Shown: piece after piece, positions 1-64,000 of the stretch | Layout: each line of letters begins with the position of its first letter | How positions within the stretch are numbered: the first letter of the stretch is position 1 | Source: Paraburkholderia sp. | GTDB taxonomy: Bacteria; Pseudomonadota; Gammaproteobacteria; Burkholderiales; Burkholderiaceae | Direction: 5' to 3' | Assembly: GCA_004322045.1 (NCBI GenBank) | Contig: SCRN01000011.1 | Location: forward strand, 1-64,000 | DNA length: 64,000 bases | The notes under the pieces: model-generated | Seen by the model: only the letters and a program-made list of their open reading frames with translations | What the model was told of the DNA's origin: nothing | Database searches by the model: none | Program-made: the position numbers and the translations under genes

Positions 1-154
1 CACCGGTGTCGACGTGCGGGGTGAACTCAGGCTTATGCTTGCCGCGAAGACGGCGTGCCACTTCGCTGGCGACACGGCCGAGAACCTTATCCGTCGCGTC
101 AATCACGTACCATTCGCGCGTCACCTGTTCGGCTTTTGCGGAAAACGTCTTCAT
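1..154 (-). CDS. rplM: 50S ribosomal protein L13 (N-terminal part, cut by window edge)
   Basis: The first 51 residues are visible, starting [20 protein letters not shown] and continuing through the conserved [20 protein letters not shown] stretch typical of L13. L13 is an early-assembly protein of the 50S subunit; rpsI normally follows it and would lie outside the window. The ATG at 154 is the only in-frame start next to the conserved N-terminus. A strong sigma-70-type promoter lies about 110 nt upstream (273-302), which leaves a leader of about 110 nt. The gene runs off the left edge, so the C-terminal two thirds are not seen. Confidence 0.96.
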
Positions 155-272
155 GATCGATCCAAAAAATTGACCTGCCCTTCGTGTTTTTCCTGCTTCG
201 GTTGGCGCATCGAGGCGCCGTGCAGGCTCTCCCTGTTCTTCTTCCGCGGGCATAGATGCGGAAAAGCCCTGA

Positions 273-302
273 ATTATAAAGGAATTTGGCAAGCGCAGTC
301 AA
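273..302 (-). promoter_or_regulatory. sigma-70 promoter of rplM
   Basis: Read on the minus strand, a TTGACT -35 box (297-302) and a perfect TATAAT -10 box (273-278) are separated by 18 nt. Transcription should start near 266 and run into rplM. The near-consensus match suits a highly expressed ribosomal protein operon. Confidence 0.8.
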
Positions 303-484
303 AGGCGGCGATTACCGCGGCGAGTCGCGGACGAAGCAGGCCAAAAACGCATGTCGAAAGGCTCGTCACTGCAAGCCAAACGCGGCGAAAAGCCGATCTA
401 TCCAAATAGCTGCGATGCAGCGCCACCGGCGCCCTGCGCCGCGTGGGGCAATGCTCGGCGGCGAGCTGTGCACGCCATTTGGAT

Positions 485-577
485 AAAAAAAAGCCCAAAC
501 TCTCGGCTCGGGCTTAATCCACCTAAGGAGGAGGGTGGAGGAGACATGCGGAGATTGTCGAACGCGACAACCAATAG
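485..577 (-). ncRNA. Candidate small RNA with anti-Shine-Dalgarno motifs
   Basis: This minus-strand unit of about 92 nt has its own promoter (583-611). In transcript order it shows: a 6-bp hairpin with a 4-nt loop near the 5' end (arms 565-570 and 555-560); a C-rich, probably unpaired stretch holding CUCCUCC (543-537) and CCUCCUU (531-525); and an intrinsic terminator (arms 515-507 and 499-491, some G-U pairs) followed by eight U (492-485). CCUCCUU matches the 16S rRNA anti-Shine-Dalgarno core. No convincing ORF is present. It ends over 300 nt upstream of rplM, which has its own promoter, so it is unlikely to be the rplM leader. That it is transcribed, and that it pairs with ribosome-binding sites, are inferences. 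Confidence 0.6.
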
Positions 578-582
578 GAGGC

Positions 583-611
583 ATTGTACAGATCGAATGC
601 CGAGTAGGCAA
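583..611 (-). promoter_or_regulatory. sigma-70 promoter of the candidate small RNA
   Basis: On the minus strand, TTGCCT (606-611, 4/6 to the -35 consensus) and TACAAT (583-588, 5/6 to the -10 consensus) are separated by exactly 17 nt. The predicted start is near 576-577, just before the 5' hairpin of the candidate RNA. Confidence 0.65.
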
Positions 612-756
612 GAAAATTTGCATTGCGAAAATGCATCTCATAATGTGATAAACCAAGCCAATCTGGGACGACGCAAAAGACGCGCTCTGCCCACTGCGCT
701 CCCCGAGGCTACAATGCCAGTCCGACACTAGTATTGGCTACGACAGCGGAGTTGCT

Positions 757-1179
757 ATGGAATGCAAAGTGAGCTGGATGGGGCCGGACGGTATGGCTTT
801 TGCCGCCGAGACCGGCAGCGGCCATCTGGCGATGATGGACGGCGCGCCGGAAGGCGGCGGACGCAATCTCGCCCCCCGGCCGATGGAAATGGTGCTGCTC
901 GGCGCCGGCGGCTGCACGGCCTACGACGTCGTCATGATCCTGAAGAAGAGCCGCCAGGAAATTGCCGGCTGCTCGGTCACGCTCAAGGCCGAGCGTGCCA
1001 GCGAAGATCCGAAGGTCTTCACGAAAATCCATTTCCATTTCACGGTGACGGGCAAAAACCTCAACCCGAGCACCGTCGAGCGCGCGATCAACCTGTCGCA
1101 CGACAAGTATTGCTCCGCCTCGATCATGCTCGCCAAGACGGCCGAGCTCTCGCATTCGTTCGAGATCGTGGAAAGCTAA
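757..1179 (+). CDS. OsmC family protein (YhfA-like)
   Basis: This 140-aa protein has the small alpha/beta OsmC/Ohr fold. Two conserved cysteines are visible, C53 in GAGGCTAYDV and C119 in HDKYCSAS, at the spacing used by thiol-dependent hydroperoxide-detoxifying members. The lack of an Ohr-type N-terminus and the LLGAGGCTAYDVV context fit the YhfA-like branch better than Ohr. Peroxidase activity is a family-based expectation, not shown here. The start follows a GGAG ribosome-binding site 6 nt upstream. A TACAAT -10-like box lies at 710-715. The gene is a single unit convergent with rnpB. Confidence 0.88.
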   Translation: MECKVSWMGPDGMAFAAETGSGHLAMMDGAPEGGGRNLAPRPMEMVLLGAGGCTAYDVVMILKKSRQEIAGCSVTLKAERASEDPKVFTKIHFHFTVTGKNLNPSTVERAINLSHDKYCSASIMLAKTAELSHSFEIVES

Positions 1180-1211
1180 AAAACGCCGGCCTCGCAGCGG
1201 GAGCGGCGTTT
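1178..1211 (-). terminator. Intrinsic terminator between the OsmC-like gene and rnpB
   Basis: The arms AAACGCCG (1181-1188) and CGGCGTTT (1204-1211) form an 8-bp stem with a 15-nt loop. On the minus strand the stem is followed by a run of six U, as expected for the end of the rnpB transcript. On the plus strand the tail is short, so any termination of the OsmC-like gene would be weaker. Confidence 0.65.
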
Positions 1212-1230
1212 CTATATGGAATTGGGGAGC

Positions 1231-1640
<410 letters not shown>

Positions 1641-1699
1641 AATCTGAGAGTCTACCACTTCGGCACACGCCGTCGCCGCCCACCCCGTCGAGCCGACGC

Positions 1700-2788
1700 T
1701 CAGGCCAAGCGCCAACCGATCGGCTCGCCGCCGCGCAGCGGCACCACCGCGGCTTCGCCCGCCACGATCTCGGCCGGCAGCGTCCAGGTCTCGCGCACGA
1801 GCGTCACGCGCTCGCTGTTGCGCGGCACGCCGTAAAAATCCGGCCCGAAGAAGCTGGCGAACCCCTCGAGCCGGTCGAGCGCACCGGCATTGTCGAACGC
1901 CTCGGCGTAGAGTTCGAGGGCATGCAGCGCCGTGTAGCAGCCCGCGCACCCGCACGCGTGCTCTTTCAAGCCCTTCGGGTGCGGCGCGCTATCGGTGCCG
2001 AGGAAGAAACGCGGATCGCCGGATGTCGCCGCTTCGACGAGCGCGACCCGGTGCGTCTCACGCTTGAGCACCGGCAGGCAGTAATAATGCGGGCGGATCC
2101 CGCCCTGGAAGATCGCGTTGCGGTTATAGAGCAGATGGTGCGCCGTGATGGTCGCGCCAAGCAGGCCCGCGGGCGCACCGTCCTCGCGCACGTACTCAGC
2201 CGCGTCCTTCGTCGTGATGTGCTCGAAGACCACCTTGAGCCCCGGGAAATCGCGGCGCAGCGGCGTCATCACGCGATCGATGAATACCTTCTCGCGATCG
2301 AACAAGTCGATCGCCGGATCGGTCACCTCGCCATGCACGAGCAACGGCATGCCGACTGCTTGCATCGTCTCGAGCGTTTTCGCGCATTTGCCGAGATCGG
2401 TCACGCCGAAGTCGGAGTTGGTCGTTGCACCAGCCGGATAGAGCTTCACGCCGTGGATGAAGCCGCTCTCTTGGGCTCGGCGAATTTCGTCGGGCGGCGT
2501 GTTGTCGGTCAAGTAGAGCGTCATCAGCGGTTCGAACGCCGCGCCCATCGGCAGCGCCGCGAGGATGCGCTCGCGGTACGCCCGCGCGGCCTCGACCGTC
2601 GTCACCGGGGGCTTGAGGTTGGGCATGACGATCGCGCGGCCGAACTGGCGGACCGTATGCGGCAGCACAGCCGCGAGCATTTCGCCGTCGCGCAAGTGCA
2701 GGTGCCAGTCGTCAGGGCGGGCCAAGGTGAGCGAGGACGGCGCACCTTGCTGCTGAGCGGCGTTCGGGGACAAATCGGAAACGGTCAT
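1700..2788 (-). CDS. pyrC: Dihydroorotase
   Basis: PyrC is a 362-aa zinc amidohydrolase that cyclises N-carbamoyl-aspartate to dihydroorotate in pyrimidine biosynthesis. The metal-binding HLH pair is at residues 29-31 ([12 protein letters not shown]). The lysine expected to be carboxylated is K115 in [13 protein letters not shown]. Further metal and substrate residues fall in HGEVTD, FEHITT and LGTDSAPHP. It is the short class II type (E. coli PyrC-like), about 15 residues longer at the N-terminus. The open frame extends far upstream, but family similarity begins just after the ATG at 2788, so this start is chosen despite a weak ribosome-binding site. A TACAAT box at 2967-2972 (minus) would imply a leader of about 170 nt. 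Confidence 0.95.
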
Positions 2789-3023
2789 GGCGATGGATCT
2801 GGCAAGAAAGCCGGCGAGGATGCCGCTCGGCGACGGGCAACGAGCAGCCGGTACGATTGAGTGAAGCAAGCCGGCGGCCGTCGTGGAAAAACAGCAACGG
2901 ACGCCCTTCGGGGCCGCCATTTCGCTTTTTTCGGCCGACGGCTCGGTATATGCTTCAAAAAAACATATTGTAGCGGGTTCGGATTGCGCGCCCGCACGTC
3001 CACACGCACCGCTAGCCCGTACC

Positions 3024-3929
3024 ATGTGCCAACTCCTCGGAATGAACTGCGCCGCCCCGACGGACGTCACGTTCTCCTTCACGGGCTTCGCCGCACGCGG
3101 GGGCATCACCGATCACCACGCCGACGGCTGGGGCATCGCCTTCTTCGAAGACAAAGCCTGCCGCCTGTTCATCGACCATCAATCGTCGGCCACCTCGCCG
3201 ATCGCCGAGATGGTCAAGCGTTACCCGATCAAATCGAAAAACACGATCGCGCATATCCGCAAGGCGACGCAGGGTCATATCCTGCTCGAGAACTGCCACC
3301 CGTTCATGCGCGAACTATGGGGCAGGCATTGGATCTTCGCCCATAACGGCGATTTGCAGGACTATCGGCCCGAGATCACGGGCGTTTATCAGCCGGTGGG
3401 CACGACCGATAGCGAAATAGCGTTTTGTGCGCTGATGCAGGGCTTGCGCCGCGCGTTTCCCGGCGCGCAGCCGCCCTTGCAGGAACTGTTCGACACCGTG
3501 ACCGCGCTCACGCGAGACATCACGAATTACGGGGTGTTCAACTTCTTGATGTCCAACGGGCAGGCGCTGTTCGCGCACTGTTCGACCCATCTGCATTACA
3601 TCGTTCGACGCTGGCCGTTCTCGACGGCGCATTTGATCGATGCCGATATGTCGATCGACTTCGCGCAGTACACGACGCCCGAGGATCGCGTCGCCGTCAT
3701 TGCAACGCAGCCGCTCACCGACGATGAGATCTGGACCGCATTCGCGCCCGGCGATCTGTTGATGTTCCAAGACGGGGAAGTCGCAGCCCGCGCCAACATC
3801 CCGGTCCCAGCCTGGGTACTCGAGAAGGCGCGCAATCCCGCTTGCGATCCGAGCGCGTCGGCGCCGATGCTCGCACCGGCTAATGCATTGAGCGCGGACG
3901 CCGACGATATCGCGGCCTTCGAATCCTGA
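3024..3929 (+). CDS. Class II glutamine amidotransferase (YafJ-like)
   Basis: This 301-aa protein starts [20 protein letters not shown], so the N-terminal nucleophile cysteine is exposed once Met is removed. The fold signature includes [11 protein letters not shown] (oxyanion/substrate loop), ARKATQGH-like [31 protein letters not shown] and TDSEIAF. No synthetase domain is attached, as in the free-standing YafJ/EgtC-like group, whose substrate is generally unknown. The frame stays open upstream to 2883, but the conserved Cys2 fixes the start at 3024. The gene is divergent from pyrC. The physiological role cannot be read from its context. Confidence 0.87.
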
Positions 3930-3960
3930 CCGGCCCGAGCAAGCTCGCGCCGCTCCCCCC

Positions 3961-4686
3961 CTAGTGCAGGATCTTCGCCAGAAACTCTTTGGCGCGATCG
4001 GACTTCGGATTGGCGAAGAACGCATCCTTGCGATCGTCTTCCACGATGACGCCGCGATCCATGAAGATCACGCGGTGCGCGACTTTCTTGGCGAACCCCA
4101 TTTCGTGAGTGACGCACATCATCGTCATCCCCTCTTGCGCGAGTTCGACCATCACGTCGAGCACTTCGTTGATCATTTCGGGATCGAGCGCCGAAGTGGG
4201 TTCATCGAACAACATCGCGACCGGATCCATCGACAAGGCGCGCGCAATCGCCACGCGCTGCTGTTGGCCGCCCGAGAGCTGAGCCGGAAACTTGTCCGCC
4301 TGCCCTTTCAGTCCTACGCGATCGAGTAGCTTGAGGCCTTTCTCGTGCGCCTCGTCTTTCGAACGGCCGAGCACTTTGAGTTGCGCGAGCGTGAGGTTTT
4401 CCATGATCGACAGGTGCGGGAACAACTCGAAGTGCTGGAACACCATCCCGACTTTGGCACGCAGCTTCGACAGGTTCGTCCGCTTGTCGCCGAGCGATTG
4501 GCCATCGACGACGATCTCGCCCTGCTGAAACGGCTCGAGACCGTTGACGGTCTTGATCAATGTCGACTTGCCCGAACCCGATGGCCCGCAGACGACGACC
4601 ACCTCGCCCTTCGCAACTTCCGTGGTGCAGTCGGAGAGCACCTGGAACGTGCCGTACCACTTCGAAACCTGCTTGATCGAAATCAT
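3961..4686 (-). CDS. gltL: Glutamate/aspartate ABC transporter, ATP-binding subunit
   Basis: This is a 241-aa polar amino acid ABC ATPase of the GltL/GlnQ type. It shows Walker [10 protein letters not shown] (residues 34-42), Q-loop [11 protein letters not shown], signature LSGGQQQR, Walker B VAMLFDEP and the switch histidine in CVTHEMGFA. The start follows an AAAGGA ribosome-binding site. In relatives this gene closes a gltI-gltJ-gltK-gltL operon. Here the binding protein and both permease genes are missing: the next gene upstream on the same strand is gdhA, 349 bp away. The protein itself looks intact, so it must work with permeases encoded elsewhere or is a leftover. Confidence 0.93.
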
Positions 4687-5035
4687 CCGGTGAATCCTTT
4701 TGCAATAACGAACCGGCCGCTGCCTGGACCGGCGAAGCTTTCGCATCATACCCGGTGCGCATGCCGGCGCTCCGCCAATACTACACACCGGCGCTCCACG
4801 CCGGCCAAATTGCCGGGTCGACGCGTCAGCGCCAACGCGTCAGGCCATGCCTAAATGCAGGGCTAGGCCTGCCCCCCGGCACGTTTGCCGGCCCCGTACC
4901 CTCCGGCACGCAGCCGAGCGCACCCACGACGAAAAGCGGGCGACACCTTGTCAGTGCCGCCCGCCCAGGGGAAGCCGGAAGCGCCGTGAGGCGCACCGGC
5001 AAGTCAAACCCGTCTCGCTTGTGGCGAAGAGGGAA
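4687..5035. other. 349-bp intergenic region between gdhA and gltL
   Basis: No open frame here resembles GltI, GltJ or GltK, and no transposon ends are seen. It holds the gdhA terminator (4932-4964), the gltL ribosome-binding site, and a short direct repeat of CCGGCGCTCC (4767-4776 and again about 4790). No clear promoter for gltL was recognised. This is the place where the transporter genes usual in relatives would be expected. Confidence 0.6.
4932..4964 (-). terminator. Intrinsic terminator of gdhA
   Basis: On the minus strand, GCGGGCG-G-CAC pairs with GTG-U-CGCCCGC (an 11-bp stem including one G-U pair, loop about 7 nt), followed by UUUU. It lies about 70 nt past the gdhA stop codon. Confidence 0.7.
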
Positions 5036-6340
5036 TCAGGGATACAGGCCACGCATTTCGCGCGCCATCAAAATCCGCTTGCATGCGACGATGAACGCCG
5101 CCGTGCGCATCGACACCTTGTTGTCGCTCGCCACCTGCCAGACCGCGCCGAATGCCTCGCGCATCACGCGCTCCAGGCGCTGGTTGATCTCGTCCTCGGT
5201 CCAGAAGAAGCTCGAGAAGTCCTGCACCCACTCGAAGTAGGAAACCGTCACGCCACCCGCGTTGGCCACCACGTCCGGGATGATCAACACACCCTTGTCG
5301 TGCAGGATATCGTCGGCCGCCGTCGTGGTCGGGCCGTTCGCGCCTTCGACGATGATCTTCGTCCTGATCTTGGCGGCGTTCTTCTCGGTGATCTGGTTTT
5401 CGAGCGCGGCCGGGATCAGGATGTCGCTTTCGATCGTCCAGAACTCGTCGTTCGCCAGCGGATCGGCGCCTTTGAAGCCGCCCACGCCACCCGTGTTCGC
5501 CACGTGCTCGAGCAGTGCCGTCGCATCGATGCCGCTCGACTTGTAGATCGAGCCCGTATGATCCTGCACGGCCACGACCTTGGCGCCCGCTTCTTCGAAC
5601 AGACGCGCGGCAATGCCGCCGACGTTGCCGAAGCCTTGCACGGCGATGCGCGCGCCTTTGATTTCCAGGCCCACGCGGCGTGCCGCTTCCGTGCCGACGA
5701 CGAATACGCCGCGGCCCGTCGCTTCGCGGCGGCCCAGCGAGCCGCCGAGCGCGATCGGCTTACCCGTCACGACACCCGTGGCCGTTTGGCCCTGGTTCAT
5801 CGAGTACGTGTCCATCATCCACGCCATGATCTGCTCGTTCGTGTTGACGTCAGGCGCGGGAATATCCGTGTTCGGTCCGATGATGATGCCGATCTCGCTC
5901 GTGTAGCGGCGCGTCACGCGCTCGAGTTCGCCACGCGAGAGCTTACGCGGATCGACGCGGATGCCGCCCTTCGCGCCGCCGTACGGCACGTTCACGGCCG
6001 CGTTCTTGACCGACATCCACGCCGACAACGCCATCACTTCGGACAACGTCACGTCCTGGTGGTAACGCACGCCGCCTTTGCCGGGGCCGCGCGAGACATT
6101 GTGCTGAACGCGATAGCCCTCGAAATGGGCCACCGTGCCGTCATCGAGTTCGATGGGCACGTCGACGATCAAGATGCGCTTCGGACGCTTGAGTGTTTCG
6201 AGCCAACGCGACGACGAACCGAGGTACGGCGCGACGCGATCGACTTGACGCAGATAGTTTCCCCAGGGGCCGAGATCGTCGGCGTGAAGGTACGAGGGGA
6301 TCGATTGTGCAGACGTGGTGGACTGCAATTGCGAGGACAT
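5036..6340 (-). CDS. gdhA: Glu/Leu/Phe/Val dehydrogenase family glutamate dehydrogenase
   Basis: This 434-aa enzyme interconverts glutamate and 2-oxoglutarate plus ammonia. Visible motifs are [18 protein letters not shown], the catalytic-lysine segment [15 protein letters not shown], and the Rossmann glycine motif VQGFGNVGG. The C-terminal part contains [16 protein letters not shown] and [14 protein letters not shown], as in NAD-type hexameric enzymes. The ATG at 6340 is preferred over one 18 nt upstream because GGAGTG sits at ribosome-binding distance before it. Its location beside an amino-acid transporter ATPase suggests a link to glutamate use. Cofactor preference cannot be settled from sequence. 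Confidence 0.94.
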
Positions 6341-6494
6341 GGACACTCCAACGGTCACGGAAATTGTGCGCCATTGTCGAAAAAGCCCCTTTTGAAATCC
6401 AATGCCGTTTGGTCATCCCATTATGCATTTCTTGCATAACGGGATTTCGCGGGCTGTTTTCTCTTTTTTCTTTCTTTGTTCTCTTATCTGCCGG

Positions 6495-7454
6495 TCATGC
6501 CGGCTTGACGCCCAGCTCGTCCGCGACGACTTGCCACAGGCGACGCATGAGTTGCTGGCGCGGATCGTCGCCGTTGCCCGCCAGTTTGTCGCGGTATAGG
6601 CGGATTTCCATCGTCAACGTGAAGCGATCGGCGGGCAACCCGCGGGAGGCGGTGCGGTCAAGGCGAATCAGCTCGCCCGCTGCAACGGCGTCTTCGACGG
6701 CGCTGTGCGGCAAGAAGGCCACTCCGTGGCCGGCCAACGCCATGGCTTTGAGCGCCTCCGCCATGTCCGTTTCGTAGATGCGATCGAGATAGAGCGGCTC
6801 CGGCGCGTTGGCGACGATGACTTCCGTCATGCGCCCGAGGTACGCGTTGGGCGTGTAGGACAAATACGGAACGGGCGCATCGGCGGCGCCGGGCAGCGCG
6901 TAGCGGGCGCGGCCCGAGCGCGCCGGCGCCGAAAACGCGCTGATCGGCTCGGCGCCGAGCGTGAGCATGTCGTAGCGGCCCGGATCGAGCGCGACCGGTT
7001 GGCTCGGATGGTGGTAGGCCATCACGAGATCGCAGCCGCCTTCGACGAGGGAGAGCACGGCATCGTGAACGTTGAGCGCGCGCAGGCGGGTATGAACCGG
7101 TCCCAACTGCGCTTCGATCCGTTGCAGCCACAGCGGGAAGTAGGTCAGCGACAGCGTGTGCGGCACGGCAAATTCGATCGTCGGCGCCGGCGAGCGCACG
7201 TGTCCGCGCAACAGAATGCGCGATTCGTGCATGTGCGAAAGCATGGCGAGCGCCTGCTCGTGGAACACCTCGCCCGCCTGCGTGAGCCGGGTCGGATAGA
7301 CCGAACGATCGATGAGTTCGGTGCCGAGCCATGCCTCGAGCGCTTGGATGCGGCGCGAGAACGCAGGCTGCGTCACGTGCCGCAGCTCGGCCGAACGGCT
7401 GAAGCTGCGCGTCTCAGCGAGCGAAACGAAATCTTCCAGCCATTTGAGTTCCAT
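6495..7454 (-). CDS. LysR-family transcriptional regulator (HypT/YjiE-like)
   Basis: This 319-aa protein has an N-terminal winged helix-turn-helix (about residues 1-60: MELKWLEDFVSLAETRSFSR, then HVTQPAFSRRIQALE) and a LysR substrate-binding domain (about 90-305). The ELKWLEDF start, TQPAFSRRIQALE and the LSYTPNAYLGRM segment resemble the HypT/YjiE branch (hypochlorite-responsive in E. coli). The inducer here is unknown. The gene is divergent from the nitrate-type transporter at 7909, so it could regulate it, but 450 bp separate them. A perfect GGGGGACGTCCCCC palindrome lies 50 bp upstream of its start. Confidence 0.88.
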   Translation of the reverse strand: MELKWLEDFVSLAETRSFSRSAELRHVTQPAFSRRIQALEAWLGTELIDRSVYPTRLTQAGEVFHEQALAMLSHMHESRILLRGHVRSPAPTIEFAVPHTLSLTYFPLWLQRIEAQLGPVHTRLRALNVHDAVLSLVEGGCDLVMAYHHPSQPVALDPGRYDMLTLGAEPISAFSAPARSGRARYALPGAADAPVPYLSYTPNAYLGRMTEVIVANAPEPLYLDRIYETDMAEALKAMALAGHGVAFLPHSAVEDAVAAGELIRLDRTASRGLPADRFTLTMEIRLYRDKLAGNGDDPRQQLMRRLWQVVADELGVKPA

Positions 7455-7503
7455 GCGAATGGGCGGGGCAGCGCCGAGCGTGAAGCGACGCCCGCATTGT
7501 ACC

Positions 7504-7517
7504 GGGGGACGTCCCCC
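7504..7517. promoter_or_regulatory. Perfect 14-bp palindrome upstream of lysR
   Basis: GGGGGACGTCCCCC is fully self-complementary and lies 50 bp upstream of the LysR start codon. Its position suits an autoregulatory operator, but it lacks an obvious T-N11-A LysR box, so this is only a possibility. Confidence 0.3.
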
Positions 7518-7635
7518 CTCTGTTCGTATGACGCATCGCGGCGAAAGCCGATGCGGCCGCCATGCCGCGCGGCGCAGCGCCGCAGACGCGCTCCGCGCGG
7601 GTCGTTCCAGTGGCAACGTTGATGCAGTGCACCAT

Positions 7636-7677
7636 CGTCGCGCTCGGGGCACATCGACAGTGCCCCCGAGCGCGACG
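7636..7677. repeat. Long inverted repeat upstream of the nitrate-type transporter
   Basis: The left arm 7636-7652 (core GTCGCGCTCGGGGCAC) and the right arm 7660-7677 are complementary except for one bulged base, with a 7-nt loop ATCGACA. No U-tract follows on either strand, so it is not a standard terminator. It lies about 130 bp upstream of the sigma-54 -24 box, in the range where enhancer sites for NtrC-type activators occur. Confidence 0.6.
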
Positions 7678-7809
7678 CAGGTGCGCGGGCGCGCACCGCT
7701 TGCGATCGTCGTCGGCCCAACCGCAGGCGGCCAGGCAAGCCGCGCGAAAGGCGCAACGGCAGACAGAGCCTGACGCTGCGTCGTGCTGTCCGAGCGGCGC
7801 GCTCACCGA

Positions 7810-7825
7810 TGGCATAGGGCTTGCA
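7810..7825 (+). promoter_or_regulatory. sigma-54 (-24/-12) promoter of the nitrate-type transporter
   Basis: The sequence TGGCATAGGGCTTGCA contains the invariant GG (7811-7812) and GC (7823-7824) separated by exactly 10 nt. The flanking TGGCA and TTGCA elements are consensus. Transcription should start about 12 nt downstream, giving a leader of about 70 nt before the ATG at 7909. Sigma-54 control fits nitrogen-limitation (NtrC-type) regulation of nitrate assimilation. Confidence 0.72.
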
Positions 7826-7908
7826 TTGGCGAGCCGTCGCGCGCCGCAACCGGCGCCGTAGCTCATCGCCCCCAAATGTTTGATCCGACTTTCGATGCGA
7901 GGACGACC

Positions 7909-9318
7909 ATGAAGAACCTGAAACACGCGCTGGGCAGTGGCAATTGGCGCTCGCTCGTTGCCTGCTTTCTCTATTTCGACACCGGCTTCACGGTGTGGGT
8001 CCTGTACGGGCCGCTCGCGCCGTTCATCGGCAAGAGCATCGCCATGACGGCCGCTCAACAGGGCTTCTTAGTCGCGGTGCCGGTGCTCTCGGCCGCGATC
8101 TTGCGCGTGGCACTGGGCAACCTCTATCAGTCGACCAACGGCCGGCGTGTGGCGTTGATGGGCGTGGCAATCTCGGCCTTGCCGGCGATCGTGTTGCCGC
8201 TGCTGCCGACCACGCCCTCCTACACCCTGCTGCTCGTGCTCGGCGTGTTCCTCGGCGTCGGTGGCGGGAGCTTCGCCGTTGCGTTGCCGATGGCCGGCAG
8301 CAGCTACCCGCCCAAGGTGCAAGGGCTCGTCCTGGGACTCGCCGCCGCGGGCAACATCGGCGCGGTGCTCGACGGCTTTCTGTTCCCGCACGTAGCCGAC
8401 GCGTTCGGCTGGCAGTACGCCACGGCGGCCGCGCTGCCGCTGCTGGCCATCGCCGGCATCGCGCTGTTCGCCTGGGGCGAAGACCGCGGAGAAAAAGCCG
8501 GCAGCACGGGCAGGGCGCTCGCGGGCTTCGGGACGATGCTCGCGGGATTGATCGCGCTCGTGCTGGCCGTGAACGCGGGCGTGTTCGGCTCCGGTAAAGC
8601 AGGCGTGCTGCTGCTGCCGGTGCTCGGCGCTGCGGGCGCCATCGCCTTGTTGCCCGCCCGCTATCGGGGCGTGCTCACCGAGCGCGACACGTGGGTCATG
8701 ATGCTCGTCTACAGCATCACGTTCGGCGGTTTCGTCGGGATGTCGTCGTATGTGACGCTGCTGCTGACGACGCTCTATCAGATGCCGAAACTCGAAGCCG
8801 GCTTGTTCATGTCGTTGCTCGCGTTTCTCGGCGCCATCGTGCGTCCGATGGGCGGCTATCTGGCCGATCGCATCACCGGCGTACGGGCGCTGACGGGCCT
8901 GCTCGCAGCGATTTCGCTGGCCGATTTCGCCTTCGCCGCCTGGATGCCGCCGCTCGCAGGCGGCATCGCCGTCCTGGTCTGCCTCTACCTTGCCTTTGGC
9001 CTGGGCAACGGGGCGACGTTTCAACTCGTCCCCCATCGTTGGAAAGGCAAGACGGGCTTGCTCTCGGGCGTGATCGGCGCGGCCGGCGGCATCGGCGGCT
9101 TCTATCTGCCCGTGGTGATGGGGATCGCCAAGGAAAGCACCGGCAGCTATCAAATGGGCTTCGCCACGTTCGGCGCGATCGCAGCCTGCGCGTGCGTCGC
9201 GATCCTTGCCTTGCGTACGCAGTGGCTGGTTTGGGCGAACCCGGTCGCTGCGGCGTCGGAACTCGTGCACGCCGCCAACCCGGCACGCGTCGGACAACCG
9301 GCCGCCGCCGGGAAATGA
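7909..9318 (+). CDS. MFS nitrate/nitrite transporter (NNP/NarK-NasA type)
   Basis: This 469-aa integral membrane protein has about 12 hydrophobic segments. Nitrate-transporter features include the N-terminal FDTGFTVWVLYGPLAPFIG, an NNP-type glycine-rich helix (VLGVFLGVGGGSFAVALPM), the arginine-containing helix AFLGAIVRPMGGYLADR, and the second nitrate signature region GLLSGVIGAAGGIGGFYLP. The start follows GAGGA. An upstream sigma-54 promoter supports a role in nitrogen assimilation rather than respiration. No nitrate or nitrite reductase gene is adjacent. Whether it carries nitrate, nitrite or both is not resolved. Confidence 0.88.
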   Translation: MKNLKHALGSGNWRSLVACFLYFDTGFTVWVLYGPLAPFIGKSIAMTAAQQGFLVAVPVLSAAILRVALGNLYQSTNGRRVALMGVAISALPAIVLPLLPTTPSYTLLLVLGVFLGVGGGSFAVALPMAGSSYPPKVQGLVLGLAAAGNIGAVLDGFLFPHVADAFGWQYATAAALPLLAIAGIALFAWGEDRGEKAGSTGRALAGFGTMLAGLIALVLAVNAGVFGSGKAGVLLLPVLGAAGAIALLPARYRGVLTERDTWVMMLVYSITFGGFVGMSSYVTLLLTTLYQMPKLEAGLFMSLLAFLGAIVRPMGGYLADRITGVRALTGLLAAISLADFAFAAWMPPLAGGIAVLVCLYLAFGLGNGATFQLVPHRWKGKTGLLSGVIGAAGGIGGFYLPVVMGIAKESTGSYQMGFATFGAIAACACVAILALRTQWLVWANPVAAASELVHAANPARVGQPAAAGK

Positions 9319-9392
9319 TGCAAAGCGGCGGGCGCACCTCGCGTGCGAGCCCGCCCGGGCGAAGTGCCGAAGGCCGATGGCGGCGGTGGTAA

Positions 9393-10835
<1,443 letters not shown>

Positions 10836-10852
10836 AAACCGCCGTCTCGACG

Positions 10853-10890
10853 AAAAAAGGCGGGCAGCCGATCGGCTGCCCGCCTTTTTT
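10853..10890. terminator. Bidirectional intrinsic terminator after purB
   Basis: A 26-bp perfect palindrome (10859-10884, half-site GGCGGGCAGCCGA) is flanked by six A on the left and six T on the right. It can therefore terminate purB on the plus strand and the gnt/edd transcript arriving on the minus strand. Confidence 0.88.
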
Positions 10891-11007
10891 CTATCGGTCC
10901 CATCGATCGGCTTCTCGCCCGGCTCCCGGCGCCGAAAGGCCGCACGGCATCGCTGCCGCCACGGCCGCAATCATGACGAACCCGGCCCTAACGTCGTGCC
11001 CTCGCGG

Positions 11008-11505
11008 CTATCGGAGACGCGCCACGACCTCGTCGACGATCGCCGGTGGTGACAGTTCGATCCCGACCGTGATCGCTTCGTCTTCGCCCGGTTCCTCGAG
11101 CGTATCGAGTTGGCTTTGCAGCAGCGATGGGTTGAAGAAATGCCGGCCGCGCGTAGCGAGGCGCTCGTGCAGCACTTCGAACGAGCCCTTCAAATAAACG
11201 AAGCGCACGACGCCATCGCCCTGCGCGCCGCCGCGCAGTACATCGCGATACGCGCGCTTGAGCGCCGAGCAGCCGACGACGAGCGACTCGCCCGCACGCA
11301 CCTTGTCTTCGATCGCTTCGCGAATCGATGCCAGCCACGGCCAGCGGTCGTCGTCGGTCAGCGCGATGCCTTGCGCCATCTTCTCTTTGTTGGCGGCGCT
11401 ATGGAACACGTCGCCATCCACGAAGCTGCAACCCAGGCGCTCGGCCAACAACTCGCCGATAAGCGTCTTGCCGGCGCCCGAGACACCCATCACGATCAGG
11501 ATCAT
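11008..11505 (-). CDS. gntK: Gluconokinase
   Basis: This 165-aa P-loop kinase of the GntK family phosphorylates D-gluconate to 6-phosphogluconate. Walker A is GVSGAGKT at residues 7-14. The substrate-loop FVDGDVFHSAANKEKMAQG and the GCSALKRAYRDVLR segment are characteristic. It begins 11 bp after the gntP stop codon, so it is very likely co-transcribed with gntP. Its product feeds directly into Edd, encoded upstream on the same strand. Confidence 0.94.
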   Translation of the reverse strand: MILIVMGVSGAGKTLIGELLAERLGCSFVDGDVFHSAANKEKMAQGIALTDDDRWPWLASIREAIEDKVRAGESLVVGCSALKRAYRDVLRGGAQGDGVVRFVYLKGSFEVLHERLATRGRHFFNPSLLQSQLDTLEEPGEDEAITVGIELSPPAIVDEVVARLR

Positions 11506-11516
11506 TTTCGTTCCAA

Positions 11517-12884
11517 TTACAAAACCGTGGCCAACGCGAAGGTCAACCCGAGGCCGAGCAGCGAGATGATCGTCTCGCACAACGACCACGTCTTGAAGGT
11601 CTGCCCCACCGTCATGCCGAAATACTCTTTGATCAGCCAGAAGCCGCCATCGTTCACATGCGAGAAAATCAGCGAGCCGGAGCCAGTCGCAAGCACGAGC
11701 AATTCGGGCCGTACCTGAATCAGGCCGGCCTTGGCGATTGGCGCGACGATGCCGCACGCGGTCGTCATGGCCACCGTGGCCGAACCGGTCGCCAGGCGAA
11801 TCAGCGCGGCGGCGAACCAACCGAACAGCAGCGGCGACAGATGCGCCTGCGTGGCCACCGCCACGATCTCACGCGAAATGCCGCTGTCGCGCAATACGCC
11901 GCCGAAGCCGCCGCCCGCCCCCACGATCAACGTGATGCCGGCGATCGGCGCAAGGCATTCGCCGCAGAATTTTTGGATCTGCTCGCGCGTGAACCCGCGC
12001 TGCGCGCCGAAGGTCCAGAAGCTGAAGATGACCGCGATCAAGAGCGCAACGTCCGAATTGCCGACGAAACGCAGCAGATCGTTCGCGGTCGAGTTCGGCG
12101 CAAAAACCAGATCGGCCCAACTGCCGACGAGCATCAGCAGCACCGGCAGCAAAATCGTGAACAGCGTAATGCCGAACCCTGGCATGTCGCGCCGATTCTC
12201 GGGGGCATCGTCGGCCGATTCGACGAATTGCGCAGCAAGCGGGTTGTTCTCGGGCAGCTTGACATACCGATGGATGAGCAACGCGAACAAGGGGCCTGCC
12301 ACGATCGCGGTGGGAATGCCCACGATGAGACCATAGGCGATGGTTTTGCCGATGTCGGCCCCATAGGCTTGCACCGCCAGCAACGCGGCCGGGTGCGGCG
12401 GGATCAAGCCATGCACGACCGACAGCCCCGCTACCATCGGCAAGCCGATCAGCAGCAGCGATTTGCCCGTGCGCTTGGCGACGTTGAAGGCGATCGGAAT
12501 CAACAACACGAAGCCGACTTCGAAAAACACAGGCAAACCGACGATGATCGCGACGAACATCATCGCCCAGTGAATGTGCTTTTCACCGAACCAACGTATC
12601 AGCGTGGTCGCGATGCGCTCTGCGCCGCCCGATTCGGCCATCATTTTGCCAAGCATCGTGCCGAGGCCAACGACGATCGCGATGTGGCCCAAGGTGCCGC
12701 CATTGCCGCTTTCGAACGATTTGACGATCTGGCCCACCGGCATGCCGGCCGCCAGGCCGAGCAGCAATGAGACGATGATCAGGACCAGGAACGGATAGAC
12801 CTTGTACCGCGCAATGAGCAGGATGAGCGCCGCAATCGCTATGAGGGCATAAAGCAACAAGAGGCCGCCGTGGACCGATCCCAT
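11517..12884 (-). CDS. gntP: Gluconate:H+ symporter
   Basis: This 455-aa GntP-family permease has about 12-14 membrane segments. It shows family stretches such as LLLGLAAGMPVGQIVKSFE, GLPVFFEVGFVLLIP, HGLIPPHPAALLA and SHVNDGGFWLIKEYFGMTV. It imports gluconate for GntK. The start is preceded by AAGGAGA at normal spacing. A 16-bp near-palindrome about 120 bp upstream resembles operators of LacI-type GntR regulators, although no such regulator is encoded in this window. Confidence 0.94.
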   Translation of the reverse strand: MGSVHGGLLLLYALIAIAALILLIARYKVYPFLVLIIVSLLLGLAAGMPVGQIVKSFESGNGGTLGHIAIVVGLGTMLGKMMAESGGAERIATTLIRWFGEKHIHWAMMFVAIIVGLPVFFEVGFVLLIPIAFNVAKRTGKSLLLIGLPMVAGLSVVHGLIPPHPAALLAVQAYGADIGKTIAYGLIVGIPTAIVAGPLFALLIHRYVKLPENNPLAAQFVESADDAPENRRDMPGFGITLFTILLPVLLMLVGSWADLVFAPNSTANDLLRFVGNSDVALLIAVIFSFWTFGAQRGFTREQIQKFCGECLAPIAGITLIVGAGGGFGGVLRDSGISREIVAVATQAHLSPLLFGWFAAALIRLATGSATVAMTTACGIVAPIAKAGLIQVRPELLVLATGSGSLIFSHVNDGGFWLIKEYFGMTVGQTFKTWSLCETIISLLGLGLTFALATVL

Positions 12885-13002
12885 GAAGAGTCTCCTTTAC
12901 TTGTTGTGAAGCGAGGCAGGTGGACGAATGAATGCGGCGAGCATCGCTAACCCCGCCGCCCCGATAGGGACGTTGCATTGTAGTCGGCGCCGGGTACCGG
13001 CG

Positions 13003-13018
13003 ATAGAACCGGTTCCAT
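13003..13018. promoter_or_regulatory. Possible LacI/GntR-type operator upstream of gntP
   Basis: ATAGAACCGGTTCCAT is a 16-bp palindrome with one mismatched pair, built on the perfect core GAACCGGTTC (13006-13015). The central CG and the ACCGGT core match what is known of E. coli GntR (LacI family) operators. It lies about 120 bp upstream of gntP, in the 270-bp gap after eda. A second imperfect repeat, GCCGG-GTA-CCGGC (12989-13001), is adjacent. Confidence 0.45.
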
Positions 13019-13154
13019 TGACGAAAACCCCTATATCTCGCGCCTGAAACGGCACGCTAGGGGCGAGCGTCAAGATCGGCTCCAATGGAATACGCCCGCC
13101 GCGGCGACGGGGTGTGCTCGTTGCGAAGCCCGCCCGTTGCCGCGGCTCGGCGGA

Positions 13155-13790
13155 TCAGTGCTGGTGGGCCGCGAGTTCCGATGCAGCGCGGGCGAGGCGC
13201 GTGACCTCGTCCCAGTTTTGCGCAGCCAACGCGGCCTTGGGCGTGAGCCACGAGCCGCCCACGCAAACGACGTTGGGCAATGCGAGGAAGCTTGGCGCCG
13301 TCTCGGTCGTAATGCCCCCGGTCGGACAGAACTTGAGCGTCGGGAAGGGTCCGTACAACGCCTGCAGCATCGGCATCCCGCCGGCTTGCTGCGCCGGGAA
13401 GAACTTCACCGTCTCGTAGCCGAGCTCGAGCGCCTGCAAGATGTCGCTCGGCGTCATGACGCCCGGCAAAAGCGGCAGGCCGGCGTCCTGTGCAGCTTGG
13501 TGGATGTCGCGGGTGAGCCCCGGCGAAACCCCGAACTGGGCGCCGGCTTTTTTCGCCTGTGCGCAGTGCTCGGGTTTGGTGATGGTGCCGACGCCGACGA
13601 CGATGTCCGGCGAGAGGTGCGCCGCGCGCTCGATTGCGCCGATGCCCGCGGGCGTGCGCAGCGTGATCTCGAGCACCTTGACGCCGCCCGCGTGCAACGC
13701 GCGCGCCACATGTTCGCCCCGCTCGACCGTGTCGAAAGCCAGCACGGGGATGACGGGACCGAGGCGGACGATGTCTTCAACCTTTTTCAT
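13155..13790 (-). CDS. eda: 2-dehydro-3-deoxy-phosphogluconate (KDPG) aldolase
   Basis: This 211-aa class I aldolase splits KDPG into pyruvate and glyceraldehyde 3-phosphate, the last step of the Entner-Doudoroff pathway. The Schiff-base lysine is K129 in ETVKFFPA, and the catalytic glutamate is E41 in LEITLRT. PTGGI near the C-terminal third helps bind phosphate. It follows edd after 9 bp, so the two are an operon. A paralogue acting on the galactonate analogue (dgoA) is at 46869. Confidence 0.95.
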   Translation of the reverse strand: MKKVEDIVRLGPVIPVLAFDTVERGEHVARALHAGGVKVLEITLRTPAGIGAIERAAHLSPDIVVGVGTITKPEHCAQAKKAGAQFGVSPGLTRDIHQAAQDAGLPLLPGVMTPSDILQALELGYETVKFFPAQQAGGMPMLQALYGPFPTLKFCPTGGITTETAPSFLALPNVVCVGGSWLTPKAALAAQNWDEVTRLARAASELAAHQH

Positions 13791-13799
13791 GCTGGCTCC

Positions 13800-15674
13800 T
13801 TATTGCTTGCTTGCGTGGATCGGATCGAAACGCCCGGCCGGCTCGTGAACGAGCGGGCCGAACACCGAGGCGCCCATTTCGGCCGGCGCGGCAGCCGCCC
13901 GGAAGACGCCGAACAGCTCGCGGCCGAAGCCGACTTCATTTTGCGCTTGATGCTTCGGTTGCTCGACCTCGCGCGCGTCCCATTGCGCCGTGTCGAGTTC
14001 GACGTCCAGCATGCCGCGCTCGGCATCGATGACGATCGTGTCGCCGTCGCGCACTTTACCGAGCGGCCCGGCGAGCAGCGCCTCGGGCGATACATGAATC
14101 ACGGCCGGCACTTTGCCCGATGCACCCGACATGCGCCCGTCGGTGACGAGCGCGACATGAAACCCCTGATCCTGCAGCACGCCGAGCAGCGGCGTCAGCC
14201 GGTGCAGCTCGGGCATGCCGTTCGCGCGCGCACCTTGGAACCGTACGACGGCGACGAAATCGCGCTTGAGCTCGCCCTTGTCGAACGCTTCCTGCACGCC
14301 CTCCTGCGAATCGAAGACGAGCGCTGGCGCGCGCACGGTGCGATGCTCGGGAGCGACTGCGGAGATTTTGATGACGCCGCGCCCGAGCTTGCCCTGCATG
14401 AGGCGCAGGCCGCCATCGGGCTGAAACGGCTCGCCGATGGGCCGCAGCACTTTGGCGTCGCCCGTCTGCTCGGGACCGGCCACCCACGCCAATTGCCCGT
14501 CGACGAGCCGGGGCTCTTCGGTATAGGGGCGCAAGCCCTTGCCCATCACGGTCGTGACATCCTCGTGCAGCAAACCACCTTCCAACAGGTTGCGGATCAG
14601 GAAGGCCATACCGCCGGCCGCGTGATAGTGGTTCACGTCGGCCTTGCCATTCGGATAGACCTTGGCGAGAAGCGGCACGACTTGGGACAGCGCGTCGAAG
14701 TCGTTCCAGTCGATGAGAATGCCCGCCGCGCGTGCGATCGCGACGAGATGCAGCGTGTGATTGGTCGAGCCACCGGTTGCGAGCAGCGCGACGATGCCGT
14801 TGACGATCGCGTTTTCGTCGATGACATGCCCGATCGGCGTGTATTGACCACGCTCGGCAGTCAGATCGAGCACGCGGCGCGCCGCCGCCGCCGTCAGGGC
14901 GTCGCGCAGCGGCGTATGCGGATGGACGAACGCCGACCCGGGCAGATGCAACCCCATGACTTCCATGAGCATTTGATTGCTGTTCGCGGTGCCGTAGAAG
15001 GTGCAAGTGCCGTGCCCGTGATAGGCGGCCGCTTCGGCCTCGAGCAACGCCTCGCGGCCCACTTGACCCGTCGCGAACTGCTGCCGGATCTTGGCTTTTT
15101 CGTCGTTGGACAGGCCGCTCGTCATCGGTCCGGCGGGCACGAAGATTGTCGGCAGATGCCCGAACTGCAGTGCACCGATCAGGAGGCCCGGCACGATTTT
15201 GTCGCAGATGCCCAGGCACAGCGCTGCATCGAACATATTGTGCGTGAGCGCGACCGCCGTGCTCATCGCAATCACTTCGCGCGAAAACAGCGAGAGCTCC
15301 ATGCCCGCGTTGCCTTGCGTAATGCCGTCGCACATCGCCGGCACGCCGCCTGCGAATTGGGCGACACCGCCGTTTTCACGCGCGGCGCGCTTGATGATAT
15401 CGGGGTAGTCCTTATACGGCGCGTGCGCCGACAACATCTCGTTGTACGCCGAAACGATGCCGATATTCGGTTGCCGCACCGCCTTGATCACGAGCTTGTC
15501 GTTGCCTTCGAGACCCGCAAAGCCGTGAGCGAGGTTCGCGCATGACAGTGCGCCGCGAGCCGGGAATCGGCCTTGCGCGGCGTCGATTCGCGCGAGATAG
15601 GCCGAGCGCGTGGGGCGACTGCGCTCCACGATGCGGCGAGTCACTTCAATCAGCGTGGAGTGCGGGGAAGCCAT
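13800..15674 (-). CDS. edd: 6-phosphogluconate dehydratase
   Basis: This 624-aa IlvD/Edd-family iron-sulfur enzyme converts 6-phosphogluconate to KDPG. Cluster-ligand segments are visible at C115 ([10 protein letters not shown]) and C157 ([10 protein letters not shown]). The C-terminal [15 protein letters not shown] motif is family-specific. The ATG at 15674 is chosen because GGAAGGAG lies at good distance upstream; the frame is open further but without similarity. Two HexR-like operators lie in the 272-bp gap to the divergent hexR gene. Confidence 0.96.
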
Positions 15675-15769
15675 GGTGAAACGCTCCTTCCTGGAAGCCG
15701 GCATCAGGATGCCGGCGGGTGGCGCGATGCGGCGCAAGCGGCCGCGCAGTTCGATTCGGTCGTGGAGTT

Positions 15770-15785
15770 TAGTAGAAAAACTACA
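15770..15785. promoter_or_regulatory. HexR-like operator 1 (edd proximal)
   Basis: GTAG (15772-15775) and CTAC (15781-15784) flank an A5 spacer. On the edd strand this reads TGTAGTTTTTCTACTA, very close to HexR sites described for proteobacterial ED genes. It sits about 95 bp upstream of the edd start. Confidence 0.68.
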
Positions 15786-15869
15786 TCACCGCAATGCGGG
15801 TGAGCCTGGATTGCCATACGTAGCAGCGTCAATGCTAACGACGCGCTGTGCATATCGGTAGAAAATGCG

Positions 15870-15884
15870 TGTAGATTTTCTACA
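15870..15884. promoter_or_regulatory. HexR-like operator 2 (hexR proximal)
   Basis: TGTAGATTTTCTACA is a perfect inverted repeat (arms TGTAGA and TCTACA around TTT). It shares the GTAG-N5/7-CTAC architecture of operator 1. A further GTAGAAAAT half-site is at 15858-15866. Its position, about 63 bp before the hexR start, fits autoregulation. Confidence 0.68.
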
Positions 15885-15946
15885 TTCATCCGGTCATACT
15901 GGCGCCACCGATAGAAAACGATACACCCCATCGAGGCGGTCATCCG

Positions 15947-16795
15947 ATGCTTTCCCGAATCGAAGCCATGCGTGCGCAACTGCGTCCATCCGAACGCAAG
16001 TTGGCCGACTACGTGCTCGACACCCCGCGCGAGGTGCTCGATCTGGCGATGACCGAACTCGCCCGACGGGTCGGCGTGAGCCAGCCCACCATTGCGCGGT
16101 TTTGCCAAGCGCTCGGCTGTGGCGGCTTTCGGGAATTCAAGATCCGGCTAGCGCAAAGTATTGCGCCGGGGCTGCCGTCCGTCTATCGCGACGTACGTCC
16201 CGACGAACCGGCTTCGGGGGTGGTGGCCAAGGTATTCGACCGCACGATCGGCGCGCTCATCGAGGTTCGCAACAGCTTGTCCGCGAGCAGCATTGCCAAG
16301 GCAACCGAATTGCTCGCCGCTGCCTCTCGCATCGAGTTCTATGGCGCGGGCGGCTCGGGCATCGCCGCGCAAGACATTCAGCATAAGTTCTTCCGGCTCG
16401 GCATACCGAGCGTCGCCTATGCCGATCCGCACACCTATACGATGTCGGCCGCATTGCTCGGCGAGGGGGATGTGGTGGTAACGATCTCGAACACGGGGCG
16501 CACGCGCGATATCGTTGAAGCGGCGCGCTCCGCCCGCGCGTGCGGGGCGAAGGTGATCGCCATCACCAACAGCAACTCCCCGCTCGCGCAGATCGCGACC
16601 GTGAGTTTGTTCGCGAACGTCACGGAAGAAACGGATATCTTTTCGCCTATGACCTCGCGCGTATCGCATTTGGCGATCGGCGACATCCTTGCGGTTGGCG
16701 TCGCGCTCACGCGCGGTCCCGAACTCGTCGACAAACTCGGACGCGCCAAAAAAGCGATCACCCGCCGGCGTATCGAATCGGGGCAAGAGCCATAG
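15947..16795 (+). CDS. hexR: HexR, MurR/RpiR-family regulator of Entner-Doudoroff genes
   Basis: This 282-aa protein has an N-terminal RpiR-type helix-turn-helix (about residues 1-77, with MTELARRVGVSQPTIARFCQALG) and a C-terminal SIS sugar-phosphate domain (about 120-255, containing RIEFYGAGGSGIAAQD and VVTISNTGRTRDIVEAA). In pseudomonads and relatives HexR is a repressor that releases DNA on binding KDPG. Divergence from edd-eda with two matching operators between them makes the assignment strong. Its stop codon abuts the convergent hemJ stop. Confidence 0.92.
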   Translation: MLSRIEAMRAQLRPSERKLADYVLDTPREVLDLAMTELARRVGVSQPTIARFCQALGCGGFREFKIRLAQSIAPGLPSVYRDVRPDEPASGVVAKVFDRTIGALIEVRNSLSASSIAKATELLAAASRIEFYGAGGSGIAAQDIQHKFFRLGIPSVAYADPHTYTMSAALLGEGDVVVTISNTGRTRDIVEAARSARACGAKVIAITNSNSPLAQIATVSLFANVTEETDIFSPMTSRVSHLAIGDILAVGVALTRGPELVDKLGRAKKAITRRRIESGQEP

Positions 16796-17212
16796 CTAGA
16801 ACGGCTTGACCACCACGAGCGCCACGGCGGCGATCAGGCCCAGCACGGGCAACTCGTTGAAGATGCGGTACCAGCGGTCCGAGCGGCGGTTCTCCCCGCG
16901 CTCGAATGCATGCAACACGCGGCCGCAATAAAGGTGATACGCAATGAGCAGCACCACGACGCCGAGCTTTGCGTGAATCCATCCTTGCCCGCGCCCGATG
17001 CCGTAGCCGAGCCACAGCCATAAGCCGAGGGCCAATGCGAGCACCGCGATCATCGTCATGAAGCGATAGAGCTTGCGCGCCATGATCAAGAGCCGCGCAA
17101 TGGCGGCCGCCTCGCGCTCCATGGCGAGATTCACGAAAATGCGCGGCAGATAGAACAGGCCCGCAAACCACGAGGCCACGAATACGATGTGAAACGTCTT
17201 GACCCAGAGCAT
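16796..17212 (-). CDS. hemJ: HemJ-like protoporphyrinogen IX oxidase (CopD/UPF0093 family)
   Basis: This 138-aa protein has about four transmembrane helices. It starts MLWVKTFHIVFVASWFAGLF, with the conserved histidine H8, and contains the YRFMTMIAVLALALGLWLWL helix and HAKLGVVVLLIAYHLYCGR. The conserved His and Lys residues of the HemJ family (heme-binding oxidase of the penultimate heme-synthesis step) are present. The same family was formerly labelled CopD-like, so the exact role is inferred from similarity. It lies downstream of proA on the same strand, with a 116-bp gap. Confidence 0.85.
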   Translation of the reverse strand: MLWVKTFHIVFVASWFAGLFYLPRIFVNLAMEREAAAIARLLIMARKLYRFMTMIAVLALALGLWLWLGYGIGRGQGWIHAKLGVVVLLIAYHLYCGRVLHAFERGENRRSDRWYRIFNELPVLGLIAAVALVVVKPF

Positions 17213-17328
17213 CGTAGTAGTACTTATCGTTGAATGTTGGGGTTGATTCGTCGCGGTGCGAGGGCCGCCCTATCGAAGCTCGCGGCCCATTCGTTTGCAG
17301 GGCTTCGCGCGCCGGCCGTCGAACCGAA

Positions 17329-18618
17329 CTACTGTCGCACTTCGCCGTGCCCGAGCACCACGTACTTGAGCGACGTCAGCCCCTCGAGGCCCACCGGGCC
17401 GCGCGCATGGAGCTTGTCGTTCGAAATGCCGATTTCCGCGCCGAGCCCGAACTCGAAGCCGTCGGCAAAGCGCGTCGAGGCGTTCACCATCACGCTCGCC
17501 GAATCCACTTCACGCAAGAAACGCATGGCGCGGTCGTGGTCTTCGGTGACGATCGCATCGGTGTGCGCCGAGCCGTACGTATTGATGTGATCGATCGCGG
17601 CGTCCATGCCGTCGACGACTTTGATCGCGAGCACCGGTGCGAGGTATTCGGTGCGCCAGTCTTGCTCGGTCGCATCGACGAGCTCGAGCGGCGGTGCATC
17701 GCTGCCCCACGGCGCGGCCTCGAGTACGGCGCGAGCGGCCGCGTCCACGCGCAACTGAACGCCCTTGTCCCGATACACCCGCGCAAGCGGCGGCAGCACG
17801 GCGCGCGCAACACCGCGCGCAACGAGCAACGTCTCCATCGTGTTGCACGTGCCGTAGCGATGGGTCTTGGCGTTGTCGCAGACAGCGAGCGCCTTGCACA
17901 GATCCGCACGATCGTCGACGTAGACGTGGCAGATTCCATCCAGATGCTTGATCATCGGCACACGCGCTTCTTCGATGAGCCGCGCGATCAGACCCTTGCC
18001 GCCGCGCGGCACGATCACGTCGACATACTCGGTCATCGTAATGAGCTTGCCGACGGCGGCGCGATCGGCAGTCTCGACAACTTGCACGGCATCGCTCGGC
18101 AAACCGGCTGCCGCTAATCCTTCGGCAATCAGCTTCGCCAACGCCGTATTCGATTCGAGCGCCTCGGAACCGCCGCGCAAAATCGCAGCATTGCCCGCCT
18201 TCAGGCAAAGCGCCGCCGCATCGATCGTCACGTTCGGCCGCGATTCGTAGATGATGCCGATCACTCCGAGCGGCACGCGCATTTGACCGACCTGGATCCC
18301 GCTCGGACGGTATTTGAGGTTGTCGATCTCGCCGATCGGATCGGGCAGCGCAGCGACTTGGCGCAGGCCTTCGATCATCGTGCGCAGCGCCTTGTCCGAC
18401 AAGGTCAAGCGATCGACGAAGGCCGCGTCCATACCCTTTTCGCGCGCCTTGACGACATCGCGCGCATTCGCTTCCTGGAGCGAGGCTTGCTCGCGCTCGA
18501 TCGCGCGCGCAATCGCTTCCAGCGCATCGTTCTTGGCCGCGGTGGAGGCACGCGTCATCGCACGCGAGGCGGCCCGCGCGCGTCGGCCGATGCCGGTCAT
18601 GTACTCGTCGATTTCCAT
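17329..18618 (-). CDS. proA: Gamma-glutamyl phosphate reductase
   Basis: This 429-aa enzyme of the aldehyde dehydrogenase superfamily makes glutamate 5-semialdehyde for proline synthesis. The catalytic cysteine is in [13 protein letters not shown]. The [20 protein letters not shown] and [20 protein letters not shown] segments are diagnostic. The start at MEIDEYM is selected because the preceding open frame lacks similarity. It lies 76 bp downstream of holA on the same strand, the usual burkholderial order. Confidence 0.96.
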
Positions 18619-18694
18619 CGTGATTCTCGTTTCTCGCGCCGGCGGCGCGGTGTCTCGGATTGGCGGCGCGTTGGCCGTCGCTTCGATTGTAGCG

Positions 18695-19783
18695 TCAGGC
18701 GCCGATTGCGCGTGCGCCGCCGCGCTTGCCCGGCGCCGCCACGAGCGCGGCAAGCTCGAACAGGCCATCCCATGGGTCGGGCGGCAACGCCGGGCGCCGC
18801 CGGCTGGCCGGCGCCGCGCCTGTCAGGCCCTTCACCTGCCGGTCGAGCGCCGCGGCGAGGGCTAGACCTTCTTCCAGCAGCGGCTCTGTCACCCGGGAAA
18901 GCGCGGGACCGACGAGCCGCTCGCGCGGCCCCCACACCCGGTTCTCGCGCAGCAGCATCGCGAGCGGCTTGCCCGCCGCCGCGCCGCGTTTGATCTTGAG
19001 CAGCGTGCGCACTTCTTCCGTGAGCGCCCACAGCACGAGCACGGCGGCCTCGCCCTCGCCTTTGAGCCCGTCGAGCATGCGCGAGAGCCTGCCGACGTCG
19101 CCGGCCAGCATCGCCTCGTTGAGCTTGAAGACATCGTAGCGCGCCACGTTGAGCACGGCGTCATGCACTTGCTCGAACGTTAGCGCGCCTTGCGGATAGA
19201 GCAAGCCGAGCTTTTGGATCTCTTGGTGGGCGGCCAGCAAATTGCCTTCGACGCGCTCGGCGATGAACTGCAGCGCACGCCGGCCCTCTTCACCGGGCGC
19301 GACTCGCTGGCCTTGCTGCGTCAACCGTTGCGCGACCCAATTGGGCAATTGCGCACGCTCGACGGGATCGATTCGCAACGACACGCCGCCATCGGCAAGC
19401 GCCGTGAACCAAGCCGATTTTTGCGTGGCGGCGTCGAGCCGCGGCAGCGTGACGAGCACCAGGACGTCGGGATTGCCGGCGGCCGCAAGCGCTTTCAATG
19501 CGTCCGCACCCTCCTTGCCCGGCTTGCCGGAGGGAATCCGCAACTCGATCAATTGGCGATCGCCGAACAACGACATCGATTGCGTCGCACCGAGCAACGA
19601 ACTCCAATCGAAGCCGCGCTCGACCGTGAACACGTTGCGTTCGGTGAATCCTGCCGCGCGCGCTGCCGCGCGAATGCGGTCGCACGCCTCCTGCGCGAGC
19701 AAGTGCTCGTCGCCGAAGACGACGTACAGACCAGCGAGGCCCTTCGCCAGATGCGTGTCGAGCGCGTCGAGTCGCAGTTGCAT
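18695..19783 (-). CDS. holA: DNA polymerase III subunit delta
   Basis: This 362-aa clamp-loader subunit opens the beta clamp. The N-terminal [21 protein letters not shown] and the [20 protein letters not shown] beta-contact region are typical, followed by helical domains such as [21 protein letters not shown]. The C-terminus is Pro/Arg-rich. It begins 19 bp after lptE, a conserved gene pair in many proteobacteria. Confidence 0.95.
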
Positions 19784-19802
19784 GAGCGTCGCGCGTGCCC
19801 GA

Positions 19803-20354
19803 TCAGAGCGGAGGCGGCGGCAACGGCGCGCGCGGGGCGACCGCCGGCGCTTGCTGCCCTGCGGCCGGATGCAGCGAACGCACGACCGCGAGGCGGCGCG
19901 TCAACTGATCGACGGCATCGTTTTGCATGTCCTGATACAGCAGTTCGGCTTCTTGGGCCTTCGCCTGCGAGTACTGAACGCTATAAGTCATCGCCCGGTT
20001 AAGCGCGATCGCGCTCGACGGAATCAACACGGCTCCGTCCACCGCGGTCAGCGTGTAGGCCAGCGTGTAATTGAGCTGATATTCCGCCGCCACGCCGAGC
20101 GAGTTGAGCGTCAGCACGCCTTGCCCACGGCCTTCGCTCAGGCTGAGCACCGCGTCGGCATCGGCGGGCGACTTGACGACGACCGTATCGCTGCCGCCTT
20201 CGATCATCCGCGTCAAACGCGCGGCGACGATCGGCGGCGCGCCGACGATCGCGAGCCGCTTGAACACATAATTCTCCTGCCCTCGCAGTTGGAAGCCGCA
20301 AGCGGCGAGCATCATCGTGCCGCACATGAGCGCGAGAAACGATCGGCGAATCAC
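19803..20354 (-). CDS. lptE: LPS-assembly lipoprotein LptE
   Basis: This is a 183-aa outer-membrane lipoprotein that plugs the LptD barrel during LPS export. The signal peptide runs from a GTG start (VIRRSFLALMCGTMMLAAC), with the lipobox LAAC and lipidated C19 followed by GFQLRG. The GTG at 20354 is favoured because AAGGAG precedes it by 5 nt; an upstream in-frame ATG at 20399 would bury the signal peptide. The C-terminus is rich in Pro and Ala. It lies between leuS and holA, the usual context. Confidence 0.93.
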   Translation of the reverse strand: MIRRSFLALMCGTMMLAACGFQLRGQENYVFKRLAIVGAPPIVAARLTRMIEGGSDTVVVKSPADADAVLSLSEGRGQGVLTLNSLGVAAEYQLNYTLAYTLTAVDGAVLIPSSAIALNRAMTYSVQYSQAKAQEAELLYQDMQNDAVDQLTRRLAVVRSLHPAAGQQAPAVAPRAPLPPPPL

Positions 20355-20395
20355 ATTGGCTCCTTGGAGTCTATTTGGCGCGCGGTAGCGGACGG

Positions 20396-23091
<2,696 letters not shown>

Positions 23092-23157
23092 CCGCCCGCG
23101 AATGCATCCACGGCGGGTCTGGCGCGCCAACGATCGGCGCGGTGAATCGGCGGGCCG

Positions 23158-23634
23158 TTAGCGCGCGCCGGGCTCGCGCGGGGAGCCCGGGGTCGTGGCG
23201 GCGCCGGGCTCGATCCTCGCGCTGGGCGGATCGGTGACGAAACCGATTCGAGCGATGCCGGCTTGCTGCGCCGCGCCCATGACTTGGGCGATGACTTCGT
23301 AGCGCGTGGCTTGCGATGCGCGCAAATGCAGTTCGGGCGGCTCGCCGGCTTTTCCGGCCCGAGCGAGATCGGCACGTACGGCGTCGAGCGTGATCGGGCG
23401 GCCGTCCCAATAGAGCCGGCCCGCGTCGTCGATCGACAGCGTGATCGTTTTCGGCGTTTCGGGTGCCGGACCCGCAGCGACTTTGGGCAGGTCGAGCCGA
23501 ATCGCGTGTGTGAAAAGCGGTGCGGTGATGATGAAAATGACGAGCAAGACGAGCATGACGTCGATGAGCGGCGTCATGTTGATGTCGGCCATCGGTGCGG
23601 CCGAACGCTCTTTGTCGAATCCGCCGAATGCCAT
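23158..23634 (-). CDS. ExbD/TolR-family biopolymer transport protein
   Basis: This 158-aa protein has a short cytoplasmic N-terminus, one transmembrane helix (about residues 23-42, PLIDVMLVLLVIFIITAPLF) with the essential proton-path aspartate D25, and a periplasmic domain. A Pro/Gly-rich tail follows. With the adjacent ExbB/TolQ-like protein it forms the proton-driven motor energising TonB or Tol systems. No tonB, tolA or pal gene is nearby, so the partner system is uncertain. AAGGAGG precedes the start. Confidence 0.9.
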   Translation of the reverse strand: MAFGGFDKERSAAPMADINMTPLIDVMLVLLVIFIITAPLFTHAIRLDLPKVAAGPAPETPKTITLSIDDAGRLYWDGRPITLDAVRADLARAGKAGEPPELHLRASQATRYEVIAQVMGAAQQAGIARIGFVTDPPSARIEPGAATTPGSPREPGAR

Positions 23635-23669
23635 GCTCGCCGCCTCCTTCGAAAACCTTCGTGCGCCGG

Positions 23670-24443
23670 CTACGAGCGCGTTGCGCGCGAAGCATCTTCG
23701 GCTTGCGCCGCACGGGCAGCGCCTGACGGCTCGCCGGCGCCACGAACCACGGCGGCTCCAAGGGCGGCGCCTCGTTCGGCAACCTCCGGCGCACAGACAT
23801 AAGCGTGCAAATCGTGCGCGAAACCGTCGAGTTCCTCGGACAACTGCCGCTGCATCCGGCCCAACACGTTGTACGCCAGCACGGCCGGAATGGCGACCAC
23901 GAGACCGAATGCCGTCATGATCAGCGCCTCGCCGACAGGGCCCGCGACGTTCTCGATCATCGCCTGCCCGCTGGCGGCGATGCTGCCGAGCGCATGGTAA
24001 ATGCCCCACACGGTGCCGAGCAGACCGACGAACGGCGCGGTGCTGCCGACCGAAGCAAGCAGCACCTGGCCGAACTCGAGGCGGCGCTGCGATGCAAGCA
24101 ACGCCTCTCGCAGTGCGCGCATCACGCGCTCGCTACGCTCGACGCGCGCGAGCATGGCGGACGGCGCATGCACCTCGGAGGCGACGAGCGCCGCCTGAGC
24201 CAACGGCGCGAAGACGCGCTCGCGATCGGCGCCGCGCAAGACGAGCACGCCCTCGGAGAGCGTCGCCGACTGCCAGAACAGCGCGATCGCACGTGGGCCC
24301 TGGCGCTTCGCTCGCCCGAGCATCCAGCCCTTGACGAGCAGGAAGCACCAACTCGCGATCGACATGGCCAGCAATACATACGCGACGCCGTGGGTAAGCG
24401 CGTCGCCCGCTTGCAGGTAGTGAACGATGCCCGTGTTTTGCAT
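23670..24443 (-). CDS. ExbB/TolQ-family proton channel protein
   Basis: This 257-aa protein has three membrane helices: an N-terminal one (about residues 18-38), then two in GQVLLASVGSTAPFVGLLGT and ALIMTAFGLVVAIPAVLAYN. The MotA/TolQ/ExbB signature GLLGTVWGIYHAL is present. It is encoded 35 bp upstream of its ExbD-type partner. The C-terminal tail is Ala-rich and shows no recognised domain. Whether it serves TonB (ExbB) or Tol (TolQ) cannot be decided here; neighbours dapB, bamE and fur are compatible with either. Confidence 0.9.
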   Translation of the reverse strand: MQNTGIVHYLQAGDALTHGVAYVLLAMSIASWCFLLVKGWMLGRAKRQGPRAIALFWQSATLSEGVLVLRGADRERVFAPLAQAALVASEVHAPSAMLARVERSERVMRALREALLASQRRLEFGQVLLASVGSTAPFVGLLGTVWGIYHALGSIAASGQAMIENVAGPVGEALIMTAFGLVVAIPAVLAYNVLGRMQRQLSEELDGFAHDLHAYVCAPEVAERGAALGAAVVRGAGEPSGAARAAQAEDASRATRS

Positions 24444-24517
24444 ACGAACGGAAGTGCCTGGAAAGCCGAAGCGTGAACGAAACGGAGACGAGGATAAGTG
24501 CGCGTCGATGCCGCCGA

Positions 24518-25315
24518 TCAGCGCAGACCGAGCACGTCCTGCATGTCGTAGTGGCCGGCGCCGCGTTCGGCAAGAAAGCGCGCGGCGCGTAGCGCGCCTT
24601 GCGCATAGGAGACGCGGCTTGCCGATTTGTGCGTGATTTCGATGCGCTCGCCGGTGCCGGCGAACAGCACCGTGTGATCGCCGACGATATCGCCGCCGCG
24701 AATAGCCGAAAAGCCGATCGTCGACGGATCGCGTTCGCCCGTCACGCCCTGGCGGCCGTACACCGCGCAGGTTTTCAAGTCGCGTCCGAGCGCGCCGGCG
24801 ATCACCTCGCCCATCGCGAGCGCGGTGCCCGAGGGCGCATCGACCTTATGGCGATGATGCGCTTCGATGATTTCGATGTCGTAGCCGGTGGCGAAATGGC
24901 GGGCGGCAAATTCGAGCAGCTTGAGCGTGACGCTCACGCCGACGCTCATATTCGCGGCGAAGACGATGCCGATCTTCTCGGCGGCCGCGCGCACCGCTTG
25001 CCGCTCTTGCTCGCTCATGCCCGTCGTGCCGATCACGAGTTTCTTGCCGTGCCGCACCGCGGCCTCGACATAGGCCATCGTGCCCTCGGGCCGCGTGAAG
25101 TCGATCAGGCAATCGGCTTGCGCAAACACCCGCTCGACGTCGTCGGTCAGCGTCACGCCCGTGCGCTGCCCGAGAAACGTGCCGGCGTCCTCGCCCAACT
25201 GCGGCGAGCCCGGCCGATCGAGCGCCGCGGCGAGCGTCGCCTCGGGGTCGTTCAGAACGGCTTCGATCAGCATCCGGCCCATTCGGCCCGATGCACCGGC
25301 GATGGCGATCTTCAT
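24518..25315 (-). CDS. dapB: 4-hydroxy-tetrahydrodipicolinate reductase
   Basis: This 265-aa NAD(P)H-dependent enzyme is in the lysine/diaminopimelate pathway. The N-terminal [20 protein letters not shown] is the nucleotide-binding loop. The catalytic segment is [18 protein letters not shown]. The start is at the conserved MKIAIAG, ahead of unrelated open frame. It is on the same strand as bamE (227 bp upstream, separated by a terminator) and exbB (74 bp downstream). Confidence 0.97.
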
Positions 25316-25392
25316 CGGCAACATGCATCCCTCTTCGGTTGGCGGGCCGGCCATGGCTGGGCCGACCGGCAGCGCCGTGCAAGGCGCCGCAA

Positions 25393-25432
25393 GAAAACGA
25401 AAAGCGGGCGGCGCGCTTCGCGCACGACCCGC
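25393..25432 (-). terminator. Intrinsic terminator of bamE
   Basis: On the minus strand, GCGGG (25428-25432) and CCCGC (25404-25408), with an inner GCGCG/CGCGC pairing, form a stem followed by UUUUCGUUUU. It lies about 110 nt past the bamE stop codon. Confidence 0.6.
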
Positions 25433-25465
25433 ATTCAGCTAGAACGCTGTGCCCCGTCGCCTTCC

Positions 25466-25487
25466 AGGTACGAGGCAGGTACGAGGC
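25466..25487. repeat. Perfect 11-bp tandem duplication downstream of bamE
   Basis: AGGTACGAGGC is present twice head-to-tail (25466-25476 and 25477-25487) in the untranslated region between bamE and its terminator. No function is apparent; it looks like a recent slippage event. Confidence 0.7.
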
Positions 25488-25542
25488 CGGAGCGACGGGC
25501 GGTCGATAGTCAATAGTCGATGCCCGTACTCGGTGCGCCCCG

Positions 25543-26304
25543 CTACGACGACGCCGATGCTTTGCCCGCGCCGGTGCTGCTCGAGGGCGAGCCGGTCGGG
25601 CCGACCGGATTGCTTTGGTCGGGCGAGACGGGTTGCGGCTCGCGATGGAATTGGAGCTGCGGCGTCGCGCTCGGCAATGCGCTCGACGGCGACGGTGTGC
25701 CGGAGCGCACGCTCTGCTTGGCGGGCGTGGCCGGCACCTGATTCGTGGCCCGATTTGCCGCCTGCGCCGCCTGCGCGTTGGCTGCCTGCGCGTCTTCGCC
25801 GGCGCCCGCGGCAGTCACGCCGCTCGCCGGCGCGACTGCCGCCGCCGAAGCCGCTTGCGCCGACGCGGCCGCCGACGCCGCAGCCGCGCTGGCCGCCTTC
25901 GCCTTCTTGCCGTGTTTGTCGCCGTCGATATCGGCGAGCAGTTCCAGTTCCGACGGCAGATCGTCGCCGCCCGTCCAACTCACGACATGGTCGCCGTTGA
26001 AATTGACGATGAAATCGCGCTGCTGCACGACGGCCGTGGAGCCGCGCTTGAAGTAGAAGACGTAATCCCAGCGATCGTCATGGAACATGTCCGTCAACAG
26101 CGGCGTACCGAGCGCCGCTTTCACTTCGTCTCGCGACATGCCCACACGCATCTTCGAGGCGGCTTCCTTCGATACGAAGTTGCCCTGCACGATGGTGATG
26201 CGATACGGCGTAATGCTCTGAGCGACGCGCTGCGTGAGGCTGTCGTAGGTCGAACATCCTGCAACGAGCGTAACCATGGAGGCAGCGATCAACAGGTTGC
26301 GCAC
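25543..26304 (-). CDS. bamE: Outer membrane protein assembly factor BamE, with a long low-complexity tail
   Basis: This is a 253-aa lipoprotein. From a GTG start the signal peptide VRNLLIAASMVTLVAGC gives lipidation at C17. The SmpA/OmlA domain follows (about residues 25-125, with YRITIVQGNFVSKE, MRVGMSRDEVKAALGTPLL and RWDYVFYFKRGS). The GTG at 26304 is chosen over the ATG at 26325 because GGGGAG lies just before it and none precedes the ATG. From about residue 130 the protein is an Ala/Pro/Ser/Gln-rich tail of some 120 residues, absent from E. coli BamE. It is divergent from fur, as in many proteobacteria. Confidence 0.92.
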   Translation of the reverse strand: MRNLLIAASMVTLVAGCSTYDSLTQRVAQSITPYRITIVQGNFVSKEAASKMRVGMSRDEVKAALGTPLLTDMFHDDRWDYVFYFKRGSTAVVQQRDFIVNFNGDHVVSWTGGDDLPSELELLADIDGDKHGKKAKAASAAAASAAASAQAASAAAVAPASGVTAAGAGEDAQAANAQAAQAANRATNQVPATPAKQSVRSGTPSPSSALPSATPQLQFHREPQPVSPDQSNPVGPTGSPSSSTGAGKASASS

Positions 26305-26466
26305 GTGGCTCCCCCCGCGCTTCATAAGAAAATTTGGACTCATTTCACCCACCGTGCGGGCTCCGTTTCGCGTATCGTCGGGCCGCGCGAGTTTCACGAA
26401 GATGACCGAAACAGCAAAAACCCATTACTATTCGAATCGTGCATTGTACTCTAGGGATGCCTAGCC

Positions 26467-26895
26467 ATGACCAATCCGACCGATCTCAAAAACATCGGGC
26501 TCAAGGCGACCCTACCGCGCCTCAAGATCCTCGAAATTTTTCAGCGCAGCGCCGTCCGGCATTTGACCGCCGAAGACGTCTACCGGAATCTGCTCACCGA
26601 AGAACTCGACATTGGCCTTGCCACCGTTTATCGCGTGTTGACGCAATTTGAGCAGGCAGGCTTGCTCTCGCGCAGCAATTTCGAATCGGGCAAGGCCGTG
26701 TTCGAGCTCAACGAGGGCTCTCATCATGACCATCTGGTGTGCATGGACTGCGGGCGCGTCGAAGAATTCTTTGACCCTGAAATCGAAAAACGCCAGCAAA
26801 AGATCGCGGAGGAACGCGGCTTCAAGCTGCAGGAGCACGCGCTCGCGCTATACGGCGTCTGCACGAAGGAAGACTGCCCGCACCGCAAGCACTGA
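26467..26895 (+). CDS. fur: Ferric uptake regulator
   Basis: This 142-aa iron-responsive repressor has an N-terminal winged helix (about residues 1-80, with [20 protein letters not shown]). The dimerisation domain holds the metal-site motif HHDH at 86-89, zinc-type C92 and C95 (CMDC), and a second pair C132 and C137 (CTKEDC). Length and motifs are typical of proteobacterial Fur. It is divergent from bamE; no strong Fur box was recognised in the intergenic region. Confidence 0.97.
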
Positions 26896-26950
26896 CATCC
26901 GCCGCGACGCCCGCACGCTGGGCTTCACGCACGCCCCGCCGTTCAAATAA

Positions 26951-26994
26951 AAAGAGCCGCCCGCCGGGTCCGTCGATACCCGGGGCGGCTCTTT
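26951..26994. terminator. Bidirectional terminator between fur and gapA
   Basis: AAAGAGCCGCCC (26951-26962) and GGGCGGCTCTTT (26983-26994) form a perfect 12-bp stem. An inner CCGGGT/ACCCGG pairing extends it. U-rich tails occur on both strands, suiting convergent fur and gapA. Confidence 0.85.
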
Positions 26995-27035
26995 CGTTCA
27001 GCGGCGAATCGCGCGTTGCCGGTTCGTTGCTTGGC

Positions 27036-28046
27036 TTACTTGGCCGTCGCGAGAGCGATTGCCGTATCGAGCATGCGGTTCGAGAAACCCCACTCGTTGT
27101 CGTACCAGCTCGACACCTTCACGAGCCGGCCGGCAACCTTGGTCAACGTCGCATCGAACGTGGACGAGGCCGGGTTGTGGTTGAAGTCGATCGAGACGAG
27201 CGGCGCCGTGTTGTAGCCGAGAATGCCCTTGAGCGAGCCTTCGGCAGCTTCCTTCATGATCGCGTTCACTTCCTCGACCGTCGTGTCGCGTTTGGCGATG
27301 AACGAGAGATCCACGATCGACACGTTGATGGTCGGGACGCGGATGGCATAGCCGTCGAGCTTGCCGGCCAACTCGGGCAGCACGAGACCGATGGCGGCGG
27401 CGGCGCCCGTCTTCGTCGGGATTTGGCTATGCGTGGCCGAACGAGCGCGACGCAGATCTTCGTGGTACACGTCCGTCAGCACTTGGTCGTTCGTGTACGC
27501 ATGCACCGTCGTCATCAGGCCCGTTTCCAGACCGATCTTGTCGTTGAGCGGCTTGACGAGGGGCGCGAGGCAGTTCGTCGTGCAAGACGCGTTCGAGATG
27601 ACGGTATGCGCGGCCTTCAACTGCTGGTGGTTCACGCCATAGACGATCGTCGCGTCGACATCCTTGCCGCCGGGCGCCGAGATCAGCACCTTCTTCGCGC
27701 CGCCGGCCAGGTGCGCGCTCGCCTTTTCCTTCGACGTGAAGAAGCCCGTGCATTCCATCACCACGTCGACGCCCAACTCGCCCCACGGCAGTTCGGCCGG
27801 ATTGCGGTTCGCCAGCACGCGGATCTTGTCGCCGTTGACGATCATGTTCTCGCCTTCCACCGACACGTCGCCCGGGAACGTGCCGTGGGCCGTGTCGTAC
27901 TTGGTCAGGTGGGCGTTCGTCTTCGCATCGCCGAGATCGTTGATCGCGACGATCTGCAGTTCGTGCTTCTTGCCGTTCTCGTAGAACGCACGCAGCGTGT
28001 TGCGGCCAATCCGGCCATATCCATTGATTGCAACGCGTACCGTCAT
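27036..28046 (-). CDS. gapA: Glyceraldehyde-3-phosphate dehydrogenase, type I
   Basis: This 336-aa glycolytic enzyme oxidises glyceraldehyde 3-phosphate with NAD. The N-terminal [14 protein letters not shown] is the Rossmann loop. The catalytic cysteine is C155 in [12 protein letters not shown], and the catalytic histidine lies in [10 protein letters not shown]. The C-terminal [15 protein letters not shown] motif is standard. It follows tkt on the same strand with a 139-bp gap containing nested inverted repeats. It receives triose phosphate from both sugar pathways in this window. Confidence 0.97.
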
Positions 28047-28091
28047 GTTGGCTCTCCTGATATCTGGGCTGAAAAAAGCTGTCTTACCTCA

Positions 28092-28144
28092 CGCTTGCCG
28101 GCGCCTAGCGAGCATCGCTCGCGTCACGACGCCGCCGGCAAGCG
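28092..28144. repeat. Nested perfect inverted repeats between tkt and gapA
   Basis: Outer arms CGCTTGCCGGCG (28092-28103) and CGCCGGCAAGCG (28133-28144) are perfectly complementary over 12 bp. Inside, GCGAGC (28108-28113) and GCTCGC (28117-28122) form a second perfect hairpin with a 3-nt loop. There is no U-tract on the minus strand, so it is not a typical terminator; an mRNA-stabilising or processing element between tkt and gapA is possible. Confidence 0.7.
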
Positions 28145-28170
28145 GTATTGCGTCTCACGACGAAGTCTAT

Positions 28171-28194
28171 CCGTTACTCGAGCCGTTACTCGAG
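28171..28194. repeat. 12-bp tandem duplication across the tkt stop codon
   Basis: CCGTTACTCGAG occurs twice head-to-tail (28171-28182 and 28183-28194). On the tkt strand each copy reads CTCGAG-TAA-CGG, so the stop codon and the last two sense codons are duplicated just past the functional stop. Confidence 0.85.
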
Positions 28195-30207
28195 CGCGGC
28201 CTTGGCCACTGTGACGACGTGCTCCACCGTGAAGCCGAAGTACTTGAACAGCACGCCGGCCGGAGCCGACTCGCCGAACGTATCGATCCCGACCACGCCG
28301 CCTTCGAGACCGACGTACTTGCGCCAGAAATCGGTCACGCCCGCTTCGATCGCGACGCGGCGCACGCCCTTGGGCAGCACGCGCTCGCGATAATCGGCGT
28401 CTTGACGGTCGAACACCGAGGTCGCCGGCATCGACACCACGCGCGCGGCGATCCCTTGCTGCGCGAGCGGCTCGACCGCGGCCAAGGCCAATTCGACCTC
28501 CGACCCGGTGGCGATCAAGATGATCTTGCGGGCGACGATTTCGTCGTTCCAATCGCGCAGCACGTAGCCGCCCTTCGCGATATTGGCGATTTGGGCATCG
28601 CTACGCGCCGAGAACGGTAGATTCTGTCGGCTGAAAATCAGGCACGACGGGCCTTGGTATTCGACCGCCTGAGTCCAGGCGACGGCCGTCTCCACCGTAT
28701 CTGACGGGCGCCACACGTGAAGGTTCGGGATCAGGCGCAAGCTCGCGATATGCTCGACCGATTGGTGCGTGGGGCCGTCCTCGCCCAAGCCGATCGAATC
28801 GTGCGTGAAGACGAAGATCGACGGCGACTTCATGAGCGCCGCCACGCGCAACGCATTGCGACTGTAGTCGGAGAAGGTCAGGAACGTGCCGCCGAAAGCC
28901 TTGTAGCCACCGTGCAGCGCAATGCCGTTGATGGCAGCGCTCATGCCGAATTCGCGCACGCCGTAGTTGACGTGGTTGCCCCACACGATGCCATGCTCGC
29001 CCGCGCGCACGGGCTTGCTCGCCTTCCAATTCGTGAGGTTCGAGCCGGTCAGATCGGCAGAGCCGCCGAGCAACTCGGGCAATGCCGCGGCCAGCCCTTC
29101 GATCGTTTGCTGCGACGCTTTGCGCGTGGCGACCGTCTCCGCGCGCTCGTTCGCGCCGGCGATGATCGCTTGTGCTTTGGCCGCCCAATCAGCCGGCAGC
29201 TTGCCGGCGGCGCGCCGCTCGAACTGTGCCGCTTGCTCCGGATACTTCGCGCGGTACTGCGCGAACGCGTCGTTCCAAGCCGCCTCGCGCTGTGCGCCGG
29301 CTTCTTTGGCGTCCCATGCCGCATAGACCTCTTGCGGAATCACGAACGGCTCCCACTTCCAGCCGATCGCCTCGCGCGTGGCGGCAATTTCCTGCGCGCC
29401 GAGCGGTGCGCCGTGTGCATCGTGACCGCCCGCCTTGGTGGGCGCGCCCTTGCCGATGACGGTCTTGCAGCAAATCAACGTGGGCTTGCCCGAGGTCTTG
29501 GCAGCCGCAATTGCCGAGTCGATCGCTTGCACGTCGTGCCCGTCGACGTTGCGGATGACGTTCCAGCCGTACGCCTCGAAACGCTTGGGGGTGTCGTCGC
29601 CGAACCAATATTGGACGTGGCCGTCGATCGAGATGCCATTGTCGTCGTACAGCGCGATCAGCTTGTTCAGCTTGAGCGTGCCCGCGAGCGAACAGGCCTC
29701 GTGCGAGATGCCTTCCATGAGACAACCGTCGCCGAGGAACACATAGGTGTGGTGATCGACGATCTTGGCGTCGGCCTGGTTGAATTCGGCCGCAAGCAGC
29801 GCTTCGGCGAGCGCCATGCCGACGGCGTTCGCCAAGCCTTGGCCGAGCGGGCCCGTGGTCGTTTCGACGCCCGGCGTGATGCCGTATTCGGGATGGCCCG
29901 GCGTCTTCGAATGCAGTTGGCGGAAGTTCTTGAGTTCGGCGAGCGGCAGATCGTAGCCCGTCAAATGCAGCAGCGAGTACAGGAGCATCGAGCCGTGGCC
30001 GTTGGACAGCACGAAGCGATCGCGATCGGCCCAATGCGGGTTGGCCGGATTGTGCTTCAGATGGCGCGACCAAAGCGCGACGGCAATTTCAGCCATGCCC
30101 ATCGGCATGCCTGGGTGGCCTGAGTTCGCTTGTTGCACGGCATCCATGGCGAGCGCGCGGATCGCGTTCGCCATGAGAGCGGTGGGAGCGGGAGACGAGG
30201 TCGTCAT
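28186..30207 (-). CDS. tkt: Transketolase
   Basis: This is a 673-aa thiamine-diphosphate enzyme of the pentose phosphate pathway. The N-terminal domain shows [49 protein letters not shown] and the ThDP motif [18 protein letters not shown]. The pyrimidine domain has [18 protein letters not shown] and [17 protein letters not shown]. The C-terminal [10 protein letters not shown] is also typical. The start at 30207 is where similarity begins. The stop lies inside a 12-bp tandem repeat. gapA follows. Confidence 0.97.
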
Positions 30208-30418
30208 GTCGAGTCCGGAGAACGAGTCGAGAAAGCGTGCGCGCGGTGGCCCGCTGCTCGGAGGGGACGGCAGCCCACGCGGTCGGGCGTGCGCCGCGGC
30301 GCGAAGCGGCAAGAGCAAGCGGGCGGTGCTGCAAAGCGTGTCATTCTAGCAGATGGCGGCGAGGCCTTCCCCGCCCCGGCGCGCGTGCGGCTTCGTCGAT
30401 CGGCGGTCCAAGCGGCTC

Positions 30419-30424
30419 TATAAT
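30419..30424 (+). promoter_or_regulatory. -10 element of the spermidine-synthase-like gene
   Basis: A perfect TATAAT lies 36 bp before the GTG at 30461; no good -35 was seen. Its position implies a transcript start near 30431, which rules out the ATG at 30353 as the translation start. Confidence 0.5.
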
Positions 30425-30460
30425 CAGGTCATTGCGACCGATTGCAGGCGTGCCTTCACC

Positions 30461-31321
30461 GTGTTCTCCCGCACCGCACCGCCGCTCCTGTTTCACCCAA
30501 CGCCCGACGCCGCCTACGGCTTTCCGGGCGCGCGGCGCGTGGCCCAGGTCCAATCGCCGCATCAGCGCATCGAAGTCTGGGATACGCCGCAACTCGGCGT
30601 GCTGTTTACGCTGGACGAGCGCCCCATGACCTCGGTCGGCGACGAATTCATTTATCACGAGTGCATGGTCCACCCGGCCGCGCTCGCCCATCCCGCGCCG
30701 CGCAAGGCACTCGTGCTGGGCGGCGGCGACGGCGGCGCCGCGAGGCAACTGCTTGCGCACCCGAGCATCGAGCGAATCGTCGTCGCCGAACTCGACGAGG
30801 CCGTGCTCGACATGGCGCGCGCGCACTTGACGCAGGTGCACCGAGGCGCGCTAGAGGACGCACGCGTGCAAGTGGTGATTGGCGACGCCGCGCGCTTCGT
30901 CGCAACGACCATGGAGCGCTTCGATCTCGTCGTATTCGACCTGACCCCGCCCGACTCGCCGGCCGCGGAACTCTATGCGCCCGCCTTTTACGCCAGCCTG
31001 AAGCATATCCTGGCGCCACGCGCGATGCTGTCGATGCATCTGGGTTCGGCCCAGTTCCACCTCGAGCGGGCCGCGGCGCTCGCGCGCGGCTTGCGCGCCA
31101 GCTTCGCCATGGTCGACGTCATCTCGGCGTTCGTGCCGCTGTACGGCTCGCTCTGGCTCATGGCGCTCGCGAGCGATACGCTCGAAGCCGCTTCGCTGTT
31201 CAAGCGCGACATCGAAGAGCGGCTGGCCGCGCGTGGCGTCGACGGCTTGCGTTACTATGACGCCGCGCTGCATCCCTCGCTGTTCCTCTTGCCACGAGGC
31301 GTGCGCGAAGCGCTGCGCTGA
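30461..31321 (+). CDS. Spermidine synthase-like (SpeE-family) methyltransferase-fold protein
   Basis: This 286-aa Rossmann-fold protein resembles polyamine aminopropyltransferases. Motif I is KALVLGGGDGGAARQLL. The acidic VVAELDEAVLDMAR and the VFDLTPPDSPAAELY segment stand where spermidine synthases have D-S-(S/T)-D-P-x-GP. The last differs from canonical SpeE, so the aminopropyl-transfer assignment is tentative. A GTG at 30461 is used: it lies just upstream of conserved sequence and 36 bp after a TATAAT box. An ATG at 30353 is open but precedes that box. It is divergent from tkt. Confidence 0.8.
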   Translation: MFSRTAPPLLFHPTPDAAYGFPGARRVAQVQSPHQRIEVWDTPQLGVLFTLDERPMTSVGDEFIYHECMVHPAALAHPAPRKALVLGGGDGGAARQLLAHPSIERIVVAELDEAVLDMARAHLTQVHRGALEDARVQVVIGDAARFVATTMERFDLVVFDLTPPDSPAAELYAPAFYASLKHILAPRAMLSMHLGSAQFHLERAAALARGLRASFAMVDVISAFVPLYGSLWLMALASDTLEAASLFKRDIEERLAARGVDGLRYYDAALHPSLFLLPRGVREALR

Positions 31322-31438
31322 CCGGCGATTGGTGCGATGCAGTCGTGCAGTCGATGCCGCCGGCGCAAACGAGCGTCGCGGGCCCGCGCGGCGGCCTCCG
31401 AACGCGCCCCTCGCTCACTCAACCTCGAACGTCGCTCT

Positions 31439-32179
31439 ATGCCTCGCTTTTTCGTCGATTCGTCCTTTGCGCCCGGCGACATCGTCGCCCTGCCCGAGGA
31501 CGTCGCCCGCCATGTTCAAGTGCTCCGCCTCGAATCGGGCGACGCCTTGACGCTATTCAACGGCGGCGGAGGCCAATTCACGGCGAGGCTCGTCGAGCTG
31601 GGCCGCCGCAATGCTCTCGTGGAAGTCGGCGCGTTCGAGCCTGTCGAGGCCGAAGCGCCCTATCGGATCACGCTTGCTCAGGCAATTGCCGGCGGCGACA
31701 AAATGGATTGGCTCGTCGAGAAAGCGGTCGAGCTCGGCGTGACGCGAATCGCGCCGCTCGTCACCACGCGTGCCGTCGTGCGCCTATCGGCCGAGCGCGC
31801 GAGCCGCCGCCACGCTCACTGGGAAGGCATCGTGCGGGCCGCCTGCGAACAGTGCGGCCGCAACCGGATACCGGAGGTTCAAGCCCCTTGCGAATGGCCG
31901 AAATGGATCGAAGCGTTGGCGGCTCGCCCCGAGCCCGGCGCACTGCGGCTCATGCTGTCGCCGCGCGCCGGCATCGCATTCGATGCGTTGCCGAGCGCAC
32001 CGCCTAGCGGCGATATCACCTTGCTGATCGGCCCGGAAGGGGGTTTATCGCCCGAGGAGGAAGAGACCGCTGTCGCCCGCGGTTTTACCGCGCTGTCGCT
32101 GGGACCGCGCATTCTGCGCACGGAGACGGCCGGTGTGGCCGTCCTGGCAGCGCTCGCGGCCCGCTGGGGAGGATGGTGA
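31439..32179 (+). CDS. rsmE: 16S rRNA (uracil-1498-N3)-methyltransferase
   Basis: This 246-aa SPOUT-class methyltransferase modifies U1498 of 16S rRNA. It has an N-terminal PUA-like domain (MPRFFVDSSFAPGDIVALP, then HVQVLRLESGDALTLFNGGG). The C-terminal trefoil knot has the SAM-binding signatures LLIGPEGGLSPEEEE and LSLGPRILRTETA. Length is normal. It follows the SpeE-like gene on the same strand. Confidence 0.95.
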   Translation: MPRFFVDSSFAPGDIVALPEDVARHVQVLRLESGDALTLFNGGGGQFTARLVELGRRNALVEVGAFEPVEAEAPYRITLAQAIAGGDKMDWLVEKAVELGVTRIAPLVTTRAVVRLSAERASRRHAHWEGIVRAACEQCGRNRIPEVQAPCEWPKWIEALAARPEPGALRLMLSPRAGIAFDALPSAPPSGDITLLIGPEGGLSPEEEETAVARGFTALSLGPRILRTETAGVAVLAALAARWGGW

Positions 32180-32240
32180 AGCCAGACCCCGCGCGGGGCC
32201 TTGGTGAGACGTAGCCGTTACGCGGCGCAGCGGCCTCGCG

Positions 32241-32804
32241 TCAGGCAAACGAATAGAAGACGCGGAAAGCGACCTTGCGCTCCGCCCAGAATTCGGCGGC
32301 CTCACGGAAAACGTCGAGCAGTGTCTCCCGCCCTTCCTTGTCGAACTTCTGCGCGATCGGCAGCCCTTCGAGCACGATGACGAAGCCGGGCTGCGCGCCC
32401 GCCTTGTGCACGAGGTCGGTCAAGCAGTCGTACAGTGCGTCGTAGTTCTTGCCGAAGTGTTTGGGAAACAAGAACGACGTGGCGATCGTCTCGAGCACTT
32501 CCTGCTTCGAGGCCGCTTGGCCGCAGTACGCATACAGGAAATGCTGCTCGAGCCGCTGGGCCTCGTCGGCGAGGTCCTGCACGCGAAACGCCCGGATGGA
32601 CTGGACGATGTTCGGTCGCACGGTCGCGAAAAGACTCATAGGCTCCTCGCTCGGTGAATGCCGGGATACCGTCGCGTCGCCCTGCACGTCCTGGCCCCGC
32701 TCGGCCGTGCGCATTTGCATGACGCGCTGAAAAAGATTGCCGTCGCCGGCCGCGAACAGATCCGTCGCGACTGGAGCGTCGTGCGCGTAGACGTTGTCGC
32801 TCAT
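32241..32804 (-). CDS. Barstar-family ribonuclease inhibitor
   Basis: The C-terminal about 95 residues (TIATSFLFPKHFGKNYDALYDCLTDL, then GFVIVLEGLPIAQKFDKEG) form a barstar fold, a cytoplasmic inhibitor that blocks barnase-type RNases with an acidic face. The N-terminal about 90 residues are variable and unassigned. Starts at 32813 and 32804 are both possible; 32804 is preferred for a GGGA 8 nt upstream. The gene starts 17 bp after the stop of the upstream ribonuclease gene, pointing to coupled expression. The frame can also be read from ATG 32639 (MSLFATVRPN), where similarity becomes strong. Confidence 0.85.
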   Translation of the reverse strand: MSDNVYAHDAPVATDLFAAGDGNLFQRVMQMRTAERGQDVQGDATVSRHSPSEEPMSLFATVRPNIVQSIRAFRVQDLADEAQRLEQHFLYAYCGQAASKQEVLETIATSFLFPKHFGKNYDALYDCLTDLVHKAGAQPGFVIVLEGLPIAQKFDKEGRETLLDVFREAAEFWAERKVAFRVFYSFA

Positions 32805-32820
32805 GCCGTTCATCCCGATA

Positions 32821-33273
32821 TCATTCAACAATGCGTTTAAAACTGTTGTAGTGGTCGTCCGAGTAGAAACAATTGTCGGTCCGCCTCAAAGGGCCGCCGC
32901 AAACGATGCGGCGCGCGCCGCGGTTTCTGGCTCGCGGCGTCGGGACCGTGTACTCATGGTAGTAACCCCGCCGATGCGGCGGCAGAAGCCGTTCGAAATT
33001 ACCGAACACGACGCCGTCCTTCGGATACGGATAAGGGCCGCCGGCCGCAATCAGATGCAGTGTATCGACCGCTTCGCGCGGCAACTGCGCCTGCTCGAAC
33101 GTGCCGAATCCACCCGCCGACGGTTGCGGCGCCTCGCGCGCCAAAGCGACGGACGAAGCAGCGAAGCCGCCGACCGCGCCGGCGCCGCCCCAGCCTGCTA
33201 GGGCCAAGAGCGCCGCGAGCGCGCCGTGACAAACCCATTTACCAGCTCGTTCGCGTGTTCCCGCGCGTGTCAT
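32821..33273 (-). CDS. Secreted guanyl-specific ribonuclease (barnase / RNase Sa-like)
   Basis: This 150-aa protein has a signal peptide (hydrophobic about residues 17-45, ending near SVALA). The RNase Sa-like domain starts LPREAVDTLHLIAAGGPYPY. Catalytic residues align by motif: E107 in YYHEYTV, R121 or R122 in NRGARRIV, and H141 in SDDHYNSF. These are the general base, phosphate-binding Arg and general acid of this family. Two cysteines (C125, C135) flank a short insertion and may pair. The barstar-type gene follows directly, as expected for protection before export. Role in competition or nutrient scavenging is inferred. Confidence 0.88.
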   Translation of the reverse strand: MTRAGTRERAGKWVCHGALAALLALAGWGGAGAVGGFAASSVALAREAPQPSAGGFGTFEQAQLPREAVDTLHLIAAGGPYPYPKDGVVFGNFERLLPPHRRGYYHEYTVPTPRARNRGARRIVCGGPLRRTDNCFYSDDHYNSFKRIVE

Positions 33274-33465
33274 GGGCGACAGTTCCTGCTGCTCGATCAG
33301 ATATGAACGACCACGAAAAGCGTAAGCGTATCCCTAACCGTCCGCAGACGCAATCTTTGTATGCAAAATGAAAGGGTTACGTCACTTTCTCAGATTGCCG
33401 ATCGTCCTATTTTTCCCGTGGTTTCGCTATTTTTATCTTTCACAGGATAAAGTGCCATGGACGGT

Positions 33466-33592
33466 CCCGATGCGGCAAGTCTTTGCCTCCTTGCCGCGGC
33501 GTGACGCAATCGGGCATCGTCGTTTCACGCATTTGGGGCGGCAGCCTCTCTTTTCGCCCCCGGCGTGCCCGCAACGGGCACGCCGTTTTTTT
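33466..33592 (+). ncRNA. Candidate structured RNA ending in an intrinsic terminator
   Basis: The 348-bp gap between the RNase gene and maeB (both minus strand) contains four consecutive plus-strand hairpins: 33472-33479/33490-33497 (8 bp), 33499-33504/33525-33530 (6 bp), 33535-33540/33555-33560 (GGGGCG/CGCCCC) and the terminator 33561-33585. An alternative long-range stem CCCGAT (33466-33471) with ATCGGG (33509-33514) is possible. A further small hairpin, TTTATC/GATAAA, lies at about 33434-33451. No plus-strand gene precedes it, so the terminator has no obvious mRNA to end. The promoter and 5' end were not identified; an sRNA is the simplest reading. Confidence 0.45.
33561..33592 (+). terminator. 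Strong intrinsic terminator without an upstream protein gene
   Basis: CGGCGTGCCCG (33561-33571) and CGGGCACGCCG (33575-33585) form an 11-bp stem followed by seven T. The poly-T lies on the plus strand only, so it does not serve maeB or the RNase gene, which run on the minus strand. Confidence 0.85.
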
Positions 33593-33621
33593 CTTCTCTA
33601 CCGCAAGACAATGCGATGCGT

Positions 33622-35928
33622 TCAGCGCGCCGCGGCGCTGACGTCGGCCACGAGCAAAGCGGCCATGTTGACGATACGGCGCACCGTCGCCGATTCCGTC
33701 AGCACATGCACGGGCTTGGCCGCCCCGAGCAGGATGGGCCCGATCGCGATGTTGTTGCCGGCAGCGGTCTTGAGCAGGTTGTACGCGATGTTGGCGGCAT
33801 CGATGTTCGGCAGTACGAGCAAGTTCGCCTCGCCCTCTAGCGTCGACTCGGGCAGCACCTCGCGGCGCAACTCGGGATCGAGCGCGACGTCGCCGTGCAT
33901 TTCGCCGTCCACTTGCAGATCGGGTGCGCGCTCCTTGATCAGCGCGAGCGTATCGCGCATCTTTTGCGCCGACGGCGCATTGCTCGTCCCGAAATTGGAG
34001 TGCGACAGGAGCGCCACCTTCGGCTCGATACCGAAGCGGCGCACTTCCTCCGCCGCCATCAGCGTGATCTCGGCAAGCTCGGCCGGCGTCGGGTCCACGT
34101 TCACATGCGTGTCGACGATAAAGATCTGCCGGCCCGGCAGCACGAGCCCGTTCATTGCCCCGAACACCGTGCAGCCTTCGCGTTTGCCGATCACCTGATT
34201 GATGAAGTGCAGATGACGGTGCGTCGTCGAGATCGTGCCGCAAATCATGCCGTCCGCCTCACCCTTCTTCACGAGCATCGAACCGATCAGCGTCGTGCGC
34301 CGGCGCATTTCCACCTTCGCCAACTGCTGGCTGATGCCCTTGCGCGCCATCAAATGGTAGTACTCCTGCCAAAACTCGCGATAGCGCTCGTCGTGGTCCG
34401 TGTTCACGACCGTGTAATCGACGCCGGCCGCCAGCCGCAAGCCGTAGCGCTCGATCCGATGCTCGATCACGGACGGGCGGCCGATCAGGATCGGCGTCGC
34501 GAGTTTTTCGTCGACGACGATCTGCACCGCACGCAACACGCGCTCCTCTTCCCCTTCAGCGAAAACGATGCGCTTCTTGCTCGGCTCGACGCTGCGCGCC
34601 TGCTGGAAGATCGGCTTCATCGTGGTGCCGCTGTGGTAGACGAACTGCTGCAGGTGCTGCTTATAGGCCTCCATATCCTCGATCGGCCGCGTCGCGACGC
34701 CCGAATCCATCGCGGCTTGCGCAACGGCCGGCGCGATCTTGACGATGAGGCGCGGGTCGAACGGCTTCGGAATCAGGTACTCCGGCCCGAACGAGAGATC
34801 CTGAATGCCGTACGCCGTCGCAACGATATCGCTCTGTTCCTGGCGCGCGAGTTCGGCAATCGCGTTCACGGCCGCGATTTCCATTTCGCGCGTTACTGTC
34901 GTCGCGCCCGCGTCGAGCGCGCCGCGGAAGATGAACGGAAAGCACAGGACGTTGTTGACCTGATTCGGGTAATCGGTCCGCCCCGTCGCCAGCACCGCAT
35001 CGGGCCGCACTTCGAGCGCGGCCTCGGGCAGGATCTCGGGCGTCGGATTGGCAAGCGCGAGAATGAGCGGATTGGCGGCCATGCCCTTGACCATCTCCGG
35101 TTTGAGCACGCCGCCGGCCGACAGGCCGAGGAAAATATCGGCGCCTTCCATCACTTCGGCAAGCGTGCGCGCCGACGTCTCGCGCGCGAAGCGCTCCTTG
35201 ACCGGGTCCATCAACTCGGTGCGGCCCTTGTAGACGACACCGGCCAAGTCCGTCACGAGGATGTTCTCGAGCGACAAGCCCAGATCGACGAGCAAGTCCA
35301 GGCAGGCGAGCGCCGCAGCGCCCGCGCCCGAGGCGACGAGCTTGACCTTCGAGATGTCCTTGCCGACGACCTTCAAGCCGTTCGTCACAGCCGCCGCGAC
35401 GACGATCGCCGTGCCGTGCTGGTCATCGTGGAAGACCGGGATCTTCATCCGTTTGCGGCACTCGCGCTCGACGATGAAGCAGTCCGGCGCCTTGATGTCT
35501 TCGAGGTTGATGCCGCCGAAGGTCGGTTCGAGCGCGGCGATGACATCGACGAGCTTATGCGGGTCCGACTCGTTCAACTCGATGTCGAACACGTCGATGC
35601 CGGCGAACTTCTTGAACAGCACCGCCTTGCCTTCCATCACGGGTTTGGACGCGAGCGGGCCGATGTTGCCCAGGCCGAGCACCGCCGTGCCGTTCGTGAC
35701 GACGCCGACCAAATTGCTGCGCGCCGTGAAGCGAGCCGCGTTCAGCGGGTTTTCGACGATTTCCTCGCAGGCGAAGGCGACCCCGGGCGAATAGGCGAGC
35801 GCGAGATCGCGCTGGTTGATCATCTGCTTCGTCGGCGCGATGGCGATCTTGCCCGGCAACGGAAATTCGTGATAATCGAGCGCGGCTTCGCGCAGTTTCG
35901 CCTTGGCGGCAGCGGGGTTCGTAGACAT
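33622..35928 (-). CDS. maeB: NADP-dependent malic enzyme with C-terminal phosphotransacetylase-like domain
   Basis: This 768-aa MaeB-type enzyme oxidatively decarboxylates malate to pyruvate. The N-terminal malic domain (YSPGVAFACEEI, then FDIELNESDPHKLVDVIAALEPTFGGINLEDIKAP) and NAD(P)-binding domain (VKLVASGAGAAALACLDLL) occupy about residues 1-430. The C-terminal about 320 residues resemble phosphate acetyltransferase (FAEGEEERVLRAVQIV, LLSHSNFGTSN), usually a regulatory rather than catalytic module. Length is standard for MaeB. It is a single gene divergent from thiL. Confidence 0.96.
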   Translation of the reverse strand: MSTNPAAAKAKLREAALDYHEFPLPGKIAIAPTKQMINQRDLALAYSPGVAFACEEIVENPLNAARFTARSNLVGVVTNGTAVLGLGNIGPLASKPVMEGKAVLFKKFAGIDVFDIELNESDPHKLVDVIAALEPTFGGINLEDIKAPDCFIVERECRKRMKIPVFHDDQHGTAIVVAAAVTNGLKVVGKDISKVKLVASGAGAAALACLDLLVDLGLSLENILVTDLAGVVYKGRTELMDPVKERFARETSARTLAEVMEGADIFLGLSAGGVLKPEMVKGMAANPLILALANPTPEILPEAALEVRPDAVLATGRTDYPNQVNNVLCFPFIFRGALDAGATTVTREMEIAAVNAIAELARQEQSDIVATAYGIQDLSFGPEYLIPKPFDPRLIVKIAPAVAQAAMDSGVATRPIEDMEAYKQHLQQFVYHSGTTMKPIFQQARSVEPSKKRIVFAEGEEERVLRAVQIVVDEKLATPILIGRPSVIEHRIERYGLRLAAGVDYTVVNTDHDERYREFWQEYYHLMARKGISQQLAKVEMRRRTTLIGSMLVKKGEADGMICGTISTTHRHLHFINQVIGKREGCTVFGAMNGLVLPGRQIFIVDTHVNVDPTPAELAEITLMAAEEVRRFGIEPKVALLSHSNFGTSNAPSAQKMRDTLALIKERAPDLQVDGEMHGDVALDPELRREVLPESTLEGEANLLVLPNIDAANIAYNLLKTAAGNNIAIGPILLGAAKPVHVLTESATVRRIVNMAALLVADVSAAAR

Positions 35929-36090
35929 GAGTCGAAAGTCCAGTCTTTGTTACGCGGATTAGAATCAATGTTCGACGGCATTGTAGCGCCAATCGCCGCA
36001 TGCCCTGGCGGCTGGCCCGTCGGGGCACGCGGTGCGAGCGGCATCTGCAACGTGCGTCGCCGTCAACGCATCGTTTTCCGCACCCCATTT

Positions 36091-37092
36091 ATGTCACTCT
36101 CAGAGTTCTCGCTGATCGAGCGTTTTTTCGCACAGCGCGCCCGCCGCGGCCCGCACCGAGCCCTACTCGGCATCGGCGACGACTGCGCGCTCATCACGCC
36201 CGCACAAGACGAAGCGCTCGCCGTTTCGACCGATATGCTCGTCGAGGGCCGGCATTTCCTGCCGGGCGTCGATCCGCGCGCGCTCGGCCATAAGACGCTC
36301 GCCGTCAATCTGTCGGATCTGGCCGCAATGGGCGCGAAGCCGCGTGCGTTTACGCTCTCGCTCGCGTTGGAAACGCCACGCGAGGCCTGGCTCGAAGCCT
36401 TCGCCGATGGTCTTTTCGCACTCGCCGAGCGCTTCGACTGCGAGCTGATCGGCGGCGACACGACGCGCGGCCCGTTGAATCTGTGCGTCACGATCTTCGG
36501 CGACGTGCCGGCCCAAGCGGCGTTACGCCGCGACGGCGCGCGCGAGGGCGATGACATCTGGGTTTCCGGCACGCTCGGCGATGCGCGAGCCGCACTCGGC
36601 CTCATGCGCGGCGAATTGGCACCGAGCCTGTTCGACGCGCGAGAACGCGCCTCGCTGCAGCAAGCGCTCGATCGGCCCGAGCCGCGCATTGCGCTCGGCC
36701 TGGCCTTGCGCGGCCTCGCGCATGCTGCGCTCGACGTCTCGGACGGCCTGGCCGGCGATTTGTTGCATATCCTCGAACGCTCACACATGCGCGCCTGCGT
36801 CGACGTCGACGCCGTGCCGCGCTCGCAAGCGCTGCGCAAGCTGCCGCTCGACGCGCAGCGGCAGTGCACGCTAGCGGGCGGCGACGATTACGAACTGCTC
36901 TTCACCGCCCCGCCGCAGGCGCGCCAAGCGATCGTCGACGCGGGCGCCCACGCGGCCGTCACCGTAACCCGCATCGGTACAATAGGCGCCTTGCGCCATG
37001 CGACGGACGAGCCGGCCATCGCGTGGCAAGACGCATCACAAACGCAGCTCTCGTTGACGCTGCACGGGTTCGACCATTTCGATGCAAACTGA
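36091..37092 (+). CDS. thiL: Thiamine-monophosphate kinase
   Basis: This 333-aa PurM-like ATP-binding enzyme makes thiamine diphosphate. Signatures are LLGIGDDCALITP, STDMLVEGRHF, KTLAVNLSDLAAMGAKP, LIGGDTTRGPLNLCVTIFG, ALDVSDGLAGDLLHI and AGGDDYELLFTAP. The start is the ATG before SEFSLIERFF; the much longer open frame upstream lies antisense to maeB and is ignored. It overlaps pgpA by 11 bp, so the two are co-translated. ThDP is the cofactor of the transketolase also encoded in this window. Confidence 0.96.
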   Translation: MSLSEFSLIERFFAQRARRGPHRALLGIGDDCALITPAQDEALAVSTDMLVEGRHFLPGVDPRALGHKTLAVNLSDLAAMGAKPRAFTLSLALETPREAWLEAFADGLFALAERFDCELIGGDTTRGPLNLCVTIFGDVPAQAALRRDGAREGDDIWVSGTLGDARAALGLMRGELAPSLFDARERASLQQALDRPEPRIALGLALRGLAHAALDVSDGLAGDLLHILERSHMRACVDVDAVPRSQALRKLPLDAQRQCTLAGGDDYELLFTAPPQARQAIVDAGAHAAVTVTRIGTIGALRHATDEPAIAWQDASQTQLSLTLHGFDHFDAN

Positions 37093-37657
37093 TCCGACGC
37101 TTCCCGACGGTCCGCCGTCCGCCCCGCCTCCGCCGCCGTCGCAACCGCCGTCTCGGCCCGTTTCGCCGCAGGCCAAGCGCCGCGCGAGCGCGCGCTTCAT
37201 GCTCTCGCATCCGCTCCATCTGTTCTCGCTCGGCTTCGGCAGCGGCCTCTCGCCAGTGATGCCGGGCACCATGGGCACGCTGCTCGCGTGGGCCTCGTTT
37301 GCCGCGCTCGACGCGCGTCTCACGGTGCTCGAATGGGCCGTGCTCATCGCCGGTGGGTTCGTGGCGGGCATCTATGTCACGGGATTTACCGCGCGCAAAC
37401 TCGGTATCGACGATCCGTCGGCCATCGTCTGGGATGAAATCGTCGCGTTTTGGCTCGTGCTGCTGTTCGTCACGCCCGAAACGTTCGTCAGCCAGCTTTG
37501 GGCGTTTCTCGTGTTCCGGTTCTTCGATATGGTCAAGCCGCCGCCAATTCGGTACTTCGATCGCCACGTGAAGGGCGGCTTCGGCATCATGCTCGACGAC
37601 CTGGTCGCCGCGTTCTTCACCCTGCTCGTTATCGCGTTATGGCGCATGACGATCTAG
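37082..37657 (+). CDS. pgpA: Phosphatidylglycerophosphatase A
   Basis: This 191-aa membrane enzyme dephosphorylates phosphatidylglycerophosphate to phosphatidylglycerol. The catalytic acidic motif is KLGIDDPSAIVWDEIVAFW, and FGSGLSPVMPGTMGTLLAW is the family N-terminal signature. Three or four hydrophobic helices follow. The first about 35 residues are a Pro/Ser-rich extension. It overlaps the thiL stop by 11 bp, a widely conserved pair. Confidence 0.95.
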   Translation: MQTDPTLPDGPPSAPPPPPSQPPSRPVSPQAKRRASARFMLSHPLHLFSLGFGSGLSPVMPGTMGTLLAWASFAALDARLTVLEWAVLIAGGFVAGIYVTGFTARKLGIDDPSAIVWDEIVAFWLVLLFVTPETFVSQLWAFLVFRFFDMVKPPPIRYFDRHVKGGFGIMLDDLVAAFFTLLVIALWRMTI

Positions 37658-37741
37658 ACATGACATACCGACCCGTTCAGGCCGCGCACCGTCGGGCCGC
37701 CGCGACTTTGCCCGCCCATCGAGAATAGCGAGACCACCGCA

Positions 37742-38242
37742 ATGCCCACCGATTCCGTCGTTCATCAACTCGCCGTGCGCGCCGGCAACAAGCTGCGCGA
37801 AACGCGACTCATGCTCACGACCGCCGAGTCATGCACGGGCGGCATGGTGGCCACCGCCGTCACCGACATTTCGGGCAGCAGCGGCTGGTTCGAGCGTGGC
37901 TTCGTCACTTATTCGAACCAAGCGAAGACAGAGATGATCGGGGTGCCCGCCGAACTCATCGACAAGCATGGGGCCGTGAGCGAACCGGTGGCGCGCGCCA
38001 TGGCCGAGGGCGCCTTGCGCAATAGCCGCGCGCAGGTTTCGCTGGCGATCACGGGTGTGGCCGGGCCCGGCGGCGGCACGGAGACAAAGCCGGTGGGAAT
38101 GGTTTGCTTCGCGTGGAGCAACCGGCTGAATACGTCGGCTGAAACGCTCGTGTTCAAAGGCGATCGAGAGCAGATTCGAGTGCAAGCTGCGGCGCATGCG
38201 CTGCGCGGCCTGCTCAAGCACCTCGAGGACAACGAGCATTGA
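37742..38242 (+). CDS. pncC: Nicotinamide-nucleotide amidohydrolase (CinA C-terminal domain protein)
   Basis: This 166-aa stand-alone CinA-C domain recycles NMN to nicotinate mononucleotide. The catalytic segment is LTTAESCTGGMVATAVTD, followed by VAGPGGGTETKPVGMVCFAW. The N-terminal MoCF-like domain of full CinA is absent, as in E. coli PncC. It is 84 bp downstream of pgpA on the same strand, completing a thiL-pgpA-pncC unit. Confidence 0.93.
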   Translation: MPTDSVVHQLAVRAGNKLRETRLMLTTAESCTGGMVATAVTDISGSSGWFERGFVTYSNQAKTEMIGVPAELIDKHGAVSEPVARAMAEGALRNSRAQVSLAITGVAGPGGGTETKPVGMVCFAWSNRLNTSAETLVFKGDREQIRVQAAAHALRGLLKHLEDNEH

Positions 38243-38356
38243 GGCATGGCCCCACAAGTTAAGGCTTGCCGCTTGCGCTAACTTCCGGCCGGGCGGAGCG
38301 CAAGCAATACCCCAAGGCGCACGCGACACGCTGAACGTGACGCAGCGCTAGCCGGC

Positions 38357-39190
38357 TCAGCGATACGCGTTGATCTTCTCGCGCGTGTCGAGCGCGGCTT
38401 GCGCGGCCGCCTGAGCGAAGTTTTCATCCTTGCCGGCGTAGAGAATTGCGCGCGACGAATTGATCATCATCCCGCTTCCCGCTCGCGTGCGACCGGCCTC
38501 GACCGTCGCCCGGACGTCGCCGCCTTGCGCGCCGATGCCGGGAATCAAGAGCGGCATGTCGCCGACAATGCCGCGCACGACTTCGATCTCCTTCGGGAAC
38601 GTTGCGCCGACGACGAGCGAAAGCTCTCCGCTCGCATTCCACTTCTCGGCCGCAAGCGAGGCCACGACCTGATACAGCGGGCGCCCACCCGTCTCGAGAA
38701 ACTGCAAATCCGAGCCGCCCGGGTTGGACGTGCGGCACAGCACGATCACGCCTTTGCCCGCGTGCGCGAGGTACGGCTGGATCGAATCGAATCCCATATA
38801 CGGATTGACCGTGACCGCATCGGCTCGGTAGCGCTCGAACGCTTCGCGCGCATATTGCTCGGCCGTGCTGCCGATGTCGCCGCGCTTGGCGTCGAGGATC
38901 ACGGGCAGGCCGGGATGGCGCTCGTGGATATGTGCGATCAGCGCTTCGAGCTGGTCCTCGGCGCGGTGCGCGGCGAAGTAGGCAATCTGCGGCTTGAACG
39001 CGCTCGCATAGGGTGCGGTCGCATCGACGATGTCGCGGCAAAACTCGAAGATCTTGTCGGCGCGGTTCGCGAGCGCGCCCGGAAAGCGGGCCGGTTCGGG
39101 GTCGAGGCCGACGCACAGGAGCGACCCCGTGCGCTGCCAGGCGTCGTTGAGCGAGCGGACGAACGAATAGGACGTGGAGGACGTGGACAT
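38357..39190 (-). CDS. pyrF: Orotidine 5'-phosphate decarboxylase (type 2)
   Basis: This 277-aa enzyme of the long OMPDC subfamily makes UMP. The catalytic Asp/Lys network is in [31 protein letters not shown] near the start and [17 protein letters not shown] near the end are characteristic. The frame is open far upstream, but similarity starts after the ATG at 39190. It is convergent with pncC. A TAGAAT -10 box is at 39238-39243. Confidence 0.96.
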
Positions 39191-39237
39191 GGCGAAAACG
39201 ATGGGAGAGAGGCGCGCCGGAGGCGGGAAAGGCCCGT

Positions 39238-39243
39238 ATTCTA
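39238..39243 (-). promoter_or_regulatory. Likely -10 element of pyrF
   Basis: TAGAAT on the minus strand lies about 50 bp upstream of the pyrF start. No clear -35 hexamer was identified, so the call is tentative. Confidence 0.4.
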
Positions 39244-39297
39244 CCCGCGCTGGCGCGCCGGCCGGAGGCCACAGGCGCGGTGCGCACTCCAACACCA

Positions 39298-40374
39298 CTA
39301 GCGCCCGACCGGCTCGACCGTGAAGCGGAACTCCCGCGCGAGCGTTTCGCCGGGCGCGAGCACCGTCATGCCGTGTGCGCTCGCACCGCCGGGCAAATTC
39401 ACCGCATTGATCGGATGGTCGACCGGCTCGAAGCAGAAGAAATCTTCGCCTGGCGGCGTGTAGAGGACGTAATAGTCGGCGTCCGCCGCGATCGTCAGCG
39501 AGAGCCGCTTGCGCGGCCAGACCACGGCGGCGCGGCCGCTCCAATGCGTGAACGCGTGATTGACCAGCGCGTCTGGCAACGGATATGCCACGCCGAACTC
39601 CCACGCCGGCGGCGCGGGAACATGCCGCACGGGTAGCCAATCGGAGCCTGGCAGCCACAACCCGCTCGCCGCCGCCGACAGCCGCGTGTCGCTGTCGCGC
39701 GCCAGAAAAGGATGCAGCCCCAGCCCGAACGGCAGCGCCTCGCGCCCTGCGTTCTCGACCGACAACGCCACGGAAAGCGTCGCGTCCTCTAGTGTGTAGG
39801 CAAGCCGCGCACGGTACGCGTGCGGTTTCGCCCGCTCGCGTTCGAGCGTGAGCGTCGCATGCGTCGCGCTGCGCTCGGCGACGCGCCACGCGCGCAACCA
39901 GCCGTCGCCGTGAATCGGCAGCGGCTCGGCCGTGCGGTTGCGCGGCACGGCCAGCTCGCGCCCGTCGAACTGGAACCTCGCGCCGCCGATCCGGTTCGAA
40001 TAAGGCACGAGCGGGTAGCAGGCGAGCGCATTCGGATCCGTGTCCACTTGCGCGTGCGCGCACTGCCGGAAAATCGGCGTGGGCTGGCCGCCGTCGCCGT
40101 GCCACTCGAAACGCGTCATACCGCCGCCCAATGCGGGCGCCAAATCGACGCGCAATCGGTCGTTCGCCAGGGTCAGCGCGGCCGGCGCGCGACCGAGCGC
40201 CGTAGCACGCGCGACCGCGGAGGTTTGGGGTCCCGAGCGCACCGGCTGCATCAGCGCGGCGAGCTTCGCACTGCGCGTTTGCGCGCGTGTCCCGCGTCCT
40301 TGCGCCGGTAGGGGGCTACCTTGGGAATCGGTCGCGCCCCTCGTTGCGGTGGCGTCGGAATTCGCTATCGTCAT
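39298..40374 (-). CDS. Aldose 1-epimerase (mutarotase) family protein
   Basis: This 358-aa GalM-like protein interconverts sugar anomers. Sugar-binding and catalytic segments are [30 protein letters not shown] (His), [10 protein letters not shown] (His) and [16 protein letters not shown] (Glu). The core starts around residue 67 ([19 protein letters not shown]), leaving an unusual extension. The start at 40374 is nevertheless supported by GGAG 6 nt upstream. It is the last gene of the minus-strand sugar cluster, 125 bp after the lactonase gene, and probably supplies the right anomer to the sugar dehydrogenase. Confidence 0.88.
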
Positions 40375-40499
40375 GATGAGCTCCGTCGAGAGGCGGTCTT
40401 GCCGGCGCGACGCCGGCGTGAGGCTCGAGTGCTGCCGTTGTGTCTTTTGCCGGCTTTGACTCGCGATGCGTCCTTCGGTTTAACCGATCGGATTCGGGT

Positions 40500-41396
40500 T
40501 TACCACCACTCGCCGAGAAACAGCGGTTCAGCCAGCCCGCGCCGCCCGCTCGGCGCGGTGAAGATCCCGCCCGCGCCAGGCTCGGCGGCAAGCGCCGCGG
40601 CATCGAGTTCCACGCGCGCGGTGGTGATGTACAACGTGGTCAGATGCGGCCCGCCAAGCGCGACACAACTCGGCTGGCTCGTCGGCACGCTCACGCGATC
40701 GGTCTCCACGCCATCCCGCCCATAGCGCACCACGCGGCCGCCGCCCCACTGGGCGTTCCAGAGCCCGCCGTCGGCATCGACCGTAGAGCCGTCGGGCACG
40801 CCGCTCGCGTCGGTAAGCCGGGCGAAGACGCGCACGTTGCCGACCGAGCCGTCGGCGCCGTAGTCGCAGGCCATAATTTCTCTTGTCGGCGAATCGCAGA
40901 AATACATCGTCGCGCCATCGGGGCTGAACGCGATGCTGTTCGAAATTGCAGGCGACGGAAGCGACAAGCGCTCGAGCGACAAATCGCGGCCCAGTCGATA
41001 AAAGCCGCCCACCGGCCTCAAGTCGGCGCCTTCATGCTTCGTGCCGAAGACCAAGCGGCCTTGCCGATCGCATCGCCCGTCGTTCAGGCGGGTATCGAGC
41101 CCCGGTTCGACGTCGACGATGCGGCGCATGTCGCCCGTGGTCAAATCGAAGAACGCAAGATGCGTGGCGAGTCCCACGAGCAGGTGATGCGGATCGGCGC
41201 ACAGCGCGAACGTCGCGAGGCGTTCGGGCATCGCCCAACTCGCATGCTCGCCCGTTTGCGGATCGAAGCGATGCAAGCTAGCGCCTTCGATATCGGTCCA
41301 ATAGAAGCGACCCGTGCGCGCGCACCAGGTTGCGCCCTCTCCCAGCGCGCAACGCGCACGCACTGCGAGCGACGCGAGAGAACGCTCCGAGCTCAT
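40500..41396 (-). CDS. SMP-30/gluconolactonase family sugar lactonase
   Basis: This is a 298-aa six-bladed propeller. Metal-ligand motifs are visible: the glutamate in LGEGATW, asparagine in LNDGRCDRQGRLVFGTKHE, NSIAFSPDG, and the aspartate in PDGSTVDADGGLWNAQW. It should hydrolyse the aldonolactone made by the SDR encoded just upstream. The start overlaps the SDR stop codon (ATGA), and GGAGG lies 6 nt before it; an ATG 6 nt further upstream is too close to that site. Specificity for galactono- or arabinono-lactone is not resolved. Confidence 0.9.
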   Translation of the reverse strand: MSSERSLASLAVRARCALGEGATWCARTGRFYWTDIEGASLHRFDPQTGEHASWAMPERLATFALCADPHHLLVGLATHLAFFDLTTGDMRRIVDVEPGLDTRLNDGRCDRQGRLVFGTKHEGADLRPVGGFYRLGRDLSLERLSLPSPAISNSIAFSPDGATMYFCDSPTREIMACDYGADGSVGNVRVFARLTDASGVPDGSTVDADGGLWNAQWGGGRVVRYGRDGVETDRVSVPTSQPSCVALGGPHLTTLYITTARVELDAAALAAEPGAGGIFTAPSGRRGLAEPLFLGEWW

Positions 41397-42181
41397 ACCC
41401 ATCCTCCATCGACGATGAAGTCCTGCGCCGTGATCATGCGGCTATCGTCGGCCGCGAGAAACAACGCCATCCGCGCCAAATCTTCCGGCATCAATTCGCC
41501 GTCGAGGCACTGCCCTTCCTTGAGCGCACGCTTGCCCGCTTCGTCGAGCCAAAGCCTGCGTTGCTTCTCGGTCAACACCCACCCGGGCACGAGCGCATTG
41601 ACGCGAATGCCGAACGGCCCGAGATCGCGCGCCAGCGCCCGCGTGAGGCCTTCGATCGCGGCTTTGGCCGTCAGATAGACGGGCATGCCGCCTTGTTTGA
41701 GCATCCAGCTGATCGAGCCGAGATTGATGATCGAGCCGCCGCCCGCACGCTTCATGTCTTCGACCACCGCCTGGGCGGCGAAAAACTGATGCCGCAAATT
41801 GACGGCGAGACCGGCGTCGAACGAAGCCGGCGTGACCTCGGCCAGCGCGTGCCGCGCATCGTTCGCGGCGTTGTTGACGAGCACCGTGATCGGGCCGAAC
41901 GCATTCTGCACGTCGGCGATCGCGCCGCGCAGCGCGTCGATATCGGTCACGTCGCATGCGAGAAAGAGCGGCTTGCAAGGTGCGTCGCCGAGCGCATCGG
42001 CCAGCGCTTCGCCGGCGCTCGCATCGATATCGCAGAACGCGACGCGCGCGCCTTGCAGCGCGAAATGCTCGACGAACGATGCGCCGATACCGGTCGCGCC
42101 GCCCGTGATGAAGACCGTGCGGCCGGCCAAGCTCGGGTAGTGCGCGTAAGGACCTGCTTGCGGATGATCGGGAAGCGCCAT
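41393..42181 (-). CDS. Sugar 1-dehydrogenase, SDR family (probable galactose/arabinose dehydrogenase)
   Basis: This 262-aa short-chain dehydrogenase has the TGGATGIG cofactor motif and the catalytic S-Y-K set (GSISW, YLTAK). NAANDARHALAEV, VNLRHQFFAAQAV and INLGSISWML closely match the group containing Caulobacter D-xylose dehydrogenase XylB and rhizobial galactose dehydrogenase. That places it as the C1-oxidising step making an aldonolactone. It overlaps the lactonase gene by 4 bp. Cluster context with dgoK-dgoA favours D-galactose, and araFGH leaves L-arabinose possible. Confidence 0.87.
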   Translation of the reverse strand: MALPDHPQAGPYAHYPSLAGRTVFITGGATGIGASFVEHFALQGARVAFCDIDASAGEALADALGDAPCKPLFLACDVTDIDALRGAIADVQNAFGPITVLVNNAANDARHALAEVTPASFDAGLAVNLRHQFFAAQAVVEDMKRAGGGSIINLGSISWMLKQGGMPVYLTAKAAIEGLTRALARDLGPFGIRVNALVPGWVLTEKQRRLWLDEAGKRALKEGQCLDGELMPEDLARMALFLAADDSRMITAQDFIVDGGWV

Positions 42182-42243
42182 CGTAAAGATTCTCCGGAAA
42201 AACTGCGCGTCCGCGCGCGGGGGCGGACGCTAGCGTGACTCGC

Positions 42244-43260
42244 TCAATCGCGCGTACCGCGGTTCTTGAGTTGATCGAGCAGCACGGCCGCGAGCAGGAT
42301 CGCGCCGCGCACCAAGTACTGATAGAACGCGTCGATATTGAGCAGGTTCATGACGTTCTCGACGGTGCCCATGATGAGCACGCCGATCACGACGCCCGAA
42401 ATCGTCGCGCGGCCGCCGAGCAGCGACACGCCGCCCAGCACGCAAGCCGAAATCACGTTGAGCTCGAAGCCCTGCGCCGCATTGGGCTGCCCCGACGTAA
42501 TGCGCGACGCCAGAATCACCCCGGCCAACGCGGTCACCGCGCCTTGCACGAGGAAGATGACGACGCGCGTGCGCTCGACGTTGATCCCCGCTAGACGCGA
42601 CGCTTCCGGATTGCCGCCGATCGCGAGCGTATTGCGGCCATAAACGGTCTGATTGAGCAGCACGCCGAATACGATGAAGCAGACGAGCGTCACCCAGATC
42701 GGCAGCGAAACGCCGAGCATCGTGAGCCCGCCGAGGGCGATGAAGGTATCGGACGACACGCCCACCGCTTGCCCATGCGAGACGATGAAACCGAGGCCAC
42801 GCACGATTTCCATGGTCGCGAGCGTCGTGATCAATGCATTGATGCGCAGGTAGGCGATGACGGCGCCATTGACCCAGCCGATCACCGACCCGGCCGCCAC
42901 GGCCGCGACGATGGCGAGAAACGTGTTGTTCGTCGCATTGAGGACCATCGCGCACAGCACGCCCGCGAAGGCCACGATCGAGCCGACCGACAAATCGAAG
43001 TCGCGCGACGCAAGACAGAACATCATCGTGCAGGCGACCATGCCGATCTGCGAGACCGACAGCGCAAGGCCGAGCATGTTGTCGATCGAGAAGAAGTGAT
43101 CGACGGTCAGCGACGTCGTCACGAACATGACGGCGAAGATGAGGATGAGGCTGTATTCGGTGACTTGTTGCCACCACTTCTGCCGATCGTTCGGCTGCGG
43201 GATCAACGCTTCGGCCGCGCGCTTGGCGCCCGCCTCGATGAGATTTTCTCTAGCTTGCAT
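42244..43260 (-). CDS. araH: Sugar ABC transporter permease AraH
   Basis: This is a 338-aa permease of the ribose/arabinose (CUT2) class with about 8-10 hydrophobic segments. LASRDFDLSVGSIVAFAGVL, INALITTLATMEIVRGLGFI and ISACVLGGVSLLGGRATISG are AraH-type signatures. It follows araG after 85 bp. With AraG and AraF it forms an L-arabinose-type importer; homologous systems in relatives also carry D-galactose. Confidence 0.93.
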   Translation of the reverse strand: MQARENLIEAGAKRAAEALIPQPNDRQKWWQQVTEYSLILIFAVMFVTTSLTVDHFFSIDNMLGLALSVSQIGMVACTMMFCLASRDFDLSVGSIVAFAGVLCAMVLNATNNTFLAIVAAVAAGSVIGWVNGAVIAYLRINALITTLATMEIVRGLGFIVSHGQAVGVSSDTFIALGGLTMLGVSLPIWVTLVCFIVFGVLLNQTVYGRNTLAIGGNPEASRLAGINVERTRVVIFLVQGAVTALAGVILASRITSGQPNAAQGFELNVISACVLGGVSLLGGRATISGVVIGVLIMGTVENVMNLLNIDAFYQYLVRGAILLAAVLLDQLKNRGTRD

Positions 43261-43345
43261 GTCCTGACTCCTTCACCGTCGTGTGCGACGGGTTTTGTTC
43301 CATCCGTTTCTCTTTCGGGTTCCGTTCGTGCTCGCCCGTGCTCGC

Positions 43346-44869
43346 TCAGGCCGCATCGAGCGCCGCTCCCGCCTGCGCCCCCTGCGGCAGCGCAAGCTCG
43401 AGCAGCGCCGGCTCGCTGGCTTGCTCGCGCGGCAACTCGCCCGCGATCCGCCCTTCGCGCATGACGACGATCCGATCGGACACGCCAAGCACTTCGGGCA
43501 GCTCCGAGGACACCATCACCACCGCGCAACCGCGTTCGGCCAACTCGTAGATGACGTTATAGATCTCGTGCTTGGCCCCGACGTCGATACCACGCGTCGG
43601 CTCATCGAGAATCACGACCTTCAGGTCGGGCTCCGCCAGCCAGCGCGACAAGATCGCCTTTTGCTGATTGCCGCCCGAGAGCAGACGAATCTTTTGCCGG
43701 CGGCTCGGCGTCTTGATCTTGAGCAGCTTGATGAAACGCTCGGCCGTCTCGATCTCTTTGGCGCGGTTCAGGAACAAGCCCGCCCGCAGATAGTGCCGGC
43801 GGCAGCTGATGTTGATGTTCTCGTCGACGGAAGCCATCGCGACGATGCCCTCCTCCTTGCGATCTTCCGGGCACAGCACGATGCCGCTGCGAATCGCCTG
43901 CCCCGGACTGGTCGCATCGATGTCGCGGCCATCGAGCGTCATGCGCCCGCCGCGCCGTTTTTCGGCTCCGTAGACGAGCCGCATCAACTCACTGCGTCCC
44001 GCGCCGACCAGCCCGAAGAAACCGACGATTTCGCCCGCACGCACGCTGAAACTGGCTGGCGCGGACAACCCGTGGCCTTGCACGGCATCGACGGCAAGCC
44101 GCACTTCGCCCTGTTTGCGCGGGCGATAGCCGTAAATGTCGGAAATCTCGCGCCCGACCATTTCGGCGACGATCGTCTCGCGCTTAACCTCGGCGAGCGA
44201 ACGATGCGATGCGACCTTGCGGCCATCGCGAAAAATCGTGCAGGCATCGCACAACTCGTAAATCTCGTCCATGCGGTGCGAGATATAGATGAGCGCGCGG
44301 CCGTCGGCTTTCAGTTCGCGCACGAGCTTGAACAGCACCTCGGTCTCGCGGTGCGAGAGCGAGCTCGTCGGTTCGTCCAGCGCGATCACGCGCGCATTGC
44401 GCAGCAGCGCCTTGCAGATCTCGACCATTTGCCGTTGCGCGATCGACAAGCGCCCGAGCTTCGCATTCGGATTGAGATCGACGCCCATTTGCGCGAGCCG
44501 CTCTCTGACGAAACGCTTCGCTTCGCCCTTGTGCACCCAGCCGAGCGCATTGGGCAGCCGGCCGAGCAGCAGATTCTCCGTCACCGTCAGATCGGGGACG
44601 TATTGCAGTTCTTGGTGAATCACCGCGACGCCCGCCGCGATCGAAGCCGCGGCGCTGGCGAAACGCACTTCTTGCCCGTCCACCATGATGCGGCCCGAAT
44701 CGGGCTGATACTCGCCGCCGAGAATCTTGAGCAGCGTCGACTTGCCCGCTCCGTTCTCGCCCATGAGCCCATGCACTTGGCCGGCCTCGACTTCGAAGGA
44801 CACGCCGTCGAGCGCACGCACGCCCGGGAACACCTTGCCGATATTGTCAAATCGCAACGTTGCAGACAT
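43346..44869 (-). CDS. araG: Sugar ABC transporter ATP-binding protein AraG
   Basis: This 507-aa CUT2 ATPase has two fused ABC domains. The first has Walker [10 protein letters not shown] (residues 37-45), signature [15 protein letters not shown] and Walker [10 protein letters not shown]. The second has the degenerate Walker [12 protein letters not shown], signature [16 protein letters not shown] and [16 protein letters not shown]. This asymmetry is normal for AraG/RbsA. It lies between araF (85 bp) and araH. Confidence 0.95.
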
Positions 44870-44954
44870 CTCACCTCACCTCGTACTGAAGGGTCATCCG
44901 AGCCGGCGCTTGCAGCGACTTCGCAAGCGCCGGCCGGAACGCTTCGCCGCAAAC

Positions 44955-45956
44955 TTACTTGGCGGCGAGACCCATCTCTTCACGCACCTTGGCGACGTTC
45001 TCGCGCGTCGCGAGCATGCCCTGCGTCAGCGTGAGCTTCGGCGGTTCCTTGCCTTGCGTGATCCAGTCGTACATCAGCGTCGAGGTTTCTTCGCCATGAC
45101 GCTTCGGGCTGATGATGACGCTGCCGAAGAAGCCCGTCGGGTTCGGTTTCTTGAACTCGTTCAGGGCCGAATCGGAGCCACCGATGCCGATGCCGATCAT
45201 GTTGTCGGCCTTGAAGCCCCGGCCTTCGGCCGCACGCACGGCGCCGAGCACGGCTTCGTCGTTCAGGCCGTACGCCACCCAGTGCTTGAAGCTCGGGTTC
45301 TTCGTGATGGCGATGTTGGCCGCGTTGAACGCGTTTTCCGTGTCGGTCTTCGCTTGCGGCGCAGCGATGATGTTCGCCTTCGGGAAACCCGAGGCCAACA
45401 ATACGTCGGTCGCACCTTGCGTACGATCGTGAGCCGTCGGCAGTTGCTCGTAGGTCACGTCGATCGCGCCGACGTCCTTCATGTCCCAGCCGCGCTTCTT
45501 GATCTCGTCGACGATGCCCTTGCCCACCTGCTGGCCGATGTTGTAGGCCGAAATGCCCATGTGCGGCACGGCGTCGATCGGCTTGCCCGATCCATCCACC
45601 AAGCGATCGTCGACCGTCATCATCTTCAAGCCGTCCGCCTTGGCCTTCGCGACGATGCCCGGCCCGAGCTTCACGTCAGGCGTGCAGATGATGAAGCCCT
45701 GCGCCTTTTGCGCGTGCAGGTTGTCGATCGCGCTCATGACCTTCTCGCCCGAGGGCGCGCCGATCTTGACGAGCGTGAAGCCCTTTTGCTTCGCGGCCAT
45801 CTCCGCGAATTTCCATTCGTCCTGGAACCAAGGTTCCTCCGGTTGCTTCACGAGGAAGCCGATCTTGACCGGATCGGCGGCTTGAGCGGCCGGCACACCC
45901 GCCACCATCGACGTCACCGCAGCAGCGGCCAGCGTGAGGAAAATTCTGCGTTTCAT
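44955..45956 (-). CDS. araF: L-arabinose-type periplasmic sugar-binding protein AraF
   Basis: This 333-aa periplasmic protein has a signal peptide cleaved after about residue 26 (VPAAQA). The mature protein opens ADPVKIGFLVKQPEEPWFQD, almost the E. coli AraF sequence, and later has FIICTPDVKLGPGIVAKAKA and VDDRLVDGSGKPIDAVPHM. AraF of E. coli binds L-arabinose and D-galactose, which fits the mixed character of this cluster. Confidence 0.95.
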   Translation of the reverse strand: MKRRIFLTLAAAAVTSMVAGVPAAQAADPVKIGFLVKQPEEPWFQDEWKFAEMAAKQKGFTLVKIGAPSGEKVMSAIDNLHAQKAQGFIICTPDVKLGPGIVAKAKADGLKMMTVDDRLVDGSGKPIDAVPHMGISAYNIGQQVGKGIVDEIKKRGWDMKDVGAIDVTYEQLPTAHDRTQGATDVLLASGFPKANIIAAPQAKTDTENAFNAANIAITKNPSFKHWVAYGLNDEAVLGAVRAAEGRGFKADNMIGIGIGGSDSALNEFKKPNPTGFFGSVIISPKRHGEETSTLMYDWITQGKEPPKLTLTQGMLATRENVAKVREEMGLAAK

Positions 45957-46092
45957 GACATGCGTCTCCTGTCTGATTGAGCGTTTTGGCCGCGTTATCT
46001 ATGTCGGATGACTCACGCGGCCACTGTGCGCCATCCGGTTGGTACATCGCCGTGCGAACCCGTCGCCCGGCAATCGAAACAATCGTTCTCGA

Positions 46093-46872
46093 TCAATCGT
46101 GGTAAAGCGCCGAGCGCCCGCCATCGACCGTGATGCAAGTCGCATTGATGAACGGTGCCTCGTCCGATGCGAGGAACACCGCCGTCATCGCAATCTCCTG
46201 CGGTTGCGCAATGCGCTTCATCGGTTGCAAATCCAACGTCGCTTGGCGCGCGGCCGCGGGATCAGCGTGGCCGTTCCACCAATCGTGCGTGAGCTGGGTC
46301 TCCACATAGCCGGGAGCGATCGCGTTGACGCGCACTTGTTTCGCTGCGTATTCGATGCCGAGTGCGCGCGTCAATCCGAGCACGCCGTGCTTGGCCACCG
46401 GGTACGGGAAGCACCCGGGGATGATCTGGAACGAGTGCGTCGATGCGATATTCACGATGCTGCCGCGCCCGCGCTCGATCATGCCCGGCAATACGGCCTT
46501 GCAACCGTTCCACACGCCATCGAGGTCCACGGCGAAGCAGCGGCGCCAATCGTCGTCGGTCATCGTCAGCGGATCGCAAAACACGTTGATGCCGGCGTTG
46601 TTCACGAGCGTATCGATCGGGCCGAAAGCCTGCTCGCAAGCATCGCGCGCAGCGCACACCGACGCCCACTGCGTCACGTCGGTACGCACGGCCAGCACAC
46701 GCGCGCCCGGCGTCTCGCGCTCGATGCGCTCGGCGGCCTGCCGCGCAGCGTCGAAGTCGAGCTCGGCCAGCACGGTCGCCGCGCCTTCGCGCACGAAGGC
46801 ATGGGCGATCGCCTCGCCGATGCCGCGACCGGCGCCGGTGACGAGCGCCACTTTGCCGGCGAGCCGGTTCAC
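46093..46872 (-). CDS. SDR-family oxidoreductase, unknown substrate
   Basis: This is a 259-aa classical SDR: TGAGRGIGEAIA cofactor loop, NNAGINVF, active-site serine in IASTHSFQ and the YPVAK lysine motif. It begins with GTG at 46872, overlapping the dgoA stop as GTGA, so it is translationally coupled. It differs clearly from the sugar dehydrogenase at 41393 and lacks that group's NxxND and LRH motifs. It may oxidise a second sugar or sugar acid imported by AraFGH; nothing here fixes the substrate. Confidence 0.85.
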   Translation of the reverse strand: MNRLAGKVALVTGAGRGIGEAIAHAFVREGAATVLAELDFDAARQAAERIERETPGARVLAVRTDVTQWASVCAARDACEQAFGPIDTLVNNAGINVFCDPLTMTDDDWRRCFAVDLDGVWNGCKAVLPGMIERGRGSIVNIASTHSFQIIPGCFPYPVAKHGVLGLTRALGIEYAAKQVRVNAIAPGYVETQLTHDWWNGHADPAAARQATLDLQPMKRIAQPQEIAMTAVFLASDEAPFINATCITVDGGRSALYHD

Positions 46873-47549
46873 CGCGCCGCCCCCGCGCTCACGCCGCGCC
46901 AGGCGGCGACGAACGCCTGCGCGTGCTTGGCTGTCGCCGAGACTTCTTGGCCCGGGCGATACAACGCCGAGCCGAGACCGAAACCGTTCGCGCCTGCGGC
47001 AACGAGCGTTCCCATGTTCTCTGGCGTCACACCGCCGACGGGCACGATCGGCACGCGCTTGGCGATCACGGCGCGCCACGCTTTGACGACGACCGCGCCG
47101 AGCTGCTCGGCCGGGAACATCTTGAGTACGTCGGCGCCGCTCGCAAGCGCGGCGAACGCTTCGGTCGGCGTGGCCACGCCCGGCGCACAAGCCATACCGT
47201 TGCGCTTCGCGGTCTCGATGATCTCGATGTCGCCATGCGGCATGACGATCAGTTCCCCGCCTGCGCGGGCCACATCCTCGACGAAGGCCGGCCGCAGCAC
47301 GGTGCCCGCGCCGACGATCACTTGGTCCGGCAGCGCTTGCCGCAACGCCGCGATGCTCGCGAGCGGATCGGGCGAATTGAGCGGCACTTCGACGATGCGA
47401 AAACCCGCTTCGTAAAGCGCTCGACCGTGCGCCACCGCTTCGCCTGGCGTGATGCCGCGCAGGATGGCAATCAGCGGACACGCCTCGAATGCGCCGATGA
47501 ACTTGGCGTGAGGATGGTACGGCTTGGGTAAATCGAATTCGGTTTGCAT
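46869..47549 (-). CDS. dgoA: 2-dehydro-3-deoxy-6-phosphogalactonate aldolase
   Basis: This 226-aa class I aldolase of the Eda superfamily cleaves KDPGal to pyruvate and glyceraldehyde 3-phosphate. PLIAILRGITPGEAVAHG, IVEVPLNSPDPLASI (catalytic Glu), GAGTVL, LKMFPAEQLG (Schiff-base Lys) and PVGGVTPENMG are visible. LNSPDP in place of eda's LRTPAG marks the galactonate branch. It is preceded by dgoK (89-bp gap) and coupled to the downstream SDR. Confidence 0.94.
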   Translation of the reverse strand: MQTEFDLPKPYHPHAKFIGAFEACPLIAILRGITPGEAVAHGRALYEAGFRIVEVPLNSPDPLASIAALRQALPDQVIVGAGTVLRPAFVEDVARAGGELIVMPHGDIEIIETAKRNGMACAPGVATPTEAFAALASGADVLKMFPAEQLGAVVVKAWRAVIAKRVPIVPVGGVTPENMGTLVAAGANGFGLGSALYRPGQEVSATAKHAQAFVAAWRGVSAGAAR

Positions 47550-47638
47550 GACGTAGCGACTAAAACGGTTTAGCTCATTGACTGACGATGTATCGACCCT
47601 GTGCGGCGCGCTTCACGTTCGGCGACCGCAGTTCTGCT

Positions 47639-48631
47639 TCAACCCGCGGGCGCAAACGCGCGACGCCCAACCAACCCCGCTTGAACGGCGAGCCGCCATA
47701 GGCCGTTTTCTGCCGCGGCGTCGACGATGCTCGCGCGCAAGCAACCGAATTGCGTCAGTGCCAGGCGATAGCGTTCGCACAGCGTGGCGCTGCCGATCAG
47801 GCGCGGCGCTTCACCGGCAAGCGCCACGCCGCGCGATGCGAGCAGCGCCGCCAACCCGCCCAACTCGTGGCCGATCAAGAGACCGGATAAATAGTCGGGC
47901 TGTTGCTGCGGCTCCAATTCCCCGGTCAATCCAAGCGTTCGAGTGCTGAAAATCGTTGCGAGCAGGCCCGCGCCATGCGCGTGCTGAGCGACGGCCACCC
48001 CGCGCAAAAACGCCTGCGTATCGAGCCCAGCCGGTTCGACCATCGTGCGCCCCAAAATCGTGTGCTCTCGCAGCGCCCCGTAGACCTCTCCGGTCATGAA
48101 CGTGTGGAACGATTCGATCCGTTCGCCGCGCACGACCGCCCATTTCGCATGCGTGCCCGGCAAGCCCACCAGCGCGTGCGTTTCGCCACCGAGCGCCGCG
48201 CTCGCGAGCGCGCCCACGATTTGGGTTTCCTCGCCGCGCATGACGTTCGGCAACTCGCCGCGCTCGATCACGCCCGGAACGATATGAATATCGGCACCGC
48301 ATGCCGCGCTCACCCGCACGATTCCAGCAACCAGCGCCGAAGCGTCGGCGGGCGTTTCGACGTACGGCGCCTCGCACCAGCCTTGCGCGCTGCCGATCAT
48401 GCCGGCGGCGATGACGGGCAGGCTCGGCGCCATGCCGAGCCAATCGCCGCAAGCGGCTTCGAACGCGGCGTCGAACGCACCTGGCTGCGGCAAGCGCATG
48501 ATCCCGTCGCCCGACGCCCGTGTCGCAATCACACCGCCGCGCTCATCGAACAGGTAGGCGCGCAGGGCTGTAGTGCCCCAGTCGAGTCCGATCAGCGCGG
48601 GCGGCACCGCCAAAGCTTGCACAGCGGTCAT
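47639..48631 (-). CDS. dgoK: 2-dehydro-3-deoxygalactonokinase
   Basis: This 330-aa DgoK-family sugar kinase phosphorylates 2-dehydro-3-deoxygalactonate. The N-terminal phosphate-binding segment LIGLDWGTTALRAYLFD, AAGMIGSAQGWCEAPYV, LVGLPGTHAKWAVV and FMTGEVYGALREHTILG are diagnostic. Its start codon overlaps the iclR stop (ATGA), so regulator and kinase are co-translated. Confidence 0.94.
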   Translation of the reverse strand: MTAVQALAVPPALIGLDWGTTALRAYLFDERGGVIATRASGDGIMRLPQPGAFDAAFEAACGDWLGMAPSLPVIAAGMIGSAQGWCEAPYVETPADASALVAGIVRVSAACGADIHIVPGVIERGELPNVMRGEETQIVGALASAALGGETHALVGLPGTHAKWAVVRGERIESFHTFMTGEVYGALREHTILGRTMVEPAGLDTQAFLRGVAVAQHAHGAGLLATIFSTRTLGLTGELEPQQQPDYLSGLLIGHELGGLAALLASRGVALAGEAPRLIGSATLCERYRLALTQFGCLRASIVDAAAENGLWRLAVQAGLVGRRAFAPAG

Positions 48632-49545
48632 CGTTTGATACGGCGCGCCGCGGGCGCACTCCAGCCGAGTTCTTCGGAAATCGCGCGCGCGGTTCGCTGC
48701 ACGACGGGAATCAATTCATCCATACGTTCTTGAGACATGTAGTGCGTGGTGCTCGCCACGGAGATCGCGGCAACGATCGCGCCGGTCGCATCGCGCACGG
48801 GGGCGGCCACGCAGCAGATCGTGGGCTCGTTTTCTTCGAGGTCGAACGAAAATTGGCCGGCGGCGTAGCGCACCATGCGCTGAAGGAATAGCGGCTTGTC
48901 GGGGCGGCGGCTGTGCTCGAAGCGCACGCCTTCGAGCGTGCGCTGCGCGGCGTCGTAGAGCGAGCTCCACATCTGCGGCGACAAGTCGAGCATCAGCGCC
49001 TTGCCGATGCCGGTGCAGGCGAGCGGCATCTTGTGACCGGCCCTCGAACGCATTTCGAGTCCGCGCGTGCCGGGCAGCTTGTCGATGTAAAGCACGTCTT
49101 CGCCATCGCGCACACCCAAGTGGACGGTGTCGAGCGTGGCCTGCGCGAGCCGTTCGAGGTGCGGGCGGGCCACGGCGGTCAGCGGCATCTGCTCGAGGGC
49201 GACGGTTCCGAGTTCGATCAGTTTCGGCCCGAGCAAATAGCCTTGCGGCACTTGGCGCAGATAGCGGGCCTGAACGAGGCTGTGCACGAGCCGGTGTGTG
49301 GTGCTGCGGGTCGTGCCCAACGCCGCGGCGAACGCGCGCATATCGCGTGCGCCGCGTGCGCACGCCTCGATGATCGCGAGCCCGCGCAGCAAAGTCTGCG
49401 TCCCGGCCGGCAAATCCAAGCTGTCGAGCGCCGAGCCTGCCACCGCAGGCGGCTCGGAGGCCTCGCCCCTGACACTGCGCAGCGGCAGTTCGGATACGTC
49501 GCTTCTCGTGGCGGAAGCGGAAAGTGGGTGATCGGATGCAGTCAT
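48628..49545 (-). CDS. IclR-family regulator of the sugar cluster
   Basis: This 305-aa protein has an N-terminal IclR winged helix (about residues 45-110, with LRGLAIIEACARGARDMRAF and GTTRSTTHRLVHSLV) and a C-terminal effector domain (about 125-295, with GTRGLEMRSRAGHKMPLACTG reading as a signature). The start at 49545 has GGAG 9 nt upstream and is preferred over the ATG at 49560. As the first gene of the ten-gene cluster, overlapping dgoK, it almost certainly controls this operon, probably in response to a galactonate-type intermediate. Confidence 0.92.
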   Translation of the reverse strand: MTASDHPLSASATRSDVSELPLRSVRGEASEPPAVAGSALDSLDLPAGTQTLLRGLAIIEACARGARDMRAFAAALGTTRSTTHRLVHSLVQARYLRQVPQGYLLGPKLIELGTVALEQMPLTAVARPHLERLAQATLDTVHLGVRDGEDVLYIDKLPGTRGLEMRSRAGHKMPLACTGIGKALMLDLSPQMWSSLYDAAQRTLEGVRFEHSRRPDKPLFLQRMVRYAAGQFSFDLEENEPTICCVAAPVRDATGAIVAAISVASTTHYMSQERMDELIPVVQRTARAISEELGWSAPAARRIKR

Positions 49546-49681
49546 CGGGCGCGTCTCCATTGGGTTCGAATGCTTCGCTCTCGAATCGCAGAATGCTTCG
49601 CTTTCGTTTGGCGGCTATTTCGACCGCTCGCGACGGATTGTAGGCACGCCTCGCGCGTCGATCCAACATTTGAATGACCTG

Positions 49682-49694
49682 CTCATATATTGAG
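49682..49694. promoter_or_regulatory. Possible IclR-type operator
   Basis: CTCA-TATAT-TGAG is an inverted repeat in an unusually AT-rich patch about 140 bp upstream of the iclR start. Position and symmetry suit an autoregulatory IclR site; it is a weak call without comparison to relatives. Confidence 0.35.
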
Positions 49695-49812
49695 ATGTAC
49701 GATCGATCAAGCATGGGGTTCCGGCCAGTCCCGACTCCGGCAAATTCGGCATCCTGGCGGAGTTTCCGGGCACGCCGGGGCGAGAAGCCGAAAGGCTTTC
49801 GGTTCGTGTCGA

Positions 49813-49842
49813 GGAAAAGGAAAAGGGAAAGGGAAAGGGAAA
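49813..49842. repeat. Hexanucleotide tandem array (GGAAAA)2(GGGAAA)3
   Basis: Five consecutive purine-only hexamers cover 30 bp. It lies between the glycosyltransferase 3' end and the sugar-cluster promoter region. A related unit, GGCAAA, is repeated twice at 49982-49993 inside the 3' end of the glycosyltransferase gene. Such arrays can vary in copy number. Confidence 0.8.
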
Positions 49843-49971
49843 GCGCGCCTTATTGGGATAGCCACTGACAGTGGCAGCCGCCGAGGCGTCTCGGGTCACT
49901 CTGGCCGTTGGCCGTCGGGGGGAGTTGTGGCCCTTTAGCCCTGTAGCCGTTCGGGCCGTTTAGATCGTCGA

Positions 49972-51030
49972 TTAGGCCAGAGGCAAAGGCAAAGGCGGCA
50001 GCGCGAGCCCGTCGTCCAACAGGCGATCGAATGCGCCGCTCAGCAATGCTAAATCGCCCTCACGGCTGCTGGCCTGCAAGCCCCGCAACGACGGTACGTC
50101 CAAGCTGACCGATTGGCACATCGGATAGTCTCTCGCGCGCAAATCCGGCTCGATGCTCGAGAAAAAAGCGGTGGCGGGGATATCGAACCCAGCGGCGATA
50201 TGGAGCGCGGCGCTGTCGCCCGTCATGACGAACGCTGCGCCGCTCACCCAGCCCAGGAAGGCGGCCGTCGTAGCGCTTCGCGCGCTGACATCCCGGTATG
50301 CCGGATGATCGACGTGCCCAAACCCGAGCACCGGCAAGCCATAAGTGCGGTGAATCAAATCCACCAAGCGCGCCCACTGGCTCGAAGGAATACCGCGCAA
50401 CGACGTGCTCGCGGACGGCGAGAACAGCGCATAAGGCCGCGACACCGTCTGCGGCGACGCATCGGTGAGCGGCAATCGCCGCAGCCAGTTATTTCGTTTC
50501 TGCGAGGACGGCACCGACGCGGGATCCACCCCGAGGGCATCGAGGAAGAAGTCGACCATAGGCTCGCGGGAAAAGCCGCGCCAGAACAGATGATTGCCCA
50601 CGTCGACGATCGCTTCGTGCCCAGGCAGCTCGCCGATGACGCGCGGCAAGCTCTGGCAGGTGTCCACGATCGGGCCGTTTAAGAGCGCATAGAGCGCCTC
50701 CACGTAAGCAGGCGCGCGCTTGGGCCGGTACAGATGGACGCGAACGTTGGGGAACCGATGCCGGATCGCGGCGATCGCCGTCAGACCGATAATCGAGTCG
50801 CCGAGCGTGACGCCCACGCCGTTGACGATGTGCACCGCCGATAGCGCCTCCCAGTCCAGCCGGAAGGTTCGCGCGTTTGCGTTGTAGATCCGCGAATCGG
50901 CCGTCGCTGGGCGATACCCGGCCAAAGAGGCATCGCCGGACTCGAGGTCGTACGGCGCGACGAGCTCGCCCAGCGGCGAAAGCAACGAGCCTGGATGAAA
51001 AAGGACATCGTCCGGATGCAATACGCTCAT
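49972..51030 (-). CDS. Glycosyltransferase family 9-like (heptosyltransferase-like) protein
   Basis: This is a 352-aa GT-B-type protein. Recognisable parts are GVTLGDSIIGLTAIAAIRHRFP (N-terminal domain), LFSPSASTSLRGIPSSQWARLVDLI (donor-side loop) and MTGDSAALHIAAGFDIPATAFF, the GT9 signature region. The acceptor is unknown: no LPS core genes are adjacent. The last codons lie in a GGCAAA repeat encoding LPLPL. It is 44 bp downstream of mtgA on the same strand and may be co-transcribed. Confidence 0.72.
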   Translation of the reverse strand: MSVLHPDDVLFHPGSLLSPLGELVAPYDLESGDASLAGYRPATADSRIYNANARTFRLDWEALSAVHIVNGVGVTLGDSIIGLTAIAAIRHRFPNVRVHLYRPKRAPAYVEALYALLNGPIVDTCQSLPRVIGELPGHEAIVDVGNHLFWRGFSREPMVDFFLDALGVDPASVPSSQKRNNWLRRLPLTDASPQTVSRPYALFSPSASTSLRGIPSSQWARLVDLIHRTYGLPVLGFGHVDHPAYRDVSARSATTAAFLGWVSGAAFVMTGDSAALHIAAGFDIPATAFFSSIEPDLRARDYPMCQSVSLDVPSLRGLQASSREGDLALLSGAFDRLLDDGLALPPLPLPLA

Positions 51031-51074
51031 AGGTTCGTCCGCAGACGCGTGCGTCTAGTGTCGAGGCCACCCGT

Positions 51075-51797
51075 TCATCGCGGCACTTCCGCCGCGCCCA
51101 TGCGCCGAGCGATGACGGCGGCCCGTTGCGCGAGATACGCCGAGCCGCGGTGCTCGTCGAAGTATTTCGGGCGAGGCAACATGACGGCGAGCCGCGCGGA
51201 TTGCCACGCCGTCAATTGCGCAGCGGACGTTCGGTAGTAATAGCGTGCGGCCGCTTGCGCGCCATACACGCCGTTGCCCCATTCGACCGAATTCAGATAG
51301 AGCTCGAAGATCCGCTGCTTGTCCAATAGCAGCTCGAGCATCCAGGTGATGATGAGTTCCTGCCCCTTGCGCAGGTAGCTCTTCTGGCGCGAAAGAAACA
51401 AGTTGCGCGCGAGTTGCTGCGTGATGGTCGAACCGCCCGCGACGATCTTGCCGCGCGCTTTGTTCTTTTCCCATGCTTGCAAAATCGCGTCGGTTTCGTA
51501 GCCGTTGTTATTGACGAAATTGGCATCCTCGGAGGCGATGATCGCACGTTTCAAGTTACGCGAGATCCGCTCGTAGGGCACCCACTCGTGCGCGAGCGAC
51601 AGGTCGGGCCGGTCCTGCGCCAACCGCCATGCATCGGCCCGCATGAACGCCGTCGAACGCGGGTTGACGACGCTCCAAACGGCGATTTGCGCAAAGTAAT
51701 ACGCTTGCGTCGCAACCCACGCGAGCGCGCACACGGCTGCCGCATAAACGAGCCAGCCGGCGATGCCTTTCCTCGTCCGCTTTTTCGCTTTTGTCAT
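51075..51797 (-). CDS. mtgA: Monofunctional biosynthetic peptidoglycan transglycosylase
   Basis: This 240-aa GT51 enzyme polymerises lipid II into glycan strands. An N-terminal membrane anchor spans about residues 13-40. The catalytic domain shows [16 protein letters not shown] (catalytic Glu), [16 protein letters not shown], and [17 protein letters not shown]-type [20 protein letters not shown]. No transpeptidase domain is present. It follows aroE by 84 bp on the same strand. Confidence 0.95.
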
Positions 51798-51881
51798 CGC
51801 TGCGTCTTGATTATTCGCGCTCGCGTCGGCCTCGCCTCGTGCAACGCGCGCTGCCTCTCTGCCGTCCGTGTCTTGCTGCCG

Positions 51882-52781
51882 CTAAGCGGAAGCCGCCAAC
51901 ATGGCGCGCAGCTCTGCCAGCACACAAGCGCTGTCGGGACGCACGCCGCGCCAGACCCAAAACGATTCGGCAGCCTGCTCCACCAACATGCCCAGGCCGT
52001 CGGACACGGTGGCGCCTAGCGACCGCGCATGTTGCATGAAGACCGTCGGCTGTGCGCCGTACATCATGTCGTATGCGAGCGTGCCCGGACCGAACGCCCG
52101 GTTGTCGCATTCGGGCACCGCCGCGGCCAAGGAGCCCGCCGTCGCGTTGATCACGACGTCGTAGGCCGCGGGGTCGATCGCCGCAGGTGCCCCGCCCGAC
52201 AACACGCAGCGCGCCTCACGCGCCGCCGAAGCGAATTGCGCCAAGAGAGCGTCAGCCTTTTGCGCCGTGCGATTGACGATCGTCACGCGCTGCGGACCGC
52301 GCTCGAGGATCGGCAGCACCGCGCCGCGAGCCGCGCCGCCTGCGCCGAGCAGCAGCACGCGCGCACCGGCGAGACTCACGCCCAAGTTCTTTTCGATATC
52401 GGCGACGAGCCCCACGCCGTCGGTGTTGTCGCCGAAGATGCCCTCCGCATCGAATCGCAGCGTGTTGACGGCCCCCGCCGCCGCCGCTCTCGGCGAAAGC
52501 CGCGCGGCCAGCGCGTGTGCCTCGAGCTTGAACGGCACCGTGACGTTGAGCCCTTTGCCGCCGGCGGCCATGAACGCGCGCACCGTATCGCCGAAGCCAT
52601 CGACAGGTGCGAGCAGGCGCCGGTATTCGATGCGCTCGCCGGTTTGCGCGGCAAAACGCGAATGAATGAGCGGCGATTTGCTATGTGCGATCGGGTTGCC
52701 GATCACGGCATAGAGGTCGTATCCGGGCGCAGCCGGTTCGATGGACTCCTCGCCTGCCGAGTTGGACGCCGCCGCGCTCAT
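51882..52781 (-). CDS. aroE: Shikimate dehydrogenase
   Basis: This 299-aa NADPH-dependent enzyme of aromatic amino acid synthesis shows AVIGNPIAHSKSPLIHSRFA, the catalytic Lys/Asp segment LNVTVPFKLEAHALA and GDNTDGVGL, and the Rossmann loop VLLLGAGGAARGAVLPIL with NRTAQKA. It starts at 52781, where ATG overlaps the upstream exonuclease stop (ATGA) and GGAGG precedes it by 4 nt; a start at 52799 is possible but lacks such a site. Confidence 0.96.
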   Translation of the reverse strand: MSAAASNSAGEESIEPAAPGYDLYAVIGNPIAHSKSPLIHSRFAAQTGERIEYRRLLAPVDGFGDTVRAFMAAGGKGLNVTVPFKLEAHALAARLSPRAAAAGAVNTLRFDAEGIFGDNTDGVGLVADIEKNLGVSLAGARVLLLGAGGAARGAVLPILERGPQRVTIVNRTAQKADALLAQFASAAREARCVLSGGAPAAIDPAAYDVVINATAGSLAAAVPECDNRAFGPGTLAYDMMYGAQPTVFMQHARSLGATVSDGLGMLVEQAAESFWVWRGVRPDSACVLAELRAMLAASA

Positions 52782-54940
52782 TGCGCCTCCTGCGACCATG
52801 GCGTCGCGCCGTCTCGAGCGGTCGCGTCGCGCGCACTATCGTCGACACCGGCCGCATCACCGTCGCCGCTCGATTCGCGCGCCGCTTCGTCGCCCGTCCC
52901 TTCGTCGCCTGCCGCATCGACGCCGGCTTCCGATTCGCTCCCTTCGGCGCGCGCCTCTTCCTCGCTTTGCGCCGACGCATCGGGCGCATTGACGATTTCC
53001 GCGTCTTCCTCGTCCTCTTCGGCAGCGACGTTCGACGACCCGGGCGCATCGAGCACGCGAATCGGGCGCACCGACGCCTCGATCGTCAATTCATCGACGC
53101 CCATCACCTCCAGCATGATGCGCGTGCCCCGCGCATGCACGCCGAGCCCCGGAACGTGCAGCAACAGCGGCACTTCCTCGAGGCGCAAGAGATCTCCCTT
53201 GATGACAGCCGCCACCACTTCTTTCTTCCGCTCCTGCGTGAGCCAACGCAAGCACCAAAAGTACTCCATACGACGTTGGTGGTCGGCATAGGCGGTGTAA
53301 GTGTCGTCGAAGCCTTGAACCACGGCGAACAAATCGGCGTCTTTCGGCTTGAACGGCGCGACAAGCTTGGCGGCGACCCCATGCTGCACGCAGGCGAGCA
53401 ATTGCCATTGATTGACGAGATCGACGTAGCGACGCAGCGGCGAGGTGCTCCATGCGTACTGCGCGACGCCGAGCCCCTCATGCGGCGCGGCGCTCGTTTG
53501 CATGCGCGTGCGCTTGGGACCTGCGGCAGCGAACGTGCGTTGGGTTCGATAGATGCCCGGCACGCCATGGTCGTGCAGCAGGGCGCCCCAGGTCGAATTG
53601 GCCAAAATAGCGAGTTCGGCCACGATCAAATCGAGCGGAGAGCCGCGACGGCGCGGCGTAATCGTCACGTGCTCGCCGTCGACGTAGAAGTTGTAATCAG
53701 TATTGCCGTGAATTTCGCGCCGCAAGCCGTAACCAGCGCGCGCCGCCTGCCGCTTTTCGAACAATGCTTGGGCGAGCGGCCACAGCACGGCGATCTCGGC
53801 CTTGTGCGGATAGTCGCCGCTACCGGCAGCGAGCGACTCCTCCGTCACATCGGCGTCGAGCGTGTTATGGCGCAAATTGCTCTTGACGAACACGCGTTCG
53901 GCGCGCGTTTCGGTGGCCACGATTTCCTGCGTGTTGCGCTCGACGATAATGTACAGCGAAAGCGCCGGCCGCAGTCCGCCCTCTTTGAGCGTGAAGACTT
54001 CGACCACCTCGTCGGGCAACATCGTGATCTTGTCGCCGGGCATGTACACGGTGGACAGCCTGGCGCGCGCAATCGCATCGACGGGATCGCCCCGCGCGAT
54101 GCCAAGCGCAGGCGCCGCGATGTGAATGCCCACTCGCACACGGTCTTCGCCGAGCAATTCGACCGAAAACGCATCGTCGATCTCGGTCGTCGTGATGTCG
54201 TCGATCGAAAACGCCTCCGCATGAACAGTCGGCAAATCATCGGGCACCGGCCCGGGCGTCACGGGCGGAAACCCGGTGCCATGCGGAAAGTGCTCGGACA
54301 AGAAGCGCGCTTCGTGCAAGGCGCGCGCCGATGCAATGCCCCCGCACTCCAACATGAGCCGCGCCGTCGACACCCCGCGCGCCGCCGCCGCGCCCTCGAG
54401 CGCTTTGTATTCGATCGCGTTCTTATCGGGCTTCGTGAGCAATGCGAGCGCCTTGCCGCGCAGCGCCTCGGGCAACCGCCCTGCCTTCAGCTCTTCTTCG
54501 TATTCGGCTTGCACGAGCGCCTGTTGACGCTTGCGCTCCAACCCCGCGAGCGCCATCTTCAATTGCTCTTCAGGGGCGCGCTGGTACTGCCCGCGGCCCT
54601 TGCGACGGAAATAGACGGGCGCGCCATGCATGCGCAGCACGAGCGCCGCGCGCTCGACGGGGCCCGATTGCGCGCCGAAGTACTCGCCGGCAAGCGACGC
54701 AAACGGGAATTCGTCGGCGGGCGCGCACTCCCACAGGAAGTCGAGATCGATCTGCTGCGCGGCCGCATCGGCCTGCTGCAACAACTCGGCCGCGCTCGGC
54801 TTGTCGAACTCGATCAGGACGTCCTTGGCGCGCACCTTCGCTCGCCGTCCGCCCGGCAACTCGACTTGCAGCGCATCGCCCTGACGCGACAGCACGCTAC
54901 CCGCCTTCAACCCGCCCGATTCCTCAAAAAAAACGTTCAC
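52778..54940 (-). CDS. RNase II-family (RNB) 3'-5' exoribonuclease
   Basis: This is a 720-aa RNB-domain exonuclease. The catalytic metal-binding stretch is SIDDITTTEIDDAFSVE, with VGIHIAAPALGIARGDPVD and PDEVVEVFTLKEGGLRPALSLYI following. Further core motifs include YAWSTSPLRRYVDLVNQWQL and the C-terminal S1-like part (about residues 560-640). The last about 75 residues are strongly acidic (AAEEDEEDAEIVNAPDASAQ onward), a burkholderial-type extension of unknown use. It overlaps aroE by 4 bp. RNase II versus RNase R cannot be assigned with certainty. Confidence 0.9.
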   Translation of the reverse strand: MNVFFEESGGLKAGSVLSRQGDALQVELPGGRRAKVRAKDVLIEFDKPSAAELLQQADAAAQQIDLDFLWECAPADEFPFASLAGEYFGAQSGPVERAALVLRMHGAPVYFRRKGRGQYQRAPEEQLKMALAGLERKRQQALVQAEYEEELKAGRLPEALRGKALALLTKPDKNAIEYKALEGAAAARGVSTARLMLECGGIASARALHEARFLSEHFPHGTGFPPVTPGPVPDDLPTVHAEAFSIDDITTTEIDDAFSVELLGEDRVRVGIHIAAPALGIARGDPVDAIARARLSTVYMPGDKITMLPDEVVEVFTLKEGGLRPALSLYIIVERNTQEIVATETRAERVFVKSNLRHNTLDADVTEESLAAGSGDYPHKAEIAVLWPLAQALFEKRQAARAGYGLRREIHGNTDYNFYVDGEHVTITPRRRGSPLDLIVAELAILANSTWGALLHDHGVPGIYRTQRTFAAAGPKRTRMQTSAAPHEGLGVAQYAWSTSPLRRYVDLVNQWQLLACVQHGVAAKLVAPFKPKDADLFAVVQGFDDTYTAYADHQRRMEYFWCLRWLTQERKKEVVAAVIKGDLLRLEEVPLLLHVPGLGVHARGTRIMLEVMGVDELTIEASVRPIRVLDAPGSSNVAAEEDEEDAEIVNAPDASAQSEEEARAEGSESEAGVDAAGDEGTGDEAARESSGDGDAAGVDDSARDATARDGATPWSQEAQ

Positions 54941-55050
54941 TCGACACTCTCGTTACGAATATGGCCCTCGCAGCGCTACCGTGCGGCAATCCGCACGCCC
55001 GCTGCCGATCGATTTGATTCAGTTCATTGATGCGCCGGCTCGCTAGCCGG

Positions 55051-55644
55051 CTATACGCGCTCGGCCGGCGTCATGCCGCAAAATGCGAGCACGTCGTCGA
55101 CATAGCTGGCGAATTCGCTGATCGCGTGGTCGCTGCCTTCGATCAGCTTGGTCTCGACACCAGGGTAATGCGCGAGCATTTCGCGGTAGTCGAGCACTTC
55201 GTCGCCCGTGGCGGCGATCAAATAATAGCGTTCCGGCTTGGTGATCGACCTGACGCCGAGCGCGCGCAGCTCATCCAAATGACGCGGCTCCACGACGATG
55301 CTGCCGCCGCCGTGCCACAGCGGCTGCTCGCCCAAATAAGCGGACAAATCGCGCTCGGGCAGCACGGCGGGGTTCAGCAACACCGCGCGCCAACCGTGCT
55401 TCTCGGCTAGATAAGTAGCCAAATACCCGCCCAGGGAACTGCCGATGAGCGTGACTTCACCGCGTGCGCCCTCCACCGTCTCGGCCACTTGGGCTTCGGC
55501 CAAGGCGACGGCTTGCAACGGCGAAACCGGCAGCATAGGGCAGCGCCATTCGTTCGCGCCGCCGAGCGCAGCCACGCGCGCCGCGAGCAGTTGCGCTTTG
55601 AACGATTTCGGCGAAGATCGGAAGCCGTGCAGATAGAGAATCAC
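55051..55644 (-). CDS. YqiA-family alpha/beta-hydrolase (esterase)
   Basis: This 197-aa hydrolase has the oxyanion-type ILYLHGFRSSPKS start. The nucleophile elbow G-S-S-L-G is at residues 68-72 (S70). The acid is in AATGDEVLDYREML and the histidine in EGSDHAISEF. The size and LHGFRSSPKSFK start match E. coli YqiA. It overlaps the mpl stop codon (ATGA), so it is translated with mpl. Natural substrate unknown. Confidence 0.88.
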   Translation of the reverse strand: MILYLHGFRSSPKSFKAQLLAARVAALGGANEWRCPMLPVSPLQAVALAEAQVAETVEGARGEVTLIGSSLGGYLATYLAEKHGWRAVLLNPAVLPERDLSAYLGEQPLWHGGGSIVVEPRHLDELRALGVRSITKPERYYLIAATGDEVLDYREMLAHYPGVETKLIEGSDHAISEFASYVDDVLAFCGMTPAERV

Positions 55645-57038
55645 GCAGCGCCTCTTGGGCGCGAGCCCAGCGCATCGAGCAACTTCTGATGGACGCCGCC
55701 GAAGCCGCCGTTGCTCATGACGAGCAGGTGATCGCCGGGGCGCGCCGCCTGCGCCACGGCCGCAACGAGGGCGTTCAGATCGTCGAACGCGCGCGCTTTG
55801 CCGCCAAGCGGCGCCAACGCTTCACGCAGGTCCCAACCGAGCGCATCGCGCCCGCTCGGCGCGCCATAGCCGAATACGAGATCGGCGCCCGCCAAGCTGC
55901 CGGGCAGTTGCGCTTTCATGACCCCGAGCTTCATGGTGTTCGAACGCGGTTCGAGCACGGCCAGAATGCGGGTGCGCTCGCTGCCGACGCGCGTGCGCAG
56001 CCCCGCGATCGTCGTCGCGATGGCGGTCGGATGGTGCGCGAAGTCGTCGTATACCGTCACGCCATCGACGCTTCCCCGCACTTCCATGCGCCGCTTGACG
56101 TTGCGAAATTGCGTGAGCGAATGGGCCGCCTGGGCCGGCGGCACGCCGACATGACGCGCCGCCGCGATCGCCGCGAGGGCATTGAGCCGATTGTGCTCGC
56201 CTTGCACCTGCCAATCGACGAGACCCGCGCGTTCGCCGTGCCAATAGAGCGCGAAGCGCTCGTCGATGGGTTCGCCGTCCGCCGCGGGCAGCGCATCCCA
56301 GCCGCCCTCGACGCCGAAGCGCTCCACCTCGCTCCACACGCCGCGCACGAGCACGCGCTCGAGCGCCGCCTCGCGCCCGTTGACGACGAGGCGCCCAACG
56401 CGGGGCACGGTGCGGACGAGATGATGAAATTGGGTCTCGATCGCAGCCAAATCGGGGAAGATGTCGGCGTGATCGAATTCGAGATTGTTCAGGACGGCCG
56501 TGCGGGGCCGGTAATGGACGAACTTGGAGCGTTTGTCGAAGAACGCCGTGTCGTATTCGTCGGCTTCTATGACGAAGAAGCTCGAATCGGTCAGCCGGGC
56601 CGAGACGCCAAAATTGAGCGGCACCCCGCCGATCAGGAAGCCGGGGTTCAGGCCTGCGTCTTCGAGCAACCAAGCGAGCATCGAGCTCGTCGTCGTTTTG
56701 CCGTGCGTGCCCGCGACGGCGAGCACCCACTTGCCCGCCAGCACGTGCTCGCCCAGCCACTGCGGCCCGGAGACATAGGGCAAGCCGCGATCGAGAATCG
56801 CCTCCATCAGCTCGTTGCCGCGCGAGACGACGTTGCCGACGACGAACAAGTCGGGCTTGAGCTCGAGCTGTTCCGCGCCATACCCTTCGATGAGCTTGAT
56901 GCCTTGCGCCTCGAGCTGGGTGCTCATCGGTGGATAGACGCCGGCGTCGCAGCCCGTCACCGTATGCCCCGCGGCGCGCGCGAGAACCGCGAGACCGCCC
57001 ATGAAGGTGCCGCAGATGCCGAGGATGTGGATATGCAT
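55641..57038 (-). CDS. mpl: UDP-N-acetylmuramate:L-alanyl-gamma-D-glutamyl-meso-diaminopimelate ligase
   Basis: This 465-aa Mur-ligase family enzyme recycles cell-wall tripeptide by joining it to UDP-MurNAc. Signatures are HILGICGTFMGGLAVLARAAGH, the P-loop VAGTHGKTTTSSMLAWLL, ADEYDTAFFDKRSKFVHYRP and VYDDFAHHPTAIATTIAGL. The short N-terminus and FMGG variant distinguish Mpl from MurC. A TACAAT -10-like box lies at 57125-57130 (minus). Confidence 0.96.
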   Translation of the reverse strand: MHIHILGICGTFMGGLAVLARAAGHTVTGCDAGVYPPMSTQLEAQGIKLIEGYGAEQLELKPDLFVVGNVVSRGNELMEAILDRGLPYVSGPQWLGEHVLAGKWVLAVAGTHGKTTTSSMLAWLLEDAGLNPGFLIGGVPLNFGVSARLTDSSFFVIEADEYDTAFFDKRSKFVHYRPRTAVLNNLEFDHADIFPDLAAIETQFHHLVRTVPRVGRLVVNGREAALERVLVRGVWSEVERFGVEGGWDALPAADGEPIDERFALYWHGERAGLVDWQVQGEHNRLNALAAIAAARHVGVPPAQAAHSLTQFRNVKRRMEVRGSVDGVTVYDDFAHHPTAIATTIAGLRTRVGSERTRILAVLEPRSNTMKLGVMKAQLPGSLAGADLVFGYGAPSGRDALGWDLREALAPLGGKARAFDDLNALVAAVAQAARPGDHLLVMSNGGFGGVHQKLLDALGSRPRGAA

Positions 57039-57194
57039 AAACCTGTCGTGCTGGTGCCGCGCTTTCCGCGAGTGCAGGGATGGACGCTCCCGCCCGGGTG
57101 CGGACGGCGCGCTAAAGGCTCGCTATTGTACCCGACGCGCCCGCCGCGAACGGGGCCGGGCGGGCGGTGCCGGACGATCTAGTATGATTGCCGG

Positions 57195-57839
57195 ATGGTG
57201 CGCAAATCTCTTGTCGATCCGCAGCGCGTGCGGGATGAAATCGCGATGGCAGCCGCGCGGCTGATCGCGGAGGAAGGGCTCGATTACGCCAGCGCCAAGC
57301 GCAAGGCGGCGCGGCAGATTACGGGTCAGGCGCGCGTCGCGGGCGAATGGCTGCCCGACAACGATCAGATCGAAGAAGAAATTCGCGAGTATCAATCGCT
57401 GTTCCAGGCCGACACGCAGCCCGCGGTCCTGCGTCGGCTGCGGGAAATCGCCATCGAATGGATGAAGCGGCTAGCCGCGTTCCATCCCTACCTGACGGGG
57501 GCGGTCCTGAACGGCACGGCCGGCGAGCACTCGGACATTCATCTCCAGGTGTTTTGCGACAACCCTAAGGAAGTGGCGATCTACCTGCTCAATATAAACG
57601 TGCAGTACGACGTCTCGGAGACGCGCCACTTCGGCGGCCGGGGTGACGTCGAGACATTGAGCTTCCTGTGGCGGGCCGCTCGCGATGAAAATCCCGTCGG
57701 CATCCATATCGCGCTCTACGATACGGACGATCTGCGCGGCGCGGTGCGCGCGGACGGACGGGGCCGCACGGCCCGGGCCAATCTCGACGCCGTCGAGGCG
57801 CTGCTCGCCGGTAACGGCGACGCACCGTTGCACAATTGA
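57195..57839 (+). CDS. Conserved protein with a nucleotidyltransferase-like segment, function unknown
   Basis: This 214-aa protein has no clear experimental relative I recognise. Residues 10-50 look like a helical, basic N-terminus (DEIAMAAARLIAEEGLDYAS). Residues 100-120 contain GAVLNGTAGEHSDIHLQVFC, which resembles the G-S/T...S-D-h-D signature of minimal nucleotidyltransferases, but the second Asp is His116. A later acidic strand (GIHIALYDTDDL) could supply another carboxylate. A TATGAT box ends 6 bp before the ATG at 57195, so the mRNA may be leaderless. It is divergent from mpl; a cell-wall link is only positional. Confidence 0.75.
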   Translation: MVRKSLVDPQRVRDEIAMAAARLIAEEGLDYASAKRKAARQITGQARVAGEWLPDNDQIEEEIREYQSLFQADTQPAVLRRLREIAIEWMKRLAAFHPYLTGAVLNGTAGEHSDIHLQVFCDNPKEVAIYLLNINVQYDVSETRHFGGRGDVETLSFLWRAARDENPVGIHIALYDTDDLRGAVRADGRGRTARANLDAVEALLAGNGDAPLHN

Positions 57840-57903
57840 AATCGACGCCAAAGCCGGCAGCGCGACCGTCGTCGGCCGGCTCGACATCCGTCCCTATTAC
57901 TTT

Positions 57904-58473
57904 ATGAAAGCGAAACATCTCTTCATCGTGGCGACCGTGGCGGTGGCGGCAGGCCTCTTCGGGGTCGCGGCGCAGCATTTGCTCGTCGGCGGCGCCAACC
58001 CCGAAAGGGCGATGCCGAGCGCCGCCGTGCCGGCCACGACGGCACCGGCCAGCGACGCGGTCGCGCAACTGCTGAGCGCGCCGCTGCGCGACGTCGACGA
58101 CAAGCCGCAAATGCTCGAGGCCTACAAAGGGCGGGTGCTGGTCGTGAACTTCTGGGCTTCTTGGTGCGCTCCATGCGTCGCCGAGATGCCGCAACTCGTG
58201 GAACTTCATGACGCCTACGCCAGCAAGGGCGTCCAATTCGTCGGGATCGGAGTCGATTCTCGACAGAACGTCCAAAATTTCCTGAAGAAGGTCCCGGTGG
58301 ATTACCCGATTTTGATCAGCGGATTTGGCGGCGCCGATCTTGCCCGCAGCCTTGGCAACGGGGCGGGCGCGCTGCCCTTCACTGTCGTAATTGACGCTAA
58401 CGGCGTCGTACGGTCGACAAAATTAGGACAAATCGTCCCGACCGAACTTCGCAGGACGTTAGATGCGCTTTGA
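57904..58473 (+). CDS. TlpA/ResA-like membrane-anchored thiol-disulfide oxidoreductase
   Basis: This 189-aa thioredoxin-fold protein has an N-terminal signal anchor (about residues 5-27) and a Pro/Ala linker. The redox motif is WCAPC at 87-91 inside VVNFWASWCAPCVAEMPQLVE. The cis-proline loop is NGAGALPFTVVID. It should face the periplasm and reduce disulfides, for instance in cytochrome c or envelope proteins. The specific partner is unknown. It follows the nucleotidyltransferase-like gene by 64 bp on the same strand. Confidence 0.92.
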   Translation: MKAKHLFIVATVAVAAGLFGVAAQHLLVGGANPERAMPSAAVPATTAPASDAVAQLLSAPLRDVDDKPQMLEAYKGRVLVVNFWASWCAPCVAEMPQLVELHDAYASKGVQFVGIGVDSRQNVQNFLKKVPVDYPILISGFGGADLARSLGNGAGALPFTVVIDANGVVRSTKLGQIVPTELRRTLDAL

Positions 58474-58668
58474 GCGGCCCACCCGAATAACGCGCAGTTA
58501 CATGCAAAATGCGGCTAATTCGTGTCAGGATCGCGGAAATTGAGTGACGCCGGGCGAAAAAAACGCGTTCGGGCGGAGCCTCGCTCAGCGCCTTTTTCAT
58601 TGGCCGCTAGACAAGTTTCGACAATCAGCGCTAAAGTGCGCGCAATTCCGCGGAAACAGAAGCGAACC

Positions 58669-59124
58669 ATGAAACGACTGCTGGTGCTACACGGCCCTAA
58701 CCTCAACCTGCTCGGTACGCGGGAACCCGAGGTGTATGGCCGCGTGACGCTCGAGCAGATCGATCAGGCGCTAACGGCACGCGCGAAGGAAGCAGGCGTC
58801 GAACTGGTGGCGTTTCAAAGCAATCACGAAGGCCACCTGGTGGACCGCGTGCAGGCGGCCGCGGCAGAAGGGATCGAATTCATCGTCATCAATCCGGCGG
58901 CCTATACGCATACGAGCGTCGCGTTGCGCGACGCGCTGGCAGGCGTCGGCATCCCGTTCGTCGAGGTCCATCTCTCGAACGTGCATCGCCGAGAGCCGTT
59001 CCGGCATCACTCCTACTTTTCCGACCAGGCCGAGGGCGTCATCTGCGGTCTCGGCTGGAAGGGCTATCTGTACGCACTCGAGTTCGCGTTAGAGCGGCTC
59101 GCGCCTCAGAACGCGCGCGGCTGA
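58669..59124 (+). CDS. aroQ: Type II 3-dehydroquinate dehydratase
   Basis: This 151-aa enzyme of the shikimate pathway starts [20 protein letters not shown], which includes the conserved Asn, Arg and catalytic Tyr. [30 protein letters not shown] and [18 protein letters not shown] complete the active site. It precedes accB and accC, a typical proteobacterial order. A 195-bp gap after the TlpA-like gene probably holds the promoter. Confidence 0.97.
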
Positions 59125-59188
59125 TTCCAGAACACCAAATCGGAGCCGGTGCGAGCCGGCGCCTCACGCATTAAAGAGGGGATTCCTT

Positions 59189-59647
59189 ATGGATCTACGT
59201 AAGCTGAAAACTTTGATCGACCTCGTCTCCGAATCGGGTATCTCCGAGCTCGAAGTAACTGAAGGCGAAGGCAAAGTCCGCATCGTCAAGAATGCGCCGC
59301 CGGTTTACGTGCAGCAGTCCGCCCCGTACGCACCGCAATTCAGCACACCGGCCCCGGCCGCCGGTTCGATCGCTGCAGAGCATGCCCCCGCGCCCGCGCC
59401 CGCGGCCGTGGAAGGCCACGTCGTGACGTCGCCGATGGTCGGCACCTTCTACCGCTCGCCTTCGCCGGGCGCGGAGCCGTTCGTCCAGGTGGGCGATTCG
59501 GTCAAGGAAGGCCAGACGCTGTGCATCATCGAAGCGATGAAACTGCTCAATGAGATCGAAGCCGACCAAGCGGGCGTCGTGAAAGAAATCCTCATCGAAA
59601 ACGGCCAAGCCGTGGAATACGGCCAGCAGCTGTTCATCATCGGTTGA
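59189..59647 (+). CDS. accB: Biotin carboxyl carrier protein of acetyl-CoA carboxylase
   Basis: This 152-aa protein has an N-terminal helical part, a Pro/Ala-rich linker (about residues 44-75) and a C-terminal biotinyl domain. The biotinylated lysine is K118 in [13 protein letters not shown]. The thumb loop [18 protein letters not shown] is characteristic of AccB. It is encoded directly before accC and co-regulated with it in most bacteria. Confidence 0.98.
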
Positions 59648-59771
59648 TCGCGAGGCGGGCCCGGGCGAATGACCAAGCCTCGGGTGCAGCCCTTTCGCTC
59701 GAATGCCGTGTACCGCCCGTTTCTTTGCGGACCCACGACGCACGAGCCCATAACTGCGTCGAACCATCGCC

Positions 59772-61139
59772 ATGTTTGAAAAAATTCTTATCGCCAATCG
59801 CGGCGAAATCGCCTTGCGCATCCAGCGTGCTTGCCGCGAGCTCGGCGTCAAGACGGTCGTCGCCTACTCGACCGCCGATAAAGACGCCAAATACGTGAAG
59901 CTCGCCGATGAAGCCGTCTGCATCGGACCGGCGCCGTCGCCGCAGAGCTACCTGAACATGCCCGCGCTGATCAGCGCGGCCGAAGTCACCGATGCCGAGG
60001 CAATTCACCCCGGCTATGGCTTCCTGTCGGAGAACGCCGATTTCGCCGAGCGCGTCGAGCAGTCGGGCTTCGCCTTCATCGGCCCGCGCCCCGAGACGAT
60101 TCGTCTGATGGGCGACAAAGTCACGGCCAAGCAGACGATGATCAAAACCGGCGTGCCCTGCGTGCCCGGCTCGGAAGGCGCGCTGCCGGACGATCCGAAA
60201 GAGATCGTCAAGATTGCGCGCTCGGTCGGCTACCCCGTGATTATCAAAGCTGCGGGCGGCGGCGGCGGCCGCGGCATGCGCGTGGTCCACACCGAGGCGG
60301 CGCTCGTGAACGCCGTCAACATGACTCGCGAGGAAGCCGAACGCGCGTTCGGCAACCCGCAGGTCTATATGGAGAAGTTTCTCGAGAACCCGCGTCACAT
60401 CGAGATCCAAATACTGGCCGATTCGTTCAAGAACGCGCTGTGGCTGGGCGAGCGCGACTGCTCGATGCAACGCCGCCACCAAAAGGTGATCGAAGAGGCG
60501 CCGGCGCCGGGCATCGCGCGCCGCCTGATCGAGCGCATCGGCGATCGCTGCGCGGACGCCTGCAAGAAGATGGGCTACCTCGGCGCCGGCACGTTCGAGT
60601 TCCTGTACGAGAACAACGAGTTCTATTTCATCGAAATGAACACGCGCGTGCAGGTCGAGCACCCGGTGACGGAACTGATCACGGGCGTGGACATCGTGCA
60701 GGAGCAAATTCGTATCGCCGCGGGCGAAAAGCTTGCGCTGCGTCAGCGCGATATCGTATTCCGCGGTCACGCGATCGAGTGCCGGATCAATGCGGAAGAT
60801 CCGTTCCGGTTCACCCCTTCGCCCGGTCGCATCACGTCGTGGCATACGCCCGGCGGCCCCGGCATCCGTGTCGATTCGCACGCCTACAATGGGTATTTCG
60901 TTCCGCCGAACTACGATTCGATGATCGGCAAGCTGATCGCCTACGGCGCCACGCGCGAGCAAGCGATTCGACGCATGCGGATTGCGCTGTCCGAGATGGT
61001 CGTCGAAGGGATTCAGACGAACATTCCGCTGCATCGCGAATTGATGCTCGACGGCAGCTTCGTCGAAGGCGGCACGAGCATTCACTATCTCGAGAACCGG
61101 CTCGCGGAAAAGCAGCAAGCCGCGCCGGAGGAAGCCTGA
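59772..61139 (+). CDS. accC: Biotin carboxylase of acetyl-CoA carboxylase
   Basis: This 455-aa ATP-grasp enzyme carboxylates the biotin on AccB, the first step of fatty acid synthesis. [15 protein letters not shown] starts the domain. The glycine-rich ATP lid [14 protein letters not shown], the [16 protein letters not shown] segment, and the active-site [16 protein letters not shown] are all present. Standard length. It lies 124 bp after accB. Confidence 0.98.
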
Positions 61140-61144
61140 GCGAC

Positions 61145-62044
61145 ATGGCGAGCTACCGGGAACTGATCGTCGAGCTGGACCGGACGCGCGCCGAAGCGCT
61201 GTCCGATGCGCTCATGGAATTGGGGGCGCTGTCGGTCTCGGTGGAGGACGCCGATGCCGATACGCCCGACGAGCAGCCGCTGTTCGGTGAGCCCGGCCTC
61301 ACGCCAGACCGCACGGCATGGCAGCATTCGCGCGTGATCGCCCTGCTCGCCCCCGAGCACGAGCCGGCGCTCGTCGCGGCCGCCGCCGCCAATGCCGTTG
61401 GGCTGGCGGCGGTTCCGTCGTTCGCGGTGCGGGAAGTTCCGGAACAGGACTGGGTGCGTCTGACGCAGTCGCAATTCGAACCAATCGCGATCGGCAAGCG
61501 AATTTGGGTGGTGCCGTCATGGCACGATGCGCCCGATCCGCAAGCGTTGATCCTCGAACTCGATCCCGGGCTCGCATTCGGCACGGGTAGTCACCCGACG
61601 ACGCGGCTGTGCATGGAATGGCTCGAAGCATCGGTCGTGGCGGGCGAGTCGCTGCTCGACTATGGTTGCGGCTCCGGCATCCTCGCGATCCTTGCGCACA
61701 AGTGCGGCGCTGCGCCGGTCGTTGGCGTCGACATCGATCCGCAAGCCGTCGAATCGGCTCGGCAAAACAGCGAGCGCAACAACGCGGCAGTCACCTATAC
61801 ACTGCCCGACGCTTGCCCCGAGGGCCAGTTCGATGTCGTAGTCGCCAATATTTTGTCGAACCCGCTCAAGCTGATGGCTTCGATGCTGAGCGCGAAGGTC
61901 AAGCCGGGCGGACGCATCGTGCTATCGGGCGTGCTTGCGCGGCAAGCCGAGGAGGTCGCGGATGCGTATCGTCCGTGGATCGACATTGGCGTATGGCGCG
62001 AACTCGACGGCTGGGTTTGCTTGGCCGGTGTAAAGCGCCGCTGA
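61145..62044 (+). CDS. prmA: Ribosomal protein L11 methyltransferase
   Basis: This 299-aa SAM-dependent enzyme trimethylates ribosomal protein L11. A substrate-recognition N-terminal domain (about residues 1-60) precedes the methyltransferase core. [16 protein letters not shown] and [19 protein letters not shown] form the SAM site, and [13 protein letters not shown] is the PrmA-specific NIL motif. It starts 5 bp after accC, so it is in the same operon. Confidence 0.96.
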
Positions 62045-62149
62045 CGAGCCCGCGGGCAATTGCGGCATCGCCGAGGGCGCGGCGAGAAACCATTAGAATA
62101 GCGACTATCGATCGATGCACCGGCGCTATTGCCGGCTTTTCCGTTCACT

Positions 62150-63508
62150 ATGGTCCTAGCCACCCGCTGTCCCCACTGCGAAACGGTTTTCCGCGTTCAG
62201 GAAGCGATGCTTGCACGCTCTGGTGGGTTCGCGCGCTGCGGACACTGCCACGAGGTCTTCGACGCTCGGCACAACACGCTCGATCCGCATGCGGGCGCCG
62301 GCCATGACGGCGAGCCAGCCGGCGTTCCCGCATTGGAAAGCGAGCGCGATTCAGCGCCGTCCCCGCTGAACGAGACGACGCCGGAAGCGCAAGCCGAGGC
62401 AGTTGCTTCCGAGACGACGGCAAGCTCGGACGTGGCGCTGTCGGAGCCCCCGCTTACGCATGAACCACCGCTCAGTGCGGAGGTGCCGCCTTTCGCGGCA
62501 CCGGTTTTTGCGCCTGGCGCTGAACAACAGCCTGTGTACGAGCCTGAGGCTGAGGCTGAGCATGTGCCTGAGGCTGAGCATGTGCTCGAGACCGAGCATC
62601 CGCCCACATCAGCGCCGCGCGACACGATACCCGCTGCATCGCCCGAACCAAATTGGGATGACGACGAACCGCATTTGAACGGTACGTTGCAGCCCGGCCT
62701 CGACGCCGAACCGCATTTCGGCGCGCCCCAGCCGGCGTCTCTCGATCTGCCGGAGCGAACGGGCGCCGAGCCCGAATTCTCCGCGCCTACCCGCTCGGCG
62801 CGCGTCGACGAAGCTCAGGCCGAACCGCACCTCGAGCCGCACTTGCGCGAGGGACTGCAAGCACGCGCCGAACAGCAAGCCGAAGCGGCGCCGCAGCGCA
62901 GCGCCGCGGCCGACGACCCGCGCCTGCGGGCGGCCGGCGCGCCGCCGGTTTTCGCCGAACCGCTTGCATCGAGCGCGCACGAGCGTCACTTCGCGGTAAC
63001 GCGCGAGGCACGCACCGGGACGCCAAGCCGTTCGCTTGCATACATCGTCGGCGGGATCGTCGCGCTCGCGCTCATCGTCGCCTTGGTGGCTCAGCTCGCC
63101 TGGTGGCGCCGCGAAGCCGTCATGGTCTACTGGCCCGACTCGCAGCCGCTGTTCGCGCAGGTGTGCGCCAAGCTCGGCTGTCAACTGACACCGCCGCGCG
63201 ACATCGATGGGCTGCAGGTCGAGGCATCCGATCTGCGGCAAATCGACGGACCCCACCGCCTCGAGCTACGCGTGCCACTACGGAACCGCTACGGCATTGC
63301 ACTCGCCTACCCTGCGATCGAATTGACGCTGTTCGACAGCAAGAACGACGTCGCTGTGCGCCGCATCTTGTGGCCCGCGGACTATGTCGCGCCGGGCACT
63401 AGCGTGGCGGCGGGCTTGCCGGCGCACACCACGCAGACGATGATCGTTCGGCTCGACAGCGGCAACGCGATCGCGACCAACTTTCGCGTTCAGATCTTCT
63501 ACCCATAG
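62150..63508 (+). CDS. Zinc-ribbon and DUF3426-domain membrane protein
   Basis: This 452-aa protein begins with an MJ0042-type zinc ribbon (ATRCPHCETVFRVQ, then GFARCGHCHEVFDA; two CxxC knuckles). About 270 residues of acidic, Pro/Ala/Glu-rich linker follow, including an imperfect PEAEAEHVPEAEHV repeat at about residues 130-150. One transmembrane helix spans about 295-319. The C-terminal DUF3426-like domain (LFAQVCAKLGCQLTPPRDID onward) should be periplasmic. Function is unknown. It sits after accBC-prmA. The start at 62150 puts the ribbon at the N-terminus. Confidence 0.87.
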   Translation: MVLATRCPHCETVFRVQEAMLARSGGFARCGHCHEVFDARHNTLDPHAGAGHDGEPAGVPALESERDSAPSPLNETTPEAQAEAVASETTASSDVALSEPPLTHEPPLSAEVPPFAAPVFAPGAEQQPVYEPEAEAEHVPEAEHVLETEHPPTSAPRDTIPAASPEPNWDDDEPHLNGTLQPGLDAEPHFGAPQPASLDLPERTGAEPEFSAPTRSARVDEAQAEPHLEPHLREGLQARAEQQAEAAPQRSAAADDPRLRAAGAPPVFAEPLASSAHERHFAVTREARTGTPSRSLAYIVGGIVALALIVALVAQLAWWRREAVMVYWPDSQPLFAQVCAKLGCQLTPPRDIDGLQVEASDLRQIDGPHRLELRVPLRNRYGIALAYPAIELTLFDSKNDVAVRRILWPADYVAPGTSVAAGLPAHTTQTMIVRLDSGNAIATNFRVQIFYP

Positions 63509-63586
63509 CAGAACCCGGGCACGCAAAGCTAGGCGCGCCCACTTCCTCGCACTCGCGACAACACGAAACGGATATCCGGAGCAAAC

Positions 63587-64000
63587 ATGAGTCAAGTCAC
63601 GCTGGGCGGCAACCCGATCGCAGTCGGCGGCACGTTCGTCTCGGTCGGCCAAAAGGCACCCGAATTTTCGCTCGTCGGCAAAGACCTCAAGCCGGTGACG
63701 CTCGCCGATTTCGCAGGCAAACGCAAGGTACTCAACATCGTCCCGAGCCTGGATACGCCCACCTGCGCCACCTCGACACGCAAGTTCAACGAAGCGGCTG
63801 CCAAATTGCAAAATACGGCAGTGATCGTCGTTTCGGGCGACCTGCCGTTTGCCGCGAGCCGCTTCTGCACGACCGAAGGCATCGAAAACGTGGTGACGGC
63901 GTCGACGTTCCGTGGCCATGAATTCGCGCAAGCGTACGGCGTCGACATCACATCGGGCCCGCTGGCGGGTCTGACGGCGCGCGCAGTGGTCGTCGTCGAC
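63587..64000 (+). CDS. tpx: Thiol peroxidase (C-terminal end outside window)
   Basis: The visible 138 residues are an atypical 2-Cys peroxiredoxin of the Tpx group. The peroxidatic cysteine is C60 in [14 protein letters not shown] and the resolving cysteine is C94 in [28 protein letters not shown] at the N-terminus is typical. The protein reduces peroxides using thioredoxin. About 30 residues are expected beyond the right edge. Confidence 0.96.

Follow-up and report, generated by a model that had tools for sequence, protein, structure and literature searches.

A small RNA gene between rplM and an OsmC-like gene

Within the window, meaning here the whole 64-kb stretch of Paraburkholderia DNA that was analysed, the space between rplM and an OsmC-like gene holds a small RNA gene on the minus strand (577-485), which is transcribed away from the OsmC gene and runs from a promoter through a 5′ hairpin and two unpaired, CU-rich stretches to a terminator (Table 1). 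A transcription unit with -35 and -10 elements 17 bp apart, a 5′ hairpin, and an eight-U terminator had been proposed in the first-pass annotation, and both the promoter scan and the fold prediction bear it out. The promoter elements agree with consensus at 9 of 12 positions, promoter-like sites number three in 2 kb against a shuffle mean of 0.4, and the predicted fold of 577-485 reaches -31.2 kcal/mol, compared with -20.9 ± 3.1 kcal/mol for shuffled sequences (z -3.3; 1 of 200 shuffles equally good). The same annotation had placed CUCCUCC and CCUCCUU together in one single strand; both motifs are indeed present, but the first CUCC lies 5′ of, and partly in, the stem of hairpin 2, and CUCCUCCUUA forms the loop. 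A hidden ORF over the RNA was rejected, the frames across this stretch being mechanical. Elsewhere in the window, positions 1227-1638 (minus strand) match RNase P RNA class A at 294 bits.

Table 1. Features of the RNA gene and its upstream region, in window coordinates.
Feature	Position	Strand	Basis and remarks
Candidate PhaR box TTTCGCAATGCAAAT	616-630	-	Directly upstream of the -35 element; PhaR-matrix score 15.25
-35 element TTGCCT	606-611	-	Promoter scan and locus alignment; position where many relatives have the box TTGCRTYGCACAA
-10 element TACAAT	583-588	-	Promoter scan
Primary transcript, ~93 nt	485-577	-	Putative start at ~577
5′ leader hairpin, four-base CGUU loop	553-572	-	Fold prediction
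Unpaired stretch	540-552	-	Fold prediction
RF02278 body, 62-nt 3′ part, probable processed form	485-546	-	Rfam match; processing site published for NcS27
Pairing site 1, UGUCUCCUCC	537-546	-	Last three bases belong to the stem of hairpin 2
Hairpin 2	518-539	-	Fold prediction; loop at 533-524
Pairing site 2, the loop of hairpin 2	524-533	-	Contains CCUCCUU
Intrinsic terminator, eight U	515-491, U run ends 485	-	Fold prediction

Comparison with Rfam, as the first-pass annotation had suggested, places the RNA in RF02278 (Betaproteobacteria_toxic_sRNA) with 69 bits (E 7.9e-12) against a cut-off of 50, the match covering the whole model (1-64). RF02278 is a betaproteobacterial family based on a 2012 paper, which runs counter to the earlier remark that RNAs of the anti-Shine-Dalgarno type are mainly alphaproteobacterial, and its name derives from the growth inhibition reported on cloning in E. 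coli (PMC4603805, PMC7011215). Other families were tried and rejected, including MmgR/RF00519 (15.2 bits, cut-off 41), anti-hemB RF02837 (26.8 bits, cut-off 49.5), and alpha-r14, SorY, and suhB/mmgR (all below their Rfam cut-offs), as was membership of the tandem CCUCC hairpins of the Cuckoo/CcsR type, the three matches in the source genome each standing on its own contig. Anti-hemB and RF02278 members do yield sub-threshold cross-matches, suggestive of one common architecture.

The three RF02278 members of the source genome score 77.9, 71.1, and 69 bits, the window copy being single and non-tandem. At E 0.001, a search of sampled genomes gave at least one match in 107 of 120 from the bacterial family of the source and in 99 of 150 from the order, compared with 0 of 14 control genomes. 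Two genomes from one family of the order (G126 and G174) have nine and eight matches listed, respectively, some of them a few hundred bases apart, and two further genomes of that family have one and two listed. Among aligned members (sets of 16 and 22), GUCUCCUCC, the complement of GGAGGAGAC, is near-invariant. In the set of 22, three of the six predicted pairs of hairpin 2 have changes on both sides, the same three having two to four broken or gapped cells each, and RNAalifold on this mixed set recovered hairpin 2 alone, the terminator being absent from the consensus.

Conservation of the RNA among relatives, another expectation of the first-pass annotation, is evident at the locus itself. 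By a motif look, the RNA was recognised in the same place at at least 43 of 80 OsmC loci; in one of these, L040, the 3′ half does not align. An rplM motif is present at 68 of the 80, in each case on the minus strand. Records with the RNA in this place are named Burkholderia, Paraburkholderia, Caballeronia, Pandoraea, Cupriavidus, Ralstonia, Herbaspirillum, Collimonas, Glaciimonas, Noviherbaspirillum, and Parvibium, together with one Rhodocyclaceae record. All six loci that were run against Rfam matched RF02278, at 56-75 bits, and the nearest named locus by OsmC protein is that of Trinickia soli (96%). In five Cupriavidus rplM loci (L028, L030, L031, L043, and L046) the RNA body is retained and a GC-rich block stands in place of the usual promoter stretch. 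The gene order rplM-sRNA-OsmC is identical in Burkholderia aenigmatica (L016; RF02278 at 74.6 bits), a member of the cepacia complex.

This layout leads directly to NcS27 of Burkholderia cenocepacia J2315, an RNA reported to lie on the minus strand between BCAL3348a and BCAL3349, with BCAL3348 being a ribosomal protein gene (PMC4603805, PMC5688073), and to measure 92 nt by dRNA-seq and RACE, with a processing site (PMC5688073). BCAL3349 would be the OsmC-like gene, and in B. aenigmatica and other relatives the RNA has the corresponding position and strand, with rplM on one side and the OsmC gene on the other. From synteny, strand, and length we infer that the window RNA is the orthologue of NcS27, because the two share locus, strand, and family and match in length.

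Predicted pairing with ribosome-binding sites

By analogy with its relatives, the strand formed by UGUCUCCUCC/GUCUCCUCC and the CUCCUCC loop could cover ribosome-binding sites. The first-pass annotation had likewise envisaged pairing with such sites, in agreement with the published reading of NcS27, whose CU-rich stretches are predicted to cover them (PMC4603805, PMC5688073). Around start codons lie 55-80% of the predicted interactions in print (PMC5688073), and 70 of 92 genes reported as raised in work on S17 of Bordetella have a complement at or near the ribosome-binding site (PMC11722255).

In the source genome, pairing energies for the first 24 nt of the RNA were -10.1 kcal/mol at the rplM start, -9.8 at the osmC start, -10.5 for phaP, -16.2 for phaB, and -11.6 to -18.5 for six genes picked for a GGAGACA site; a value for phaR, based on a guessed start, was set aside. 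Control in cis of rplM or OsmC was rejected on account of this weak pairing, though the gap to the other genes is small. The sequence GGAGACA-N-ATG occurs 131 times in the source genome, about twice the mean for GGAG[C/G/T]CA (190 over the three), and no target list was drawn from this count because the excess may be ordinary ribosome-binding-site composition.

It is conceivable that the RNA acts as a cuckoo-type anti-Shine-Dalgarno RNA, globally on ribosome-binding sites, and ties growth rate to the ribosomal protein genes. The CCUCCUU in the loop of hairpin 2, which equals the core of the 16S 3′ tail, and the adjacency to rplM would suit such a role; against it, the paralogues lie on other contigs and the conserved GUCUCCUCC is longer than the anti-Shine-Dalgarno core. 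Moreover, over-expression of NcS27 is reported to slow growth and silencing to speed it, with effects on growth that vary with the substrate and are described for phenylalanine, tyrosine, glycerol, and galactose (PMC5688073, PMC10987360). We therefore consider global action of this kind very improbable, and the growth-rate link to a ribosomal operon that was first suggested falls away, with rplM being merely a neighbour and the evidence pointing to carbon storage instead.

A probable PhaR box in the promoters of the family

That evidence begins with the promoters. Aligned loci from several genera have TTGCRTYGCACAA over the -35 despite differences in the remaining promoter, and the two paralogues of the source genome carry TTGCAATGCATCA and TTGCATCGCACCA there, such that TTGC-N3-GCA-N-CA is found at the -35 of both and of most other paralogues inspected. 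An upstream motif shared by three B. cenocepacia copies has been published, its regulator going unnamed in the searchable text (PMC5688073). Judged by its sequence, the -35 box of the family is the motif of Herbaspirillum PhbF on the opposite strand, the footprinted site of which is TG[N]TGC[N]3GCAA (PMC3206438), and it fits the core YGCRNYGCR of Sinorhizobium PhaR, a protein reported to shift the promoter of mmgR, itself an sRNA gene (PMC12542648). The source genome encodes phaR, beside frames that by eye resemble phaA and phaB, and its phasin promoter contains three PhaR-like boxes.

A matrix was first built from these three phasin-promoter boxes and 11 Sinorhizobium sites, the latter hand-picked from the available part of a published table with two of the four exoH sites omitted. 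The 136 promoters scored were drawn from the matches listed, with L182 (no clear start), L265 (a duplicate of L002), and L190 (no start motif) excluded. With this matrix, 97 of the 136 exceeded the 99th percentile of 1360 shuffles, and 77 of these 97 had the site over the -35, between -34 and -37 relative to the RNA body. When 2915 stretches of flanking DNA served as background, 111 promoters exceeded the 99th percentile, and 103 did so with the 11 Sinorhizobium sites alone; 25 Sinorhizobium sites, with none from the source genome, passed 98. Across the family, the promoter box is thus present above chance. The pattern alone, TTGCRNYGCANCA, is unspecific genome-wide, with 44 matches in the source genome versus 27 for a reversed control, so that position and promoter context carry the weight.

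Position raises the question of whether the TTGC-N3-GCA seen at the -35 belongs to the promoter as such, or to a regulator other than PhaR. TTG is itself a -35 signal, and most passing sites do fall there, but 300 column-permuted matrices marked a mean of only 2, and at most 23, of the 136 promoters. The box is also rare where phaR is absent, and relatives of the RNA adjoin phaR, as described below; a feature unconnected with PhaR is accordingly an unlikely explanation.

The tie to phaR was examined across the order in 82 members among the matches listed (five of them near contig ends, with the RNA start placed by motif), phaR being scored as absent from any genome not among 102 distinct phaR-positive ones. 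The shuffle threshold was passed by 24 of 54 members from genomes with phaR versus 1 of 28 from genomes without it (Fisher 8.7e-5), leaving 30 of the 54 below it; with the 25-site matrix and a genomic threshold, the counts were 36 of 54 versus 1 of 28. Among genomes with a completeness of 90% or more, the box was present in 18 of 37 with phaR versus 0 of 19 without, and by sampled family in 13 of 18 versus 0 of 10 (p 2.5e-4). Such tests are not independent, because the genomes are related, and at the level of single genera the contrast is seen in g8 and g22, with g16 and g34 being neutral. The single passing member without phaR (G239) comes from a genome of 85% completeness, whose genus includes two genomes that carry phaR. 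In the set of 136 promoters, the phaR-less genomes at least 90% complete had the box in 0 of 5 members, and one that is 83% complete (G053) had it in both members scored. At the level of the family, the box tracks the presence of phaR. Many members from phaR-less genomes (L317, L318, L319, L325, L332, L333, and others) have by eye an alternative upstream motif, approximately ATATTAGATAATTCTAATA, and a different regulator or promoter type possibly took over in these cases.

The window copy departs from this pattern, since its -35 box has decayed to TTGCCTACTCGGCA, and that of its nearest named relative, Trinickia soli, is likewise lost. A candidate box does adjoin the promoter (616-630; its strand is irrelevant because the matrix is symmetric), and it is the second-best PhaR-matrix site of the window. 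The best, TGATGCAGTGCACCA at 7620-7634 (score 16.7), lies near frames that by eye resemble a LysR-like regulator and an MFS-like transporter. With the window included, 32 of 44 rplM-locus promoters pass the genomic threshold, among them one (L029) whose site is the leader hairpin itself and three (L016, L041, and L042) that pass narrowly with a GC-to-GT change; the other 12, which include all five Cupriavidus records, fail this more lenient genomic threshold. The box at 616-630 overlaps a plus-strand promoter-like site (617-644) facing the OsmC gene, so the gene served is ambiguous and the claim for PhaR is weaker here than for the family. With the box decayed at the -35, it is therefore possible, in our tentative estimation, that the RNA is an NcS27 orthologue whose window copy is free of PhaR, with the box serving the divergent OsmC gene and some other starvation signal acting on the RNA. 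Standing against this are the position of the box beside the -35 of the RNA, its rank within 64 kb, and the boxes that both paralogues of the source genome carry at their own -35. PhaR control of the window copy is thus moderately supported by its sequence, and PhaR control of the RF02278 family strongly supported.

Six weaker relatives of the RNA, outside the 82 members scored above, were found within 1.5 kb of phaR among 115 places listed in phaR genomes (chance ~5e-10). They score 32-40 bits, under the RF02278 cut-off of 50, and keep the GUCUCCUCC start and the terminator T-run, and at all six loci the interval from the phaR start to the next gene or RNA contains two boxes with a spacing of 56-58 bp. 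Five of the six RNAs are preceded, at a distance of 1 to 67 bases, by the end of a small gene that diverges from phaR, and by Pfam three of these genes are phasins above the cut-off, one falls just below it, and one has no match. A phasin 3′ RNA of the kind in L310-L314 was not seen by eye in the 200 bases downstream of the source-genome phasin.

A probable link to carbon storage, and comparison with known systems

Because of the promoter boxes, their tracking of phaR, and the relatives beside phaR, the RF02278 family probably constitutes the RNA arm of the regulon governed by PhaR, a sensor of PHB. The RNA would be made as a transcript of ~93 nt, probably with later trimming to 62 nt, whereupon the UGUCUCCUCC strand and the CUCCUCC loop would pair with ribosome-binding sites rich in purines and block translation of a set of mRNAs, a step supported in print for relatives. 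PhaR is a repressor thought to leave DNA on binding PHB, and so, under carbon excess, the RNA would rise as granules form, damping uptake and catabolism. That NcS27 is reported to be induced in biofilm, under starvation, and in glucose medium (PMC5688073) fits such control. We regard this account as a whole, with an NcS27 orthologue that blocks ribosome-binding sites, a family under PhaR, and RNA levels that go up with granules, as fairly likely.

A broader proposition, on balance also likely, holds that the double-hairpin RNAs of the Burkholderiales form the RNA arm of a PHB-granule regulon, in which titration of PhaR by PHB releases an sRNA that closes the ribosome-binding sites of uptake and catabolic genes, with a possible origin at the phasin 3′ end and PhaR perhaps the repressor of Bordetella S17. 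The oldest layout may have been a phasin transcript opposite phaR with the RNA at its 3′ end, and the free-standing RNA genes may be later copies that kept the PhaR box at the -35.

RNAs of the RF02278/NcS27 type are known already; their control by PhaR is absent from the literature searched, in which Sass 2019 was represented only by its citation and a review passage. In 2017 the control of accumulation of these sRNAs was stated to be unknown (PMC5688073), and a 2021 review called the riboregulation of PHB in Cupriavidus undeciphered (PMC8401924). A link to PhaR, if true, would explain why these RNAs rise in glucose medium and in growth arrest, and would couple a brake on translation to the storage of carbon in a large order that comprises soil, plant, and industrial bacteria.

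Among known systems, the Cuckoo/CcsR RNAs of alphaproteobacteria have a CUCC-rich loop between stem and terminator, as does the window RNA, and occur as tandem arrays of CCUCC hairpins. The window copy is single, in contrast, and no such family was among its Rfam matches. Likeness to NcS27 is far closer: both RNAs belong to one sequence family, lie on the rplM side and on the same strand, have lengths of 92-93 nt, and consist of a 5′ leader and a short body, whereas the host genus differs and PhaR control does not figure in the NcS27 text searched.

S17 of Bordetella pertussis has a matching 5′ end, is trimmed by RNase E to 67 nt, and is reported to repress at ribosome-binding sites in an Hfq-dependent manner; its promoter has the -35 TTGCAT, and repression by an unnamed factor has been postulated (PMC11722255). 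That factor might be PhaR. Unlike what is described for the window RNA and its family, S17 is raised in the Bvg+ mode, arises from a 190-nt precursor, and is non-toxic when over-expressed in E. coli (PMC11722255).

Finally, MmgR (alpha-r8, RF00519) of Sinorhizobium meliloti is reported as an sRNA that is bound and repressed by PhaR and tied to PHB (PMC12542648, PMC8401924), yet by Rfam it is no sequence relative of the window RNA (15.2 bits, cut-off 41). If the analogy holds, Sinorhizobium has the same PhaR-sRNA wiring, achieved there through an RNA that is, by Rfam, unrelated.
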